From Opitutales bacterium (GTDB lineage: Bacteria > Verrucomicrobiota > Verrucomicrobiia > Opitutales > UBA953), in NCBI GenBank assembly GCA_017935025.1, contig JAGBIL010000028.1:1-64000 (forward strand): DNA of 64,000 nucleotides, in the 5' to 3' direction. The notes under the pieces were generated by a model. The model was not told the origin of the DNA. It made no database searches and saw only the letters and a list, made by a program, of their open reading frames with translations. A program made the position numbers and the translations under genes. This document shows, piece after piece, positions 1 through 64,000 of this stretch; the first letter of the stretch is position 1, and every line of letters begins with the position of its first letter.

Positions 1-876
1 CGCCCGCTCGCGCTCCAAAAAGACGGCACGTGGTTCACCTACGGTTACGACATCACGAAAAACATCTGCGAAGTCTTCGGTCAACACGGCTACATCCGTG
101 CGGCGTATTCCTACGCGCCTTTCGGCTCCGTTTCCGCCTCCGGCGATGTCTCCCAGCCGTTCCAATGGTCCTCGGAGCACTACGACTCCGAACTCGACCT
201 CGTCTACTACAACTACCGCCACTATTCCCCCACCCTCGGCCGCTTCCTCTCCCGCGACCCCATCGCCGAACAAGGCGGCCGCAACCTCTATGCATTCGTG
301 AAAAACGCACCAACAAAAACAATTGATTTATACGGGCAAGCAGAGCCTTCTTTGGGCCGACATATCGGGCCGGACTGGTTACGAGAACTCTTAGGGGTGC
401 CAGATGAAGATCTTACGGAATGGTTTTTTCGTCGCTTCCCGAATGCTCTTGAATTTGCAAAATCAAAAATGCGAGAAACGTTATCATCTAAGATCTGCGC
501 TAATAATGGGGCTTCAACAATGCCAAACGATTCCACAACTTGGGCCTTTGGTGCAGACGACTTCGCAAAATATGGTGATGAAAACATGAGCTTTTATGAA
601 GAATATCTACTAATGGGGCATTTTAGTGTTCGCACGAAAGATATTGCTGTTATATGGGCGAATAAATGTGAGTTTTCATGGACAGCAACTTTCTATCTGG
701 AGGATCAGACAGGTTCTACGTTTCCGTCTTTAAAAGACAAGCTTCCCGCATTCCTTTACGACTTAGTCATACATTCCTACCCAATCCTAACGTACATATT
801 TTGGCCGAGAACGGTTATTATGGGAGAATGGGAAGACTCTGGGTCTGGATGTTGTCCGGGAAAGGAGAATAAATGA
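1..876 (+). CDS. Rhs/YD-repeat polymorphic toxin, C-terminal part (5' end outside window)
   Basis: This is an open frame from base 1. The first 110 or so residues are a typical Rhs-associated core: a YNYRHYSPTLGRFLSRDPIA stretch followed by NLYAFVKNAPTKTIDLYG. Rhs proteins form a large shell around a C-terminal toxin that is released after the core; the tip varies between strains. Here the tip (about 180 residues after DLYG) has clearly lower GC than the core, the usual sign of tip exchange. I do not recognise the tip as a known toxin fold. The stop overlaps the next start (ATGA), as expected for a toxin-immunity pair. Confidence 0.85.
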   Translation, partial: RPLALQKDGTWFTYGYDITKNICEVFGQHGYIRAAYSYAPFGSVSASGDVSQPFQWSSEHYDSELDLVYYNYRHYSPTLGRFLSRDPIAEQGGRNLYAFVKNAPTKTIDLYGQAEPSLGRHIGPDWLRELLGVPDEDLTEWFFRRFPNALEFAKSKMRETLSSKICANNGASTMPNDSTTWAFGADDFAKYGDENMSFYEEYLLMGHFSVRTKDIAVIWANKCEFSWTATFYLEDQTGSTFPSLKDKLPAFLYDLVIHSYPILTYIFWPRTVIMGEWEDSGSGCCPGKENK

Positions 877-1307
877 AGAAGGGACTAGTAATTGCCCTCG
901 TGTTAATTCCCGTGTTGTTCGTTATAGCTTCGATTTTGTGGGAGGAACCATTGTCAGAACTATCGCCAGGGGAAAATTACACTATATTGAAAAGAAGAGA
1001 TTCTTGGAGCCTATTGGGAGGAGGACAGAGCCGCAAATACCTACTTCAAATAGATAATCCTGATCAATTCAAAAAAGATTGCAGGGCGTTCTTTTCCGTA
1101 GGCAATGGGAACAGTGATTCGTATTTCTATTGTGCTCATTTTTATGAAGATGCATCAGAATTTTCTGCAGGGGAAGATTGCGCTCAATTTTCTTCTAAGT
1201 CGTTAAAGATGTGGAAAAACGAGAACAATTCGCAAATTCTATGGAGATGCATATTTAGTGAGAACAGGAAGTACTGTTATATCGAATGGATTAACCTAAG
1301 AGACTGA
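873..1307 (+). CDS. Candidate immunity protein to the Rhs tip
   Basis: 144 residues, translationally coupled to the rhs gene by a 4-base ATGA overlap. The N-terminus (MKKGLVIALVLIPVLFVIAS) is a signal anchor, so the rest probably lies outside the cytoplasmic membrane or is membrane-tethered. No family recognised. Immunity is inferred only from its position directly after a variable Rhs tip, its small size and its matching low GC. Confidence 0.55.
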   Translation: MKKGLVIALVLIPVLFVIASILWEEPLSELSPGENYTILKRRDSWSLLGGGQSRKYLLQIDNPDQFKKDCRAFFSVGNGNSDSYFYCAHFYEDASEFSAGEDCAQFSSKSLKMWKNENNSQILWRCIFSENRKYCYIEWINLRD

Positions 1308-1347
1308 TCAACTCATGAAAAGGGGGCCAAATAAATGCTATTCTGTA

Positions 1348-1925
1348 GCATCCTTGAGGGTGTTTGATGCGCTGGGGAAAACGCATTGCTACGCGTACGA
1401 CCTGCACGGGAACGTTGTTGCCGAGTTCGGCACGGGCGCGCAGCCTGCGGTGTTTTCCTTTGATGATGCGGACAACTTAGTTTCGCAAAAGCTTTTCCGC
1501 GTGCCGGGCGAAGCGCTTGAGAGCGATCCGCGTTCCCGCACGGATTTAACGGCGGATGAAACGACGTGGCGCTACCACGCGTCAACGGGGCTTTTGCTTG
1601 CGAAAACGTATCCGGACGAAGGGCAGATTGATTACGCTTATGACGCGCAAAATCGGCTCGTTTCGACGACTTGGACGCGGGAAGTTTCTCCGAAGGCGTT
1701 CGCCAGAAAGCAACGCGCACCTACGCCGAGAAGACGGGCGAACTCGTTTCCGTTTCCTACAACGACGGCGCAACGCCGACCGAAACGCACACCTACAACC
1801 ACCTCGGTCAACTCATCCGAACCGTCGACGCCTCGGGAACGCGGACAATCGCCTGCAATGAATGGAGCGAATACTGCTTCCGTTTGTCTGAAGGTATGGT
1901 TTCATTCTTCTGCTTACTTTAGCTT
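1348..1925 (+). pseudogene. Displaced Rhs/YD-repeat fragment, frameshifted
   Basis: GC-rich YD-repeat sequence with no core or secretion part. One frame reads YAYDLHGNVVAEFG and YHASTGLLLAKTYPDEGQID; near 1675-1690 the similarity jumps to another frame, which reads TYAEKTGELVSVSYNDG and YNHLGQLIRTVDASGTRT and stops at 1922. The repeats then break off and AT-rich sequence begins. An open frame starting at ATG 1315 leads into it. This looks like an orphan cassette left by recombination at the rhs locus. A sequencing indel could explain the frame change, but not the truncation. Confidence 0.75.
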
Positions 1926-1940
1926 TTAATGTGTTTATTT

Positions 1941-3161
1941 ATGAAAAAACAAAAACCTCTCATCGTTCTTAAAAAGTTGTTACGAAATACGCTGAATGTC
2001 GTTGTCTTCGTTTGTGCCGGAGTAGCTTGTATTTCCGGTAGCGTGGCGAAAGCGCAGGAATTCGACGTGCTTCAGGAACGCGTGCTTCGCAAAGGCGCAT
2101 CTGCGGAGGATATGCGCCGAATTGCGGACTGTTTTGCCGACGGGCTCGGGACGAAGAGGGATATTTATAGGGCTGCCGCATGGTATGCCAATGCTGCGGA
2201 CGGAGGCGATCGACAGGCTCTTGAAAAACTCCGCCAATGGTCGCGTTCCCGAATGAAGCAAAAGCTTCCGAAACCGCTTTCCCGAAAGTTCGGAATATCG
2301 GAAGAACGGGAACTGGAAGAGACGAAAAAACTGGTGGCATATTTGCTGAGCGTCAGAGAAAGGAGTTTGGGGCAACCGTATAATCGTGCCAAAAAGAAAA
2401 AACGATCCGTGTTACCGATAGTTTCAGATTTCTTGAAAAACGGAGCCAATCCGTTGCTGGTCGTAGATGCGGTAGAAGGTATAAATAATGAGGTGCGCAA
2501 GTCTCCGATGTCGGTGGCATTGGAAAATGCCGATTTCCCGACGTTGCGGCTGTTGTTGGCGAACGGAGGAGATTTGAATTTGCCCTATCGTCAACCGCTG
2601 AAACATGCGATTGACAATGCGAACTTTCGGTACGAGGCACTTAAGAAAGCGGAGTCCGAAAAGGCATCCGGAAAGAAAGGAAAAGTTAGTCACACGTTAA
2701 TTCTTAACCGGGCGCAGGAGAATTTTGAAGAGGCGATTTCCGTTTTGGAATTTTTATTGCAACACGGATGCGATCCCCGAGTACGGGATAGTGTGGGAAT
2801 GACGATGCTGTCTTACGCGCGGTGTTCTCCGGTTGTCTCTCTTTTGATAAAATACGGGGCAGAGATTGATGCCCGCAATGAGCCGGGCGATAACTGCTCG
2901 GGAGATCCCGGATGGGCGGACAAGCATCGCGGCACGGCGCTCTTCCGGGTGGTGCTTCGGAATTGCCCGAATGGTGTCGCTGCGTTAATCGATGCGGGAG
3001 CAGATGTTAATTTTCGAGATGGGACCGGGGCGACTCCTCTTGATGTGGCGGAGAGGTATACTCAAGAACTGTCATCCTCATCGGGCGAACAATTTGAAAA
3101 TGCAACCAAAATTGAGGCGATTCTAAAAAAAGCCGGAGCGAAGCGCGGGCGTACACGTTGA
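1941..3161 (+). CDS. Secreted Sel1/ankyrin-repeat protein
   Basis: About 406 residues. I start at ATG 1941, which gives a basic N-terminus and a hydrophobic stretch ending SVAKAQ (signal peptide); ATG 1929 adds four residues. Next comes a Sel1-like unit (ADCFADGLGTKRDIYRAAAWY), then several ankyrin-type units (for example SVALENADFPTLRLLLANGG, and a later unit ending DAGADVNFRDGTGATPLDVA). Both repeat types are protein-binding scaffolds. Ankyrin proteins are a known class of immunity protein in polymorphic toxin loci, and this gene sits between two Rhs fragments, so immunity is a reasonable inference but not shown. Confidence 0.7.
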   Translation: MKKQKPLIVLKKLLRNTLNVVVFVCAGVACISGSVAKAQEFDVLQERVLRKGASAEDMRRIADCFADGLGTKRDIYRAAAWYANAADGGDRQALEKLRQWSRSRMKQKLPKPLSRKFGISEERELEETKKLVAYLLSVRERSLGQPYNRAKKKKRSVLPIVSDFLKNGANPLLVVDAVEGINNEVRKSPMSVALENADFPTLRLLLANGGDLNLPYRQPLKHAIDNANFRYEALKKAESEKASGKKGKVSHTLILNRAQENFEEAISVLEFLLQHGCDPRVRDSVGMTMLSYARCSPVVSLLIKYGAEIDARNEPGDNCSGDPGWADKHRGTALFRVVLRNCPNGVAALIDAGADVNFRDGTGATPLDVAERYTQELSSSSGEQFENATKIEAILKKAGAKRGRTR

Positions 3162-3321
3162 CGGGCTCTGTTTCACAGGGTTGATTGTGTTTGTTCTGTT
3201 CCCGTCTCTGAGCGGTTGCGGGAACAAAGATTCAGAGTGTGTTTCCGGTTTATTAGGTCTGGATGTTGGGTGCTTATGGAAAAAAAACTGTATGGTTCAA
3301 ATCTAAACGGAAGAATTTTGC

Positions 3322-3831
3322 ATGAAACGTAATATTTTTTTCGGAGCAATCGGCTTTTTTCTTGGGACTGCTTGGCTTTTGATTGGGTGGGTGCTACTTG
3401 CAAGTGTGGAAATGTTTTCGCCTCCGGAGGTAGAAGAGTCGTTCTTTAAAAATATAGAAAGCGAGCCTTTTTCAGAGGTTGTAATCACATACAGGAAAAA
3501 GAATATCCGGACAGGAGAGGCTTTGTTTGTTCGATTTTCCGTTAGGGACGCAGATGTTTTGAGAAAATTACAAGGTGATCTGAAAACATGGAAATTAACA
3601 CAAACGTTCCGCACCGTCGAATTTGAGCCGGATGTTCGGATTTATACCTCAAACACGTCTACTCCTTGGAAAATCAGCTTTGAAGGAAGAAACAGCGAGT
3701 TGTTTCTGAGCCGTAACGGGAAATATTGTATCGCTTCTGTTTATGGAAATACTTTTTACAATGAGGTATTGAAACTCGTTGAAGAGAACGAAAAGCGGAT
3801 GTGTCAAGATATGTTCCGTGTAGAATTATAA
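3322..3831 (+). CDS. Membrane-anchored protein of unknown function in rhs locus
   Basis: 169 residues. Residues about 8-30 form one hydrophobic segment (FGAIGFFLGTAWLLIGWVLL); the remainder is soluble with alternating charged and beta-like stretches. No family recognised. It has the same plan as the putative immunity protein at 873-1307: short, single N-terminal anchor, AT-rich. It could be another orphan immunity gene. Confidence 0.6.
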   Translation: MKRNIFFGAIGFFLGTAWLLIGWVLLASVEMFSPPEVEESFFKNIESEPFSEVVITYRKKNIRTGEALFVRFSVRDADVLRKLQGDLKTWKLTQTFRTVEFEPDVRIYTSNTSTPWKISFEGRNSELFLSRNGKYCIASVYGNTFYNEVLKLVEENEKRMCQDMFRVEL

Positions 3832-3906
3832 AAATCCATTCCAAATATTGCTGAACATTCACGTTAAGTAGAAGTTCGTCCGAGCAGGTAGAGAGAAGTA
3901 CTCATT

Positions 3907-4665
3907 ATGTTTAAAGAAGGTTTTATCTTTTTTCTGTGGGGAATAGCGTTGTTTATCGTTTTTTCCCCGATGGTTTGCGGAATTGAATATCCGAGTACGG
4001 CAATTTTTACATTCGTTTTGTTGCTCGGAATTTGGAAATCCCGATGGCGGGCGACGATTCAAAGCAAAGTTTTTCTCTTGCTGACGGATTTTTTTCCTGC
4101 CTACCATCAGACGGCTTATGCTACATCCTTTGGGGCGGTTCGGGCTGGTTTCCGGACGGAGGATATCATCTCGGACAATTTTTCTGCTTCGTCGTTGCCG
4201 GAATTTCCCTCATTCTTGCCATTTATAATGGCGTATTTTTACTCGACAGGAAAATCGTAATACCGAAAGATTTTGCCTATTGGACGATGTGGGCGACGGG
4301 AATGGCGTTTTGGGGATACTCTTATTTTGTTACCGGTGCTTCATTCGCAACGTTTTTCCTTTATGCGCTCCCGTGTGCATTAGTGGAGCGGCGGCGCTCC
4401 GTGATTTATTTCTCAAATATCTGGACGCTTTGTGCATTCATCGTGGCTCCGATCATAATTTGGAAAATCAGCGGACAAATTCATGATTCTTTTTATTTCA
4501 AAAAAAACGAACGAAATGTTTTTCGGTTCTGTCGGGAACACGCTAAACGAGAATCTTTGGTTTCGGGCATTGTTTTTACTTCCGTGGGGTTTAATGATTT
4601 GGGTTCATACAAAGAACACGATTTTAAACAAAAATATTCTCTATGGCAAAAAGGCGGAAAAGTAG
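3907..4665 (+). pseudogene. Multi-pass membrane protein gene with apparent frameshifts
   Basis: Hydrophobic coding sequence moves between frames. From ATG 3907 the first frame gives two membrane segments (FIFFLWGIALFIVFSPMV; STAIFTFVLLLGIW). From about 4040 a second frame continues with FFCFVVAGISLILAIYNGVF and further segments up to IWKISGQIH. After about 4485 the first frame resumes (ENLWFRALFLLPWGLMIWVH) and stops at 4665, just where Rhs sequence begins again. I read this as one decayed gene with two frameshifts; assembly indels would look the same. Function unknown. Confidence 0.5.
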
Positions 4666-4667
4666 AA

Positions 4668-4840
4668 AGTTGTTACGGTTTGCTCGTCCGCTCGCGCGTT
4701 CGACCTCGCGCAACGGCACGACGCAGAACGACACGTTCGGCTATAACTCGCGTTCGGAACTTGTTTCCGCGACACTCGGCGCCGACAACTACGCGTACGC
4801 GTTCGACAAGATCGGAACCCGGGCGACGGAAATTTTCTGA
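4668..4840 (+). pseudogene. Second displaced Rhs/YD-repeat fragment
   Basis: A short GC-rich YD-repeat piece reading NGTTQNDTFGYNSRSELVSA and YAYAFDKIGTR, ending in a stop at 4840. It is in frame with an upstream ATG at 4643, which is not a credible gene start. It lacks any core or tip. The abrupt GC change at its left edge suggests recombination between Rhs repeats. Confidence 0.65.
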
Positions 4841-4866
4841 TTTACTGAGAACCCGTAATTCGTTCT

Positions 4867-6060
4867 TTACGCCGAGAGCACTTTTCGCAGAATTGCGACG
4901 GATTTGTTCAGTTCGGCAACGCTTGCGTTCAGCGGCGGAAGCAGGCGGATTACGTTGTTTCCGGCCCCGACGACGAGCAAGCCGGCTTCACGCAGTTTGG
5001 CAATCCAAGCAGCGGGAGCTTCGCGGAATTTCAATCCGCTCATGAAGCCGATTCCGCGAACTTCCTCGAGAATCACCGGAAATTCTTCGACGAGTTTAGC
5101 GAGTTGTTCCCGCCAAGCAGGCGCGGTTTCCGTGACGTGTTCGATCAGGTTTTCCGCTTCCAGCGTTTCCAAAACCGCGAGCGCCGCCGCGCACGCCATC
5201 GGGTTCCCGCCGAAAGTCGTGCCGTGAGAGCCGGCGTGAAACAGGTCTGCGAGTTCGTCGCGCATCCAAACAGCGCCGATCGGGAATCCTCCGCCGAGTC
5301 CTTTCGCCATCGAAAAACAATCGGGAACGATTCCCGCGTGCTCGAAGCCGAAAAGTTTTCCCGTCCGTCCGATTCCGCACTGAATCTCATCGCACATGAG
5401 CAAAACTTTTCGTTCGTCGCAAAGCGTGCGCAGTGCTTGCAGAAATTCCGGAGTCGCCGGCGTAAGCCCGCTTTCGCCCTGAACGGGTTCGAGTAGCACG
5501 GCGGCGGTTTGAGTGTCGATTGCCGAGCGGAAACTTTCGATATCGTTTAGCTTCGCCACGGAAATTCCGGGAAGCAACGGGCGGAATCCGTTTTGGATTT
5601 TTTTCTGTGGTGTTGCCGCCATCGTACCGAAGAGGCGCCCGTGAAACGCATTTTCGCAGACGACGACTTTAAAAATTTTGCCTTCTTCGCCGCCTGCGCG
5701 GGAACGTCCCCAAAGGCGCGAAATTTTCAGTTGGCACTCGTTGGCTTCTGCACCGCTGTTGCAAAAAAACATTTTTCCGCCGCCCATGTGGCGGTTGATG
5801 CGCTCTGCGACGAGCGGTGCATTTTCATTGGCGAAAAGATTGCTGCAATGCGAAAGTTTCCCCGCCTGCTCGCAAACGCGTTTCAGCCAATGCGGATGCG
5901 CGTGTCCGAGCGAAAGCACCGCGATGCCCGACGCGAAATCCAGATATTCTTTTCCGGTCTCATCCCAAACGCGCGAGCCGTTCCCGCGTGAGAAAGCCAC
6001 GGGCGGAACGCCGTAATTGCCGAGCAGATTTTTTTTCCAAAGGTCAATCGATTGCGACAT
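4867..6060 (-). CDS. argD: Acetylornithine aminotransferase
   Basis: 397 residues, the usual length for this class III PLP-dependent aminotransferase. It transfers an amino group between glutamate and N-acetylglutamate semialdehyde in arginine synthesis. Visible landmarks: FCNSGAEANECQLKISR, AFHGRLFGTMAATPQKK, LLMCDEIQCGIGRTGK, and the PLP lysine in FSMAKGLGGGFPIGAVWM. argB lies 45 kb away, so the arginine genes are not clustered here. It is convergent with the rhs locus and has no obvious operon partner. Confidence 0.92.
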   Translation of the reverse strand: MSQSIDLWKKNLLGNYGVPPVAFSRGNGSRVWDETGKEYLDFASGIAVLSLGHAHPHWLKRVCEQAGKLSHCSNLFANENAPLVAERINRHMGGGKMFFCNSGAEANECQLKISRLWGRSRAGGEEGKIFKVVVCENAFHGRLFGTMAATPQKKIQNGFRPLLPGISVAKLNDIESFRSAIDTQTAAVLLEPVQGESGLTPATPEFLQALRTLCDERKVLLMCDEIQCGIGRTGKLFGFEHAGIVPDCFSMAKGLGGGFPIGAVWMRDELADLFHAGSHGTTFGGNPMACAAALAVLETLEAENLIEHVTETAPAWREQLAKLVEEFPVILEEVRGIGFMSGLKFREAPAAWIAKLREAGLLVVGAGNNVIRLLPPLNASVAELNKSVAILRKVLSA

Positions 6061-6158
6061 AACAGCGGTTCATCAAACGCCGTTCCCGTCGGCTTTGCAA
6101 AAGAAAAAAACGAATTGTTCCACGGCGGAGGAGGCTCGCGCGCGATTCGTTTTAAGGT

Positions 6159-7061
6159 TTAGCGCACGATAAAAAATGCACCGTGCGGAGATGTTTCCGA
6201 GGGCAAATGCACAAGCGCGGAGCCGTCGAGGGCATCCATGCCGAGAATGGGATGTTCGCTTTCATCACAAATCAGCGGAGAAACTTCTTTCAGCTCAACC
6301 CCGGGCGCGATTTCGATTTTTCCGGATTTCCCCTCCGTCATTTTCTGCCGCGCGGCGGTGTCGACGTTGCCGACGTGCGCCGTGATTTCTCCGGCGATGC
6401 CGGGCGCCCAATCTTTCTTAAAAACGCGCGTTACGCTGCTTCCGGTGTCGAGCAAGAGCGAAAAATCGTTCCCGCCGCATTTCAGTTTCGCGAAAAGGCG
6501 ACCGAAGGCATCGCGCTCTCCGTTGATCGGGATGAGCGAACCTTTGCCCGGTGCGCCCCAGTAAAGCTCGTTGTTGCGCAAATCGAAGGTGAAGGGCAGG
6601 GAGCTGAGCAAATCCATGCCGACGATCCCGTCGATTTTTTCCGCCATCATGCTACGCACGGCGGCGAGGCTGACGACCATTACCGGGTGTTGCGGCGAAA
6701 CGCCGGGTCCGACTTCGAGCGCGGCGATAAGCATTTTCGGGCGTTGTTTCGAGTTGCCTTTAAACATCATCCGACTCGTGTCAATCCATGCCGCGTTTTC
6801 GAGTTTTGCCGCGCTTTCGTCGTGCAAAACGGTGTGCGAGGCTCCGGTGTCGAGCATCATGCGCATCGGCTGTCCGTTGACCAGAGCGGTAACCAAAACC
6901 TGTTTGCAGCGCGCGTCCTGATTCATCTTCATCAGGTCGACCGTCGCCTTTTGTTCTGCGGCGGAGAGTTCGGGGTGGGCTGACGGCAAGGCGTTTGCGG
7001 AAAACGTTGTGCCCAAAAAGAGAGTTAATGCGGCAAAAATAAATTTCATTTGTTTTTTCAT
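6159..7061 (-). CDS. Secreted tandem retropepsin-like aspartic protease
   Basis: 300 residues with a signal peptide (FIFAALTLFLGTTFSANA). Two aspartyl-protease half-domains follow one another: the first has MRMMLDTGASHTVLHDES, the second FSLLLDTGSSVTRVF. Each DTG(A/S) supplies one catalytic aspartate, so one chain could form its own active site. This is a known plan for bacterial clan AA proteins, usually annotated only as retropepsin-like; the substrate is unknown and must be extracytoplasmic. It is divergent from the activase gene, with a 133-bp gap between them. Confidence 0.8.
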   Translation of the reverse strand: MKKQMKFIFAALTLFLGTTFSANALPSAHPELSAAEQKATVDLMKMNQDARCKQVLVTALVNGQPMRMMLDTGASHTVLHDESAAKLENAAWIDTSRMMFKGNSKQRPKMLIAALEVGPGVSPQHPVMVVSLAAVRSMMAEKIDGIVGMDLLSSLPFTFDLRNNELYWGAPGKGSLIPINGERDAFGRLFAKLKCGGNDFSLLLDTGSSVTRVFKKDWAPGIAGEITAHVGNVDTAARQKMTEGKSGKIEIAPGVELKEVSPLICDESEHPILGMDALDGSALVHLPSETSPHGAFFIVR

Positions 7062-7194
7062 AAGGCTACATTAGCGCCCCGTTTTGCGGCTGCCAATGCC
7101 TTTTGCGCGGCGCGGCGGCGTTCCCGCGAATTTTCGTTTTCCGAAAAACTTTTTTCCCCGTCGCCGCTTTATAGAAAAGTGAGACAAGGGAAAA

Positions 7195-10100
7195 ATGGAG
7201 AGAAAGATTTTTAATGTCGGGCTCGATGTGGGCTCGACGACGCTGAAGCTGGTTTTTGTCGACGGGAACGGCGACGTGATTTACTCCGACTACCGTCGCC
7301 ACCATGCGGATATTTTCGGTGCGCTCAAAGCCGGTTTCGAAAATGCGCTGTCCGGGCTCGGCGACGGCGAAATCCGCTTGGCGGTAACGGGTTCTGCGGG
7401 CATGGGTATTGCGGAGCGCGGGAACTTGCCGTTTGTTCAGGAAGTGGTCGCTGCGGCGGAAGTGATTCGCGTGAAATATCCCGAAACGAAAACGTTTATC
7501 GATATCGGCGGCGAAGATGCGAAGATGATTTTTTTTGAAGCGGGGAAACTGCCGGATATGCGCATGAACGGAAGTTGCGCCGGCGGGACGGGCGCGTTCA
7601 TTGACCAGATGGCGAGCTTGCTCGGATGCGACGTTTCGGCGCTGTCGGCGCTCGCGCTTTCCGCGAAAACGGTTTATCCGATCGCCTCGCGTTGCGGCGT
7701 TTTTTCAAAAACGGATATTCAGAATTTGCTCGCGCGCAACGTTTCCCGGGCGGATATTGCCGCATCGATTTTTCACGCCGTCGCGTTGCAATGTATCGGG
7801 ACGCTTGCCCGGGGCTTTGATATTTTGCCGAAAGTATTTTTCTGCGGCGGACCGTTCGCCTTTATTCCCGCGTTAAGGAAAGCGTTTCGCGAAGAGCTCA
7901 ATCTGCGGGAGGAAGACTGTATTTTTTGCGAAAACGCGGCGTTCGTTCCCGCGTGGGGTTGCGCTTTGTCGGCATTGAATTCTGCGAAAAAAGATTTCTC
8001 CGAATCGCTCGCGGGAACGGAAAAAACGCTGCCGAAACTTTCTGAAACGGCGGCGGACTTGGCGGCGCAAAAGGCAAGCGTCGGCAACATTCCCCGAGCC
8101 GGAGCACTCCCGAGACTTTTTCGGGACGAGGCGGATTTTGCCGCATGGTTTTCGGAAAAACAGGGCGGCGTGATTCCGAAAGTTTCGCTCGCGGACTACG
8201 ACGGCTCGCCGTGTTTTCTCGGCATCGATTCGGGCTCGACGACGACCAAAATCGTTGTCATCGACGCGCGGGAACGCGTGCTTTTTCGTTTTTACAAAAA
8301 ATCTCAGGGCGACGCGCTCGGTGCGGCGGCGGAAGGCTTGCGGGAATTTTTCGCGCAGGCGAGGGCGGCGGGACGCGAAATCCGTATCGCTCGCAGTTGC
8401 GTTACCGGCTACGGGGAAGATTTGATCAAAGCCGCGTTCAACCTCGACGACGGCGTGGTGGAAACCATCGCGCATTATCGCGCGGCGCGGAAATTTATGC
8501 CGGACGTGTCGTTTATTCTCGATATCGGCGGGCAGGATATGAAGGCGATTTTTGTCGAAAACGGCGCAATCAACCGCCTCGAAATTAACGAAGCGTGTTC
8601 GTCGGGTTGCGGTTCGTTTGTCGAGGCGTTTGCGGCTTCGCTGAAATTCCCCGTGGCGGAATTTGCGCGTCTGGCGTGTTTTTCGGAAGCGCCGTGCGAC
8701 CTTGGCACGCGTTGTACGGTTTTCATGAATTCAAAAGTGAAACAGGCGTTGCGGGAGGGCGCGGGCGTTCCCGATATCGCCGCCGGGCTGAGTTTTTCCA
8801 TCGTCAAAAACTGTCTGCACAAAGTGCTGAAAATCCGCGACGCGGCGGAGCTCGGCGAACACATCGTCGTGCAGGGCGGCACGTTTCGCAATCTTTCCGT
8901 CGTGCGCGCATTCGAGCGGCTGACGGGAAAAAGCGTGATTTTTACCGATATGCCCGAGCTGATGGGCGCTTACGGCTGTGCGCTTATCGCGGCGGAAAAT
9001 TTTTCAAAAACGGAGGAAAATTCCGCGGGAACGCCACTGGCTCGTCTCGTTGATCCCAATGCTTTTCGCGAAAAGCGGTTGACTTGTCCGGGTTGCACAA
9101 ACCGGTGCCAAGTCTGCGAATTTATTTTCGACAACGGAAACGTTTATTATTCCGGAAACAAATGCGAAAAGATTTTTACCAACAAAGGCGGTGATTTTCG
9201 CAGGGGCGAAAATATGTACACGTTCAAGTACTCGCGTATTTTCCGTCGCGGGAACGTGCGTGCCGTTGCGGGAACGTCGGGCGGAACCCGGCGGCGCATC
9301 GGAATCCCGCGCGCGCTCAACGCATTTGAGAATTTTCCGTTTTGGAATGCGCTACTTTCCGCGTGCGGGTTTGAAGTCGTCGTTTCCGGCGCATCGACGA
9401 TGCCGCTTTACGAAAAAGGTTTGCGCACCGTGATGTCGGACAACATTTGTTTTCCCGCAAAACTCGTCCACGGGCACGTTCTGGACCTCGTCGGGCGCGG
9501 CGTGGAGCGCATTTTCATGCCGTACGTCGTGCGGGAACGCTCCGAGGACGCGCGGGCGCACGGGAGCTTTAATTGTCCGATTGTTTCCGGCTACTCGCAG
9601 GTTATTTCCGCCGCGATGGAAACGCAGGAAAAATACGGAATTCCGCTGGATGCACCCGTCGTTACGTTTTCCGACGAAAAATTGCTGCGGCGTGCCTGTC
9701 GTGAATTTTCGGATACGCTCGGCGTTCCGAAATCCGTTTTTGACGCGGCGTTTCCCGTTGCGCTTGCCGCGCAGAAAAATTTCGCGCGGGAACTCTACGA
9801 AAAAGCGAAAAAGATTTTGGAAAACGCGCGTAAAAACGGGCGGACGGTGATTCTGCTCGCCGGGCGTCCGTATCACGCCGATCCGCTGATTCAGCACAAA
9901 ATCTCGGATCTGGCGGCGGGTTTCGGCGCCGATATTATTACCGAGGACATCGCGCGCTTTGCGGAGGAAAAAGACACGGACGGCGGCGGGAACGCGCTCG
10001 ACGGCATTGGCGGCGTTTTGCAGTGGACGTATGTTACGCGGATTCTCAAGGCGGCGCGTTTTGTCGCCCGCGCGGAGCCGTCCGTTCACTACGTTCAGCT

Positions 10101-11562
10101 GACTTCGTTCGGCTGCGGTCCCGATGCGTTTATCATCGACGAAGTTGCGGATATTTTAAAACAGGGCGGGAAAAACCTGACGCTCTTGAAAATCGACGAC
10201 GTCAACAACATCGGATCGCTCAAATTGCGTCTGCGTTCGCTCGTCGAAAGCCTGAAATTCAAAAGCAATTTCGCGGATGCGGGAGTGCGTTCCCGCAAAA
10301 CACCGCCTCCGCGCCACACGGGAATTTTCGGAAAGGGCGATAATGCGCGCCGCACGATTCTTTATCCGTTTATTTCCGAATACATTTCTCCGATTATCGC
10401 GCCGGCGCTCGAAGCCTGCGGCTACAAGGCGATTATGCTCCCGCCGAGCGACGCGCAGACCGTGGAATACGGTTTGAAACATTCCAACAATGAAATTTGC
10501 TATCCGGCAACACTCGTCGTGGGCGACATCGTCAAAGCGCTCGATTCCGGAAAATACGACCGCCGCGAAATCGCCGTCGGGATTTCCCAGACGGGAGGGC
10601 AATGCCGCGCGACGAATTATCTCTCGCTGATAAAAAAAGCGCTCGCCAATGCAGGTTACGGCGACGTTCCCGTGGTCTCCGTCGGAATCGGAACTTCGCC
10701 CGTAAACGATCAGCCGGGAATGAATTTTTCGCTGACAAAAATTGCCAAGCGCGCCGTTTCCGCCATTGTTTTCGGCGATTGTATCGCGCAGATGTATTAT
10801 TCGACGGTCGTGCGGGAGCGTGTCGCGGGAACGGCGGAGAAGTTGCGCGACGGGTATTTGGCGGCGCTTTTGCCGTGCGTACGTCTCGGGCGCGTGAAGG
10901 AAATGTTCCGCCTCTTACGGCGCGCGGCGGAGGATTTTGATGCCGTTCCCGTGAAAGCCGAGCGCGTTCCCGCAATCGGAATCGTCGGGGAAATTTTTGT
11001 GAAGTACAACGCGTTTTCCCATAAAAATGTGGTTTCATGGTTGGTCGAAAACGGCGTGGAACCGGTTTTGCCGAACGTTACGGACTTCATGATTCAGGAC
11101 ATCGTAAACAACCGCATCAACGTGAAGCTCAATCTCGCCCGGCGTTCGCTGCAGACCTGGGGATTTACGCTCGCGTTTTCGCTTTTGGCAAAATCCGCCA
11201 TCGCCAAAGCCGACAAGGCTTGCGGCGCGTTTCGCCGTTACCGCCCGTTCGGAAGTATCGAAGAAAAAGCGGAAAAAGGCGCGAAAATCGTCAGTCTCGC
11301 CGCGCAGTTCGGAGAAGGCTGGCTGATTCCGGCGGAGTTCGCGATGCTTGCCGAGCACGGGATTTTCAACGCGGTTTCGCTTCAGCCGTTCGGTTGTATC
11401 GCCAATCACATTGTCGCCAAAGGCATAGAGAAGCGAGTCCGGAGGCTGTACCCGCAAATGAATTTGCTCTTTCTCGATTTTGATGCGGGAACGTCCGAGG
11501 CGAACGTTTTAAATCGCCTCCATTTTATGGTCAAAAACGCCGAACAAGGTTGTGCGGGGTAA
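7195..11562 (+). CDS. Giant acyl-CoA dehydratase activase (2-hydroxyglutaryl-CoA dehydratase activator family)
   Basis: 1455 residues. Two BadF/BcrA-type ATPase domains lie in tandem, starting GLDVGSTTLKLVFVD and GIDSGSTTTKIVVID. Each has the cysteine motif that helps hold a bridging 4Fe-4S cluster (NGSCAGGTGAFIDQM and EACSSGCGSFVEAFA). A Cys-rich link (CPGCTNRCQVCEF) leads to DUF2229 and a dehydratase-like C-terminal half. Short family members pass ATP-driven electrons to dehydratases of amino-acid fermentation; this long single-chain form is widespread in anaerobes and its substrate is not known. The gene carries many GGGAACG copies. Confidence 0.88.
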   Translation: MERKIFNVGLDVGSTTLKLVFVDGNGDVIYSDYRRHHADIFGALKAGFENALSGLGDGEIRLAVTGSAGMGIAERGNLPFVQEVVAAAEVIRVKYPETKTFIDIGGEDAKMIFFEAGKLPDMRMNGSCAGGTGAFIDQMASLLGCDVSALSALALSAKTVYPIASRCGVFSKTDIQNLLARNVSRADIAASIFHAVALQCIGTLARGFDILPKVFFCGGPFAFIPALRKAFREELNLREEDCIFCENAAFVPAWGCALSALNSAKKDFSESLAGTEKTLPKLSETAADLAAQKASVGNIPRAGALPRLFRDEADFAAWFSEKQGGVIPKVSLADYDGSPCFLGIDSGSTTTKIVVIDARERVLFRFYKKSQGDALGAAAEGLREFFAQARAAGREIRIARSCVTGYGEDLIKAAFNLDDGVVETIAHYRAARKFMPDVSFILDIGGQDMKAIFVENGAINRLEINEACSSGCGSFVEAFAASLKFPVAEFARLACFSEAPCDLGTRCTVFMNSKVKQALREGAGVPDIAAGLSFSIVKNCLHKVLKIRDAAELGEHIVVQGGTFRNLSVVRAFERLTGKSVIFTDMPELMGAYGCALIAAENFSKTEENSAGTPLARLVDPNAFREKRLTCPGCTNRCQVCEFIFDNGNVYYSGNKCEKIFTNKGGDFRRGENMYTFKYSRIFRRGNVRAVAGTSGGTRRRIGIPRALNAFENFPFWNALLSACGFEVVVSGASTMPLYEKGLRTVMSDNICFPAKLVHGHVLDLVGRGVERIFMPYVVRERSEDARAHGSFNCPIVSGYSQVISAAMETQEKYGIPLDAPVVTFSDEKLLRRACREFSDTLGVPKSVFDAAFPVALAAQKNFARELYEKAKKILENARKNGRTVILLAGRPYHADPLIQHKISDLAAGFGADIITEDIARFAEEKDTDGGGNALDGIGGVLQWTYVTRILKAARFVARAEPSVHYVQLTSFGCGPDAFIIDEVADILKQGGKNLTLLKIDDVNNIGSLKLRLRSLVESLKFKSNFADAGVRSRKTPPPRHTGIFGKGDNARRTILYPFISEYISPIIAPALEACGYKAIMLPPSDAQTVEYGLKHSNNEICYPATLVVGDIVKALDSGKYDRREIAVGISQTGGQCRATNYLSLIKKALANAGYGDVPVVSVGIGTSPVNDQPGMNFSLTKIAKRAVSAIVFGDCIAQMYYSTVVRERVAGTAEKLRDGYLAALLPCVRLGRVKEMFRLLRRAAEDFDAVPVKAERVPAIGIVGEIFVKYNAFSHKNVVSWLVENGVEPVLPNVTDFMIQDIVNNRINVKLNLARRSLQTWGFTLAFSLLAKSAIAKADKACGAFRRYRPFGSIEEKAEKGAKIVSLAAQFGEGWLIPAEFAMLAEHGIFNAVSLQPFGCIANHIVAKGIEKRVRRLYPQMNLLFLDFDAGTSEANVLNRLHFMVKNAEQGCAG

Positions 11563-11709
11563 GGGGCGGACGGGAACGTTCTCAGGAACGAATCCGCAGG
11601 TTCGCATCGTGAAAAAGCGTTTTTCTCTCTTGCTTAGGAAAAGGCGGGGGCGCACAATGTTTTCCCAAAATAACCTCCCCTTATATCACCCCGATAATCT
11701 TCGTTTTTT

Positions 11710-13701
11710 ATGAAAGAATTGGTGCTTTTTGTTGACGGACAAACCGTTGGTCCGTTCCCGTTGGAGGACGTTGAAAAGCGTCTTGCGGCAGGCGAATTTT
11801 CTGCGGAAACGCCCTGCGCGGAACCCGGTGCTACGGAGTGGAAAACGCTCGGCGAAGTTGTTCCCGCGAACGGTGCGCGCCCGACGGTCGTGCGCCTTGC
11901 CCGAAAAACAAAGGAAGAAACGGAGGAAATGAGGTCTGCGACGTCGGAAAAACTTGATCCGGACGTGCGTAAAAAACTCTTGCTCTACAATTTGGCGGAT
12001 TCTATTTCCGTGGACAAATTCACGCCGTTGCAGGCGGATACTGCGATCAAAATTCACGAGGCTGCGTTGAAAAAGGGGAAAAAACTAAAAATCGCGGCGG
12101 GTGTCGGCGGATTTTTGATTTCGTTTGCGCTGGCATCGTTTTTGTTTACGGGCGTGAATTTCGGCAAGGATCCGGGCGGAAAAGGGCAGAAGCTCTTTGA
12201 AAAAATCTTTGAGGAACCGCCGAATCCCGAGCATAAGAAAAAACGCCAGCGCATTGCGGCGGAAAGTGAGCGTTTGGCGCAGCTCCGAGAAGAAATTGCG
12301 GCGGTGAATTTTGTCGCGCCGCGCAGTCAGGGCGACCCGCGCCAAACTTTCCTCGGGAACGTCGAAATCAAAAATCCCGACATTTCCACGGTTACGGGAA
12401 CGCTCGATGTTTCCGCGCTTCCGGCGAGCCTGGTTCCGGCAACGAAATTTGAAGTGATTCAGCTGAAGCGCCTGGACGGGACGACGGAAGATCGCATCAA
12501 AAAGCAGAACGAACTTTTTGCGGTGCTTTCCACGCCGGTTTGGACGGAGGCGGAATTGCGAAAAGCTATCGCGGAAGAATTGGCGGAGGATTTTCCGAAA
12601 TCCGATGCTCCCGAAGCCGCAGAAATCGCAAACCGCCTGAAAATGTTCCGCCTCGATGCAATCGACGCACAGTTGCAGTGGTTGGAAAAACGCATCGGCG
12701 AAATCGCCCAACTCAAGGAAGTTCAGGGACGCTCGAAGGAAAAGAGCAATTCCCGGAAAAAAAGCACGGCAAAGGACGAATCCGCCGAGCAACGCAAGGC
12801 GACCAGCCGCGCGGTTCAAAATTGGGCTTCGCGCGAAATGCCGAAATTTATCGAAAAACTGAAAAAATTCCTCGCGGAAAAAGAAATTTATTATTCCGCG
12901 GAAAAACGTGCGGAGGCGTGGCGTGAGTTTTCCGAAAACGAACTGCCGGAAATCCAGAACAAGATTGCGGAAAACGAAACGCAGCGCACCCCGGTCGGAG
13001 CGAACGGCGAATTCCTTCTGGAAGGGCGCAGCGACCGCAATCTCATCGCCGTGGCGCATTTTGAACGCGCGGGCGATGTGTATTTCGTTCCCGCGAAGGA
13101 CGAAAACGAACAAGGCTTGGTCCGTATGCAGAACATTTCCGTGAATCGGCGTACGCTCAAACCGGAAGATGTCCTCATGGACGAACGCTACATCGTTGCC
13201 GCGAAGGAAAAAATGGGCGGAAAACCCATGATAACGAGCGGGAAAATTCTTTCGCAGGAAATCTTTATCGTCCGCACGAGCCCGGAATGGTTCTACATTA
13301 CGGTGGAGAAGAAACCCGACGAAGGCGAAACGGCATCGCGCCGCCGCCCGAGCGTGGTTTTGGGCGTTCCCGCAGAGTTTTTTGAATCCGTCGCCGTCGG
13401 CGATGAGGTTCCGATGGAAAAGCTACTTACGTTTGATCGCTTCGGCAAAGCGGCGGAATCTCCGGCAACGGGGCGTCTGATTTCGATTCCGGACGACAAG
13501 CTGGAAATCGTGAAGGAACAGCAAACTGCCGCCGGAATCGCGTTCCCGCCGCCGCCGGAAAAATATGTGCCTCCGGCTCCGAAAAAGGAAGAGCCCGCAG
13601 AGGCTACGGGAACACCCGAAGCGGAAAGCGCCGGAGCATCTGAAGACGCCCCGCCGGAAACAGAAAGCGGCGAGGGCGAAGCCGGAGCCTCCGAAGAATA
13701 A
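11710..13701 (+). CDS. GYF_2-domain membrane protein of unknown function
   Basis: 663 residues. Residues 1-60 form a GYF_2 (DUF4339) domain (LVFVDGQTVGPFPLEDVEKR), a small peptide-binding module common in planctomycetes and verrucomicrobia. One membrane segment follows near residue 140 (IAAGVGGFLISFALASFLF). A long charged, coiled-coil-rich region comes next (with lysine-rich stretches around residue 345), and the tail is Pro/Glu-rich and low complexity. The rest matches nothing I recognise. The next gene begins 21 bases after its stop. Confidence 0.7.
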   Translation: MKELVLFVDGQTVGPFPLEDVEKRLAAGEFSAETPCAEPGATEWKTLGEVVPANGARPTVVRLARKTKEETEEMRSATSEKLDPDVRKKLLLYNLADSISVDKFTPLQADTAIKIHEAALKKGKKLKIAAGVGGFLISFALASFLFTGVNFGKDPGGKGQKLFEKIFEEPPNPEHKKKRQRIAAESERLAQLREEIAAVNFVAPRSQGDPRQTFLGNVEIKNPDISTVTGTLDVSALPASLVPATKFEVIQLKRLDGTTEDRIKKQNELFAVLSTPVWTEAELRKAIAEELAEDFPKSDAPEAAEIANRLKMFRLDAIDAQLQWLEKRIGEIAQLKEVQGRSKEKSNSRKKSTAKDESAEQRKATSRAVQNWASREMPKFIEKLKKFLAEKEIYYSAEKRAEAWREFSENELPEIQNKIAENETQRTPVGANGEFLLEGRSDRNLIAVAHFERAGDVYFVPAKDENEQGLVRMQNISVNRRTLKPEDVLMDERYIVAAKEKMGGKPMITSGKILSQEIFIVRTSPEWFYITVEKKPDEGETASRRRPSVVLGVPAEFFESVAVGDEVPMEKLLTFDRFGKAAESPATGRLISIPDDKLEIVKEQQTAAGIAFPPPPEKYVPPAPKKEEPAEATGTPEAESAGASEDAPPETESGEGEAGASEE

Positions 13702-13722
13702 TTTTTTTGAGGAGGCGCTCCG

Positions 13723-14130
13723 ATGAAATCCGAAAAATTTACCCCAAATTCGGGTTCCGCGGACGGTTTTTTACTGCAGGAAGCCTGTTATAAAATCACC
13801 GGTTGCGCGATCGATATTCTCAATGCTCTCGGACCCGGTCTGAGCGAGAGCGTTTATTCCGCCTGTCTGAAAATCGAAATGGATAAGCGCCGGATCGCGT
13901 ATAGGAGCGATTGTGCGTGTCCGCTGATTTACGACGATACGCAGGTCGGAGAAGTTTCCGTGCCGTTTGTGGTCGCGGAGCGACTCGTCGTGGCGTGTGT
14001 CGTTTCCGAGCATTTCAACGAGACCGATTATTCCCGCTACATCAGTTGCCTGCGCGCCTTGGATTTGCCGATGGCGCTTTTGCTGAATTTTCAGTTCGGC
14101 AAACTCCAATGGCGCAAAATTCAAGCGTAA
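13723..14130 (+). CDS. GxxExxY family protein
   Basis: 135 residues. It contains the family signature in LNALGPGLSESVYSACLKIE and the usual end FQFGKLQWRKI. The fold is thought to be related to PD-(D/E)XK nucleases, but no activity is established. A strong ribosome site (GAGGAG, 8 bases before the ATG) supports this start. In many genomes this family is scattered, as if mobile. It is followed by a terminator. Confidence 0.88.
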   Translation: MKSEKFTPNSGSADGFLLQEACYKITGCAIDILNALGPGLSESVYSACLKIEMDKRRIAYRSDCACPLIYDDTQVGEVSVPFVVAERLVVACVVSEHFNETDYSRYISCLRALDLPMALLLNFQFGKLQWRKIQA

Positions 14131-14198
14131 TGCGAGTTTTATCTCCTGTGCCGACGTGTGCGGCGCATTCTCTTTGAAAGAGATTGGATTCCCCGAAA

Positions 14199-14239
14199 AA
14201 AAAACGTTCCCGCGAAAAATCCTCGCGGGAACGTTTTTT
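14199..14239 (+). terminator. Terminator built from an inverted pair of the iterated motif
   Basis: Arms of 17 bases at 14199-14215 and 14223-14239 pair perfectly: six A, CGTTCCCGCGA, a 7-base loop, TCGCGGGAACG, six T. It works on both strands, serving the GxxExxY gene (+) and the PPi-PFK gene (-). The stems are the window's iterated motif. Confidence 0.9.
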
Positions 14240-14261
14240 GTTTTTTTTAAGCGGATTTCGC

Positions 14262-15494
14262 TTAGTGAGCGCCGCCGGTGTGAGCCGGGCGCGGATCCGC
14301 CTGTCCGATTTCGCGGAGAAGGTTGCGGAACCACGGGAGCGCAATATTGAACGGCTTGCCGCCCTTGATGCGTTCAAATTCGATCGGACGCAGACGATCC
14401 TGGTGCGCTTCGTCGTGGCCGATAACGCCGCTTTCGCCGCGCATCGCCGCATCGACCGCGAGGTCGACACAACCCTTGATGAGGGTGAGGTCTTCCGCGT
14501 TGGCGGGAGCCGAGCGCGCAAAGTAGCCGGATTTCTGAACGAGCACTTTTTCCGCGCCGATCATTTCGGCAAACTGCTTGCCGAACCACTTGCCCGGATT
14601 GATGGCATCAAGTTTAACGTGGCCGAATGCGTCGCGCGGCACTTCTTCGCCCTTGGCTTCCATTTCCTTGACGATGGCGTCAACGCCCGCGCCTTCGGAG
14701 ATGAAGATGTTCACGCAATCGTAGAGATCCATAACGGCGTGGAGGCGTTTCGCTTCCTGCGCGATATCGATTTCGATTTCGGGAATGTAAATGCCGTGAA
14801 CATCGTATTTTTTCGGGTGGATGCCGACTTCGGGGACGAACTCGTTCGCGTAGAGTCGGCGGCGGTATTCGCGCGCGGTCGCGGCAGTGAGCCACCCGCA
14901 GTTGCGACCCATGACTTCGTGCACGATGAGCATACGCGGGTTTGCGGAGTTTTCCGAAACGATGTTTTTGAAGAAAATCGCGCCTTGTTCAGCCGCTGTC
15001 CAAGCGCCGAGCGATTGGCGAATCGGGTAAACGTCGTTGTCGATCGTTTTCGGCAAGCCGATGACGGTGAGGTCGTAGTTGTTCTGTTTGAGAAATGCCG
15101 CGAGGTCAGCCGCCGCCGTGTTCGTGTCGTCTCCGCCGATGGTGTGGAGAACCTGGACACCGTCTTTAACGAGCTGGTCGGCAGCCACTTTCTGCGGGTC
15201 TTCGCCTTCCTTGACGAGTCCGCGTTTCACGCAGTCTTTGACGTTGGTCAGCTTAACACGGGAATTCCCGATGGGGCTGCCGCCGTAGAGGAGGAACGTA
15301 AAGGCTTTTTCGCGGATTTCCGGCGTAACTTTAATGCTGTCACCGAGGAGGAGACCTTTGTAACCGCCGCGATAGCAAATGATTTCGATTTCCGGATCAA
15401 TTTCCGAATAGCGCATGATGAGCCCGCCGACAGCGGCGGAAAGGCAGGGCGCGAGCCCGCCTGCTGTGAGGATTGCAACTTTTTTCAGTTTCAT
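14262..15494 (-). CDS. Pyrophosphate-dependent 6-phosphofructokinase
   Basis: 410 residues. Phosphorylates fructose 6-phosphate reversibly with PPi. The PPi-type signature is present: GGDDTNTAAADLA, where ATP enzymes have GGDGS, and VIGLPKTIDNDVYP, where the lysine replaces the ATP-type pattern. Later motifs are HEVMGRNCGWLTAATA and GHDEAHQDRLRPIEFERIKG. The choice of PPi enzyme fits an anaerobic lifestyle and PEP carboxykinase as gluconeogenic partner. No convincing ribosome site precedes the ATG. Confidence 0.9.
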   Translation of the reverse strand: MKLKKVAILTAGGLAPCLSAAVGGLIMRYSEIDPEIEIICYRGGYKGLLLGDSIKVTPEIREKAFTFLLYGGSPIGNSRVKLTNVKDCVKRGLVKEGEDPQKVAADQLVKDGVQVLHTIGGDDTNTAAADLAAFLKQNNYDLTVIGLPKTIDNDVYPIRQSLGAWTAAEQGAIFFKNIVSENSANPRMLIVHEVMGRNCGWLTAATAREYRRRLYANEFVPEVGIHPKKYDVHGIYIPEIEIDIAQEAKRLHAVMDLYDCVNIFISEGAGVDAIVKEMEAKGEEVPRDAFGHVKLDAINPGKWFGKQFAEMIGAEKVLVQKSGYFARSAPANAEDLTLIKGCVDLAVDAAMRGESGVIGHDEAHQDRLRPIEFERIKGGKPFNIALPWFRNLLREIGQADPRPAHTGGAH

Positions 15495-15593
15495 AATGTG
15501 TAAGGTTATTTAGGTCAAAAAATTTAGGGAAAAATCATAACTTTCCCCGAAATCTTGGCAAGAACGCAGTTGCGGGAACGGGCGATTTTCGGG

Positions 15594-15632
15594 AGAAAAA
15601 AAGCGTTCCCGCCGCGATTACGGGAACGCTTT
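15594..15632 (-). terminator. Terminator of the glycosyltransferase gene, made of the iterated motif
   Basis: Stem AAAGCGTTCCCG (15600-15611) pairs with CGGGAACGCTTT (15621-15632). On the minus strand it is followed by a run of seven T. It lies 19 bases beyond the glycosyltransferase stop. Confidence 0.85.
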
Positions 15633-15650
15633 GATTTAGCCCGGCGTTTT

Positions 15651-16940
15651 TTAGGATTTTGCCGTAATGTCGTCGAGCGTTCTTACGCGATTGTGCGCAA
15701 TAGGAGTCCATTCGACTTTTTTGAACATCGCCGTAATCGAAATCGGCAGGTACGTCAGCATGAACAGCGGGAACGTGAACGCGTAGAAAATTTTCTTAAA
15801 CCAATGGCAATGGATCTTCTTCCATTGGGTGACGGTTGTAATCGCGCCGATCAGCCAGAGCGTGGAATAGATGCTCCAAAATGCACCGAGCAGACTGAGC
15901 CCGATGCGGCTGAGCTCCCAGCCGAGAATGAGCCCGACAACGATGCAAATCAGGCAGTTGAGCAGGGTGAGCACGCTCAGTACGAGCGCCGGCATAATCG
16001 TCATCGTCATGTCGTAGCACGACGTGAATTTTTCCGAGAAAATATTTTTGAGCAGGCTGAATCCGTATTTGCCCCAAACCTGAATGTAGCCTTTTGCCCA
16101 GCGCAGGCGCTGACGCCACGATTGCGCGAACGTAACGGGTTGCTCGTCGTAGAGCTCCGCATCTTTCGCGTAGCCGATTTTCCGTCCGCGAACAACGTTG
16201 TAAACCGTAAACTCAATGTCTTCCGTGAGCAGGAAAAATTTCCAACCGCCGACTTCCCGAATGATTTTCGAGGCAAACATGAAGCCCGTTCCCGAGACCG
16301 CGCAACTCGTGCCGAGCAACATTCGGGCGTGGTTCAGATATTCGCTTTCGCGTAGAAACCAAAGTGCATAGCCGGCGGTGATCCAGTTGTCTCCGTAGTT
16401 TTTGGAATTGCGGTAGCTGGTGATGACTTCGTAACCGTCGGAAAAGGTTTTGTTCATTTCCTCGAGATAGTGCGGGGCGAGGATGTTGTCCGCGTCAAAC
16501 ACCACATACGCGTCAAAATGTGTATCGCCGTAGTCGGCAACGATTTTTTCGTAGAGAAAATCCAGGGCATAGCCTTTTCCGACTTGTTCTTTGTTGAAAC
16601 GCTCGTAAACGACGGCTCCGTTTTCTCGGGCGACGGCGGCGGTTCTGTCCGTGCAATTATCCGCGATGACAAACACCGTGAAGTGTTCCCGCGCATAGGT
16701 TTGCTTGTTCAGGCTTTGCAGCAAAAGCGGCAAAACATTTTCTTCGTTGCGCGCGGAAATGAGCACACCGAAGCGGTGCGGAACGGTCGGTTTGTGCGGT
16801 TTGTCTTTTACGAAAAACGGAACGGCAATGTAGAAAAACTGATAAAGGTAACAAACCAGAAAAATGATGCCCAGCACCATGTTAATGGCGACAAAGACAA
16901 GCTCTCCGGTATCGGAAAAGGGGTGGGCATTGGCAAACAT
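15651..16940 (-). CDS. Processive family 2 glycosyltransferase, membrane-bound
   Basis: 429 residues. An N-terminal membrane segment (INMVLGIIFLVCYLYQFFY) precedes a GT2 domain: GVLISARNEENVLPLLLQSL, the nucleotide-sugar motif YVVFDADN, LTEDIEF and the QxxRW motif in WRQRLRWAKGYIQVWG. Three or four membrane segments follow. The TED and QxxRW pair is typical of processive enzymes that build beta-linked polymers (cellulose, hyaluronan or poly-GlcNAc type) on the cytoplasmic membrane. Sugar and product cannot be told from sequence. It stands alone with its own terminator. Confidence 0.85.
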   Translation of the reverse strand: MFANAHPFSDTGELVFVAINMVLGIIFLVCYLYQFFYIAVPFFVKDKPHKPTVPHRFGVLISARNEENVLPLLLQSLNKQTYAREHFTVFVIADNCTDRTAAVARENGAVVYERFNKEQVGKGYALDFLYEKIVADYGDTHFDAYVVFDADNILAPHYLEEMNKTFSDGYEVITSYRNSKNYGDNWITAGYALWFLRESEYLNHARMLLGTSCAVSGTGFMFASKIIREVGGWKFFLLTEDIEFTVYNVVRGRKIGYAKDAELYDEQPVTFAQSWRQRLRWAKGYIQVWGKYGFSLLKNIFSEKFTSCYDMTMTIMPALVLSVLTLLNCLICIVVGLILGWELSRIGLSLLGAFWSIYSTLWLIGAITTVTQWKKIHCHWFKKIFYAFTFPLFMLTYLPISITAMFKKVEWTPIAHNRVRTLDDITAKS

Positions 16941-17094
16941 GGTTTGAGAAAAAATCGTTCAGAGGGTGATTAAACGTAATGGCGTAATTATACGCACTTT
17001 TCCGGGATTGCGACAATCCAATATTCGGGGAAAATTCCGTCGTGCGCGGGAACGCGTTGGGCTGTTTTCTTGGGGCGTTTGCACGTTTTCCGTT

Positions 17095-17607
17095 TTAAAT
17101 ATTCGGGAAAATCCAATGTGCCGCCCAGAGGCAAACGCAGGTGAGTGCTGCGGCCGCAAAATCGTCCGCAACGACGCCCCAGCCGCCGTTGAGATTCTGC
17201 AGTTTTTTGATGAAAAGCGGTTTGAAAATGTCGAAAAGGCGGAACAGAACAAAGCCCGCGAGCAACCAGTAAAGCGTGTTCGCGCTGGAGGCAATGACTT
17301 CGCCGAGACCGGCAAAGCAAATCGGCATCACGGCAAATTCGTCAAAATTGACTTCGCCCGGGTCCGTTTTCCCCAAATATTTTTCCCCGGCTTCGCAGAC
17401 GGGAACGGCGACGACGACCAGCAGTGCCGCCCAAATCACGAATTGCAGCAATGTTTGCGGGGAATTGATCCCCTGAAACGCGAACCAGTAGAAAACGATT
17501 CCGGCAACCGAGCCCCACGTTCCCGGCGCGGGAAGTTTCCGTCCGAGCGGGCCCAGCGTGGAAAGCGTACCGAGTAATTTCGTCTTCGTGTCGATTTTTT
17601 CGCTCAT
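17095..17607 (-). CDS. pgpA: Phosphatidylglycerophosphatase A
   Basis: 170 residues from the ATG at 17607 (MSEKIDTKTKLLG). A longer frame exists upstream, but this start overlaps the pgsA stop by ATGA. PgpA removes phosphate from phosphatidylglycerophosphate to give phosphatidylglycerol. Motifs: KLPAPGTWGSVAGIVFY near the N-terminus and the acidic NFDEFAVMP, with several membrane segments. Coupled to pgsA, whose product is its substrate, which strongly supports the call. Confidence 0.9.
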   Translation of the reverse strand: MSEKIDTKTKLLGTLSTLGPLGRKLPAPGTWGSVAGIVFYWFAFQGINSPQTLLQFVIWAALLVVVAVPVCEAGEKYLGKTDPGEVNFDEFAVMPICFAGLGEVIASSANTLYWLLAGFVLFRLFDIFKPLFIKKLQNLNGGWGVVADDFAAAALTCVCLWAAHWIFPNI

Positions 17608-18206
17608 TGCATCAAAATTTTTCGGTTGCGAATGATGTAGCCCGTTCCGGAGTAAATCGTCAGCAAAACAGCTCCGTAAAACGACCACAAGCCCGCTTCC
17701 CGCGTCCAATACGCCCAGTCCGCGGGAACGCTCGTGTCCTGTAAGGCGTGAGCGAACAGAAGCAACGAAACCGAAACCATTTGCAACGCCGTTTTCAGCT
17801 TGCCGGCACGCTCCGCCGCCAGTACCAGACCGTTACTTGCGGCAACGAGTCGAAGCCCCGTAATCAAAAATTCACGACAAATGATAATAATGACGAAAAA
17901 TACGCAAAACTGCGGCAAAATCGTTTCTGCCGTTCCCGCGGGCGCGTTGCATTTCAGCCCGAGCATCGCGACGAACAGACCGACCATGATAATCTTGTCC
18001 GTCAGCGCGTCCATCAGCTTTCCGAAGTTGGAAACGGCCCCGACTTTACGGGCAATGTAACCGTCGAACCAATCCGAAGCCGCCGCCAGAACAAAAAGAA
18101 TAAATGCGGCAAGATCCGACTTAAAACCGTCGATGCAGAGCAAGCCGACAATGATAAACAGGAGCGGAATTCGCGAGAGCGTGAGGATATTCGGAAGATG
18201 TTTCAT
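17604..18206 (-). CDS. pgsA: CDP-diacylglycerol-glycerol-3-phosphate 3-phosphatidyltransferase
   Basis: 200 residues from the ATG at 18206 (MKHLPNILTLSRIPLLFIIV), chosen because PgsA normally begins with N(I/M)LTxxR. It makes phosphatidylglycerophosphate from CDP-diacylglycerol in the membrane. The CDP-alcohol phosphotransferase motif is complete: DGYIARKVGAVSNFGKLMD followed by ALTDK. Stop and pgpA start overlap by four bases. It is divergent from coaD with 87 bases between them. Confidence 0.93.
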   Translation of the reverse strand: MKHLPNILTLSRIPLLFIIVGLLCIDGFKSDLAAFILFVLAAASDWFDGYIARKVGAVSNFGKLMDALTDKIIMVGLFVAMLGLKCNAPAGTAETILPQFCVFFVIIIICREFLITGLRLVAASNGLVLAAERAGKLKTALQMVSVSLLLFAHALQDTSVPADWAYWTREAGLWSFYGAVLLTIYSGTGYIIRNRKILMQ

Positions 18207-18293
18207 CTCGAAAAATTTTCCTAAAAATCTTGCCACAGATTGCGTACAAGTCGAGACTGTAAACACATTTTAGAACGAAAATACGCAAAAAAA

Positions 18294-18803
18294 ATGGCAT
18301 CTCAAAAAATTGCACCTGCGCGCGTCGCCCTCTATCCGGGGAGCTTCGATCCCGTGCACAACGGGCACACTCACATCATTCGCCGCGCCGCAAAACTTTT
18401 CGATCGCGTAATCGTTGCCGTCGCCGCCAATCCCGACAAGCAACCGCTTTTTACGATTCCCGAGCGTGTCGAACTTTTGCGAGAAGCGCTTGCCGATGCC
18501 GAAAACGTTGAAGTCATCACATTCGGCGGGCTTACCGTGGACAATGCCAAGCGGCTCGGAGCCGGCGTTATCATTCGCGGATTGCGCCTTGTTTCAGACT
18601 TTGAGTCGGAGCTGTTGCTCGATATGCACAACCGCCGCCTTGAACCCGCCGTCGAAACGCTCTACATGATGCCGGAGAAAGAGTTCATCTGCTTCAATTC
18701 GTCTTTCGTAAAGCAAATCGTCAAGCTCGATTCCTCCCGCCTCAGCGACTACGTTCCCGCGTGCGTTTTCAAACGCCTCCGCGAAAAATACCCCACGGAG
18801 TAG
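18294..18803 (+). CDS. coaD: Phosphopantetheine adenylyltransferase
   Basis: 169 residues from ATG 18294; the frame is open further upstream, but family members start just before VALYPGSFDPVHNGH. It adenylates 4'-phosphopantetheine, the penultimate step of coenzyme A synthesis. The nucleotidyltransferase motif GSFDPVHNGH and the ATP-site stretch FICFNSSFVKQIV are visible. Its stop is three bases from the convergent ars permease stop, with no room for a separate terminator. Confidence 0.94.
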   Translation: MASQKIAPARVALYPGSFDPVHNGHTHIIRRAAKLFDRVIVAVAANPDKQPLFTIPERVELLREALADAENVEVITFGGLTVDNAKRLGAGVIIRGLRLVSDFESELLLDMHNRRLEPAVETLYMMPEKEFICFNSSFVKQIVKLDSSRLSDYVPACVFKRLREKYPTE

Positions 18804-18806
18804 CGC

Positions 18807-19775
18807 TTACAGGAGCGCGTTAAACAAATATCCGAGCCCGATGATAAAAGCGGAAACGACGGAAAAGAAAATTCCGATAAGCCGCCACGTCATTACCTTT
18901 TTCAGCAAAACGGCTTCGGGAAGCGAAAGCCCGACTGTCGCCATCATGAACGCAATCGCCGTTCCCAGCGGGATTCCCTTCGCGACAAAAACCTGAATCA
19001 CGGGAACAATCGCCGCCGCATTGGCGTACATCGGCACGGCAGCAAGCACGGCGACGGGAACGCTCCACGCTCCGCCGCACTGCAAAAGATTTTCAAAAAA
19101 TCCTGCGGGAACGAACCCGTGAACGCCCGCACCGACGGCGATTCCGGCGAGAACGTACGGCAAAATCCCGACGGTGGTCGCGTGCGCGTCGCGGAAAATC
19201 TTCGCCGCGATTTTGCGGAACGGAAGTTTTTTCGCCGATCCGCCGTTCGCGGATTGCGTTCCCTCCGGATTAGACTGCAAAACCCACGCGGCAAACAAGC
19301 GCTCCAAATTCATTTTCCCGAGCAAAAATCCGCCGAAAGTTCCGAGGAAAATTCCGGAAAGCGCATAAATCAGCGTCGCTTTTACGCCGAATGCGCCGAG
19401 AAACATCGCAACGGCGATTTCGTTGACAAGCGGCGACGTAATCAGAAATGCGAACGTTACGCCGAGCGGAATTCCGCCGCGCACGAACCCGATAAACAGC
19501 GGAACGGACGAACAGGTGCAAAACGGCGTTACCGCGCCGAACAGCGCCGCGAGCAAATATTGCGCTCCGAAAAGTTTGCGCGTCGTAAGAAACTCCCGAA
19601 CACGCTCCGTCGGGAAATACACGTTCACCGCGCCCATCAGCACGCTGATAAGGTAGATGAGAAACAGGATTTTTATGGTGTCATAAACGAAGAAATTAAT
19701 CGCTTCGCCCAAATGCGTTTCCGCACGAAATGCCATGACATCAAAAACCAACCAATCGGCAAATGCTTTGATCAC
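18807..19775 (-). CDS. Arsenic-operon permease (ArsP/DUF318-type)
   Basis: 322 residues, about eight membrane segments in two halves. Characteristic motif: FGAVTPFCTCSSVPLFIGFV, with the conserved PFCxCSS cysteines, and in the second half AVPMYANAAAIVPVIQVFVA. This permease family (PF03773) exports trivalent or organic arsenicals in several bacteria. Its start overlaps the arsC stop by four bases, and an arsR gene heads the operon, so an arsenic role is well supported. The exact substrate (arsenite or methylarsenite) is open. Confidence 0.85.
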   Translation of the reverse strand: MIKAFADWLVFDVMAFRAETHLGEAINFFVYDTIKILFLIYLISVLMGAVNVYFPTERVREFLTTRKLFGAQYLLAALFGAVTPFCTCSSVPLFIGFVRGGIPLGVTFAFLITSPLVNEIAVAMFLGAFGVKATLIYALSGIFLGTFGGFLLGKMNLERLFAAWVLQSNPEGTQSANGGSAKKLPFRKIAAKIFRDAHATTVGILPYVLAGIAVGAGVHGFVPAGFFENLLQCGGAWSVPVAVLAAVPMYANAAAIVPVIQVFVAKGIPLGTAIAFMMATVGLSLPEAVLLKKVMTWRLIGIFFSVVSAFIIGLGYLFNALL

Positions 19776-20188
19776 AGCGAAAGGTTTTTTACGAAAACTT
19801 CGATTTCGTCGCGCACTCGGCGGTAAAACGCCAGAACGTCCGTTCCCGCGGGTGCATTTCCCGCCAGCGCGGGCGGGTCGTCAAACGGCGCGTGAATCTT
19901 TCTCTTCGCTGGAAAAGTCGGGCAGGATTTTTCCGCGTTCCCGCAAACGGTTACGAGCAAATCCCACTCGACTCGCGGCAGGGCATCGAGCGTTTTGGAA
20001 AAATGAGCCTCCATCGAGAAGCCGCGTTCCCGCATCACGGCAAGCATTTGCGGATTGAGTCCGTGTCGCTCGATTCCCGCGGAAAACACTTCCGCGCCCG
20101 GGAAATATTTCCGTGCAAACGCCTCCGCCATTTGCGAGCGGCACGAATTACCCGTACAGAGAAACAGTATTTTAGGAGATGTATTCAT
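19772..20188 (-). CDS. arsC: Arsenate reductase, thioredoxin-type (low-molecular-weight phosphatase fold)
   Basis: 138 residues from the ATG at 20188 (MNTSPKILFLCTGNSCRSQM). The CTGNSCRS P-loop holds the nucleophilic cysteine. VTVCGNAEKSCPTFP provides the two later cysteines used in the disulfide relay to thioredoxin. It reduces arsenate to arsenite for export by the permease encoded next. The preceding small gene stops four bases upstream; the following permease overlaps by ATGA. Confidence 0.92.
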   Translation of the reverse strand: MNTSPKILFLCTGNSCRSQMAEAFARKYFPGAEVFSAGIERHGLNPQMLAVMRERGFSMEAHFSKTLDALPRVEWDLLVTVCGNAEKSCPTFPAKRKIHAPFDDPPALAGNAPAGTDVLAFYRRVRDEIEVFVKNLSL

Positions 20189-20192
20189 CGGT

Positions 20193-20360
20193 TTAACTGC
20201 CCGAAAGATTGGCGAAACGCGCTCCCGCAATCAGAAGCAAAATGAATAAAATCCAAAGGGCGTGTTTGATTGCACGCGCCTTGGCGCTTCGTTCCCGCTT
20301 TTCCCCGCACGCGCAGGTGCAACGACAAGGCGTTTGTTCTGAATCTTTGTCTATTTTCAT
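20193..20360 (-). CDS. 55-aa Cys-rich single-pass membrane peptide in the ars operon
   Basis: A short frame read directly from the sequence: ATG at 20360, TAA at 20193-20195, 55 residues. The N-terminal half is soluble and contains CRCTCAC, four cysteines spaced by one residue each. The second half is one membrane helix (ALWILFILLLIAGARFA) ending NLSGS. It lies 36 bases after arsR and stops four bases before the arsC start, so it is part of the operon. I infer arsenite or other soft-metal binding at the membrane, perhaps delivery to the permease. No named family recognised. Confidence 0.65.
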   Translation of the reverse strand: MKIDKDSEQTPCRCTCACGEKRERSAKARAIKHALWILFILLLIAGARFANLSGS

Positions 20361-20396
20361 ATTTTTGCAAATTTCAAAATGTTAAGTACGGGAAAA

Positions 20397-20711
20397 TCAG
20401 TTTCCCGCGAGCAAACACGAAAAAACGCCGGCGAGGCAGTTCCGTTTCAGCGAATAAAAAATCTGCTTCCCGCGCTGCTCCGAGGCAAGGATTCCGGCAT
20501 TTTTCAAAATCGTCAGATGCGACGAAACCGTCGAAATATCGCGCTCCGCAACGGATTGCAGTTCGCAAACGCAACGCTCGCTGTCCATGAGCGCCGCCAC
20601 GATTTTTACGCGAACGGGATGCCCGAGAGCCTTAAAAATATCGGCGAGCGTTCCCGCGCGCTTTTCCGTGATTTTTACGCTTTTGCAATTTTCGGAACAG
20701 GGTTTTGTCAT
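20397..20711 (-). CDS. arsR: ArsR-family metalloregulator
   Basis: 104 residues with a winged helix: DIFKALGHPVRVKIVAALM, then SERCVCELQSVAERDISTVS (recognition helix region) and HLTILKNAGILASEQRGKQI. The CVC pair in the DNA-binding helix is the classic arsenite-sensing motif; more cysteines lie at both ends (CSENC near the N-terminus, NCLAGVFSCLL at the end). It should repress the ars operon until arsenite or antimonite binds. It is the first gene of the operon. Confidence 0.93.
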   Translation of the reverse strand: MTKPCSENCKSVKITEKRAGTLADIFKALGHPVRVKIVAALMDSERCVCELQSVAERDISTVSSHLTILKNAGILASEQRGKQIFYSLKRNCLAGVFSCLLAGN

Positions 20712-20725
20712 GACGGAAAATCATT

Positions 20726-20747
20726 TTGATATTTACAAAAATGTCAA
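20726..20747 (-). promoter_or_regulatory. Probable ArsR operator overlapping the ars promoter
   Basis: Imperfect dyad with arms TTGATATTT and AAATGTCAA, 15 bases upstream of the arsR ATG (20711), matching the usual ArsR-site form. On the minus strand the right arm also supplies a TTGACA-like -35 box, so binding would block the polymerase. Autoregulation is inferred. Confidence 0.65.
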
Positions 20748-20837
20748 ATTATAAATCGGGGAGTATGCCCGTCTGAAAAAAAAAAACTGTATGTTTCCCG
20801 GAAGCGAAAAAAAACGCCGCTTCTCCCGTGAAAACAC

Positions 20838-20878
20838 AAAGAATCCCGCTTCAGTACTGAGTTGAAGCGGGATTCTTT
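20838..20878 (-). terminator. Terminator downstream of tRNA-Leu
   Basis: Perfect 16-bp stem: AAAGAATCCCGCTTCA (20838-20853) with TGAAGCGGGATTCTTT (20863-20878), nine-base loop. It lies four bases beyond the 3' end of the tRNA on the minus strand. Confidence 0.8.
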
Positions 20879-20881
20879 GAA

Positions 20882-20966
20882 TGGTACCCGGAGTGGGGGT
20901 CGAACCCACACACCTCGCGGTATCAGATTTTGAGTCTGACGCGTCTGCCAATTTCGCCATCCGGGC
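20882..20966 (-). tRNA. tRNA-Leu (anticodon CAA)
   Basis: 85 bases on the minus strand with encoded CCA. The acceptor arm starts GCCCGGA and closes with TCCGGGT plus ACCA. The anticodon stem TCAGA/TCTGA encloses loop CTCAAAA, giving CAA, which reads UUG. A long variable arm, typical of Leu, and a GGTTCGACCCC T arm are present. Confidence 0.95.
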
Positions 20967-21135
20967 AAAAACGTGAGACCTAATGAAACTGATTTTACTT
21001 TGGCACGGCAAGTCTTTTTTGCCGGCGGACATTTTTCGCAGAAAAGATTTTCAAACCGTTGTCAAAGCAGGTGTTCCCGTGTAAAATGGCGCACAAACTC
21101 CGGTTTTCCTCCTTTAACAACTAAACTTATTTCGT

Positions 21136-21870
21136 ATGAAAAATTTGGTCGCGGGCGTTTGTGCGCTCGTTTGTGCTTTTGCGCTTGTTCCCGCGTCGGG
21201 TGCGGGCGAAGTTTCCGGAAATGTTGTCGGCGTTTCCGACGGCGACACCATCACGGTTTTGGACGCGAAAAAGTCGACTCACAAAATCCGCCTTGCAGCG
21301 ATTGATGCGCCGGAAAAAGGGCAACCGTTTTCCAATGTCGCCAAAAATCGCCTTTCGGAGCTTGTTCAAAACCGTTCTGTAATTGTGAAGGTAGATACAA
21401 AAGACCGCTACGGTCGCGAAGTCGGGCGCGTGTTTGTTTTGGTCGACGTGAACGAACTTCTTGTGCGCGAAGGCTTGGCGTTTCACTATTTGTACTACAA
21501 TCCCGACGATGCGAAGATAGCATCAGCGGAAGCGTTTGCCCGGAAAAACGGCTTGGGTGTCTGGTCGTTGCCGAACGGCGGTCAGCGTCCGTGGGATTTT
21601 CGTCGCGGCAAAAAAAGTCCGCGTTCCCGCGGGAATTCCGGCGATTCGCCGGAGCCTTTACCGGTTTCGCAATCTGCGGAAAATCCGCCGCCGGGTGTTC
21701 CCGCAGAAAAATCCGAAGTTTCCGGGAAACACTACTGGGTTACGCGTAGTAGCGGCAAGGTTCACAACGCTTCGTGTAAAAATTTTAAAAATACAAACGG
21801 TTATCTGACGGAGAATCCGAGCGGTCCGAACTGCAAAATCTGCGGCGGGACCGAGCCCGTCGGGCGCTGA
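21136..21870 (+). CDS. Secreted thermonuclease-family (SNase) protein with Cys/His tail domain
   Basis: 244 residues with a signal peptide (LVAGVCALVCAFALVPASGA). The SNase-like OB fold is clear: VSDGDTITVLDAKK, IRLAAIDAPEKGQPF and KDRYGREVGRVFV carry the usual Asp, Arg and Glu catalytic residues. After a Pro/Ser-rich linker (residues about 155-200), a small C-terminal module reads VHNASCKNF and then NCKICGG; the pattern H-x3-C...C-x2-C suggests a metal site. It probably degrades extracellular or periplasmic nucleic acid. Confidence 0.87.
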   Translation: MKNLVAGVCALVCAFALVPASGAGEVSGNVVGVSDGDTITVLDAKKSTHKIRLAAIDAPEKGQPFSNVAKNRLSELVQNRSVIVKVDTKDRYGREVGRVFVLVDVNELLVREGLAFHYLYYNPDDAKIASAEAFARKNGLGVWSLPNGGQRPWDFRRGKKSPRSRGNSGDSPEPLPVSQSAENPPPGVPAEKSEVSGKHYWVTRSSGKVHNASCKNFKNTNGYLTENPSGPNCKICGGTEPVGR

Positions 21871-21874
21871 GCCG

Positions 21875-22759
21875 TTATTTGAGGCGCGACCAGCGCCCCC
21901 ACAGGGAGAGCGGAAGCAGGCGTGCGGCGGAGGAGGTTTCGCGCGTGGCGAGTTCTCCGATTTCGATTTTCCCGCCGGGCAAATGAGAGGTCGTTTCCGT
22001 AAGCAGGTTTCCGCAAAGCACGGACGAAGCGTCAATCGTGTAAAGCGTGAGAATGAGCGCGCGAGCCTCAGGAGAAAGCAAGTCGCGGCAAACGCGAAGC
22101 AGGTCGGGCAAGTCGCGCTCCACTTTCCAGAGTTCGCCGTCGGGGCCGCGCCCGAAGGCGGGAGGATCGAGCAGAATGGCTTCGTAGGTGTTCCCGCGAC
22201 GTGCTTCGCGGCGGCAGAATTTTACGGCATCTTCAAGAATCCAGCGAATCGGAGCTTTGGCGAGACCGGAGAGTTCCTGATTGCGGCGGCCCCACGCAAC
22301 GGCGGGTTTGGACGCGTCGACGTGCGTTACGTGCCAGCCGGCGCGCGCGGCAGCGAGCGATGCCGCTCCCGTGTAGCCGAAAAGATTGAGCAGGCGCATC
22401 GGTTTTTTTCCGTCGACGGGATTTTTCAAAATCCAATCCCAATGCGGCGATTGCTCGGGAAATACGCCGATTTGCTTGGAGCGATCCATGAAGCGCAGTT
22501 GGAGTGCAAATGCGTCGCGGAAACGCAACGTCCACGGCTCGGGAACGGCGTTCCCGCGAAATTTCCAGCGCCCCTCACGCGAATCGTCTTCATGAGTTGC
22601 GACGGCTTTTGCCCATTCTTCGCGCGGAAGCGTCGGCGACCACCACGCCTTGGGCTCGCTACGGATAATGCGGATCCCGCCGAAACTTTCGAGTTTGCGG
22701 CGATTGCCGGAATCGAGGAGCGCGTAGCCGGGAAAATCTGTCGAGAGCAGGGAAATCAT
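21875..22759 (-). CDS. Class I SAM-dependent methyltransferase (RlmI-like, PF10672 type)
   Basis: 294 residues. Motif I is LLNLFGYTGAASLAAARAGW, followed by VTHVDASKPAVAWGRRN and the catalytic-loop motif AILLDPPAFGRG. This arrangement is typical of RNA cytosine methyltransferases of the RlmI/RlmK kind, though it lacks an obvious PUA domain, so the target is uncertain. It is convergent with the nuclease gene, with stops four bases apart. Confidence 0.82.
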   Translation of the reverse strand: MISLLSTDFPGYALLDSGNRRKLESFGGIRIIRSEPKAWWSPTLPREEWAKAVATHEDDSREGRWKFRGNAVPEPWTLRFRDAFALQLRFMDRSKQIGVFPEQSPHWDWILKNPVDGKKPMRLLNLFGYTGAASLAAARAGWHVTHVDASKPAVAWGRRNQELSGLAKAPIRWILEDAVKFCRREARRGNTYEAILLDPPAFGRGPDGELWKVERDLPDLLRVCRDLLSPEARALILTLYTIDASSVLCGNLLTETTSHLPGGKIEIGELATRETSSAARLLPLSLWGRWSRLK

Positions 22760-22784
22760 TTTGAAAGAATAAGGAGGGCGAAAT

Positions 22785-22805
22785 GAGGAATTAGGAATGA
22801 GGAAT
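22785..22805. repeat. Heptamer-period intergenic repeat (GAGGAAT units)
   Basis: Three consecutive 7-base units: GAGGAAT, TAGGAAT, GAGGAAT. It lies in the gap between the methyltransferase start and the stop of the next minus-strand gene. It belongs to a family of 7-bp-period intergenic sequences in this window. Confidence 0.6.
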
Positions 22806-22841
22806 TTCCGATTTTCGGCTCCCCGTTTCCGATTCGTTTTT

Positions 22842-24281
22842 TCAGGTTAATCCGTGGAGATTTGCCATGGAAATGCCGGAGAGCATCGCTCCCGTGATTC
22901 CGAGAAATCCCTGGTCTGTACCGCAGAGAAAAAGGTTTTCGACGTCGGTCGTTCCCGCGCGGTTTTTGTGCGTCGCGCCGTAAATTGCGCCGCCGAGTTT
23001 TCCCGTGAAACGCTCCACCGTAAGCGGCGTGAACATATCGCGGGCGACGAGTTTGGCGCGGATTTTGTCCTCGGAGGTCGCGGGAAGGTGCGAGAGGGCG
23101 ACATCGAGCAATTTTTCGTACGCCAGTGCTTTGGCTTGCGCGTAGGCTTCTTCGCCGTTCCCGCGCAGGTTTTTCCATTGCGTATAATTGGCGAGGCAGG
23201 TTACGCGCAGGCAACCTTCCTGCGGGGCGCGCGAGGGATCGCTCCACGCGTAGTTGTTCGGGATGCAAATGACACCGGATCGCGGATCAATCAAGCCCGG
23301 CGGCGTGCGGTAGTTGAATTTTTCTGCGTCGTTGAAAAAGATGATGGTTTCGTTCCAGCCGAAATCTTTTTCGGGAACGGCATCGAGAACGGAAATAGTT
23401 TCGCAGAATGCGAGTTGCCCGATGTTGTCCGCACCGAAATCTGCGGGCTTGTGCGAGCAGAGGCGCATGGTTTCCGTGGACCCGGCGGAGGAGAGGATTT
23501 TTTCCGCAAAAACGCGTGTGCCGTCATCGAGTTCGGCGAAAGCGGCGCGACCGCCTTCGATGCGGATATTTTTCACGCCGCAGCGGAGTTTGCGGATGCC
23601 TCCGGCTTCCGTGAATTTTTTGTTCAGCAGGCGGAGAATTTGGCGTACGCCGATGTGCGGGCGGGCAAAACCTTCACGGAAAATACTGCGCCACATGATG
23701 GCGAACTGCGGGAGCGCCATGTCGTCCGGAAGCGAACTGCCGTAGAACGAAAGCGGAATGAAAAGGGAATCGATGAGCTCGCGGGAACGCAGAAATTCGC
23801 CGACACATTCGCGTGCGGAAGAATCTTTGGCGTCGAGTGCGGTTTCGTCGAAATTTTTCAAAAATTCGTCGAGTTTGCGGAAACCGTCGATTTCCTGCGG
23901 GAACGCGCGTGCGATTTCGCTTTCAAAGAGCGAAAAGTCGTTGGAGAAACGGAGCTTGTTCCCGAACGCGTGAATGGCGGATTCTCGTTGCGGGCAAAGG
24001 TCGAGCTCGTCGTAGCGGATACGCAACTGCCGCAAGAGTTTGGTCAGCGGAGCATTTTTTGTTCCCGCGGGAACGTAGTTGGTCATGGCGTGCAGACCGA
24101 CATCGTAGCCGCGTCCGTCAATCGTATAAAAACCGTTTAGTCCGCCGACGGAATAGTGGCGGTCGACGAGGAGTACTTTTTTGCCGAAGTGCGCGAGGCG
24201 GATTCCGGCGGCGAGCCCGCTCATGCCTGCGCCGATAATAAGGACATCCGCCCGGATTTCCTTCGTGTTTTCCGTTTTCAT
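22842..24281 (-). CDS. FAD-dependent oxidoreductase, phytoene desaturase family
   Basis: 479 residues. The N-terminal dinucleotide-binding motif is VLIIGAGMSGLAAGIRLAHF followed by VLLVDRHYSVGGLNGFY. The C-terminal FAD motif is NLFLCGTDQGFLGITGAMLS. The family covers carotenoid desaturases, isomerases and amine-oxidase-like enzymes; no other carotenoid gene is nearby, so the substrate is unknown. The next gene downstream on the strand is the methyltransferase, separated by an 82-bp gap with heptamer repeats. Confidence 0.8.
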   Translation of the reverse strand: MKTENTKEIRADVLIIGAGMSGLAAGIRLAHFGKKVLLVDRHYSVGGLNGFYTIDGRGYDVGLHAMTNYVPAGTKNAPLTKLLRQLRIRYDELDLCPQRESAIHAFGNKLRFSNDFSLFESEIARAFPQEIDGFRKLDEFLKNFDETALDAKDSSARECVGEFLRSRELIDSLFIPLSFYGSSLPDDMALPQFAIMWRSIFREGFARPHIGVRQILRLLNKKFTEAGGIRKLRCGVKNIRIEGGRAAFAELDDGTRVFAEKILSSAGSTETMRLCSHKPADFGADNIGQLAFCETISVLDAVPEKDFGWNETIIFFNDAEKFNYRTPPGLIDPRSGVICIPNNYAWSDPSRAPQEGCLRVTCLANYTQWKNLRGNGEEAYAQAKALAYEKLLDVALSHLPATSEDKIRAKLVARDMFTPLTVERFTGKLGGAIYGATHKNRAGTTDVENLFLCGTDQGFLGITGAMLSGISMANLHGLT

Positions 24282-24290
24282 GCGGGAAAA

Positions 24291-24740
24291 CTATTTTGCG
24301 GCAACGGCGTTCCCGTAGGGGAACCACGCGTCAAATTGACCGGAGGTGTAGCAGTGCGCGATAACGGCGACCCAAATGATAACTGCGGCGAGAATGGAGC
24401 AGAAAACGGCAGCGGAGCCGAAATCCTTCGCACGCTTGGCAAGCTCGCGGTACGCCGGAGAAATATCGTCGACAATCGCTTCAATCGCGGAGTTAACCAG
24501 CTCGACGGCGAGAATTATCGCCAACGGGAACAGCAATGCGGCTTTGAAAATCCATCCGATCGGAGAAACGAGCACAAGAATCGTCGCGGGAACGAAAACA
24601 AAAATTTCCTGACGAAACGCCTGTTCATTGCGAAACGCCGCTGCAAATCCGGCGCATGTGTAAAGAAATGCACGCCAAATGCGGGAAAGTCCGCCTTTGG
24701 ATTTTTTCTTTTCGGCAAAATGTTGATCGTCTATCGGCAT
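24291..24740 (-). CDS. dagK: Diacylglycerol kinase
   Basis: 149 residues from the ATG at 24740 (MPIDDQHFAEKKKSKGG); a longer upstream frame has no family support. Integral membrane enzyme that phosphorylates diacylglycerol, or undecaprenol in some Gram-positives. Family motifs: AFRNEQAFRQEIFVF, AVELVNSAIEAIVDD and KRAKDFGSAAVF, with three membrane helices. Ten bases lie between its stop and the oxidoreductase start, so the two may be co-transcribed. Confidence 0.9.
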   Translation of the reverse strand: MPIDDQHFAEKKKSKGGLSRIWRAFLYTCAGFAAAFRNEQAFRQEIFVFVPATILVLVSPIGWIFKAALLFPLAIILAVELVNSAIEAIVDDISPAYRELAKRAKDFGSAAVFCSILAAVIIWVAVIAHCYTSGQFDAWFPYGNAVAAK

Positions 24741-24852
24741 TTTTGCGGAAATTAAAAAGCAAAAAAAACGCTTTGGCAAAAAAGATTTTTGAGTGAAGAT
24801 TTGAACCCGCGAATGAACACCGACAAACGGAAATTTGCCGAAGCGCCAGGTG

Positions 24853-24928
24853 ATTAATGAGAAGAATGGGATGAATGAGAGAAACGGGAAAATACTCATT
24901 CTTTTCTTTCTTCCCATTCCTCTCATTA
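24853..24928. repeat. Imperfect inverted intergenic repeat, ATGAGA/GAATGGGA units
   Basis: The left arm reads ATGAGAAGAATGGGATGAAT; the right arm, read on the other strand, is ATGAGAGGAATGGGAAGAAA. They face each other across about 30 bases. Low-complexity purine-rich units of about 7 bases suggest kinship with the other heptamer-period sequences. No T run. Confidence 0.5.
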
Positions 24929-24984
24929 TGCTTCGCTAAATTTCAATTTGCGGGAACGACTGCGGGAACGTAGCCTTGTGTAGC

Positions 24985-25656
24985 ATGAAAATTGAACGTA
25001 CGGCTATCGGACCTTTCGGCACGAACTGTTATCTTTTGAGCGCGGACGGGAGCGCGGATTGCGCCGTCGTGGACGCGCCGCCGGGCGCAGCTTCGCTTTT
25101 GTTGCCCGTTTTGAAAAAACGCGGATTACGCCTCGCCGCTATCCTCCTCACGCACGGACATTGGGACCACAACGGCGGTGTTGCCGGGCTTCTTGCGGGA
25201 ACGCGCGACACGCAGGACTCCCCGCCGGAAGTTTTTGCCCACATCGCCGACCTTGATTGCCACGAGCATCCGGAAAAATTTATGGCTTGGTACAAGGCGG
25301 CGATTCCGGATTTGGGCGACGACGATTTTCCCGCGTTCAAAGTTTCGCGCTGGCTCGCCGACGGCGAAACGTTCCCGCTTCTCGGAAAAACGTGGACGGC
25401 GTTTCACGTGCCCGGGCATTGCCCCGGAAGTTTGGTTTACTACTGCGCGGACGAGAAAAAAGCGTGGACGGGCGACGCTGTTTTTGCAGGAAGCATCGGG
25501 CGGACGGATTTGCCGGGCGGCGATTTTTCCACGCTCGAAAAAGCGATTCGCGAAAAAGTTTACACGTTGCCGGACGAGACGGCGCTTTTCCCGGGGCACG
25601 GTCCCGCAACAAGCGTCGGCGAAGAAAAATCTTCCAATCCGTTTGTCCGTCCCTAA
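24985..25656 (+). CDS. MBL-fold metal hydrolase (glyoxalase II-like)
   Basis: 223 residues from ATG 24985 (MKIERTAIGPFGTNCYLLSA); ATG 24976 adds three. Metallo-beta-lactamase fold: LLTHGHWDHNGG gives the HxHxDH zinc ligands, HVPGHCPGSLVYY the next His, TGDAVFAGSIGRTDLPGGDF the bridging Asp, and FPGHGPAT the last His. The family includes hydroxyacylglutathione hydrolases and persulfide dioxygenases; the exact thioester substrate is not evident. Confidence 0.85.
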   Translation: MKIERTAIGPFGTNCYLLSADGSADCAVVDAPPGAASLLLPVLKKRGLRLAAILLTHGHWDHNGGVAGLLAGTRDTQDSPPEVFAHIADLDCHEHPEKFMAWYKAAIPDLGDDDFPAFKVSRWLADGETFPLLGKTWTAFHVPGHCPGSLVYYCADEKKAWTGDAVFAGSIGRTDLPGGDFSTLEKAIREKVYTLPDETALFPGHGPATSVGEEKSSNPFVRP

Positions 25657-25703
25657 AATTTCCTTTTTCAAAAAAAATCATCCCCAACCTCCAACCCAAC
25701 ACC

Positions 25704-26372
25704 ATGCGCAATATTCTTTTCAAAAACCGCCGCGCTTTCACGCTCGTGGAAATTCTCGTTGTGATCGCGTTGCTCATCGTCCTCGCGTCCATTACGTTCG
25801 CGCTTGCCGGTCCGGTTAAAACCTCGATTCTGACCACGAAGGCGAAATCTCAAATTCAGAAAATTTCCCTCGCACTCAACGAATTTAAAAACAAATACGG
25901 CGAATACCCGATGACGGACGGCGGCGAAAGCGACGAGGATTGGGCGGAATTGCTGATCGATTCCGTGCGCGGCGACAGAATCCTCGTGCGTCGCGGCGGG
26001 AAACTCAAAATGGCGAAGTACAACGAAGGCCGCTCCGGCGCGGAACCGCTCCCGTTCCTCGCGCTCGGCGAATACGCGCTTGATGATGATTCCGACGTTG
26101 AAAACGCGAAAATGATTCTCGACCCGTGGGAAAATCCCTACCAATACCGCTACAACAAAATCACCGGCGGAAAGCCCGGAACGCAGTGGGACGCCCCGAC
26201 GTTCCTTCTCATTTCCGCCGCCGCCGATTACGAAGAACCGCCGTCCGATGACGATTACTTTTGCGGCGACATGGAGCGCTCCGGTCTTTTTGAAACGGAC
26301 GCATCTCAGGAAAACTACTATTACGAGGACCGCCGCGCCGACAATCTCGTCAACATCGACATGGCGCAGTAG
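25704..26372 (+). CDS. Type II secretion/type IV pilin-like pseudopilin
   Basis: 222 residues from ATG 25704. The prepilin leader and first helix are plain: NRRAFTLVEILVVIALLIVL, with the Phe/Thr/Leu/Val/Glu5 pattern of class III-signal pilins processed by PilD. The globular part resembles GspG-type proteins (FKNKYGEYPMTDGG; ILDPWENPYQYRYN). It is followed 13 bases later by a large anchored protein. No other secretion genes are in the window. Confidence 0.85.
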   Translation: MRNILFKNRRAFTLVEILVVIALLIVLASITFALAGPVKTSILTTKAKSQIQKISLALNEFKNKYGEYPMTDGGESDEDWAELLIDSVRGDRILVRRGGKLKMAKYNEGRSGAEPLPFLALGEYALDDDSDVENAKMILDPWENPYQYRYNKITGGKPGTQWDAPTFLLISAAADYEEPPSDDDYFCGDMERSGLFETDASQENYYYEDRRADNLVNIDMAQ

Positions 26373-26385
26373 TTTTTTTTTACAA

Positions 26386-27894
26386 ATGTATATCCTCCAC
26401 AGACGCATCTACGCGAGCAACGATGTCATTCTCCGTATGTGGCTTGTCGCGGCGGCGATAATCCTTGCCGTAACGGTGTTTCTGATGTGGAGCGACCGTT
26501 TCCGCGAAAACGTCGACACGAGTATCGCGCGCGTCTCCGTTTTCGGCGTGGAGGCGGAGGGGCGGGAAGCCGCCAATTTCACGGGAACGCGCGGTTTTTT
26601 CAAAAAAATGAACAAACTCGGCTTGCCGGCGACCACGCGCAACGCCGAGCTGAAAGCGCTTTTCGAGCAGTTGGAAGAAACGGGAACACTCGTCTCTCTT
26701 CCGAATCCGCCCGTGCTTTGGGTTTATGCGGAAGGCTTGACCAAGGAAGACCGCGACCGCTGCGTGCAAACCTACGGAAAAGTTTTTTTTGAAAAATCAA
26801 AATTCTGCTTCTCCGTCATCGACGCGCGCGGCTTCGCGATTCAGCTTGATCCCGATACGTTCCGCGTGCTTTGGGCAAAGGACGGCGGCGCGGTTTGCGC
26901 GCTTCCCTTGCTCTCGCTGCCGGACGATACGGGAACGCACGGCTTTACGTTTCGCGTGGAAGAACGCTTGCCCGACGGCATTTCGTGGAAAAATTGCGGC
27001 GAAATCAAAATTCCCGCGTTCCCGTTACCTGCCATGGACGAAGCCGCCGTTGCCGCGCTCGCCGCTCCGGTCGAAAACTATTCCGCCATCGCCGAAATTT
27101 CCCCGGAAAACGAAATCGACCCGCCGAGCGTTGCGATAGAATCGCTCGTCGTGCCGCGCGATTGCCGCTTTTTCTCGTCGTCGCCTGCAGACCGTGCGGC
27201 GTTCGGCACGCTGAGCGTGCGCATCGGGGAAAACAAATCCGGAAAAGTCCCCGCCGTGGCGTGGAGCCTCGAAAATTTCGGGCTTTTCTCTCCCGCCGAC
27301 GCTCCTACGCAGGAATTTCCGATTACGCGCGCCGACGCGTTGCACAAAAACGTGCGTTTTCTCGAAAACGAAATTTTTGAAAACAACGCGGACGGCGTTT
27401 TGCGCGTTCCCGTGGCGAAAACGTTGTTCCCGTCGGCGGACGCGCGCGGGAACGCCCGCCCGTGGCTCGTGCAGATGCGTTTTGTGCGCAGCGTGTTTTT
27501 CCCGGAAGATTTTCACGCGTTCCCGCCGTTGCGTATCGGGAAAAATGATTCCGTTTTGGCGGAGCCGATTTCGACGGAGAACGCGACGGCAAAAGTGCGC
27601 GCGTTTCGCGTTCCCGATTATTTCCGCGTCCGCAGCGAAAAAATTCCTGCCATCGTGCTCGAAATCTCGCAGGAACTCGGTGTCGGGGACGATTTTTACT
27701 GGGTTCCGTACCGCGTTAAAACGGCCGCGGGCGAAGAGCTTTTCCCGGAAAGCACGGTCAATGTGAAGCCGGGCGTGAAGCAATATTGGTTCCTGCCGCG
27801 CCGCAGCGCTCCCGCGAAAATCGAAGTGGTTTACGCCGTGACGCGCAGCGTTTTCTGCGAAGCCGAAATCGCGCCGACCGTCGCCGCCGAGTAG
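26386..27894 (+). CDS. Membrane-anchored protein paired with pseudopilin, unknown function
   Basis: 502 residues from ATG 26386 (MYILHRRIYASNDVILRMWL); the frame runs further upstream into the pseudopilin gene, but only this start yields a sensible N-terminus. One membrane segment at about residues 18-37 (RMWLVAAAIILAVTVFLMW), then a long exported region rich in beta-like stretches with no motif I recognise. The 13-base spacing implies co-transcription with the pseudopilin, so a role in the same envelope machine is possible. Confidence 0.6.
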   Translation: MYILHRRIYASNDVILRMWLVAAAIILAVTVFLMWSDRFRENVDTSIARVSVFGVEAEGREAANFTGTRGFFKKMNKLGLPATTRNAELKALFEQLEETGTLVSLPNPPVLWVYAEGLTKEDRDRCVQTYGKVFFEKSKFCFSVIDARGFAIQLDPDTFRVLWAKDGGAVCALPLLSLPDDTGTHGFTFRVEERLPDGISWKNCGEIKIPAFPLPAMDEAAVAALAAPVENYSAIAEISPENEIDPPSVAIESLVVPRDCRFFSSSPADRAAFGTLSVRIGENKSGKVPAVAWSLENFGLFSPADAPTQEFPITRADALHKNVRFLENEIFENNADGVLRVPVAKTLFPSADARGNARPWLVQMRFVRSVFFPEDFHAFPPLRIGKNDSVLAEPISTENATAKVRAFRVPDYFRVRSEKIPAIVLEISQELGVGDDFYWVPYRVKTAAGEELFPESTVNVKPGVKQYWFLPRRSAPAKIEVVYAVTRSVFCEAEIAPTVAAE

Positions 27895-28018
27895 TGTGCT
27901 CTCGGCACGGAATTTTCCTTCCTCTTTTTCGGCGCAACGTCATCTTTATAATCTTTAATCCGTCTCAATTTTTCGTTAGTTTTCACGAACACACATTTCG
28001 AACTTTCTAAAAGAAGCT

Positions 28019-29554
28019 ATGGCACTCACATCTTTTCGCAGCCAACTCATCGCAGACACCGGAATCAGCACCGGAGACGAAGGCAAGGGACGCCTCATTC
28101 CCGAAGTCATCCGCGAGCTCCAAGTGGAAACCGGCAAGCGCGGGATCGTTTCCGTCGTTATGAAAGTTAACGGCGGTGCCAATTCCGGGCACACCGTCGG
28201 CGGGCTCAAGCTCAACCTGCTTCCCGCGGGCGTGATTGAAAAGGACGTTGCCGTGCTCGCGATCGGCGCCGGTGTGGTTGCCGACCCGCGCAAATTCCAC
28301 TGGGAAGCGCGTCCGCTCGAGAAGATGGACATCCCGATTTATTCGCGTCTGCGCATCGACGAACGCACGATGCTCAGCGACGTTTCGCACCGTATGCTCG
28401 ACCTCGCGTTTGAGGATTACCGCGTGAACGTCTTGAAACACCTGCCGCGCGGATCCACGGGGCGCGGGATCACGCCCGCGTATTGCGACGAAGTCGGGCA
28501 ATGGCAAATCACCTACGCGGATTTCCTCGGTCCGAAGGAACTTTTTGCCGAAAAAATGAATGCGCGCATGGACCGCGCCGAGCGCACGATCGAGCACGTT
28601 TGCCGCGTTGCGCCGGAAAATTGGAGCGAATTTTTCAAAAAACTCACCGCCGCCGAAGTCCGCGGGAACGCGCCCGCCATCAACGACGGCGTCTTCACCG
28701 AAGCGGATTTTGACTTCACGCAGTTTGACGCGGGAACGCCGTTTAAGTTCAACCGCGAAAAAGTCATCGAAGTTTACTGGAACGCCGGGCAGGAACTCGT
28801 TCCCGCCATTTGCGACGTGCGCGACCTCGTGCTCGACACCATGAAACGAGGCGAATACATCATCGGCGAATTCGGACAAGCCTACTGGCTCGACAAACGC
28901 CACGGCTTCCCGCCGAACGTTACGGCTTCGCACACCTTTACGCCGGAATTTTTCCAATCCGCCGGCATTCCCGCGCAGCTCGTTCACACGATGGGCTGCT
29001 GCAAGGCGTACGACACCAAGGTCGGCACGCACGTTTTCCTCACGGAAATGGACGACGAGCATCCGCTTTGTAAACGCCTGAAAAAACTCGAATTCGGCGT
29101 TGTTTCCGGGCGCCAACGCATGGTTGGCTGGTGCGACTGTGTGGAAAAAGCCGACGCGCTCCGCTACGGCGGCTATCAGGATTTGGTCATCAACAAGCTC
29201 GACGCGCTTTCTCCCGCCGACGAATGGCAGGGCGGCGACTTGCTCGTCTGCGTCGCCTACAAGGGTCCGGACGGAAAAATTTACAAACACGTCCCGCGCA
29301 ACGACGCGCTCCGCAAAACGCTCGTTCCCGTGTACGAAACGCTCCCGGGCTGGACGGAAGACATTTCCGGCGTGCGCTCCTTCGCTGACCTTCCCGCGAA
29401 CGCCAAACGCTACATCGCGTTCGTGATGAAAACTATCGTCGAACTCGCCGACGCTCCCGAACTCCCGAACCTCCGCTACATCGGCGTCGGCCCGCTCCCC
29501 TCCCAAATCATCAAAGACGTCCCCCCCACCGAAGAACTGGTGAAGTTGGCTTAA
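28019..29554 (+). CDS. Divergent adenylosuccinate synthetase
   Basis: 511 residues against about 430 for typical PurA. PurA joins aspartate to IMP using GTP. Conserved: [12 protein letters not shown] (catalytic Asp and phosphate loop), [15 protein letters not shown] (catalytic His), [15 protein letters not shown], and [13 protein letters not shown] in place of the usual ATTGRxRRTGWLD. Changed: the IMP-binding FEGAQGxxLD motif is [17 protein letters not shown]. Extra length is spread as insertions. It may be the organism's only purA or a paralogue with a different base or amino acid; I leave the symbol blank. Confidence 0.75.
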
Positions 29555-29574
29555 TGCGGGAACGCATTTTTTTT
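29553..29574 (+). terminator. Compact terminator formed by a single iterated-motif copy
   Basis: Starting within the purA-like stop codon: AATGCG, tetraloop GGAA, CGCATT, then eight T. A 6-bp stem closed by a GNRA-type loop. The motif GCGGGAACGC is itself the hairpin. Confidence 0.75.
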
Positions 29575-29598
29575 CAAAACGCAAAGAACGCGAAGAAG

Positions 29599-30066
29599 AT
29601 GAGATTTCTCACAAAAAGTGTTTATCTGTTTTCCTTAGCGTTTGTTTTGCTTTTTTCGGCTTGTACGACAGGGAAGTTTGTTGTCTCCGATTCTGCAAAT
29701 TTGTCGAAGTATCAATATGCGTCGATTGTAGATGTGATGAATTACAGCGGTTCGGCAGCGCTAATGGATGTAGAGGTGAAAGTTTACGATGCACTTTCTA
29801 AAACTCGCTTGAAAATGGTTGGAGATAGAGTCATCGGAGAATTGACTTCGGCGCAAAAAGAAAAGTTATTGCTTGTGCGTTTTGCCGCTACGCAAGGGCG
29901 GGAAAAGTCCGTTGTTAGCGTAAATTTTGTTGATTATATGACAGGAAGACCAATTGCATCCTGTCAAGGCGCTTGGGCTTTTGGTTGGGACGACGACCAC
30001 GATATGGAAGGTGCGATTGAACGCGTTGCAGAAGAAGTAAAAAAGCTTTTCGGCGTGTCGTTGTAA
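29599..30066 (+). CDS. Small lipoprotein of unknown function
   Basis: 155 residues from ATG 29599 (MRFLTKSVYLFSLAFVLLFS), with a lipobox ending FSACTT, so it should be lipid-anchored. The mature part has no motif I recognise. It opens the AT-richer accessory island and is preceded by short-period A/G-rich sequence (AACGCAAAG AACGCGAAG). Confidence 0.7.
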   Translation: MRFLTKSVYLFSLAFVLLFSACTTGKFVVSDSANLSKYQYASIVDVMNYSGSAALMDVEVKVYDALSKTRLKMVGDRVIGELTSAQKEKLLLVRFAATQGREKSVVSVNFVDYMTGRPIASCQGAWAFGWDDDHDMEGAIERVAEEVKKLFGVSL

Positions 30067-30217
30067 TTTCCTCTAGGGGAATATAAGTAGGGTATGGGAT
30101 TGCGGAAGTGGAAATTGGTTTGTTTGTGCATCGTTCGAAGGTAAGCACGCAGAAATCAGATATCGCAAAAATTTTGAATGCTCTCTATCTTCAAGAGCAT
30201 TCTAACGACAGCACAAA

Positions 30218-32308
30218 ATGCCTTTACCCTATTTCTACTCAGATAGTATTTCGGAATTTATTTCTAAGTCGTTGCCCACGATTTTAGGTGAATTAAGTCA
30301 ACGCAACACGTTTTCGCTGTCGATTGAGCAGCGCAACGCATGGACAAAAGAAATTGAATTACTTCAAAATATCCTCCGTCCTTATCCTGGGCGAGGAAGC
30401 ATCTTTTTTGAATACAACATCCCGCGCATGGGGCGGCGTATTGACGTTGTTTTGTTGATTCAAGGAGTAATTTTCATTCTCGAATTTAAAGTTGGAGAAC
30501 ACGAATTCACAAAAGCCGACTTGGCGCAAACCTGGGACTACGCGTTAGATTTAAAGAACTTTCATCGAGGAAGCCACACGCTTTCAATTTTCCCTATTTT
30601 GGTTGCGACAAATGTGAATCGCGGGAACGTTGCAAACGACTTTATCCCGTATGATGATAAGGTTTTCGTTCCGATTTGTGCGACAGAGGAAACGCTTGCA
30701 GAAACGATTCACAACGCTCTGTCGATCGCGGATAAAATCGAAAACTTCGATTCTCTTGCGTGGGCGACAAGCTCTTATGCGCCAACACCTACAATCATCG
30801 AGGCTGCAAGCGCGCTTTACAATTCACACTCTGTTGTAGAAATCTCTCGTAGCGAAGGGTCTGCGAAAAATTTAACAGAAACCTGTTCTGCAATTTCCGA
30901 GATCATCCAAGATTGTGAAGCGAACCATAAAAAGGCTATTTGTTTCGTTACGGGTGTTCCTGGTGCGGGAAAGACACTTGTGGGCTTGAATATTGCCACA
31001 CAACAATTCTCGAAAAAGAAACCTGCTGTTTATTTGTCGGGGAATGGACCTTTGGTTGAAGTACTAACTGAAGCGCTTGCTCGCGATAAAATTCTCCGAG
31101 AAAAAGCACGTGTTCGTGCAGAAAAATCAGCGGGGAATCCGAATCCTCAAAAAGCCCAAACGAAGAAAGAGGCCATTTCCGAGGTCAAAGCATTTATTCA
31201 GCTAGTTCATCATTATCGTTCCGCGTATTTGCTTGGAGCTAAAATTCAAAATGGAGAGATTGTTGCGGACGAGGCTTATTTTCAAAACGAGCGGAACAGA
31301 GACAAAAATTTTGTTCCCGTGGACCATGTTGCTATTTTTGACGAAGCTCAGCGCGCATGGACAAAAGAGGCACTCGTAAATTTCATGTCGCGCAAAAAAG
31401 GAATCCCGAACTTTCCTTGTTCTGAACCTGCGTTTCTAATTTCGTGTCTCGATCGCCATAAAGACTGGGCGGTCATTGTTTGTCTTGTCGGCGGAGGACA
31501 AGAAATCAATACGGGAGAGGCTGGGATTGCGGAATGGATTTCTGCGTTAAACGAATACTTCCCAAATTGGAATGTTTATATTTCTAATCATCTAGGGGAG
31601 CGGGAATACGCATCGGGGGATGCATTGGACCTTTTGGCAAATCATCAAGGGGTTACGGTGAAAGACGAATTACATCTTGCGGTTTCCATGCGTTCTTTCC
31701 GGGCAGAGAATCTTTCAAATTTTGTTCATGCATTGCTCGATTTTGAAAAGGAAAAGGCACGCGAACTTTACGAAGTATTGAAAGCTAAATACCCAATCGT
31801 TCTTACTCGTGACCTTTCAAAAGCAAAGAAGTGGTTGCGGGAACGTGCTCGTGGAAGCGAGCGTTACGGTATGTTGGTTTCGTCAAAAGCAAATCGTCTT
31901 AAGCCTCTCTCTATCGATATTCGATGCAAACCAGATGTCGTTTGTTGGTTCTTAAACGAAGAATCCGATGTCCGCTCTTCTAATTTCTTAGAGGATGCGG
32001 TTAGCGAGTTTGACGTTCAAGGTTTAGAGGTGGACTGGGCGTGTGTTGTTTGGGATGCAGACTTGCGTTGTATTCGTTCTCAAGCATGGGAGCACTTCCA
32101 ATTCAATGGAGGGTGTAAATGGAACAGAATTAACAAGGAAGAACGCCGAGCCTATCAGAAAAATGCGTATCGAGTTCTTCTGACTCGAGCTCGCCAGGGA
32201 ATGGTTATTTGTGTTCCCGCAGGCGATCCCGAAGATGCAACAAGACGCCCCGCGTTTTACGATTCGACGTATGCATATTTACGCTCGCTTGGGCTTCCCG
32301 AATTATAA
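30218..32308 (+). CDS. Nuclease-DUF2075 ATPase, likely defence-related
   Basis: 696 residues. At residues about 60-95 a PD-(D/E)XK-like core is visible: FEYNIPRMGRRIDVVLL and FILEFKVGE, giving D76, E89 and K91. Walker A is TGVPGAGKTLVGLNI (about residue 245), Walker B is VAIFDEAQRAW (about 374), and the rest matches the DUF2075 helicase-like domain, ending with an AYRVLLTRARQGMVICVP motif typical of superfamily 1. DUF2075 proteins with a nuclease end recur in defence islands, but the mechanism is not established. GC is lower than in the housekeeping flanks. Confidence 0.8.
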   Translation: MPLPYFYSDSISEFISKSLPTILGELSQRNTFSLSIEQRNAWTKEIELLQNILRPYPGRGSIFFEYNIPRMGRRIDVVLLIQGVIFILEFKVGEHEFTKADLAQTWDYALDLKNFHRGSHTLSIFPILVATNVNRGNVANDFIPYDDKVFVPICATEETLAETIHNALSIADKIENFDSLAWATSSYAPTPTIIEAASALYNSHSVVEISRSEGSAKNLTETCSAISEIIQDCEANHKKAICFVTGVPGAGKTLVGLNIATQQFSKKKPAVYLSGNGPLVEVLTEALARDKILREKARVRAEKSAGNPNPQKAQTKKEAISEVKAFIQLVHHYRSAYLLGAKIQNGEIVADEAYFQNERNRDKNFVPVDHVAIFDEAQRAWTKEALVNFMSRKKGIPNFPCSEPAFLISCLDRHKDWAVIVCLVGGGQEINTGEAGIAEWISALNEYFPNWNVYISNHLGEREYASGDALDLLANHQGVTVKDELHLAVSMRSFRAENLSNFVHALLDFEKEKARELYEVLKAKYPIVLTRDLSKAKKWLRERARGSERYGMLVSSKANRLKPLSIDIRCKPDVVCWFLNEESDVRSSNFLEDAVSEFDVQGLEVDWACVVWDADLRCIRSQAWEHFQFNGGCKWNRINKEERRAYQKNAYRVLLTRARQGMVICVPAGDPEDATRRPAFYDSTYAYLRSLGLPEL

Positions 32309-32327
32309 TCCGGACACGGGAATGTAA

Positions 32328-32606
32328 ATCCGGAATGCTTTTCGGAATGGATCACAAGTTTTATTCCGACTTCTGGGTTTTATTGCTGAATATCTTCCTA
32401 ATTATTCTTCCCGCAACGATGTATTAGAAAGCGATATTTTACGGCGTTTCCTTGATGATGAGGATTTGTGTTATGACGACTTTCTAATGATTCACGACGA
32501 ATACGGTGGTAACAAGGAAAACGTTAAAAATACTCTCGTTAAGCTTGAAACCACTTTGGCACAAGAAGCGTTGGAGGCGTATTATGACCAATTTTTCCCA
32601 TGTTAG
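32328..32606 (+). pseudogene. 3' remnant of an unidentified gene
   Basis: Open frame of 92 residues directly after an in-frame stop, with no ATG near its start; the first Met is at 32487. It reads like real protein (RLLGFIAEYLPNYSSRNDVL, then NVKNTLVKLETTLAQEALEA, ending YDQFFPC). It lies in the 400-base gap between two island genes. Probably the C-terminal end of a gene whose front was deleted. Family unknown. Confidence 0.45.
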
Positions 32607-32708
32607 GATAGTCGTTGGTGTAGAGTGTTGAGTTTTTGGATGAATTTAGAATCGCGAAGATGTGAGTTCGTGAGTACCTTTCGTTAGTAGAATCGCACGT
32701 CTAATTTA

Positions 32709-34463
32709 ATGTCAAAACTCTCCGAAAATAAATTTCTAATGGATGAATGGGATTATGAAAAAAATAATGCCATCGGCCTTCATCCCGAGAAGTTATTGCA
32801 CAAAAGCGACAAGAATGCGTGGTGGAAATGTGTTCGTGGACATTCATGGCAAATGGAAATATATCGCAGAACGGAAGGACGCAATTGTCCGTATTGTGCG
32901 AACAGACGCGTTTTAATCGGCTACAATGATTTAAGAACGTTGTTTCCTAAGATAGCCAAAGAATGGCATTTTGAAAAAAACGAAGGGATAGACCTCTTTG
33001 ACTGTGTTGTTGGAAGCGCAAAGAAGGTTTGGTGGAGATGTTCAGATTGTGGATATGAGTGGATTGCCTCAATACGCTCACGAACGCAAAGGCATTCTGG
33101 GTGTCCAGAATGTGCCAAGGTAGAGCGAGGGAAAACACGACGTAAGACAAATTTAAGGAATGGGGTATCGTTAAATGATCCAAAATTGCTCGAAGAGTGG
33201 GATTACGAACGAAATGCAAATGAACCTAGTGATTATTTGCCTGGAAGTAATGAAAAAGTTTGGTGGAAATGCAAAAAATGCGGTTATCGTTGGGTGTCGA
33301 GAGTGGCGAACAGAGCGATTTTATCTCGAGGATGTCCCTGTTGCGCGAACAAAGTTGTTGTCCCTGTCCGAAATGATTTGGCAACGACACATCCCGAATT
33401 GGCAAAGGAGTGGCATCCCTCTAAAAACGGGAGGTTGTCTCCGTCACAGGTTTTAGCGGGAAGTGCAAGAAAAGTGTGGTGGTTATGTCCTAAAGGACAT
33501 GAATATAAGGCGAGCTTGTTGCACCGAGGGCATGGGACTAATTGCCCGATTTGCAATTCGGGGCGACAAACCTCTTTTGCAGAGCAGGCTATTTTTTATT
33601 ACGTAAAGCAAGTTTTCCCTGATGCGGAAAATCGGGTTGTAGGAATCATCGGTAGGAGGATGGAGCTTGATATTTATATTCCGTCTCAAAAAATAGCGAT
33701 CGAGTACGATGGTGTGTTTTGGCATAACGCATCTACTTTTCAGCGAGAATTGTTCAAGTATAAAGAGTGCCGACGCCGCGGAATAAAATTACACAGAATA
33801 AAGGAGGGGAAATTGTCAGGTTCTCGTGAGGCGGCGGATTATGCGTGGCACATGGATAATTTGGAAGATAAGAATCAACTCTCGATGATGATTCGACACA
33901 TTCTTGATAAACTTGATCCTCGCTCTAATTTTTGGACACGGAAAAGAATAACCGATATTCATTCGCCTGTGAATGTTGATGTAAAACGTGACGAGTTTAA
34001 GATACGCCGTTATATGCAAGATTTGAAATCAGAGAGTCTTGTGGAACATTGCCCTGAATTGGTTAAAGAATGGAACTATGAAAAAAATGAGGGACTAACA
34101 CCTCAAATGTTTAAGCTGGGTTCAACTCAAAAAGTGTGGTGGCTTTGTACGGTGTGTAAGAATGAATGGGAAGCGGAAATTTACCATCGAGCTAAAGAGG
34201 GAACGGGATGCCCGGTATGTTATCGCAAAAGAAATCGCTCGGGTAATCATCCCGAGGCGAAGAAAATTTTTCAGTATTCGAAAGATTGGGAACTTATACG
34301 AGAATGGAGTAGTATTGCAGAAGCTTCTCGAACGTTGCAAATAAACGGCTCAAACATATCCATGTGCGCAAAACATATGCGCTCGTTAGCGGGAGGATTT
34401 CATTGGGAATATCACGAACTAAAAAATGTAATTCGTCAGCCAGACTTATTTGATTCTCCATGA
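32709..34463 (+). CDS. Treble-clef (DUF4379) repeat protein with Vsr-like nuclease and NUMOD domain
   Basis: 584 residues. Four DUF4379 zinc units lie in the N-terminal half, each with W(D/H)-x-KN, a KxWWxC and a CPxC pair (for example GSAKKVWWRCSDCGYEW and GCPECAKV). A nuclease core follows at about 290-370: RMELDIYIPSQKIAIEYDGV and FWHNASTF, as in very-short-patch-repair-type enzymes. A fifth zinc unit follows (GSTQKVWWLCTVCKNEW). The C-terminus (IFQYSKDWELIREWSSIAEA) is a NUMOD1-like DNA-binding module. This modular plan suggests a site-specific, homing-like or defence nuclease. Confidence 0.85.
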   Translation: MSKLSENKFLMDEWDYEKNNAIGLHPEKLLHKSDKNAWWKCVRGHSWQMEIYRRTEGRNCPYCANRRVLIGYNDLRTLFPKIAKEWHFEKNEGIDLFDCVVGSAKKVWWRCSDCGYEWIASIRSRTQRHSGCPECAKVERGKTRRKTNLRNGVSLNDPKLLEEWDYERNANEPSDYLPGSNEKVWWKCKKCGYRWVSRVANRAILSRGCPCCANKVVVPVRNDLATTHPELAKEWHPSKNGRLSPSQVLAGSARKVWWLCPKGHEYKASLLHRGHGTNCPICNSGRQTSFAEQAIFYYVKQVFPDAENRVVGIIGRRMELDIYIPSQKIAIEYDGVFWHNASTFQRELFKYKECRRRGIKLHRIKEGKLSGSREAADYAWHMDNLEDKNQLSMMIRHILDKLDPRSNFWTRKRITDIHSPVNVDVKRDEFKIRRYMQDLKSESLVEHCPELVKEWNYEKNEGLTPQMFKLGSTQKVWWLCTVCKNEWEAEIYHRAKEGTGCPVCYRKRNRSGNHPEAKKIFQYSKDWELIREWSSIAEASRTLQINGSNISMCAKHMRSLAGGFHWEYHELKNVIRQPDLFDSP

Positions 34464-34761
34464 GTATGGAGGTTTCCGGGGAAGGCGTGACTTGTCCGGG
34501 GGATTTTTTCCCTCCCGCGGGAACGGAGCGGAATAAATCTCTCGCAGATCGCGCGGAGAACGCAGAGCTTTTTTTCATATTGTGGCGCGTTTAAATTATC
34601 CGTGGGAATCGGTGCAATCCGTGGCTGAAAATTGCAGAATGTTTCAATTTGTTTGACATTGTTTCAGGGATAAGAGACGCTCTCACCCACATCCCTCCAT
34701 CGCCTACCGGCTTTGGACATACGGGCAACCTCTTTGGGGGTGTCCGTATTTTTTTTCCCTT
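34464..34761. other. Gene-free 298-base gap with short repeats and a hairpin
   Basis: No credible gene. Near 34518-34550 is a GCGGGAACGG...ATAAATCTCTCGCA element with a second copy after the next gene. Then come short-period repeats (CGCGGAGAACGCAGAG). At 34719-34749 an imperfect hairpin (ATACGGGCAACC against GGGGGTGTCCGTAT) is followed by eight T, ending only five bases before the ATG of the NYN gene. Confidence 0.5.
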
Positions 34762-35412
34762 ATGCACGAAACGTTTGTTTATATCGACGGGTTCAATTTT
34801 TACTATGGCGCTCTTAAATCTTCCGGATATAAGTGGCTGAATTTTTCCGTGCTTTTGGAGAAAATGTTTCCGAATAAAAATATCGGGAGGATAAAATTTT
34901 TTACGGCGCCCGTAAAATTTCGTCCCGACAATCCTTTACAGGTAAACGATCAGAGGACGTATTGGCGGGCGTTAAGGACGATTTCGAATCTTGAGATTGT
35001 GGAGGGAAAATTTTACACGTCGCGTGTCAGGATGCCTCGGGTTCCTTCCGGTCAGCTTGTTGAGGTTGAAAAATCCGAAGAAAAGGGAAGCGATGTAAAT
35101 ATTGCTACGCATATGCTAATGGATGGCTTTTTGAAACGGTATTCTACGGCAATTTTATTTTCCGGCGATTCGGATTTGGTGACACCGGTACGGATGGTGC
35201 GGGACGTGTTGGGGTTGGAGGTAATCGTCGTAAATCCGCAGTTGAAAAGCGCTAAAAATAAACGTTCCTCGAAAATGTTGCGGGATGCGGCTTCAAAGTA
35301 TCGCCCAGACATCAAAGATTCATATTTAAGGGATTCACAATTTCCGGATGTTTTTTGCGATAAACATGGCCGAATCGAAAAGCCAAAATCTTGGCTTTCT
35401 CAAAGCATTTGA
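34762..35412 (+). CDS. NYN-domain (PIN-like) RNase
   Basis: 216 residues. The NYN (DUF88/LabA-like) fold is shown by FVYIDGFNFYYGALKSSGYK, the middle motif EEKGSDVNIATHMLMDGFL and STAILFSGDSDLVTPVRMVR, which supply the four acidic metal ligands of the PIN-like active site. Such proteins cut RNA, and are found in RNA processing, toxins and defence islands. A T-rich hairpin sits directly upstream of the start, and no ribosome site is visible. Confidence 0.85.
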   Translation: MHETFVYIDGFNFYYGALKSSGYKWLNFSVLLEKMFPNKNIGRIKFFTAPVKFRPDNPLQVNDQRTYWRALRTISNLEIVEGKFYTSRVRMPRVPSGQLVEVEKSEEKGSDVNIATHMLMDGFLKRYSTAILFSGDSDLVTPVRMVRDVLGLEVIVVNPQLKSAKNKRSSKMLRDAASKYRPDIKDSYLRDSQFPDVFCDKHGRIEKPKSWLSQSI

Positions 35413-35622
35413 ATTTTCTGTGTTTTCATAACGTGAAGATTTGTTCGGGGCGGGAACGGGAATGGGATAAATCTCTCGCATGGGTGTGCAGACTTTTTAC
35501 TATTTCGGTAGACAATGTCGAGTATGCTCAAAAATACGGCAAAATTCCGGGCGGTTTTTTTTCGATTCCCATTGGCGTTGCTGTTGGCGCATTGGCTCGT
35601 CTTGTAACCGCACGATAGCTTT

Positions 35623-36600
35623 GTGGGATTTGTGGGGAAGTGTGGTGTGCCGGAATATAAAAACCATCAAAAAATTCTTACTCCAATCTCTGCAAGTCTT
35701 GATGTCCCGTTTTTGAGGAATGAACGATTGGGCTACCACTATACGGGAATTGAGAAATTTAAAAGTATAGTGAGTTCCCGGCAGTTGTGGCTTTCTTCGC
35801 TTGCGGACGTGAACGATAGTGCAGAGATTGCGGACGGGGCTTCTGTTTTTGCAGATTTCGCACTAAAATTTCCCGAAAGAGCCAAACGAGATTCTGAGTG
35901 GTGGAAGAATTTAGTGAATGAAACAGTCGAGAGCGAGTTAGCCGAGTATTTTGTTTTTTGTCTGACTTTGGACGAGGACAGTCATCCGATGTGGGAGCTT
36001 TATGCGGGAAATGGAGGTTGTTGTATAGGGTTTAACTATTCGGAGCTGGTTCACTCGTTGCTTGAGAAAAATTTTGAAACCTTGAAGGGCGGAGAGATTT
36101 CTTACGGCATGGTTGTTTATGACTACAGAGACAAGATTCGGATATTCAAAACTTATATGAAGGCTTGCGGGAACGCGGTGTCTGTTGCGTTGGCAAATGT
36201 ATTCAATACGTTTGCAGAAGAAACTGCAATCAAATCGCCGCGATGGGTAGAAGCTTATTCTTATTACGAAAATGAAGCGGAAAAAGTGAGGAATTTTGCC
36301 ATCGGATTGCCGGAGTTTGCTTTTTTCAAAAACCGAACATTTGCCTATGAAAATGAGCTGAGAATCGCTGTTCGCATTCCGAAAGAGCGGCAGGAAGCGT
36401 TGGAAAAACTTGGGCGAATCAGGAGAGAGGGAAGTAGACGGTTTTTGTGTTTGGATTTTGATTTGGCTCGTTCAATAAAACGAATTTACTCTGCCCTCAA
36501 GGCTACCAGAGTTCAACGTGATGAAATATTGTGCACAATGGAAGCCGCAGAGGGCTTGAAAAATGTGCGATTTTGGACTTCGTCATCGACAATTCGATAG
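35623..36600 (+). CDS. DUF2971 domain protein
   Basis: 325 residues if it begins at GTG 35623; the true start may be slightly downstream. Family signature: GYHYTGIEKFKSIVSSRQLW then LSSLADVNDSAE, and later PMWELYAGNGGCCIGFNYSE, then FAYENELRIAVRIP. DUF2971 proteins are common in mobile and defence regions and may be related to ADP-ribosyltransferases, but no function is proven. The 210 bases before it contain only a doubtful short frame. Confidence 0.8.
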   Translation: MGFVGKCGVPEYKNHQKILTPISASLDVPFLRNERLGYHYTGIEKFKSIVSSRQLWLSSLADVNDSAEIADGASVFADFALKFPERAKRDSEWWKNLVNETVESELAEYFVFCLTLDEDSHPMWELYAGNGGCCIGFNYSELVHSLLEKNFETLKGGEISYGMVVYDYRDKIRIFKTYMKACGNAVSVALANVFNTFAEETAIKSPRWVEAYSYYENEAEKVRNFAIGLPEFAFFKNRTFAYENELRIAVRIPKERQEALEKLGRIRREGSRRFLCLDFDLARSIKRIYSALKATRVQRDEILCTMEAAEGLKNVRFWTSSSTIR

Positions 36601-37047
36601 CGGTGTGTTCCCGCGGGAGCGACAATAATATCTCGCGTGAGGCAGGATTTTTGCCACCTGTGTTGCGCTCAGCAGTATATACATTTCCAATCCCTTTGCC
36701 GAAGCGGGATCGGAGAAAATTCAGTTGTTAAGTATTTCTTTAAAACTGCCGCAGGCGAGCGACGGGAGCGGAGCTTCGAAGAGTTCCGGGAAGAGGACTC
36801 AGGGCTGGGTTTCGTCTTCGGGGCTAAATTTCAATTTGACAAAATTTCGGGGGCGTAAAAAATCTCTCCCCGTGATTTACGAATATCAACGACTTAGTCG
36901 GACAACGCTTCTCCCCTGAGGGGAGTGGCAATTTTTCAGCGGGGCGGCGACCCGTTTTTGCTTTTCGCCGTTTTTCTTTTCTTTGCGGAGAAAATCCGCG
37001 TTTTCCTGTATCCGAAATTTTTTTAATCCTTTTATTTATTCTTTTTT
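36601..37047. other. Gene-free region at the end of the accessory island
   Basis: 447 bases without a credible gene. It starts with CCCGCGGGAGCG...ATATCTCGCG, loosely like the elements after the two preceding genes. It also holds two short hairpins near the leuA side: CTCCCCTGAGGGGAG at about 36911 and GCGGAGAAAATCCGC at about 36986. The short frames here have no protein-like features. The leuA promoter probably lies in its T-rich last 100 bases. Confidence 0.4.
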
Positions 37048-38724
37048 ATGCAACATAACGAAATCACAAAATATTCCGCGTTCCCGCAGGTGAATATCAC
37101 GAATCGCCGTTGGCCGGACACCCGCATCGAAAAAGCGCCCGTGTGGTGTAGCGTCGATTTGCGGGACGGGAATCAGGCGCTCGCCGTGCCGATGAACGTC
37201 GAAGAAAAAATCGAAATGTTCAAGATGCTTTGCGATATCGGTTTCAAGGAAATCGAAATCGGGTTCCCGTCGGCATCGGACACGGAATTTGCGTTTGCGC
37301 GTGCGCTCATCGAGAAAAATCTGATTCCGGACGATGTTACCGTGCAGGTGCTCGTTCAGTGCCGCGAGCACCTGATTCGCCGCACGTTTGAAGCTCTGCG
37401 CGGTGCGAAACAGGCAATTATCCACATTTACAATTCCACATCGCCGCTCCAGCGCCGTATCACTTTCGGTAACGCATCGAAAGAACAAATTAAGCAAATC
37501 GCCGTTGACGGCGCACAACTCGTCAAAGACCTTTTGCCGGAAGCGGGCGACACCAAAATCCGCCTCGAGTACTCGCCGGAAAGTTTCTCCGACACCGAAG
37601 TCGACTACGCCGTCGAAGTTTGCGAAGCCGTCATGGACGTCTGGCAGCCGACACCGCAGGACCCGATTATCCTCAACCTGCCGGAAACCGTGCAATGGAC
37701 GACGCCGAATGTCTACGCCGACATGATTGAAAAATTCTGTGGCATGATTTCGCGCCGCGACAGCGTAATTATCTCCCTGCACACGCACAACGACCGCGGC
37801 ACGGGAACGGCGGCGACCGAACTCGGGCTCATGGCGGGAGCGGACCGCGTCGAAGGAACGCTCTTCGGGAACGGCGAACGCACGGGGAATTTGGACATCG
37901 TGAACGTTGCGCTCAATATGTACACCCACGGGATCGAAACGGGGCTGAAATTTGACGATCTTCCCGCAATTCGCGAAGTTTACGAACGTTGCACGCGCAT
38001 GACGATTCCCGCGCGCCATCCTTACGCGGGCGACCTCGTTTTCACGGCGTTCAGCGGCTCTCACCAAGATGCCATCAAAAAAGGCATGGACGCGCGCGGC
38101 AAGCTCGGCGGCGACGCTCCGTGGCACGTCCCGTATCTGACGATCGACCCGACGGATGTCGGCGCGACCTACGAAGCGATCATCCGCATCAACTCTCAAA
38201 GCGGAAAGGGCGGTATCGCCTACATTCTCGATCGCGATTTCGGTATCGACTTGCCGAAGCTGATGCACCCGATTGTCGGACAAGTTATCGGCGGTGTGGC
38301 GGACAAGCTCGGCCGCGAGCTTTCCCCGAAGGAAATTCACGATGAATTCCAGGCGCGCTTTGTCAACGTTGCGGAACCGCTGAAACTTCGCCTGTTTGAA
38401 TCCAACTCGGAAAACAAACCGATTGTTTCCTGCACTGCGGAAGTTTTGTATCAGGGAAAAGAATACAATATTTCCGGAAGCGGGAACGGTCCGATCAACG
38501 CATTCGTCAAAGCAATCCACGCTCAAGGCTGGAAAAACTTTACGTTGCGCGATTACCGCTCGCACGCAATCGGCACGGGCTCGGCGACGGAATCTGCCGC
38601 GTATGTGTCGATTTCCCGCGACAGCGACGGAAAGGTTTTCTGGGGTTGCGGTATCGACACGAATATTGAGCTCGCGGGCTTGCTCGCGCTCGTTTCCGCG
38701 TTCAATCTTTCGCGCCGTATTTAA
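37048..38724 (+). CDS. leuA: 2-isopropylmalate synthase
   Basis: 558 residues, the length of the LeuA type 2 form. It condenses acetyl-CoA with 2-oxoisovalerate, the first committed step to leucine. Visible motifs: VWCSVDLRDGNQALAVPM, IGFKEIEIGFPSASDTEFAF, LHTHNDRGTGTAATELGLMA (metal-binding His) and AGADRVEGTLFGNGERTGN. The C-terminal third is the leucine-feedback regulatory domain. No leader-peptide attenuator was recognised upstream. Confidence 0.95.
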   Translation: MQHNEITKYSAFPQVNITNRRWPDTRIEKAPVWCSVDLRDGNQALAVPMNVEEKIEMFKMLCDIGFKEIEIGFPSASDTEFAFARALIEKNLIPDDVTVQVLVQCREHLIRRTFEALRGAKQAIIHIYNSTSPLQRRITFGNASKEQIKQIAVDGAQLVKDLLPEAGDTKIRLEYSPESFSDTEVDYAVEVCEAVMDVWQPTPQDPIILNLPETVQWTTPNVYADMIEKFCGMISRRDSVIISLHTHNDRGTGTAATELGLMAGADRVEGTLFGNGERTGNLDIVNVALNMYTHGIETGLKFDDLPAIREVYERCTRMTIPARHPYAGDLVFTAFSGSHQDAIKKGMDARGKLGGDAPWHVPYLTIDPTDVGATYEAIIRINSQSGKGGIAYILDRDFGIDLPKLMHPIVGQVIGGVADKLGRELSPKEIHDEFQARFVNVAEPLKLRLFESNSENKPIVSCTAEVLYQGKEYNISGSGNGPINAFVKAIHAQGWKNFTLRDYRSHAIGTGSATESAAYVSISRDSDGKVFWGCGIDTNIELAGLLALVSAFNLSRRI

Positions 38725-38748
38725 ACTGTCGATACTCTTTGTCACTCA

Positions 38749-38788
38749 AAAAAAACCTCGAAAGCCGGATGCGCTTTCGAGGTTTTTT
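38749..38788. terminator. Bidirectional terminator between leuA and comEC
   Basis: AAAAAACCTCGAAAGC pairs with GCTTTCGAGGTTTTTT across an eight-base loop. A-rich on one side and T-rich on the other, so it ends both convergent genes. Confidence 0.92.
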
Positions 38789-38806
38789 GTGCTCGCGGGA
38801 ACGCGC

Positions 38807-40552
38807 TCAGTAAGCGAAAACCAAAAGGAAAAGGGCGAGCGCAAGCGGCGGAAGCGCAAATCTAAGGAGCGACCGTTCCCGCAGTTGAGGCAAAATTTCT
38901 CCGCAGAAGAAGAGCGCGAGCAGAAGCAAACTTCCCGCAATGCCGAACGCATAGTGCGGGAACGAGAGTTCCGCCACACCGGGAATTTTTGAAAACATTT
39001 CCGTGCCGAAATCGATGACCGCCAGCGGAAATGCTGCGACAGCAAAAAGCATTTTTCCGAGAAACACGCCGCACCACGGAAAACACGAAAGCACGAGTGC
39101 GCCCGCTCCGAGCCACGCGGCGATCGAAACGAGCGGAATCAGCACGACGTTTGCCGCGAGCGAAACGAACGAGCAAATTCCGAACATCGCCGTTACAATC
39201 GGCGTTCCCGCAAGAAATGCCGCCGTCGAAATGCACGTTCCGGAAACGGCGCCGTCGCGGACTTTCGCGAGCATTTTTCGCGGGAACGAAACAGCGTGGC
39301 GCGGTAGCCAGCGTTCCGTGTCGACCGCGTTTCCCGCGACTTCCGCCAGGGGAATTCCGTAGAGCAGAATCGCCGCAACGACCAAATACGAAAGGCGAAA
39401 TCCGGTGTCGTTCAGCACTGTCGGCTCCGCCGCCAACGCGAAAAACGCCGAAAAAATCAGCCCGTGAAATGCCATGCGGCCGCGTCCGAAAACCGTTCCG
39501 AGAAACAGAAAAACCAGCATCGCCCACGCACGCATTGCGGACGGCGGCGCGCCGACGATTTGCGTGTAGAGCCAAAGCGCACCGAGTGCCGCAAGCCACG
39601 CGGGAAGGCGCGGTACGCGGAGGGTATGGAGCAGGGCGAGCGCACCCGCCGCAAGAATGGAAACGTGCAAGCCGCTGACGGCGAAAATGTGCATCGTTCC
39701 CGTGAGTAGGAAATTCGTTTTTTGTTCGGGCAAAAGCAGGGAGCGGTCGCCGAGCAGCATTGCGCCGAGAACGCGTCCGGCACGCTCGCGCCATGCGCTT
39801 CCGTCGGAAATTTCGAGCAGTTTCCGCCGCAATTCCGCTTTCGTGTTTGCGCACCAACGGAAGAATGTACTGTCGCCGCGCGGAAGCAGTTCCGCGCTTT
39901 CCGCCCGCGAAAATATTGCACTTACGCGTTCCCGTCTCAGGTAATCGAGAAATTTGCCCTTGAGAAATTCTGTTTCCTTTACGCCGGCGATGACTCCGTA
40001 CGCCCGCAAAAACGAACCTTCTGCGGGAACGTCTTCCGCGTTTTCAAAAAGTTTTTTCGGTACGGAAAAACGGATGCGCGTTCCCGTGAGCGCACCGACG
40101 CCTTCTCCGGAAATTTTTTCCGCGCGGGCGATTCCTCCAAAATTTTTCCCGGAGGAAGTAAACATTTTTTCGATACGAAATTCTATTGCAACTTCGCGCG
40201 GCGATTTTTCCGACCAGTCTTCAAGCGGTGGCGTGCGAAAATCCCACCACGTGCAGAAAAGGAAAAACGCCGCAATCGGGAAGCAGATTTTCCACGCGCC
40301 GGCAAAGAGCGGAGCATTTTTCCCGTTTGAAAAAAGATGTTCGCCGACGCTTGCCGCAACGGAGAAAAACAGAAAAAGCGTTCCCGCAAAAAGCCAGCGA
40401 GAAACCGGGATTTCAGAAAACCACGGCGCATTTGCACAAAACGCAAACGCGAGAATTTGCGGAATCAGGAGCCAGAATAAGGGAAAATGCGGGACAATGC
40501 GCGCGGCATTCGGCGGCGGCTTCGGGGCGTCGTCGTTCCCGTCAAATTCCAT
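38807..40552 (-). CDS. comEC: ComEC/Rec2 DNA-uptake channel, without MBL domain
   Basis: 581 residues. After N-terminal membrane segments and a DUF4131 region, the Competence domain is clear: LLLGDRSLLLPEQKTNFLLT, GTMHIFAVSGLHVSILAAGA, TQIVGAPPSAMRAWAMLVFL and GFRLSYLVVAAILL. ComEC carries single-stranded DNA across the inner membrane during transformation. Many homologues have a C-terminal metallo-beta-lactamase domain; this one ends after the last membrane segments. It shows that at least one core competence gene is present next to the iterated motif. Confidence 0.88.
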   Translation of the reverse strand: MEFDGNDDAPKPPPNAARIVPHFPLFWLLIPQILAFAFCANAPWFSEIPVSRWLFAGTLFLFFSVAASVGEHLFSNGKNAPLFAGAWKICFPIAAFFLFCTWWDFRTPPLEDWSEKSPREVAIEFRIEKMFTSSGKNFGGIARAEKISGEGVGALTGTRIRFSVPKKLFENAEDVPAEGSFLRAYGVIAGVKETEFLKGKFLDYLRRERVSAIFSRAESAELLPRGDSTFFRWCANTKAELRRKLLEISDGSAWRERAGRVLGAMLLGDRSLLLPEQKTNFLLTGTMHIFAVSGLHVSILAAGALALLHTLRVPRLPAWLAALGALWLYTQIVGAPPSAMRAWAMLVFLFLGTVFGRGRMAFHGLIFSAFFALAAEPTVLNDTGFRLSYLVVAAILLYGIPLAEVAGNAVDTERWLPRHAVSFPRKMLAKVRDGAVSGTCISTAAFLAGTPIVTAMFGICSFVSLAANVVLIPLVSIAAWLGAGALVLSCFPWCGVFLGKMLFAVAAFPLAVIDFGTEMFSKIPGVAELSFPHYAFGIAGSLLLLALFFCGEILPQLRERSLLRFALPPLALALFLLVFAY

Positions 40553-40561
40553 GCGCGGCGG

Positions 40562-41194
40562 TTAGCTGACGGGGAAAACACCGCGTTGCGGCGTGACGAG
40601 AAATTGCACGGGAACGTCTTCCGGCGAGTGCGGAATCTCGGGCAGGATTTGGCAGTCGTAGGCGAGCCCGAGTGTCGGAATGTTTTTCGGAAGTGTGTTC
40701 AGGAAGCGGTCGTAGTAGCCTTTCCCGTAGCCGATGCGGTTGCCGTGTTCGTCGAAAACGACACCGGGGATCAGGCACGCGCCTGCGGTTGCGGGATCGA
40801 CTTCTTCGCAGCGGTCGTTGGGTTCGAGCACACCGAACGTTCCGCGGTCCAAATCGTCCGTCAGGCTTTTGATTTTGAAAAAGCGGATGATGTTGCCGTC
40901 GACTTTGGGTACGATAACAGTTTTCCCGCCTTCAAGCGCGCGGAGAATGATGCCCGGCGTCGGCATTTCACTGCGTACGGAAACGTAGCTGCAAATGCAG
41001 TCGGCATCGCGAAACGGGGCCCATGAGCGTACGTGTTCCCGCACCTGAAGTGCGTTCAGAAGGACTTCGGAGTAGGGAATGGCATCGCGCATCGGCAACA
41101 CTTGGTATCGTAGTTGCTTTTTGGCAGGTTGGGCGGAAAGGACTTCCGGGAGCTCCGTGCGGATAATTTCGCGGCGTATGGGACAACGGCTCAT
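40562..41194 (-). CDS. 5-formyltetrahydrofolate cyclo-ligase
   Basis: 210 residues from the ATG at 41194 (MSRCPIRREIIRTELPEVLS); a longer upstream frame is not credible. It converts 5-formyl-THF to 5,10-methenyl-THF using ATP. The family motif GYGKGYYDRFL and the earlier DADCICSYVSVRSEMPT are present. It stops nine bases before the comEC start, so the two may be one transcript. Confidence 0.9.
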   Translation of the reverse strand: MSRCPIRREIIRTELPEVLSAQPAKKQLRYQVLPMRDAIPYSEVLLNALQVREHVRSWAPFRDADCICSYVSVRSEMPTPGIILRALEGGKTVIVPKVDGNIIRFFKIKSLTDDLDRGTFGVLEPNDRCEEVDPATAGACLIPGVVFDEHGNRIGYGKGYYDRFLNTLPKNIPTLGLAYDCQILPEIPHSPEDVPVQFLVTPQRGVFPVS

Positions 41195-41244
41195 GGGTGA
41201 AAAATTCGGAATCGGAAATGCGTTTTCTTGCTTTCGATTTTTTT

Positions 41245-41649
41245 TTATTTGCTGAATGCCTGCTCCAATTTTTCGAGGAAAAAGGCCGGCGGGCGGATAG
41301 CGATGCCGTCGCGATTCATAAACGCGTGCACTGTGTAGCCGGTGGTGAGCAGCTCGTCGCCGCGCCGCACTTCGTAGTCGATGCGGATACGCACGCGCGG
41401 GAGCGCTTTCATCACAGCGTGCACGGCGATTTCGTCGTCGTATTTGGCGGAGTTTTTGTAAGCACACTGCGCTTCGAGCACGGGCAGCATATAGCCGGCA
41501 TCTTGGAGTTCGCGGTAAGGCAAGCCGACTTCCGCCATCAGCTTTGTGCGGGCAACCTCAAACCAGGGGAGATAATTCGCGTGATAAACGACGCCCATGG
41601 CATCGGTTTCCGAAAACCGGACACGGATATTAGCGATTGTCTGAATCAT
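41245..41649 (-). CDS. YbgC-type acyl-CoA thioesterase
   Basis: 134 residues, single hotdog domain. FSETDAMGVVYHANYLPWFE is the 4HBT signature with the catalytic Asp. VRIRIDYEVRRGDELLTTGY forms the later strands. YbgC proteins hydrolyse short or long acyl-CoA and often belong to the Tol-Pal cluster, but no tol genes are nearby here. Confidence 0.9.
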   Translation of the reverse strand: MIQTIANIRVRFSETDAMGVVYHANYLPWFEVARTKLMAEVGLPYRELQDAGYMLPVLEAQCAYKNSAKYDDEIAVHAVMKALPRVRIRIDYEVRRGDELLTTGYTVHAFMNRDGIAIRPPAFFLEKLEQAFSK

Positions 41650-41864
41650 CTTTTTTCTGAAAAACTGTATTTTTGCGACGGATTGCCCGTTTAATTTAGG
41701 GCAAAAAAGGTAGATTTTTCCGTTTCGCGTCGCAATATTTTTTCCCGCGCGGGAACGGGCTGTGGATTTTTTCGCGGCGGTGGGAACGGCTCCGTTAATT
41801 CTCGCTTGAAATGTCGCGGGAACGTTTTAATTTTATCGCCGTTATGATTATGGAGAAAGCACAA

Positions 41865-42224
41865 ATGTCGAAGTTGGTTCCGGCGGTTCAGTACGAACGC
41901 GGCACGATTAAACTTTTTGCAAAATACCCCGCAAACAACAATTTTGTCTGCAGCTACGAAGTCTTTGTCGAAAGCGATATTTTTAAGCCGGACAATGGGC
42001 GCACGGCGTTTATCAATTTTGTGGACGGGCAGACGCTTGAAAAATCGTACTTCGATTACGGTCGGTTTTGCTTCTTCCTCCCGAAAGCGCTTCAGCCGGT
42101 GTTTGACGAAATGCTGACGAAAAACGCAGTTGCGCTTTCCGTGCGCTTTTGCGTGGACGGCGGCCGCCCGACGCGCGATCAGGTGGAAGCGATGTTTGAC
42201 ATCGTTCTCAAAGACAAACTATAG
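41865..42224 (+). CDS. Conserved-looking hypothetical protein upstream of clpP
   Basis: 119 residues from ATG 41865, preceded by GGAGAA at a good distance; earlier in-frame ATGs at 41811, 41844 and 41850 are less well placed. No signal or membrane segment. Cytosolic, alpha/beta-looking (AFINFVDGQTLEKSYFDYGR). No family recognised. A 218-base gap separates it from clpP. Confidence 0.6.
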   Translation: MSKLVPAVQYERGTIKLFAKYPANNNFVCSYEVFVESDIFKPDNGRTAFINFVDGQTLEKSYFDYGRFCFFLPKALQPVFDEMLTKNAVALSVRFCVDGGRPTRDQVEAMFDIVLKDKL

Positions 42225-42442
42225 GACTGAAATTCAGCGAAGTGGGGCTTCGCTAAGTATCGGTCCGGTTCCGCCGGCGGGGACTCGGAAAAATCCCGTA
42301 CGATATGAGTTTCCGGTTTCAGGTCTTCGGTTATTTCGCCGACGGAATCAGTGCTTCTCTAAGTTACGGTTTCTGCATGGCACGAAGCCTGCACAAACGT
42401 TCCCGCGAACTTTTTTTTTGTAATATTTTATTAAGGAAAACG

Positions 42443-43033
42443 ATGAGCTACATTATTCCCAGTGTTGTTGAGCGCGATGCCCGCGGCGAAAGGTCGTGGG
42501 ACATTTACAGCCGCCTTCTCAAAGACCGGATCATTTTTCTCGGCTCGCCGATTTACGACGATGTCGCCAACGCCGTTATCGCACAAATGCTTTTCCTGCA
42601 AATGGAAGATCCGAAAAAGGATATCCACATCTACATCAACTCGCCCGGAGGAAGCGTCACGGCAGGTATGGCGATTTACGACACGATGCAGTTTTTGAAA
42701 TGTGACGTGGTGACGTACTGCGTCGGTATGGCCGCATCAATGGGCACGGTTTTGCTCGCCGGAGGCACGAAAGGCAAACGTTACGCTTTACCGAATTCGA
42801 GCGTGATGATCCACCAGCCGAGCGGCGGCGCGGGCGGGCAAGCGTCGGATATTTCCATCGCGGCAAAAGAGATTTTGCGCTGGCGTGAAACGCTCAATCG
42901 TGTTCTCGCCAAGCACACCGGAAAAACCGTCGAGCAAATCGCCAAAGATTCCGACCGCGACCACTACATGACGGCGCAGGAAGCGCTTGACTACGGGATC
43001 GTGGACAAAGTCATCACGCCTGCGGAGCAGTAG
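42443..43033 (+). CDS. clpP: ATP-dependent Clp protease proteolytic subunit
   Basis: 196 residues from ATG 42443 with AAGGAAAA upstream. The catalytic triad is visible: Ser in [14 protein letters not shown], His in [10 protein letters not shown], Asp in [10 protein letters not shown]. It forms tetradecamers that degrade substrates unfolded by ClpX. clpX follows, but a small four-helix gene is wedged between the two. Confidence 0.95.
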
Positions 43034-43040
43034 TACAGCT

Positions 43041-43082
43041 GTTTGGCGTTTAGCGTGTATTGTTTAATGTTTAGTGTTTGAT
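43041..43082. repeat. Heptamer-period repeat at the 5' side of the four-helix gene
   Basis: Six consecutive 7-base units: GTTTGGC, GTTTAGC, GTGTATT, GTTTAAT, GTTTAGT, GTTTGAT. The last unit runs into the ATG of the next gene. It begins seven bases after the clpP stop. Confidence 0.75.
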
Positions 43083-43464
43083 GAATCGGGATGAACAGGT
43101 TTTTGCGTTTGAGCGGCTGGAGGTTTGGCAATCTGCACGAAAGCTTGTCCGCCGAATTTATGCGAAAACCCGAACGTTCCCGTGGGAAGAACACTTCGGC
43201 TTGAGGTTGCAAGTTCGTCGCGCGGTCGTCTCCGTCGCCTCAAATATTGCGGAAGGAACGTCTCGGCGTAGTGCGAACGACAAAGTCCGCTTCATCGAAA
43301 TCGCTTATGGCTCACTGATGGAGGTTTACTGCCAGCTGAAAATCGCTTTCGATCTTAAAATGGTGACCGACGACGATTTTTCCGAGTTGAGGCCTGAAAT
43401 TTTTCTTATCGCCAATAAGCTCAGCGCACTGAAACGGACTTACGCCGGAAAACCGTCTCGCTAA
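43081..43464 (+). CDS. Four-helix bundle protein (S23/IVS family)
   Basis: 127 residues from ATG 43081. Family signature: FERLEVWQSARKLVRRIYAK, QVRRAVVSVASNIAEGTSRR, SLMEVYCQLKIAFDL. Relatives are encoded within intervening sequences of 23S rRNA genes in Leptospira and Coxiella and as scattered solitary genes; they form pentamers, and function is unknown. Inserted between clpP and clpX, with 7-bp-period sequence touching both ends. Confidence 0.9.
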   Translation: MNRDEQVFAFERLEVWQSARKLVRRIYAKTRTFPWEEHFGLRLQVRRAVVSVASNIAEGTSRRSANDKVRFIEIAYGSLMEVYCQLKIAFDLKMVTDDDFSELRPEIFLIANKLSALKRTYAGKPSR

Positions 43465-43466
43465 AT

Positions 43467-43494
43467 ATTACACATTCCACACTCCACATTTCGT
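43467..43494. repeat. Heptamer-period repeat at the 3' side of the four-helix gene
   Basis: Four consecutive 7-base units: ATTACAC, ATTCCAC, ACTCCAC, ATTTCGT, beginning three bases after the stop codon. Read on the other strand the units resemble GTGTAAT and GTGGAAT, close to the GTTTAAT type at the other end. Confidence 0.65.
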
Positions 43495-43538
43495 AAACCA
43501 CCCTTTGGCGACATATACCCGCCACTACCCGAATAAAA

Positions 43539-44885
43539 ATGAGTAAACAGGACGAACCTAAGTGCGCGTTTTGCGGCCGTTCCCGCAGCGATGTCGGGAT
43601 TTTGATTATCGGACCGGACGGCGCAAGCATTTGCGACGAGTGCGCAAAACTCTGCGTTGAAATGACGGACAGCCAAAGCGCGCGGAAAAATCCCGCCGCT
43701 GAGGAGATGTCTCCGGCAAAAGTCGCGGACACCGTCGCGAAAATGCGCACGGAAAAAAAGCCGGACGCGGAACCGCTGAAACCGATCGCACTCAAAAAAC
43801 CGTCTGAAATTTGCGCCACGCTCGACGATTATGTCATCGGGCAGGAAAAGGCGAAAAAAGTACTTTCCGTCGCCGTTTACAATCACTACAAGCGCTTAAA
43901 CGACAAACTTTTCGGTGGCGCCGCCGGTGCGGGAACGGCATCTGAAGTTGCTCCCGCCGTCGATTTGAAAAACGTCGAAGTCGAAAAGAGTAACATTCTC
44001 GTTATCGGTCCCACGGGCTGCGGGAAAACGCTTCTCGCGCGCACGCTTGCTCGCGTGCTCGACGTGCCGTTTGCCATCGCGGACGCAACGACGCTAACTC
44101 AGGCAGGCTACGTCGGAGAAGACGTGGAAAACATTCTCGTGCGCCTTTTGCAGGCGGCGGACGGCGACGTGCAACGTGCCGAAACCGGAATCGTTTACGT
44201 TGACGAAATTGACAAAATCGGGCGCAAGGGGGACTCCGCCTCGGTTACGCGCGACGTTTCCGGTGAAGGCGTTCAACAGGCGCTTTTGAAAATCATCGAA
44301 GGCTCGGTTTGCAACGTTCCGCCGAACGGCGGGCGCAAGCACCCCGACCAAAAGTACGTTCAGATCGATACTTCAAATATTCTCTTCATCTGCGGCGGTG
44401 CTTTTGTCGGCTTGGAGCGCATTATCGGCTCGCGCATCGGCAACAAATTCCTCGGATTTGACACTTCCGTCGAAACCGGACGGGAACTCTCAGCCGAGCA
44501 AATTATGGCGGAACTTCAACCGGAAGACCTTTTTGAGTTCGGTATGATCCCGGAATTTATCGGGCGTCTCCCGATTGTTTCCGCGCTTTCGCAACTGAGC
44601 GGCAAAGACCTTGAGCACATTTTGACGCAACCGAAAAACGCTTTGCTTAAACAGTATCGCAAGTTGCTTGCGATGGAAGGTGTGGAGCTCGTTTTTGAAG
44701 ACGATGCCGTTTCCGCCATTGCCGAAAAAGCAATCAAACTCGGCACGGGCGCGCGCGGACTGCGTTCCATTCTCGAGAAAATCATGCTCGAAACAATGTA
44801 TGAACTGCCGAATCGCGGGAACGCCAAGCGCGTCGTGATCAACGCCGACGTTGTTTCCGGAGCCACGCAGCCGCAAATCTCGTAA
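43539..44885 (+). CDS. clpX: ATP-dependent Clp protease ATP-binding subunit
   Basis: 448 residues. The N-terminal zinc domain has [12 protein letters not shown] and ICDECAKLC. The AAA+ core has Walker [14 protein letters not shown], Walker [17 protein letters not shown] and [15 protein letters not shown]. It unfolds tagged or damaged proteins and feeds ClpP. About 500 bases separate it from clpP because of the inserted four-helix gene; it may have its own promoter. Confidence 0.95.
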
Positions 44886-44900
44886 GAGCTCTTTGCGCGT

Positions 44901-45519
44901 TCAGTTCGTGCCGTCGGATTTCGGCATTGTAACTTCGACTCCGGGCGCGTCGGATTGGTTGACGCCTTCGCGCTTCACGACTTTGAGCGCCGTCAGAGAG
45001 AGAATTTTTACGTCGAGCGCAAACGAAACGTTATCCACATACCAGACGTCCAACTCGAATTTCTTTTTCCACGAAATGGCGTTGCGTCCGTTGGTTTGCG
45101 CCCAGCCCGTAACGCCCGGGCGAATCTCGTGGCGGCGAGCCTGCTCCGGCGAGTAAAGCGGCAAATACTCCGGCAGGAGCGGACGCGGACCGATAATCGA
45201 CATATCGCCCCGGAGAATGTTAAAAGCTGCGGCAGTTCATCGAGCGAGCTTTTGCGGAGGAATTTTCCGACGCGCGTCATGCGCTGATGGTCGGGTAGGA
45301 GCGTTCCCGCAGCGTCGCGCTCGTCCGTCATGGTCTTGAATTTAACGACGCGGAAAATTTTTCCGTTTTTTCCCGGGCGGGCTTGCGTGAAGAAAATTCC
45401 CGCGCCTTTGTTGGCGAAGTGCAGGGCGACGGATACCGCAAGGATAATCGGGGAAAAACAATCAGCACGCAGAGTGCGAGCGTAAAATCCAGAAAACGCT
45501 TGAAGAAATTTTTGTACAT
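44901..45519 (-). pseudogene. Bacterial sugar transferase (undecaprenyl-phosphate type), frameshifted twice
   Basis: The gene starts at ATG 45519 (MYKNFFKRFLDFTLALCVLI). Near 45450 similarity moves to another frame (ILAVSVALHFANKGAGIFFT, then PGKNGKIFRVVKFKTMTDE and SLDELPQLL). Near 45210 it moves again ([39 protein letters not shown]). Adding one T to a T5 run and one A to an AA in these two places would restore a complete enzyme of about 205 residues that loads a sugar phosphate on the lipid carrier. So this is either a young pseudogene, phase variation or two assembly indels. Confidence 0.8.
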
Positions 45520-45533
45520 TGGGGGGAGGAAAA

Positions 45534-45636
45534 AAAAAGAAACCGCGAATGAACACAAATTAACACGAATGAAAGGACCAGAAACCGTTCCCGAATAAAA
45601 TTCGTGTTAATTTGTGTTCATTCGCGGTTTCTTTTT
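45534..45636. repeat. Perfect 37-bp inverted repeat
   Basis: Arms 45534-45570 and 45600-45636 are exact reverse complements, separated by 29 bases that contain one CGTTCCC motif. Inside an arm the units repeat about every 10 bases (CGCGAATGA, ACACAAATTA, ACACGAATGA). It lies between the convergent ends-to-starts of the sugar transferase and proS (both minus). It could fold into a very stable hairpin with A/T-rich feet, so it may also terminate proS. Confidence 0.9.
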
Positions 45637-45640
45637 ATTG

Positions 45641-47170
45641 CTAATACGACTTCGCGAAGACGACACGGCGCGGGGACGGCTCGCCGGAGAACGGGCAAAT
45701 GCCGGGCTCGGGCGGGAACTCCGTGTCATCGAGCGGAACGCAACGGATCGTTACGTTCAAGTCCGCCTTGATTTGCGCTTCGACTTCCGCCGAGCCGTTC
45801 CAGTGGCAGAGCGCGAAGCCGCCGTGGACTTCCGGCTTGTTTTTGTTTTTCGGCGTGAAAAATTCGTAGAATTCGTCCTTCGTGTTGATTTCGCGCATGT
45901 TGTCGGCGCGGAATTTTTTCGCGCGCGCGAGCAGATTGTCCTGAATTTCCTGGAGTTTCTGCGGGAGCGTGGCGACAAATTCGTCGCGCGGGAACGCCGC
46001 CTTTTCGCCCGTGTCGCGGCGACCGACAAAGACTTTGCCTTCGGCGATGTCGCGCGCACCGACTTCGACGCGTAGCGGAATCCCTTTCTTAATCCAGCCC
46101 CAGGTTTTTTCGCCGCCGCGCAGGTCGCGGTCGTCGACGGAAACGAGAATCGGGCGTCCGTCGTAGCGTTGCGCGAGAATGTCTTTCTTCAACGCTTCGC
46201 AGTAAGCGAGGACTTCGCCGCGTTGCGCGGGATCGCGGTAAATCGGGAGAATGACAACGTGCTGCGGCGCGAGGCGCGGCGGGACGACCATCCCGTCGTC
46301 GTCGGCGTGCGTCATAATCATACCGCCGATGAGGCGTGTGGAAACGCCCCACGACGTCGTCCACGCGTGTTGGAGTTGTCCCGCTTCGTTTTGGAACTGA
46401 ATGTTGCAGCTCTTGGCAAAATTTTGTCCGAGGAAGTGCGACGTTCCCGCCTGAAGCGCTTTGCGGTCCTGCATCATGGCTTCGATGCAAAGTGTATCGA
46501 CGGCGCCCGGGAAGCGCTCCGACGCGGTTTTGTGCCCGCGGATGACCGGCATTGCCATGTAGTTTTCGGCAAAATCCGCATAAACGTCGAGCATTTTGCG
46601 GGTTTCTTCTTCGGCTTCTTCGGCGGTTGCGTGGACGGTATGTCCTTCCTGCCAAAGAAATTCCGCCGTGCGCAGAAACAGGCGCGTGCGCATTTCCCAG
46701 CGGACGACGTTTGCCCACTGATTGACGAGAATCGGCAGGTCGCGGTAGCTCTGCACCCACTTCGCGTAGGTCGCGCCGATGATGGTTTCCGAGGTCGGGC
46801 GCACGATGAGCGGCTCTTCGAGTTCTCCTGCGGGAACGAGCTTGCCGTTTTCGTCGGCGGCAAGGCGCGAGTGCGTAACGACGGCGCATTCCTTTGCAAA
46901 ACCGTCCACGTGTTCGGCTTCCTTTTCGATAAAACTTTTCGGAATGAACAGCGGGAAATACGCGTTTACGTGCCCAGTCGCCTTAAACATCGCGTCGAGA
47001 TCGCGCTGAATATTTTCCCAGAGTGAATAGCCCCACGGCTTGATGACCATGCAACCGCGCACCGGAGAATTTTCGGCGAGATCGGCGGCCTTGACGACCT
47101 GTTGATACCACTCGGGATAATCCTCGTCCCGGCGCGGAGAAATAGCGGTTTTTGCAGCTTTGGCGCACAT
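45641..47170 (-). CDS. proS: Prolyl-tRNA synthetase, archaeal/eukaryotic (ProS type 3) form
   Basis: 509 residues from the ATG at 47170 (MCAKAAKTAISPRRDEDYPE). Class II synthetase: motif 2 RWEMRTRLFLRTAEFLWQEG, proline-site TSETIIGATYAKW, motif 3 region GGMIMTHADDDGMVVPPRLA. The C-terminal domain ends FAKSY; the final Tyr is conserved in this subtype and reaches the active site. Bacteria more often have the longer editing form, but type 3 is known in several phyla. Confidence 0.93.
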   Translation of the reverse strand: MCAKAAKTAISPRRDEDYPEWYQQVVKAADLAENSPVRGCMVIKPWGYSLWENIQRDLDAMFKATGHVNAYFPLFIPKSFIEKEAEHVDGFAKECAVVTHSRLAADENGKLVPAGELEEPLIVRPTSETIIGATYAKWVQSYRDLPILVNQWANVVRWEMRTRLFLRTAEFLWQEGHTVHATAEEAEEETRKMLDVYADFAENYMAMPVIRGHKTASERFPGAVDTLCIEAMMQDRKALQAGTSHFLGQNFAKSCNIQFQNEAGQLQHAWTTSWGVSTRLIGGMIMTHADDDGMVVPPRLAPQHVVILPIYRDPAQRGEVLAYCEALKKDILAQRYDGRPILVSVDDRDLRGGEKTWGWIKKGIPLRVEVGARDIAEGKVFVGRRDTGEKAAFPRDEFVATLPQKLQEIQDNLLARAKKFRADNMREINTKDEFYEFFTPKNKNKPEVHGGFALCHWNGSAEVEAQIKADLNVTIRCVPLDDTEFPPEPGICPFSGEPSPRRVVFAKSY

Positions 47171-47344
47171 AGTTATTTGAAGAAAATTTTCGTGAATAAA
47201 GTCCGTTAATCTATCCGCGTTCCCGCGCGAACGCAAGCACACCCGAATAGAAGCCGAAGATTTGACGCGATTTTTGCGTATATTTTCCAAAATAGGAAAT
47301 GTTTCCCCAAAGCGGTTTTTGAGGTGCGGGAACGGAAAAATATA

Positions 47345-47398
47345 TTGACCTGAGGATTCGCCGGGTCTACAAATTCAGACGAATTTGGTAGTTTTTTT
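47345..47398 (+). promoter_or_regulatory. cysK promoter with overlapping palindrome
   Basis: A -35 box TTGACC (47345-47350), exact 17-base spacer and -10 box TACAAA (47368-47373). A palindrome with arms CTACAAATTC (47367-47376) and GAATTTGGTAG (47381-47391) overlaps the -10 box and start point; a run of seven T follows. It could be the operator for the neighbouring Rrf2 regulator, or a leader hairpin. Confidence 0.6.
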
Positions 47399-47415
47399 AA
47401 TAACGTTTTACAGCT

Positions 47416-48336
47416 ATGAAAATTGCAAACAATATTCTCGGGCTCATCGGAAAAACGCCGCTTGTGCGCCTGAACGCGGTAACACCTCCGGGGGCAAATA
47501 TTTTGGCAAAGTTGGAATTTTTGAATCCCTCCGGCTCCGTCAAAGATCGCGCCGCGCTCGCAATGGTTGAAGACGCGGAGGCGAAAGGCCTGCTGAAAAA
47601 AGGCGGGTTGATCATCGAGCCTACCAGCGGAAATACGGGTATCGGTCTTGCGCTCGTTGCTGCCGTAAAAGGACACCGCCTGATTTTGACGATGCCGGAT
47701 ACGATGAGTATTGAGCGGCGCAAATTCCTTGCGAGCTTTGGCGCGGAACTTGTTTTGACGGACGGCACCAAAGGCATGAAAGGCGCAATCGAAAAGGCAC
47801 TCGAACTCAAGCGGCAGAATCCTGGCGCGTTGCTCCCGCAGCAGTTTGAAAATCCGGCAAACGTTGATGCTCACCTAAAAACGACGGCGCAGGAAATTTG
47901 GAATGACACGGATGGCAGTGTCGATATCGTCGTCGCCGGGGTCGGGACGGGCGGAACGATTACCGGAATCGGGCGCGCTTTGAAAGCGCAAAAACCGGAC
48001 GTGAAAATTTTTGCCGTCGAGCCGGAAACCTCACCCGTGCTCTCCGGCGGAGCCGCGGGACCGCACAAAATTCAGGGCATAGGAGCCGGATTCGTGCCGA
48101 AAATTTATGACGCAAGCGTAGTCGACGGCGTAATTCGCGTTTCTGACGATGATGCGGGAGCAACAGCGCGTCGCCTCGCGAGGGAAGAAGGTATTCACAC
48201 GGGGATCTCGGCGGGAGCGGCAACCTTTGCCGCGCTTTCACTTGCGGCAAAACCGGAGAATGCGGGTAAAACAATCGTTGTAATTATTCCCGACACGGGA
48301 ACGCGCTATTTGTCCACCTGGCTCTACAGCGAGTAA
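47416..48336 (+). CDS. cysK: Cysteine synthase A
   Basis: 306 residues. O-acetylserine sulfhydrylase, making cysteine from O-acetylserine and sulfide with PLP. The PLP lysine is in [27 protein letters not shown] is the substrate loop and [15 protein letters not shown] binds the cofactor phosphate. The end [12 protein letters not shown] is typical. Promoter and palindrome lie upstream; an Rrf2 regulator lies convergently downstream. Confidence 0.95.
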
Positions 48337-48350
48337 GCGTTCCCGAGTAC

Positions 48351-48388
48351 AAAAAAATCGGCGATTTTTGAGATCGCCGATTTTTTTT
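48351..48388. terminator. Bidirectional terminator between cysK and the Rrf2 gene
   Basis: Seven A then ATCGGCGAT-type stem: left arm 48351-48365, loop of seven bases, right arm ATCGCCGAT followed by T (48373-48388). Confidence 0.92.
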
Positions 48389-48407
48389 CGTATCTTTTTT
48401 CCGTAAC

Positions 48408-48842
48408 TTAATGAAGGCACATTCCGTTGTGTTCCTTATGGTGGTCGATGATTTCCTGAAGAGTAATTTGAGAAAGGTCTTCTCGGATCCTCTGATTGAT
48501 GATATCCCAAGTTTCGCGCGCCGTGCAGATTTTTTCCCGCTTACATTTCCGAACACAGGCAAGGCAGGGCGCGATGGAAACTTTCCCTTCCATGACTTCG
48601 ATAATTTCCAGAAGTGTAAGTTTTTGGGGGTCGCAACGCAGGAAATAACCGCCTTTGGCACCGCGTTTAGATTGAACCCAACCCGCTCGGCACAGCGGAA
48701 TAATGAGGCGTCCGACGTACTTTCGGGATAGCCCTTGAGATTTACAGATGTCGCTAATCATGCGCGGTTTTTCTTCTCCGACGAATTTTGCTAAATCCAT
48801 CAAAATACGTAGTGCATACCTACCCCGAGTCGAGATCTTCAT
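48408..48842 (-). CDS. Rrf2-family transcriptional regulator
   Basis: 144 residues. The N-terminal winged helix is typical: MKISTRGRYALRILMDLAKF, then SQGLSRKYVGRLIIPLCRAG and SKRGAKGGYFL. Four cysteines (about residues 93, 96, 100 and 106, in PCLACVRKCKREKIC) could hold an Fe-S cluster or another metal, though the spacing is not the IscR one. Next to cysK it is probably a CymR- or IscR-like regulator of cysteine or Fe-S supply. Confidence 0.88.
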   Translation of the reverse strand: MKISTRGRYALRILMDLAKFVGEEKPRMISDICKSQGLSRKYVGRLIIPLCRAGWVQSKRGAKGGYFLRCDPQKLTLLEIIEVMEGKVSIAPCLACVRKCKREKICTARETWDIINQRIREDLSQITLQEIIDHHKEHNGMCLH

Positions 48843-49079
48843 GGTGCCTCCAGATGATAATATTTATGGTGTATTACGAAAAACGAATGAAAGTTGTTAA
48901 CTTCGAACCAGATTATTGAGGTTGAATGTCTACCGAGTCAATAAGAAAACCCGTCGCAATACGCATAAATACAGGCAACCCCGATTTTATGCGGTGGAGA
49001 AAAAGTGGAGGACCGTCTGTAAGGAAAGGGTATTTTAAGGCGTTTACAGGCGGGGACTCAAAATTTCGTTTTGGCGTGA

Positions 49080-49122
49080 AAAAGCCCGCAATCCCTTTGT
49101 TCATGCGGGTTTGCGGGCTTTT
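49080..49122 (-). terminator. Terminator downstream of tRNA-Ser
   Basis: AAAAGCCCGCAA (49080-49091) pairs with TTGCGGGCTTTT (49111-49122), followed on the minus strand by T residues. It lies five bases beyond the tRNA 3' end. Confidence 0.8.
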
Positions 49123-49126
49123 GAAA

Positions 49127-49215
<89 letters not shown>

Positions 49216-49325
49216 GTGTGTTAAGGATCAATCTAAAAGGCTCGAGCTCGTGGAGGCAAGGATTTTGTTTTCCCGAAAATAGCGACTTGAAGCGACGGGA
49301 ACGTCTCGCATAATACTCCGGAATT

Positions 49326-49862
49326 ATGATCAATTCAGACCATTTGCCGGCAGTTTCCGTTTTGCCGTTTAAAATTAGCGTGTTAATTTTTATCCGCGAC
49401 GGGAACGGAAGATTTTTAATGATTCAGCGGCGAAAAGCCCCGAATAAAGGCTGTTGGAGCCCGGTCGGCGGAAAGTTGGAAATGGCACTTGGCGAGTCTC
49501 CGTTTGAGTGTGCTTGCCGCGAGGCGTTTGAGGAAACCGGAATGCGAATTTCTGCGTCGGATCTCCATCTTTTCGGAATGGTTTCCGAGCGCTCTTACGA
49601 GGGAAGCGGGCATTGGCTCATGTTCCTTTTCGAATGCCTGAAGCCGATAGAATCGCTTCCTCCGGAAATTGATGAAGGGCAGTTTGCGTTTTTCTCGCGG
49701 GAAGAAATTGATTCTGCGGCGATTCCGCCGAGCGACCGCACGCTGGTTTGGCCGGTTTACGATTCCCACCACAAGAGTTTTCTTGCGTATCGGGCGCAGT
49801 GCGGGAACGGCGATGCGCAGCGGGTTGATGAGGAATCGATGCTCTCTCCGAATTTTTTGTAA
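49326..49862 (+). CDS. NUDIX hydrolase
   Basis: 178 residues. The Nudix box is present with a two-residue-longer first half: GGKLEMALGESPFECACREA then FEETGM, giving the REx2EE metal ligands. It hydrolyses a nucleoside diphosphate linked to another group; the substrate cannot be inferred. It stands alone between tRNA-Ser and a bidirectional terminator. Confidence 0.88.
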   Translation: MINSDHLPAVSVLPFKISVLIFIRDGNGRFLMIQRRKAPNKGCWSPVGGKLEMALGESPFECACREAFEETGMRISASDLHLFGMVSERSYEGSGHWLMFLFECLKPIESLPPEIDEGQFAFFSREEIDSAAIPPSDRTLVWPVYDSHHKSFLAYRAQCGNGDAQRVDEESMLSPNFL

Positions 49863-49874
49863 TTTCGGAAAAAC

Positions 49875-49911
49875 AAAAAAGGTGAAAGCCTCAAAAACTT
49901 TCACCTTTTTT
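49875..49911. terminator. Bidirectional terminator between the NUDIX gene and argB
   Basis: AAAAAAGGTGAAAG pairs with CTTTCACCTTTTTT over a nine-base loop. Confidence 0.93.
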
Positions 49912-49930
49912 CATTTTTGAAATCCGGTTC

Positions 49931-50863
49931 TTACGCCGTTTGCGTCGGCGGAAGCACAACATCCGGATGGACGATTTCCGTGCCGACACCTTTGTCTGTG
50001 AAAATTTCCAGCAGTAGCGAGTGTGGCGTGCGTCCGTCGATGAAGTGAACGCGGCGGACTCCGCTTTGAAGCGCGCGCACGGCGGAATCCACTTTCGGAA
50101 TCATGCCGGAGGAAATAACACCGGATTTTTTCAGCTCGGGCACTTCATGGACGCGGAGTGTGGAGATGAGTGTTCCCGGGTCCTGCGGGTCGGCAAGCAG
50201 TCCGGGAACGTCCGACATAAACACGAGGCGGCGCGCTTTCAGTGCGCTGGCAACGGCGCTCGCCGCCGCGTCCGCATTTGTATTGTAGGGACGGTCGCTG
50301 TCATCGAGCGCAATCGGAGAAATGACCGGAATTTTTCCTTCGTTGAGCGCTTTTTTAATGATTTTGGTTTTGACGGATTTGATGTCACCGACGAAGCCGA
50401 GGTCGACCGGATCGCCGTTTTCGTCTTTCGCGCAAAGTTTTTCGCAAACGTTGACGAGATTGCCGGGCATCCCCACGGGAACGCCTTTGTGTTTTTCGAT
50501 GAGGCGGCAAATATCGACGTTGATTTCGTTGTTGAGTGTATCTTCAACGATTTTGATCGTGCGTTCGTCGGTTACGCGGATTCCGTTGCGCCACTGCGGC
50601 GTGATATCGGTTTTTGCCATGGCGCGCGTGATGGCTTTTCCCCCGCCGTGGACGACAACCACTTTGATCCCGACGGAGTTGAGAAAAACGATGTCGGATG
50701 CGACGCGTTCCCGCGTGGCGGGATCATCGGAATCCATGAAACTTCCGCCGTATTTAACGACAAAAACGGAGTCGTGAAAACGCTGGATGTACGGGAGCGC
50801 TTCCAAAAGGACGCTGGCTTTGGCAATGAGTTCGGCTTCGTTAATGGTTTTTTCTTTGATCAT
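49931..50863 (-). CDS. argB: Acetylglutamate kinase
   Basis: 310 residues from the ATG at 50863 ([20 protein letters not shown]); the longer frame starts in non-conserved sequence. It phosphorylates N-acetylglutamate, the second arginine step. [14 protein letters not shown] and [15 protein letters not shown] bind ATP and substrate; [20 protein letters not shown] and GGMIPK-like [15 protein letters not shown] complete the fold. The N-terminal extension is the type found in arginine-inhibitable enzymes, so feedback control is likely. Confidence 0.94.
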
Positions 50864-50954
50864 CGCAGAGGAATTTCCGCCCGATAATAAATGCTTTCTG
50901 TGCTTTCGCAAATTGAAATTTCGTGCGCGGGAACACAAAAATCTTATGAGAAAA

Positions 50955-52349
50955 TCAGTCGCCGACCTGTTCTTCAGCAGGGTCGGTGGCGATGAGGAAC
51001 GCGATGGCGGAAACGGCTTCGCGGAAATCGTATTCCGAGGAAACAGTCGCGGCGCGCGCTTCCGTGAGCGAGACCTGCGCGTCCGTGCGGTCGAGCGCGG
51101 AGGCTTTCCCGACGTTGAACTGCGCCGTTACGATGTCGAAATTTTCCTTTGCGGCACTTTCGGAAAGCAAGGCGACTTCGTACTGCTTGCGTGCCCGCGT
51201 GAGCGTGAGCACCGCCGTTGTCAGGTTCGCGTAAAGTTGCTGTTCGTAGGCAGCGACTTTGCTTCGCGCGACGCGGAGTTTTGCCACGGCATCTTCGATG
51301 GCGCGCAGATTGCGTCCGCCGTTGAACACGTTTTGCGAAATTTTTCCCACGCCGAGAAGATTCCAAATCTTCGGCATATCCAAATCTTCGCCTTCGAGTG
51401 TGGCGGAAAAATTCAGTCCGACCGACGGGAACAAGTCGGCGACAGTTTTGTCGATGTGCGCGGATGCGGCTTTTTCCAACGCAACGAGCGAGGCGAGTCC
51501 CGGCTCGCGTTCCCGCGCGATGCTCATCAGCGCGGCGACATCCGGTTCAAACGATCCCATGACGTTCCCGCCGAGTTCGTAATCCGGAGATTCTGCAAAA
51601 CCGAGCGCGAGATTCAAATCCGCGCGCGCCGTTTTCACATTGTTCGCGATGCTGATGCTTTGGAGCACAGCGTTGTTGTAGTCTACTTCCGCTTTCGTGC
51701 AATCGTATTTCGTGCCTTTTCCCGCGTCGCGGTAGGCGCGCATCTGCGAGAGGTGTTCCTTGTACTGAGAAACCGACTGCTCGGCAACCACGTCCAGCTC
51801 GATGTTCCGGCGCAGTTCAAAATACGCTTTGCGCACGTTGTAGCGGACGAGATTTTCCGCCGAGAGTAAATCTTTTTCCGCCGAAAGCAGGCGCGCAACG
51901 GCTTGCTCGAGCTTCGCATCGGTTTTCCCGAAATCCCAAAGAAGCAAATCCAGTGAAAGCCCGATTTCGTTCCCGCCCGTGCTGTGGAAACTTTGACCGC
52001 GCTCGGTCGTGTTGTTCGTCCCGCGCGAATACGTGGCGGAGGCGTCGAGCGTCGGTAAATAATCAGCGCGGATGTCCTTTACGGCGAGTTGCGCGGAAAT
52101 CACGGCTTGGCGTGCCTGAAAAATTTTCGGATTGGCATCGAGCGCGATTTTTTCCAGGTCTGCAAGCGAAAGCACCGTTCCTGCCGGAAAGCCGTATTCG
52201 GCAAACGCGACGGTGCGTTCGCCGCGCAAACGGTTTTCCGGTTTTTGCGCCTCGCGCGCTTCGTCTACGGTCGAACACGCCGTTCCCGCGAGCACCGTTC
52301 CCGCCGCCAGTGCGAGCCAAAGATTTTTCTTCATCAAAAAGTTTTTCAT
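50955..52349 (-). CDS. TolC-family outer membrane efflux lipoprotein
   Basis: 464 residues. AAGGAAA eight bases before ATG 52349 supports this start. The lipobox [10 protein letters not shown] marks a lipoprotein, as in OprM/NodT-type factors. Two OEP repeats are recognisable through long helices with [20 protein letters not shown] and the [20 protein letters not shown] type motif. It forms the outer membrane exit of the RND pump encoded just upstream (gap of four bases). Confidence 0.9.
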
Positions 52350-52353
52350 GAGG

Positions 52354-55300
52354 CTAATTTCCTTTCTCGCTTTCCGGGGTGCCGTCGGGGAGATTGACGG
52401 TGCGGCGGCAACGTTCCCGCATACGCTGGAAGAGCGAATAAAGCGCGGGTGCGAAAATGATGCCGACGAGCGTTGCCATGAGCATTCCGGTAAACGTCGT
52501 TACACCGATTGCGCGCCGCGAACCCGCGCCTGCGCCCGACGCAATGACGAGCGGGAACACACCGAAGAGGAACGACCACGCCGTCATCAGCACCGCACGG
52601 TAACGCAGCGACGCGCCGAGCAGTGCCGCTTCCTTAATCGAATAGCCCGCTTCGCGCGATTGCTTGGAAAACTCGATCATCAGAATCGCGTTTTTCGCGG
52701 AAAGCCCGATGAGCATGACCAAACCGAGTTGCGCGTAAATCCCGAGCGAAAGCCCCCACACGAGCAAGCCGATGAGCGCGCCGAGCGTCGGAATCGCCAC
52801 CGTGAGCATCACGGGAACGGGAATCGTCCAGCTTTCGTACTGCGCGACAAGGAACAGATACGCGAAGAGCATCGCGAGCGTCATAATCAGCACGATTTGC
52901 CCCTGATTCTGCCGTTCCTGATAACTCTGCCCTTTCCACTCAATGTGGTAGCCTTCGGGCAGTTTCATTTTTTCCAAAATTTCCATGACTTCGCCGCTCG
53001 TGTAGCCTTCGGCGACCTGCACGGTAACGTCGGCGGATGTCAGCTTGTTGAAGCGCTGAATTTCCGTCGGACCGACCGTGAAACGTAATTTGGCAAACAC
53101 GTTCAGCGGGACCATTTCGCCGGAGTTGTTCGCGACGAGCAGTCCGCGAATGTCGTCCTGCGTCACGCGAAACGCCTTGTCCGCCTGCATTTTGACGTAA
53201 AACGCGTCGCCGGCATAGTTGAAGTCGTTGATGTAAAACGATGCCAGCTGGCTTTGTAGCGTGGAGAAAATCCGGTCCACGGGAACGCCGAGCGATTCCG
53301 CTTTTTCGCGGTCGATGTCGAGAAAGAGTTGTGCGGTGTCTGCGTTGTAGGACGAACTTGCGCGGCGCACCTGCGGGAGCGTGTTCAGGTCCGCGACGAG
53401 GTTTTTCACGACTTCGGAAAGTTCTTCCGGAGCGACGTCGCCTTCGCCGCAAAGCACGGCGGAAACGCCGCCGACTGCGCCCAAGCCCATAATCGCCGGC
53501 GGCGTGAAGAACATGATGCGCGCCTCGGGAATGTCCGCCGTCGCTTTTTGCAAATTATCGACGATGGCGTCGAGTTGCGTTTCCGGTGTCGTGCGTTCGG
53601 ACCAGTCTTTGAGGCGAACGTAGCCCATGGCAACGTGTTCGCCGTCGCTCCCGATGCGGGAACGCCCCGGAATTGTCATTACGGCTTTTACGCCGGGGAT
53701 GTCGGAAATGCGTTCGCGCACTTTTTGAAGCGTTGCTTCTGTGCGCGCGATGGTTGCGCCCGGCGCGAGCTCAATGTTCATCGTAATCGAGCCTTTGTCT
53801 TCTTCCGGCAGGAAGGATCCGGGAATTTTTCCCGAAAAATACCAAATCCCGACGAAAAACAGCGCCATGAAACCGACCGTCAGCGAAGCGCGGCGCACCA
53901 AGCGAAGCACGAACGCCAGATAGATTTTTTTCGTTCCGTCCAAAAGCGCGTTAATCGGGCGGAAAATCGGCGAAACGCGCGGCTTCGGCGGGCGCATAAT
54001 CAGCGCGCAAAGCGCCGGGCTGAGCGTGAGCGCGACAACCGTCGAAAGAATAAGCGCAATGCACATCGTTACCGAAAACTGCATATAAATACGCCCGACC
54101 ATTCCTCCGTAAAACGCGAGCGGAACGTAGCAGGCGATGGTTACGAGCGTTGTCGCGATAATTGCGCCCGTGATTTGCGTCATGCTTTTGAGTGCGGCAT
54201 CTTTCGCCGAAAGGCGTTCCCGCGACATGAGCGACTGGCAGTTTTCGACGACGACAATCGCGTCGTCGACGAGCGAGCCGATGACCAAAATCAGCCCGAA
54301 CATCGTCAGCACGTTCACGCTGTAATCGAGCAAATACATGAACGTGAACGTTCCCACGAGCGAAACCGGAATCGCGATTGCGGGAACGAGCGTCGCCCGC
54401 CAATCCTGTAAAAACACGTAGGTAACGAGTACCACGAGCAGGAGCGCAATGATGATGGTTTCGACAATTTCTTCGAGCGAAACAACGATGAATTGCGTCG
54501 GGTCGTACGATACGTCGTAGCTCACGCCGGGCGGGAAACGCTCCGACATTTCATCGAGTACGGCGCGCACTTTTTTCACCGTTGCGAGTGCGTTGGAATC
54601 GCTGTTGCGGAAAATCGCCATCCCGATGGATTCTTTTCCGTTAAAATTTCCGCGTCCGGCGTAGGTTTTCGCTCCGAGTTCAATGCGCGCCACATCCTTG
54701 AGACGAAGTACGCTCCCGTCCGCCGCCGTACGCACGATAATGTTGCCGAACTCGTCCGCGTCTTTCAGGCGCCCGTGAACGTTGATTTTAAATTGAAGAA
54801 ATTCGTTCCCCTGCTCGGATCCGAGCGTTCCCGCCGCCGCCTGGATGTTTTGGGATTGGACGGCGGCGGAAATATCGTCCGTCGAAAGCCCGAGCCCGGC
54901 GAGGCGCACGGGATCGAGCCAAATACGCATGGAATACACGTCGCCGCCCATCGCGTCTGCCGAAGACACACCGTCCACGCGGGAAATCGCGTCTGCAACC
55001 GTAGTTGAAATATAATTACTCAGTTGCATCGTGTTCATCGACGTGCCGTCCGTCGTGAACGCAAACATGGCGAGGATATCGTTGCTTCGCTTGCGCACCT
55101 GTACGCCCGTGCGCTGGACTTCCGACGGCAATTTCCGTTCCGCCTGCTTGATGGCGTTTTGGACGTTGACCATCGCAATGTCGTCGTTCACGCCGGTTTT
55201 GAACGAAATCGAGCACGAATATTGCCCGTCGTTGCTGCACGTGGACGAGAAGTAAAGCATATCTTCAACGCCGTTGATGACGGCATCAAGCGGCGTGGCG

Positions 55301-55485
55301 ATAACGTCACGCACCGTTTCGGCACTCGCTCCCGTGTAGCTTGCGGAAACGCGAATGCTCGGCGGTGCGATTTCCGGATATTCCTCGACGGGAAGGCGCA
55401 TCAGGCAAATCAGCCCGGCGAGGAAAATCACCAAGCTGACCACCGCCGCAAGTCGCGGACGTTCAATAAAAATTTTGGAAAACAT
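52354..55485 (-). CDS. RND multidrug efflux permease (HAE1, AcrB-like)
   Basis: 1043 residues, full AcrB length. Proton-driven trimeric pump of the inner membrane. GLILVIGSLVDDAIVVVENC in membrane helix 4 carries the proton-relay Asp pair. The N-terminus FIERPRLAAVVSLVIFLAGL and the second half with GYHIEWKGQSYQERQNQGQI and LIGLSAKNAILMIEFSKQSR are typical. It lies between the adaptor and outer membrane genes; substrate range is not predictable. Confidence 0.94.
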   Translation of the reverse strand: MFSKIFIERPRLAAVVSLVIFLAGLICLMRLPVEEYPEIAPPSIRVSASYTGASAETVRDVIATPLDAVINGVEDMLYFSSTCSNDGQYSCSISFKTGVNDDIAMVNVQNAIKQAERKLPSEVQRTGVQVRKRSNDILAMFAFTTDGTSMNTMQLSNYISTTVADAISRVDGVSSADAMGGDVYSMRIWLDPVRLAGLGLSTDDISAAVQSQNIQAAAGTLGSEQGNEFLQFKINVHGRLKDADEFGNIIVRTAADGSVLRLKDVARIELGAKTYAGRGNFNGKESIGMAIFRNSDSNALATVKKVRAVLDEMSERFPPGVSYDVSYDPTQFIVVSLEEIVETIIIALLLVVLVTYVFLQDWRATLVPAIAIPVSLVGTFTFMYLLDYSVNVLTMFGLILVIGSLVDDAIVVVENCQSLMSRERLSAKDAALKSMTQITGAIIATTLVTIACYVPLAFYGGMVGRIYMQFSVTMCIALILSTVVALTLSPALCALIMRPPKPRVSPIFRPINALLDGTKKIYLAFVLRLVRRASLTVGFMALFFVGIWYFSGKIPGSFLPEEDKGSITMNIELAPGATIARTEATLQKVRERISDIPGVKAVMTIPGRSRIGSDGEHVAMGYVRLKDWSERTTPETQLDAIVDNLQKATADIPEARIMFFTPPAIMGLGAVGGVSAVLCGEGDVAPEELSEVVKNLVADLNTLPQVRRASSSYNADTAQLFLDIDREKAESLGVPVDRIFSTLQSQLASFYINDFNYAGDAFYVKMQADKAFRVTQDDIRGLLVANNSGEMVPLNVFAKLRFTVGPTEIQRFNKLTSADVTVQVAEGYTSGEVMEILEKMKLPEGYHIEWKGQSYQERQNQGQIVLIMTLAMLFAYLFLVAQYESWTIPVPVMLTVAIPTLGALIGLLVWGLSLGIYAQLGLVMLIGLSAKNAILMIEFSKQSREAGYSIKEAALLGASLRYRAVLMTAWSFLFGVFPLVIASGAGAGSRRAIGVTTFTGMLMATLVGIIFAPALYSLFQRMRERCRRTVNLPDGTPESEKGN

Positions 55486-55527
55486 CGAATTTTTTAGAAA
55501 AAAAAATTAAATGAACAAGTAGTAAGT

Positions 55528-55619
55528 GAATAACGAATAATGAATAGCGAATAATTCATTGTTCAAAATTTTTGCCTTTGGCAAAAATCTTAGCACTGCG
55601 TTATTCATTACTCGCTGTC
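55528..55619. repeat. Inverted heptamer-period repeats within the efflux operon
   Basis: Left side at 55528-55555: GAATAAC, GAATAAT, GAATAGC, GAATAAT. Right side, read on the other strand from 55619: GAATAGT, GGACAGC, GAGTAAT, GAATAAC. Between them is a hairpin AAAATTTTTGCC against GGCAAAAATCTT. It fills the 136-base gap between adaptor and permease genes. Confidence 0.7.
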
Positions 55620-55621
55620 CA

Positions 55622-56728
55622 CTATTCACCAACACGGACTTTCCGCCCGGGAAGCGCTTTGTGCGTGCCGTCGGTAATGATGCGTTCGCCCGGCTTCAGT
55701 CCGCTTTTGACGAATTGCAGTTTTTCCGTCGTTTGGGCGAGTTCGATGTCGCGGCGATCCACCTTGTTTTCCGCATCAAGCACATAAACGTAGGCGCTTT
55801 TCGAATCGTACATTACGGCGGAGGGAATCACAGCCGGCATCTTTGTTCCCGTGCGGCGTTCGAGTAAAACAGAAACCGTGCTTCCGGGAACGAGTTTGGA
55901 CGCGGCGTTCGGGAACTTTGCGTAAATCTGCACGGCGTCCGTGTGTTCGTTCGCCGTGTTGTCGAGAAAATCAATCTCGCCGTCGATTTCGTATTTCTTT
56001 CCGTCCGCCAAAATGAGCGAAATTTTGCTCTGCTCGCGCAATGTTTTTTCGTCACCGAAAATCGAAAGAAAATCGCGGTTACTCAGCGCAAAGCGCACAC
56101 GCACGGGATCGAACTGCACGATGGTCGTCAACGTTCCCGTGGCCGGTGTAACGTAGCTTCCTGCGGGAACGGCGTTGACTCCGATGCGCCCATCCGCCGG
56201 CGCGTAAATGCGGGTGTTTTTCAAATCGTCCAGTGCGACGATCAGATCCGCTTCCGCCGCCGAATACAGTGCCTTGTTCGCTTCGTATTCGCTGCGCGCG
56301 CTTTCGAGTTCGTCCTGCGTCGAAACTTCCTTTTCAAAAAGCTGCTGCGTGCGCTCGAAATTTGCTTTGGAATATGCCACGCGCGCGCGGTACTCGGCGA
56401 TTTTCGCTTCCGCACTCTTGCGCGCCGCGATGTAGCGGATGTCGTCCAAGCGGTAAAGCAACTGACCTTTTTTGACAAAATCTCCTTCTTTGAAGGCGAC
56501 TTCGAGCAAATCGCCGGAAACTCGTGAAGTTACGGCAACGCTCGCCGGAGAAACCACGCGTCCGGGATAGCGCCGCGTTACGACGTTGTCCGCCTCCGAC
56601 ACTGTTCCCGCCGCGACCAATTCCAATTTTTCTGCGGGAACGCTCTGCGCCCACGCGTGCGTTCCCGCGAAAAACGCGGCAAGCAAGCCAAAAATTAAAG
56701 CCGATTTCGTTTTCATAAAATTGAACAT
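55622..56728 (-). CDS. RND efflux periplasmic adaptor subunit
   Basis: 368 residues with a Sec signal peptide (ALIFGLLAAFFAGTHAWA). Membrane fusion protein: lipoyl-like half motif VAVTSRVSGDLLEVAFKEGD and GQLLYRLDDIRYIAARKSAE, a coiled-coil hairpin, then the second lipoyl half with IYAPADGRIGVNAVPAGSYV. It bridges permease and outer membrane factor. First gene of a three-gene pump operon, no dedicated regulator beside it. Confidence 0.92.
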   Translation of the reverse strand: MFNFMKTKSALIFGLLAAFFAGTHAWAQSVPAEKLELVAAGTVSEADNVVTRRYPGRVVSPASVAVTSRVSGDLLEVAFKEGDFVKKGQLLYRLDDIRYIAARKSAEAKIAEYRARVAYSKANFERTQQLFEKEVSTQDELESARSEYEANKALYSAAEADLIVALDDLKNTRIYAPADGRIGVNAVPAGSYVTPATGTLTTIVQFDPVRVRFALSNRDFLSIFGDEKTLREQSKISLILADGKKYEIDGEIDFLDNTANEHTDAVQIYAKFPNAASKLVPGSTVSVLLERRTGTKMPAVIPSAVMYDSKSAYVYVLDAENKVDRRDIELAQTTEKLQFVKSGLKPGERIITDGTHKALPGRKVRVGE

Positions 56729-56827
56729 CCATTATAAAAATAGAATCGGATGATAAACGCAAAATTGAAATTCGGCGGGGGGCAGGTTCGCCGAATTTCA
56801 ATTGTGCGGAATCTACGGGGCGGACTT

Positions 56828-58345
56828 TTACTTCGGCGTTTTGATCGTTTCCGCACGGAAGGCGTTTTCCTTGCCGAGGCGGAATGCTTCGAGATTCGGT
56901 GCGATGATTTTCGGTTTGTCCGCAAAACATTCCCGCAACGCGGCTTCGACGACATCGGAAAAATCCTTTGTGTCTTTCGGCGTAAGAAAAAGTTCCTCCA
57001 TCATTTTTGCAAGCGCACCGAGAATGAGCGAGTTCCCGTAGCGCGTGCTGCCGAGCCCGACGGCAAGCTGTGCCGCGGGAACGCCGTATGCGACCTGATT
57101 TTCGCCGATTTCCGGAAGTGTGACGCTCGACGAATCGTAGACGATAACGCCTGTCGGTTTGAGTTGCGGAAGATATTTGTCGAGAGAGGGCTGGTTCAGC
57201 ACGATGAGCATATTCGCGTTACTGTCCACGATCGGCGAGGCGATTTCCCTGCGCGAAGCCACCACGGAGCAATCCGCCGTGCCGCCGCGCATTTCCGGAC
57301 CGTAGGTCGGCAAATACGTAACGTTGAAATTTCGCAACCGCGCCATGTGAGCGATGATGTACGCGAGCGAGAGCACGCCTTGTCCGCCGGCTCCGGCGAC
57401 CTTGATGCGGCGTTCCTTTTCAAAAATTTCGGATTCGTTGTAGACATCTTCACGGAGTTTTTTCCCGGAAGATTCCGTTTCCTCCGCGCCGTTTTCTTGC
57501 GGGAACAACGCCGCACGAACTTTTTCGCGGTCGTACACGGGAACGGGATGCTCTACGGGAACACGCTCTGCAGCGACGTCTTTGAGCTTCCCGAGCGGGA
57601 AAATCTTGGTCATTTCCTCGTCGATAAATTTTGAAATTCCCGCCGCGTCTTTTTTCAGACCGACCGGGCAGGGCGAAAGCACCTCGACAAAAGAAAGACC
57701 CTTGCGCTCCATCGTGTTTTTGATCGCTTTGCGAATCGCCGCGCGCGCTTTCATGATTTCCTTCGGCGTGCTCAGCGCAACGCGTTCGACGTAAACCGGA
57801 TTGGGCTGGGAGGCAACGATTTCCGCCACGCGGAACGGAATTCCGTCTTCTGAAGCGCAACGTCCGTGCGGCGTCGTCGAAGTTTTTTGCCCGACAAGCG
57901 TCGTCGGTGCCATTTGTCCGCCCGTCATGCCGTAAATTGCGTTGTTGACGAAAATGTAGCAGAGATTTTCGCCGCGATTGACGGTGTGGATAAATTCGTT
58001 GAAACCGATTGCCGCAAGGTCTCCGTCGCCCTGGTAGGAAATGACGACGCTGTCGCGGTGCGCGCGGGAAAGTCCGGTTGCCACGGCGGGAGCGCGTCCG
58101 TGCGGCGTGGAAATGCCGAAGCAATCCATGTAATAGTAACCGAAAACGGCGCAGCCGACGGGCGAGATGAATGTTGTGCGGTCTTTGATGTCGAAATCCG
58201 TGAGCGCCTCCGCGACGATTTTGTGCAATACGCCGTGCCCGCAGCCCGGGCAATAGTGCATATTGTGCCGCAGCGGCGCGGGGCGTTTTTCAAATTCGGC
58301 GAAAAATCCTGCCGGGCGGTCTTTGATGATGCGAAAAGTTTTCAT
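56828..58345 (-). CDS. 2-oxoacid:ferredoxin oxidoreductase, fused beta-gamma subunit
   Basis: 505 residues. Residues about 1-265 are the thiamin-diphosphate beta subunit: MHYCPGCGHGVLHK, PVGCAVFGYY, and the ThDP/Mg motif YQGDGDLAAIGFNEF ending in FVNNAIYGMTGGQMAPT. From about residue 315 the gamma subunit follows: KVAGAGGQGVLSLAYIIAHM and LPTYGPEMRGGTADCSVV. The joined order beta-gamma in one chain is less usual. AAAGGAGGA lies before the ATG. With the alpha and ferredoxin genes it oxidises a 2-oxoacid (2-oxoglutarate or branched-chain) to acyl-CoA, reducing ferredoxin. Confidence 0.9.
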   Translation of the reverse strand: MKTFRIIKDRPAGFFAEFEKRPAPLRHNMHYCPGCGHGVLHKIVAEALTDFDIKDRTTFISPVGCAVFGYYYMDCFGISTPHGRAPAVATGLSRAHRDSVVISYQGDGDLAAIGFNEFIHTVNRGENLCYIFVNNAIYGMTGGQMAPTTLVGQKTSTTPHGRCASEDGIPFRVAEIVASQPNPVYVERVALSTPKEIMKARAAIRKAIKNTMERKGLSFVEVLSPCPVGLKKDAAGISKFIDEEMTKIFPLGKLKDVAAERVPVEHPVPVYDREKVRAALFPQENGAEETESSGKKLREDVYNESEIFEKERRIKVAGAGGQGVLSLAYIIAHMARLRNFNVTYLPTYGPEMRGGTADCSVVASRREIASPIVDSNANMLIVLNQPSLDKYLPQLKPTGVIVYDSSSVTLPEIGENQVAYGVPAAQLAVGLGSTRYGNSLILGALAKMMEELFLTPKDTKDFSDVVEAALRECFADKPKIIAPNLEAFRLGKENAFRAETIKTPK

Positions 58346-58358
58346 GATTTTTCCTCCT

Positions 58359-59405
58359 TTATGCGAGGGCTTTCACGCCGGCGACGAGTTCTTCAACGGA
58401 AATGAGTTTTCCGCCGACGCGATGAATCAGCTCTACCGGACGGCGACATTCGATTGCGAGTTTGACGTCTTCGATCATTTGTCCGCCGCTGAGTTCGACG
58501 CAGATAAATTTTTTCGCACGGTCAACAAGCGCGTTGAGCGCGTCTTTCGGGAACGGGAACAAAAGTTTCGGGCGGACAAGTCCGGCTTTGATGCCGCGTT
58601 CCCGCAGCTCGTTGACCGCATTTTTCGCGAGGCGCGACATAATTCCGTAGGCGACGAGAACGATTTCCGCATCATCGGTTTTCCAAAGCTCCGCGTCCTG
58701 GTCGTTTGCTTCCATTTCGCGATACTTTGCCAGCAAGGCTTCGTTTTTCTTTTCGAGTTCTTCGGCTTCGAGGTAAATCGAAGTGAAGTGATTCGTGCGC
58801 GCGTTCCCGGGTGTGAGCGAGTAGGGTGCGGGAGCGGATTTTTCGAGCGGTTCGGGGAGAATGACGGATTCCATCATTTGCCCGATCATGCCGTCGGTCA
58901 GAATGTAAACTGGTGTGCGGTATTTTTCCGCCGTATCGAACGCCCGAAATGCCATGTCACACATTTCCTGCGCGCTCGCGGGAGCGAACACCGGACAGCG
59001 GTAGCCGCCGTGTCCGCCCCCTTTGACGATTTGGAAATAATCGCTTTGCTCGACGCTGATGTTTCCGATGCCGGGACCGCTGCGCGTGATATCCGCAATC
59101 ACACAAGGAATTTCCATGCCCGCAAGGTAGGAAACGGCTTCCTGCATGAGGCTGATGCCGAGCCCGCTCGATGCCGTCATTGCGCGTTGCCCTGCGGCGG
59201 CGGCACCCATCACCATGTTAATCGAGCCGATTTCGCTCTCCGCCTGAATGAAAACGCGCCCGAGCTCGGGAAATTTTTTCGCGGCGCACTCAATGATTTC
59301 TCCCGCCGGAGTGATCGGGTAGCCGAAATACGCGTCGCACCCGGCAAGCAGTGCGCCGTAGACCAGCGCTTCGTTCCCGCACAGCAAAAGGCTTTTTGAA
59401 CTCAT
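58359..59405 (-). CDS. 2-oxoacid:ferredoxin oxidoreductase, alpha subunit
   Basis: 348 residues. Begins LLLCGNEALVYGALLAGCDA then YFGYPITPAGEIIE, the pyrimidine-binding alpha domain. EIGSINMVMGAAAAGQRAMT and SSGLGISLMQEAVSYLAGME follow. Strong ribosome site GAGGAGG. It stops 13 bases before the beta-gamma gene. Subunit form fits the VorB/KorA group, so 2-oxoglutarate or branched-chain 2-oxoacids are the likely substrates rather than pyruvate. Confidence 0.9.
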   Translation of the reverse strand: MSSKSLLLCGNEALVYGALLAGCDAYFGYPITPAGEIIECAAKKFPELGRVFIQAESEIGSINMVMGAAAAGQRAMTASSGLGISLMQEAVSYLAGMEIPCVIADITRSGPGIGNISVEQSDYFQIVKGGGHGGYRCPVFAPASAQEMCDMAFRAFDTAEKYRTPVYILTDGMIGQMMESVILPEPLEKSAPAPYSLTPGNARTNHFTSIYLEAEELEKKNEALLAKYREMEANDQDAELWKTDDAEIVLVAYGIMSRLAKNAVNELRERGIKAGLVRPKLLFPFPKDALNALVDRAKKFICVELSGGQMIEDVKLAIECRRPVELIHRVGGKLISVEELVAGVKALA

Positions 59406-59408
59406 TTT

Positions 59409-59639
59409 TTAATCCTCCTCTTTTTCTTCGATAATGGAAATCGCGCCCGGCTCCGGGCAGGTGTAAAAGCAGAGCGAGCAACCGGTGCAGGCGGCTTCGT
59501 CGGCGACAAAAACGTGCGGCAAGCCCATGACGTTTAATGCTTTTCCGAGGGCGAGCACCCCTTTCGGGCACGCGATTACGCAGCGCTCGCAGCCCTTACA
59601 CTCATCGTTTCGGATTTTTGGGAAATAGCGCTTTTTCAT
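59409..59639 (-). CDS. Ferredoxin-type (delta) subunit, 2x[4Fe-4S]
   Basis: 76 residues with two cluster motifs: CKGCERCVIACPKG and CTGCSLCFYTCPEP. It is the electron-accepting subunit of the oxidoreductase; its stop is three bases before the alpha start. First gene of the operon ferredoxin-alpha-betagamma. Confidence 0.93.
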   Translation of the reverse strand: MKKRYFPKIRNDECKGCERCVIACPKGVLALGKALNVMGLPHVFVADEAACTGCSLCFYTCPEPGAISIIEEKEED

Positions 59640-59660
59640 GAGAAATTAAGCGATACAGAG

Positions 59661-60293
59661 TTAGTTTTTTCGTGAAGCTCTTTTGACGGCGTTCAGCCCT
59701 GCCACGGAAAACCGAAAGACGTGCTCAATGCGTTTTTCCACATCGTACGGGAACGGCTCCGTCTTTTCGATGCGTTGAATTTTTTTCTGCGGCGAAATGC
59801 ACATTGCGACAATCGAGTAAACCGACATTCGCAAATCTTCGTTAGAGATCCCGCTACCGAGAAATTCACTCACAACGCGAAGCAAGTTTTCCCGAAGGCT
59901 GAAAATCGTGTTCTCGTGAACATCGTCCAGCAAGCCCGTCGGAGAGGCGATTTCCTGATTTAAAATACCGCCGTCGAAGCAATGCTGATGGTCGGAATAA
60001 CGCCGCACCGTGGCTGAAATAATGCCGTAAAGCCGTTTGCGCGCCGGAGCCGTCGCGGGAACGCCGCCGTCGGGCGGATACTTTGCCAGAGACTCGTGCA
60101 GGCTGTGCTGCCACGCTTCGCGGTAAATCGTTTCCTTGTCGCCGAAATAGTAGCTGATAAGTGCGCTGTTGACTCCGCTCGCCTTCGATATGTCGGCATT
60201 GGAGGTCTGCTTAAATCCGTTTTCCGAAAAAAGTTTTGCCGCCGCACCGAGGATTTTTTTCTTCGTTTCGATACCGTCGCTTCGTTTCGCCAT
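59661..60293 (-). CDS. TetR-family regulator
   Basis: 210 residues from the ATG at 60293 (MAKRSDGIETKKKILGAAAK). The helix-turn-helix is NADISKASGVNSALISYYFG followed by DKETIYREAW. The C-terminal ligand domain resembles the CerR/DUF1956 type. It lies 21 bases upstream of the ferredoxin gene on the same strand, so it probably belongs to, and may regulate, the oxidoreductase operon. Confidence 0.88.
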   Translation of the reverse strand: MAKRSDGIETKKKILGAAAKLFSENGFKQTSNADISKASGVNSALISYYFGDKETIYREAWQHSLHESLAKYPPDGGVPATAPARKRLYGIISATVRRYSDHQHCFDGGILNQEIASPTGLLDDVHENTIFSLRENLLRVVSEFLGSGISNEDLRMSVYSIVAMCISPQKKIQRIEKTEPFPYDVEKRIEHVFRFSVAGLNAVKRASRKN

Positions 60294-60416
60294 TTTAATC
60301 TTATAATTTAATTGTTTAGTTAAAATTCTGAAACGAAAATTCATTCTGTCAAATCAATTTCCCGCTTGCGGCGTTCGCGGTTGACGGCGCGTTCCTGCGC
60401 AACCATCTTGTTGGGT

Positions 60417-61586
60417 ATGGCGATTTCTCCGGAAATTCTTTGTGAAAGCTCCCCGCAGATTTTCTTTTCCCGTTTGGAAAAAATTTGCGGTGCGGCACGC
60501 GACGTTTTTTTGATGAATCCGCAATGGACGGCGGCGCAACGCGGGGAAGCGGAAATTCTTATCCGGAAATATGCCGGAAATGCCGTGCGCGAATCCGGAA
60601 AAATCTTCATTGCAAGCGGTGGCAGCGGCGGGAAAGTCCGCTTTGTCGCGCATACGCCGGAAACGCTTGAGGCGAGCGCACGGGCGCTGATCTCCGCTCT
60701 GAAACTTTCTGCGGGAACGCCGCTGAACTGTTTCGCGTGCCTGCCGCCGTGGCACATCAGCGGGCTGATGCCGTGGGTGCGTTCCCGCGTTTGCGGCGGG
60801 ACGTTGTTCACGGCGGAGAACGGAAGTTTTCGGGAAACGGAAGCGCTCCCGGATTTTCGGAAAAATGCAGGCGAGTTTTGGATGAATTCTCTGGTGCCGA
60901 CGCAGTTGCGCCGCTTGCTGGCGCGGCGGGACGGCACGGAATGGCTCGGCAAATTTGATTTTATTTTGCTTGGAGGTGCACGCGTTCCCGCGGACTTAAT
61001 CGCGCAGGCGAGGGCGGAAAATCTCAATATCGGCATCGGCTACGGAATGACGGAAACTGCGTCGCTTATCGCGTTATGGCGTCCGGAAGACGGTGAAACC
61101 CTCGCGGGAACTCCGCTTCCGCACGCGAAATTTTTTATTTCCGGAAATCCCGCGCGCATCGAAATCGAAGCCGCGTCGTTGGGCGAAACGTTGAGCGATT
61201 CGGGAATGATTTTGCCGAATCCCGGCGGACGTTTTTTGACAAACGATGAGGGTTTCTCGGATGAAAACGGGCGGCTGATTGTGCTCGGCCGCTCCGATCG
61301 CTACATCAATTCCGGCGGAGAAAAAGCGGATCCCGCAATCGTGGAAAACGCCCTGCGCGCCGCGGGAGCGACGGATGCGCTCGTCATCGGTGAGCCGGAC
61401 GCGGAATGGGGCGAACGCGTGGTTGCGTTGGTTCGCGCTCCCGCACCGGCAGATTTGTCCGCACGCGTAAAAAACTTGCTTCCGGCATGGATGGGCCCGA
61501 AGCGGATTATTTCCGTTCCCGCGTTGCCATTTGACGGAAAGGGAAAACTCGACCGCGTGAAGCTTGCCGAGTTTTTGCGGAGCTGA
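60417..61586 (+). CDS. AMP-forming acyl-CoA ligase (MenE-like, short form)
   Basis: 389 residues from ATG 60417 (MAISPEILCESSPQIFFSRL). ANL-family features: a divergent phosphate loop FIASGGSGGKVRF, the YGMTETASLIALW motif, hinge GRSDRYINSGGEKADP and the catalytic lysine in PFDGKGKLDR. Length matches o-succinylbenzoate-CoA ligase, but no other menaquinone genes are nearby, so the acid substrate is uncertain. Divergent from the TetR gene. Confidence 0.75.
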   Translation: MAISPEILCESSPQIFFSRLEKICGAARDVFLMNPQWTAAQRGEAEILIRKYAGNAVRESGKIFIASGGSGGKVRFVAHTPETLEASARALISALKLSAGTPLNCFACLPPWHISGLMPWVRSRVCGGTLFTAENGSFRETEALPDFRKNAGEFWMNSLVPTQLRRLLARRDGTEWLGKFDFILLGGARVPADLIAQARAENLNIGIGYGMTETASLIALWRPEDGETLAGTPLPHAKFFISGNPARIEIEAASLGETLSDSGMILPNPGGRFLTNDEGFSDENGRLIVLGRSDRYINSGGEKADPAIVENALRAAGATDALVIGEPDAEWGERVVALVRAPAPADLSARVKNLLPAWMGPKRIISVPALPFDGKGKLDRVKLAEFLRS

Positions 61587-61614
61587 ATACGTTGCTTTTT
61601 TTATTTAATTTCAC

Positions 61615-61649
61615 AAAAAAAGCGCGCTCCCTTGCGGGAACGCGCTTTT
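61615..61649. terminator. Bidirectional terminator containing the iterated motif
   Basis: AAAAGCGCGCTCCC pairs with GGGAACGCGCTTTT, one wobble, four-base loop TTGC. It ends the ligase gene (+) and pckG (-). Confidence 0.85.
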
Positions 61650-61684
61650 CTTTAAGCTTTAAGCTCTAAACTCTAAGCTTTTCT
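61650..61684. repeat. Heptamer-period repeat next to the pckG stop
   Basis: Five 7-base units: CTTTAAG, CTTTAAG, CTCTAAA, CTCTAAG, CTTTTCT, reaching the pckG stop codon. Confidence 0.7.
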
Positions 61685-63501
61685 TATTTGCAACGTGCAA
61701 TGATGTCGTCGGAAACCGCAAGGAGTTCCGGAGAAGCGTGGCCGATCGTGTTCGCGAGATAATCGGTGTTCGCTTCAGCGAGTTCCTTGACGCGGTTAGC
61801 GTCGATAGCCATAACGGCGTCGAATTCTTCCTTGGAGAAGTCAAGACCCGTGAAGTCCATGTCTTCGTAGGACGGAATGTAGCCGAACGGCGAATCCTTG
61901 GCGGCGGCGGTGCCTTCGACACGGCCGATCATCCACGCGAGAACGCGGGCGTTGTCGCCGTAGCCCGGCCACATGAACTTGCCTTCCGGCGTTTTGCGGA
62001 ACCAGTTGACGTGGAACACTGCCGGCGTCTTGGCGATTTTTGCCATGGACAGGTAGTGCGCGAAGTAGTCGCCCATGTGGTAACCGCAGAACGGGAGCAT
62101 CGCGAACGGGTCGCGGCGGAGAGCGCCGACCTGACCTTCAGCAGCAGCCGTCTGTTCGGAACCGACCGTGGCGCCGAGGTAAACACCGTGCGCCCAGTTG
62201 TGTGCCTGGAACACGAGCGGGATGTCGTTCATGCGGCGGCCGCCGTAAACGAACACGTCCACGGGAACGCCTTCCGGGCTCTGCCAATCCGGATCGATGC
62301 ACGGGCAGTTAGCTGCCGGAGCCGCGAAGCGGGAATTCGGGTGCGAGGAGAGTTTGCGCTTTCCGGTCTTTTCGTCGATCATGTCGGGCGTCCAGTCGTT
62401 GCCCTGCCAGTCGATGAGGTGTGCCGGCGGTTCTTTCGTCATGCCTTCCCACCAAATGTCGCCGTCGTCCGTAAGAGCAACGTTCGTGAAGATGGTGTTC
62501 TTGGAGCAGGAGAGGAGAGCGTTCGGGTTTGTTTCCATAGCCGTTCCCGGAGCAACGCCGAAGAAGCCGTTTTCCGGATTGATGGCGCGGAGCTGACCGG
62601 TAGCATCCGGCTTGATCCATGCGATGTCGTCGCCGACGCAGGTGATTTCCCAACCCTTTTCGCGAAGTTCTTTCGGCGGGATGAGCATTGCAAAGTTCGT
62701 CTTGCCGCAAGCGGACGGGAACGCCGCCGTGACGTAGTGCTTCTTGCCTTCCGGCGTTTTGACACCGAGGATGAGCATATGCTCGGCGAGCCAGCCCTGT
62801 TTGCGGGCGAGGTTGGAAGCGATGCGGAGCGCAAAGCACTTCTTACCGAGAAGCGCGTTTCCTCCGTAACCGGAACCGAACGACCAAATCGTGCTTTCTT
62901 CCGGGAAGTGGACGATGTAGGTGTTGTCCGGATTGCACGGCCATTTCACGTCTTCGACGCCCGGTTTGAGCGGCATACCGACGGAGTGGACGCAGGGGAC
63001 GAAGAAGTCGTCCTTTTCGATGTGGCGGAGTACTTCCGTGGAAACGCGAGCCATGATGCGCATGGAGACAACGACGTACGGGGAGTCTGTGATTTCAACA
63101 CCGTACTGAGCGATCGGGGAGCCAAGCGGTCCCATCGCGAACGGAATGACGTACATTGTACGACCTTCCATACAGCCGTCGTAAAGAGCGCGCATTTTTT
63201 CTTTCATCACAACCGGATCTTCCCAGTTGTTCGTCGGACCGGCGTTTTCTTTTTCCTTCGAGCAGATCAGCGTGCGTTTTTCAACACGAGCGACGTCGCG
63301 AGGGTCGGAACGATAAAGGTAGCAGCCCGGGCGCTTTTCTTCGTTGAGCTTAATCGCCATACCGCTGGCGACCATCTCTGCGAAGAGCTTGTCGGCTTCT
63401 TCCTTGCTTCCGTCGCACCACTGAACCTTAGCCGGTTTGCAGAGCGCCACGAATTCATTCACCCAGTTGATGAGTTTCTGATTGGTTGTAGGTGTTTCCA
63501 T
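61684..63501 (-). CDS. pckG: Phosphoenolpyruvate carboxykinase (GTP)
   Basis: 605 residues, the GTP-type length. Interconverts oxaloacetate and PEP with GTP/GDP. The kinase loop [18 protein letters not shown], the [10 protein letters not shown] metal motif and [17 protein letters not shown] are plain. In anaerobes it often runs towards oxaloacetate to conserve GTP. No ribosome site is visible before the ATG; the 5' leader is AT-rich. Confidence 0.95.
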
Positions 63502-63625
63502 AGGTCTAATAATAATTAAAATTGTATGCCCAATCTAATGGAGGAAAAACTTTCTGAAAAGCCTTTTTTCTTTTAACCGACGGGAAAAACGGTACGGGGA
63601 TATCGGGCAAACAGGCGAGGGATTT

Positions 63626-63916
63626 TCAGAGAATAATATCTCGTGTGGGATTGAACCCGGGATTGGCGCCATGGTGTTCCACTCGTTTGTCCCAGTTGTT
63701 TCCGAGAAAGTAGAAACGTAAAGAGTCTTCCCGGGGCAAATAAGCTTTTAGAAGTTGGGCTTTGAGGGAAACCCATTGTGCGGGATCGACATGACATTCG
63801 AAAACGGAGTTTTGAACGCGTTGTCCGAAATTCTTGCAAATTTTTGCAATGCGGGAAAGCCTTCGCGTTCCCGCAGGATCGAGGGTTGATACATCGTAGG
63901 CAACAAGGACGAACAT
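63626..63916 (-). CDS. cas2: CRISPR-associated endonuclease Cas2 (type I-C-like)
   Basis: 96 residues. Begins MFVLVAYDVSTLDPAGTRRL, the ferredoxin-like fold with the conserved Asp. GQRVQNSVFECHVDPAQWVS and LRFYFLGNNWDKRVEHHGAN are hallmarks of the subtype I-C variant. With Cas1 it inserts new spacers. It follows cas1 with five bases between. No CRISPR repeats are visible in the 124 bases between its end and the pckG start. Confidence 0.95.
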   Translation of the reverse strand: MFVLVAYDVSTLDPAGTRRLSRIAKICKNFGQRVQNSVFECHVDPAQWVSLKAQLLKAYLPREDSLRFYFLGNNWDKRVEHHGANPGFNPTRDIIL

Positions 63917-63921
63917 GAGGT

Positions 63922-64000
63922 TTATTTCCAGAGGAACGGGAGATAGTGTTCAAAGTCTCCGCGCAAGTGGCGAGCAAGTAGTCGAGCCTGCATCAACGGG
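63922..64000 (-). CDS. cas1: Cas1, C-terminal end only (continues outside window)
   Basis: The last 25 codons read PLMQARLLARHLRGDFEHYL then PFLWK and a TAA at 63922-63924. The QARLLARHLRGD...YLPFLW ending is typical of type I-C Cas1, the integrase of spacer acquisition. The rest lies beyond base 64000. Confidence 0.85.
   Translation of the reverse strand, partial: PLMQARLLARHLRGDFEHYLPFLWK

Follow-up and report, generated by a model that had tools for sequence, protein, structure and literature searches.

S23/IVP proteins are widespread and, to our knowledge, have no assigned function; the family is known mainly from the intervening sequences (IVSs) of rRNA genes and as a relative of the Avd protein. 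Such IVSs are the nearest described relatives of the S23 elements reported here. In Coxiella burnetii, the 23S rRNA IVS contains an S23 ORF within about 430 bp, has inverted repeats at its ends, and has been called selfish and possibly mobile (PMC4990558). Three tandem heptamers, GACAGAT, directly precede the start codon of this S23 ORF (PMC4990558), the only report of heptamers at an S23 ORF in the literature that we found. A lone S23 ORF, a similar size and inverted-repeat ends are thus common to the 23S rRNA IVS and to the element of this study, but the Coxiella IVS is located in rRNA helix 45, and its heptamers were reported only as a variable feature of strains, not as paired ends and not in connection with mini-elements or non-rRNA S23 genes.

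Other known systems show partial similarities. The Avd protein of DGRs is a homologous four-helix bundle (PF05635-like; PMC10053308), but it acts together with a reverse transcriptase and a TR/VR pair, whereas most S23-bearing genomes that we tested gave no reverse transcriptase match. As in MITEs, IS and REP-RAYT systems, small palindromic non-autonomous copies share their ends with a gene-bearing element; unlike in those systems, a transposase is absent, and the termini are set by a repeat period and have a sequence particular to each locus. Tandem intergenic TAACTGA heptamers, suspected of horizontal spread, occur in Beggiatoaceae, Cyanobacteria and Bacteroidetes, but they consist of one fixed heptamer, almost always in direct orientation only, and S23 is never mentioned in connection with them (PMC4679880). 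Within the literature searched (preprints and most subscription papers were outside the search), we found nothing linking non-rRNA S23 genes with inverted tandem-repeat arms or mini-elements.

Results

An S23 gene with inverted heptamer arms separates clpP from clpX

The protease genes clpP and clpX are adjacent in their usual arrangement. In the window (the whole 64-kb stretch of DNA analyzed here, on contig C2 of the 2.03-Mb Verrucomicrobia/Opitutales draft genome G000), they are separated by an element of about 450 to 490 bp, consisting of a tandem 7-mer arm, a gene for an S23 / 23S_rRNA_IVP four-helix bundle, and an inverted tandem 7-mer arm (Table 1). The initial annotation had placed an S23-family gene at this junction, and profile searches confirmed it: the protein matches PF05635 (E 8.6e-33, 113 bits against a curated cut-off of 33.8) and TIGR02436 (E 2e-31, 108 bits against a cut-off of 24). 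PF05635 is the sole protein family in the element, which does not encode a known transposase and which, unlike the 23S rRNA IVSs, lies outside any rRNA gene. The solved structures 2gsc and 2rld are homologues of this protein, with 5 chains listed for each, and a Xanthomonas S23 protein has been published as a homopentamer, as cited in PMC4990558.

Table 1. Positions in the window of the clpP-clpX element, its host genes and other tract-related features.
Feature	Positions	Strand	Basis
Solo period-7 tract, GAATGAGGAATTAG type	22775-22814	.	Autocorrelation; comparison with G005
Empty site; immediately behind a stop codon here, G005 has an insert of ~80 bp whose inverted arms are of GAATTAG type	26364-26400	.	
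clpP, upstream host gene	42443-43033 (from ATG)	+	ORF and synteny
Left (upstream) arm, degenerate period-7 tract, ~6 units	43040-43083	+	TRF, lag-7 autocorrelation
S23 / 23S_rRNA_IVP gene, four-helix bundle of 127 aa, the only gene in the element	43081-43464	+	PF05635
Right (downstream) arm, period-7, ~4 units, inverted relative to left	43461-43492	-	Autocorrelation
clpX, downstream host gene	43539-44885	+	ORF
S23-free mini-element, AATGAATAGTG family, inverted heptamer arms and short hairpin core	55520-55640	.	
Solo period-7 tract, CTTTAAG type	61645-61683	.	TRF, autocorrelation

Heptamer-period DNA had also been noticed at both ends of the gene, six units before it and four after, in agreement with our measurements (TRF gave 5.7 units of 7 for the left arm). 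The left arm, with units GTTTGGC GTTTAGC GTGTATT GTTTAAT GTTTAGT GTTTGAT, extends into the S23 start codon, and the right arm starts at the stop codon. While the 7-bp period stood, the earlier description had missed that the arms are inverted and not direct: the reverse complement of the right arm (ATGTGGA-GTGTGGA-ATGTGTA) resembles the left one (GTTTAGC-GTGTATT-GTTTAAT-GTTTAGT). It also has to be corrected in that each locus has its own unit sequence, the period (7 or 8) being the constant, and in that most tracts belong to S23-free mini-elements.

Using ClpX, we retrieved the junction from the seven further members of the genus. In G001, G002, G003, G005 and G006, clpP directly adjoins clpX with no S23 gene between them; these are the five of seven sisters in which the junction could be read directly. 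Flank matching showed that the junction of G007 is likewise empty. The clean absence proposed for sister genomes is therefore found as an S23-free junction in five of them but not as a single-base difference, since even in the nearest sister, G005 (ClpX 96% identical), the clpP tail and the spacer have diverged from the window and the empty site is not base-exact. At the junction occupied by S23 in the window, the clpP gene of G005 (L038) has a longer and unrelated C-terminus.

Further S23 genes of G000 occupy comparable places, at pta-lolC, queD-queE, gatC-gatA and atpA-atpG (gene names assigned by reading translations). At pta-lolC, both G005 and G007 have an S23-free mini-element as the occupant instead, and at queD-queE G005 has a divergent S23 gene with another heptamer. 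The S23 gene is not a fixture of clpP-clpX throughout the order, and tracts also stand on both sides of other S23 genes, in G000 as well as beyond it.

Tracts of period 7 are in excess in the window and in the genome

Using a strict threshold (at least 16 of 21 lag-p matches), the 64-kb window contains 5 period-7 tracts and none of periods 4-6, 8-11 or 13; one period-12 tract and four period-14 tracts were also found, three of the latter overlapping period-7 tracts. A scan of 815 kb of G000 gave 143 period-7 tracts; a first-order Markov shuffle yielded 3, and periods 4, 5, 8, 11 and 13 give 1 to 3 tracts each. As an outside control, a 50-kb stretch of E. coli K-12 had no period-7 tract at the threshold. 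The counts in the window, together with the comparison between genome and shuffle, rule out a chance origin of the tracts. Their density in G000 is about 175 per Mb, most of them in S23-free mini-elements. The solo tract of GAATGAGGAATTAG type (Table 1) has one extra unit at the same place in G005.

In contig C11 of G000 (L238, contig positions ~47449-50818), we also observed that a heptamer group, ACTGATAACTGATATCTGATAGG, is itself tandemly repeated, forming higher-order arrays with inverted mates.

Period-7 and period-8 arms flank S23 genes in many phyla

We retrieved 80 S23 loci from many phyla by a conserved peptide, the majority of the genomes examined being metagenome drafts, and looked for tracts within 150 bp of the S23 gene (at least 15 of 21 matches). 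Period-7 tracts were found upstream in 40/78 and downstream in 40/79 flanks, against 3% of control windows, and period-8 tracts in 22/78 and 18/79, respectively, against 1% of controls. The harmonic period 14 was enriched as well, while periods 4-6 and 10-13 showed no enrichment in the flanks of these loci. Tracts were present on both sides in 51 of the 80 loci; the idea of a small cassette bounded by heptamer tracts is therefore supported both here and in S23 loci of many phyla. The tracts upstream and downstream of a gene are generally reverse complements of each other, and each locus has a unit of its own (for example AGAGGAG, GTGAATG, GCTGAGG and TTGGTTG, or the octamer AAAGGCAC in G031). 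The median inverted arm score was 18 within a locus, compared with 9 when arms of other loci were used and 10 in direct orientation.

Annotated S23 genes also occur on cyanobacterial plasmids, with an upstream period-7 tract in 6/6 of those examined and a clear downstream tract in 4/6; Calothrix PCC 7716 and Aulosira have a short or weak run downstream. The six are not all independent, as the two from Calothrix brevissima plasmids represent the same larger conserved region. The S23 gene of Nostoc edaphicum (L299, pNe_5) lies between nrdB and nrdA with a GTAGGGA unit, and that of Pseudanabaena galeata (L301, plasmid pPg_01) is inside a CRISPR locus, between cas6 and cas4, with an AAAGCTA unit.

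Considering the orientation of neighbors, called by a simple ORF rule, S23 is sense to both in 56/65 loci and antisense to both in 0/65; among the cyanobacterial plasmid elements, 2/6 are antisense to both. The sense bias likely reflects a dependence on read-through transcription.

Some S23-free mini-elements share the ends of resident S23 elements

Inverted tract pairs of G000 fall into two main classes according to the distance between the arms: 0 to 60 bp (54 pairs), and about 380 to 416 bp, corresponding to S23 genes. No other recurring gene was found between inverted arms; pairs at longer or intermediate distances are few, and what lies between their arms is unrelated. The short class is organized in families, the largest of which has AATGAATAGTG arms and a CGCAGTG inner border, with 29 paired copies, in the data analyzed, matching the ends of one resident S23 element of G000. 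The gatC-gatA element has 4 matching mini-element copies, its inner border AGAGGTAAATGC included, and a reversed-sequence control gave 0 for both of these S23 elements. Terminal inverted repeats are therefore common to full S23 elements and mini-elements. Four of the six S23 elements tested in G000 have only 0 to 1 paired mini-elements (atpA-atpG 1, pta-lolC 0, queD-queE 1, clpP-clpX 0), and the arms of atpA-atpG are of low complexity, the control having matched too.

Within the genus, the AATGAATAGTG family is present in 5/5 S23-bearing genomes (11 to 82 matches) and in 0/3 S23-free ones. The ClpX of G002, which is S23-free, is as close to that of G000 as those of G003 and G007. Tract density is 60 to 175 per Mb in S23-bearing and 0 to 14 per Mb in S23-free genomes of the genus, in small samples that for G001 and G009 lie partly near S23 genes. 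At the junction of the mini-element of the window (Table 1; G000 C2:55527-55632), G005 has a different tract element. We also noted a short repeat, TTCCTCAAAA(A)CGAATT, adjoining several tract elements of G000: on C8 (minus strand), at C11:8652, on C18 (L243) and at C1:21893.

Comparison of sister genomes supports mobility

Between G000 and G005 (~89% nucleotide identity), 23 syntenic tract elements were compared. Of these, 13 are conserved; at 5 the sister lacks a tract, and at the remaining 5 the same junction holds another tract element. A clean case of presence and absence is provided by position 26364, where the window is uninterrupted and G005 has an insert; its target duplication would be AATG, although the reading is ambiguous. 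Tract elements also nest within one another. One nested mini-element of G000 (C18, L243, contig ~48840-49030) is absent in G005 (C20:45128) and has TTAAG on both sides, possibly a 5-bp target duplication.

G031 has two S23 elements with 92.7% identity along 453 bp; their surroundings are unrelated, and the homology does not extend beyond the AAAGGCAC octamer arms. The same genome contains an S23 copy with an internal deletion, as well as numerous partial copies of the AAAGGCAC family at dispersed positions. The partial copies (L288-L292, L294 and others) consist of the left arm and the first ~50 bp, that is, the start of the S23 coding sequence, the rest being absent, and their tracts are often longer than in the full element.

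On the other hand, between G003 and G007 (92% identity) 22 of 26 tract elements are conserved and none of the 26 is a clean gain, leaving no insertional difference from which a target duplication could be read. Element activity can therefore be low, and movement is not constant. Taken together, these genome comparisons make the mobility of S23 elements well supported, and we conclude that the S23 element is mobile, that its ends are inverted tandem repeats, and that its sole protein is a predicted pentameric four-helix bundle.

Discussion

The explanation that we favor for the whole of these data, and that we hold to be probable, is a mobile S23 element whose arms would be read by the S23 homopentamer and whose DNA would probably be cut or copied by host enzymes. 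Other readings were weighed against it. The arms could be host RNA-processing or regulatory sites, with S23 as a TRAP-like RNA-binding regulator and with the arms, once transcribed, pairing into a stem within operon mRNAs that RNase III cuts as in the IVSs. Mutually complementary arms and the strong sense bias of S23 would fit such a role, and RNase III excision of the IVS has been published (PMC4990558). However, in 29 orthologous comparisons only 3 double changes keep a pair while 49 single changes break one; pairing of the arms is thus not conserved after insertion, which indicates no long-term selection on the stem, and a selected RNA stem was rejected for this lack of compensatory changes. 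Considering also the high turnover of tract elements between sisters and the plasmid elements that are antisense to both neighbors, we find an RNA role unlikely. The sense bias would equally fit an RNA intermediate, that is, a retroelement in which S23, being homologous to Avd (PMC10053308), acts as Avd does in DGRs with a reverse transcriptase in trans. We judge this very unlikely, as RVT_1 had no match in the S23-bearing genomes G003, G005, G007, G009 and G031, the last of which nevertheless has two near-identical copies; in G000 it is found only on contig C33, with none on the contig of the window. Given its absence from most S23-bearing genomes tested, a retroelement driven by reverse transcriptase was rejected, and a reverse transcriptase is not supported as an obligatory helper.

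S23 might also be a passenger, captured between tandem-repeat palindromes that owe their spread to something else, such as a Y1 transposase or replication slippage. Most tracts are indeed without S23, and Y1 transposases are present in several of the genomes examined, but S23 is the only recurrent cargo, mini-elements follow the presence of S23 and the repeat period follows the S23 lineage. Moreover, whereas REP-RAYT requires Y1 with palindromes, Y1 is absent from S23-rich G009 and present in G002, which has neither S23 nor tracts. As the presence of Y1 follows neither S23 nor tracts, Y1/RAYT was rejected and Y1 is not supported as an obligatory helper, and we regard the passenger reading as quite unlikely. 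That clpP-S23-clpX is an ancestral operon with tracts present by chance has nothing in its favor among our results and can be practically discounted: the empty sister junctions rule out such an operon, and the tract statistics (S23 flanks against controls, genome against shuffle) speak against chance.

Returning to the mobile S23 element, recognition of the arms by S23 is inferred, and the clustering of the period on the S23 protein tree (see below) lends it indirect support. Arms have about 4 to 5 units (the median being 4.4-4.9 and the detection floor about 4), and this, together with the pentameric structures of the family, makes one unit per subunit a natural hypothesis; a unit number fixed at five was not retained, because such a median with such a floor does not discriminate. 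In reading an arm of 4-5 units, each subunit of the S23 homopentamer would take up about one unit; the homopentamer would also pair both ends, acting in cis and, on mini-elements, in trans. As S23 is without a recognizable catalytic domain, host enzymes would probably do the cutting or copying, and the S23 gene would probably be expressed by read-through from the operon in which it resides.

Reading of one unit per subunit would account for the greater importance of unit length over sequence and for a period that tracks the S23 lineage. On the S23 protein tree, tract period (7 or 8) is clustered, with 11 changes against a shuffled mean of 20.9 and 0/500 shuffles as low, near-copies contributing to this result; one all-octamer clade spans at least 4 phyla. 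Arm sequence and S23 protein similarity are not correlated between phyla (rho 0.001), and we rejected the idea that the former tracks the latter, the relationship being weak overall, absent between phyla and equalled by the opposite-orientation control. The lack of correlation fits a reading of the period, but would be equally expected without any recognition.

If S23 were the typical sole gene of a mobile element, this would explain the family as well as many unexplained intergenic heptamer tracts and palindromes of the genomes studied here. A transposon without a recognizable transposase, with ends defined by a period, would represent a new recombination principle, and recognition by repeat length would allow each copy to carry its own end sequence. 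We tentatively suggest, with somewhat less than even confidence, a new class of mobile DNA based on a non-enzymatic pentameric ring, with ends read by repeat length (7 or 8 nt) and not by sequence; the rRNA IVSs and Avd would then belong to one family with it, as branches.

Finally, in Xanthomonadaceae/Rhodanobacteraceae (L115, L134, L146, L152, L154 and L164), S23 is kept, with tracts, in one neighborhood of ~2.8 kb across several genera, where it is possibly a long-term resident or a domesticated copy.
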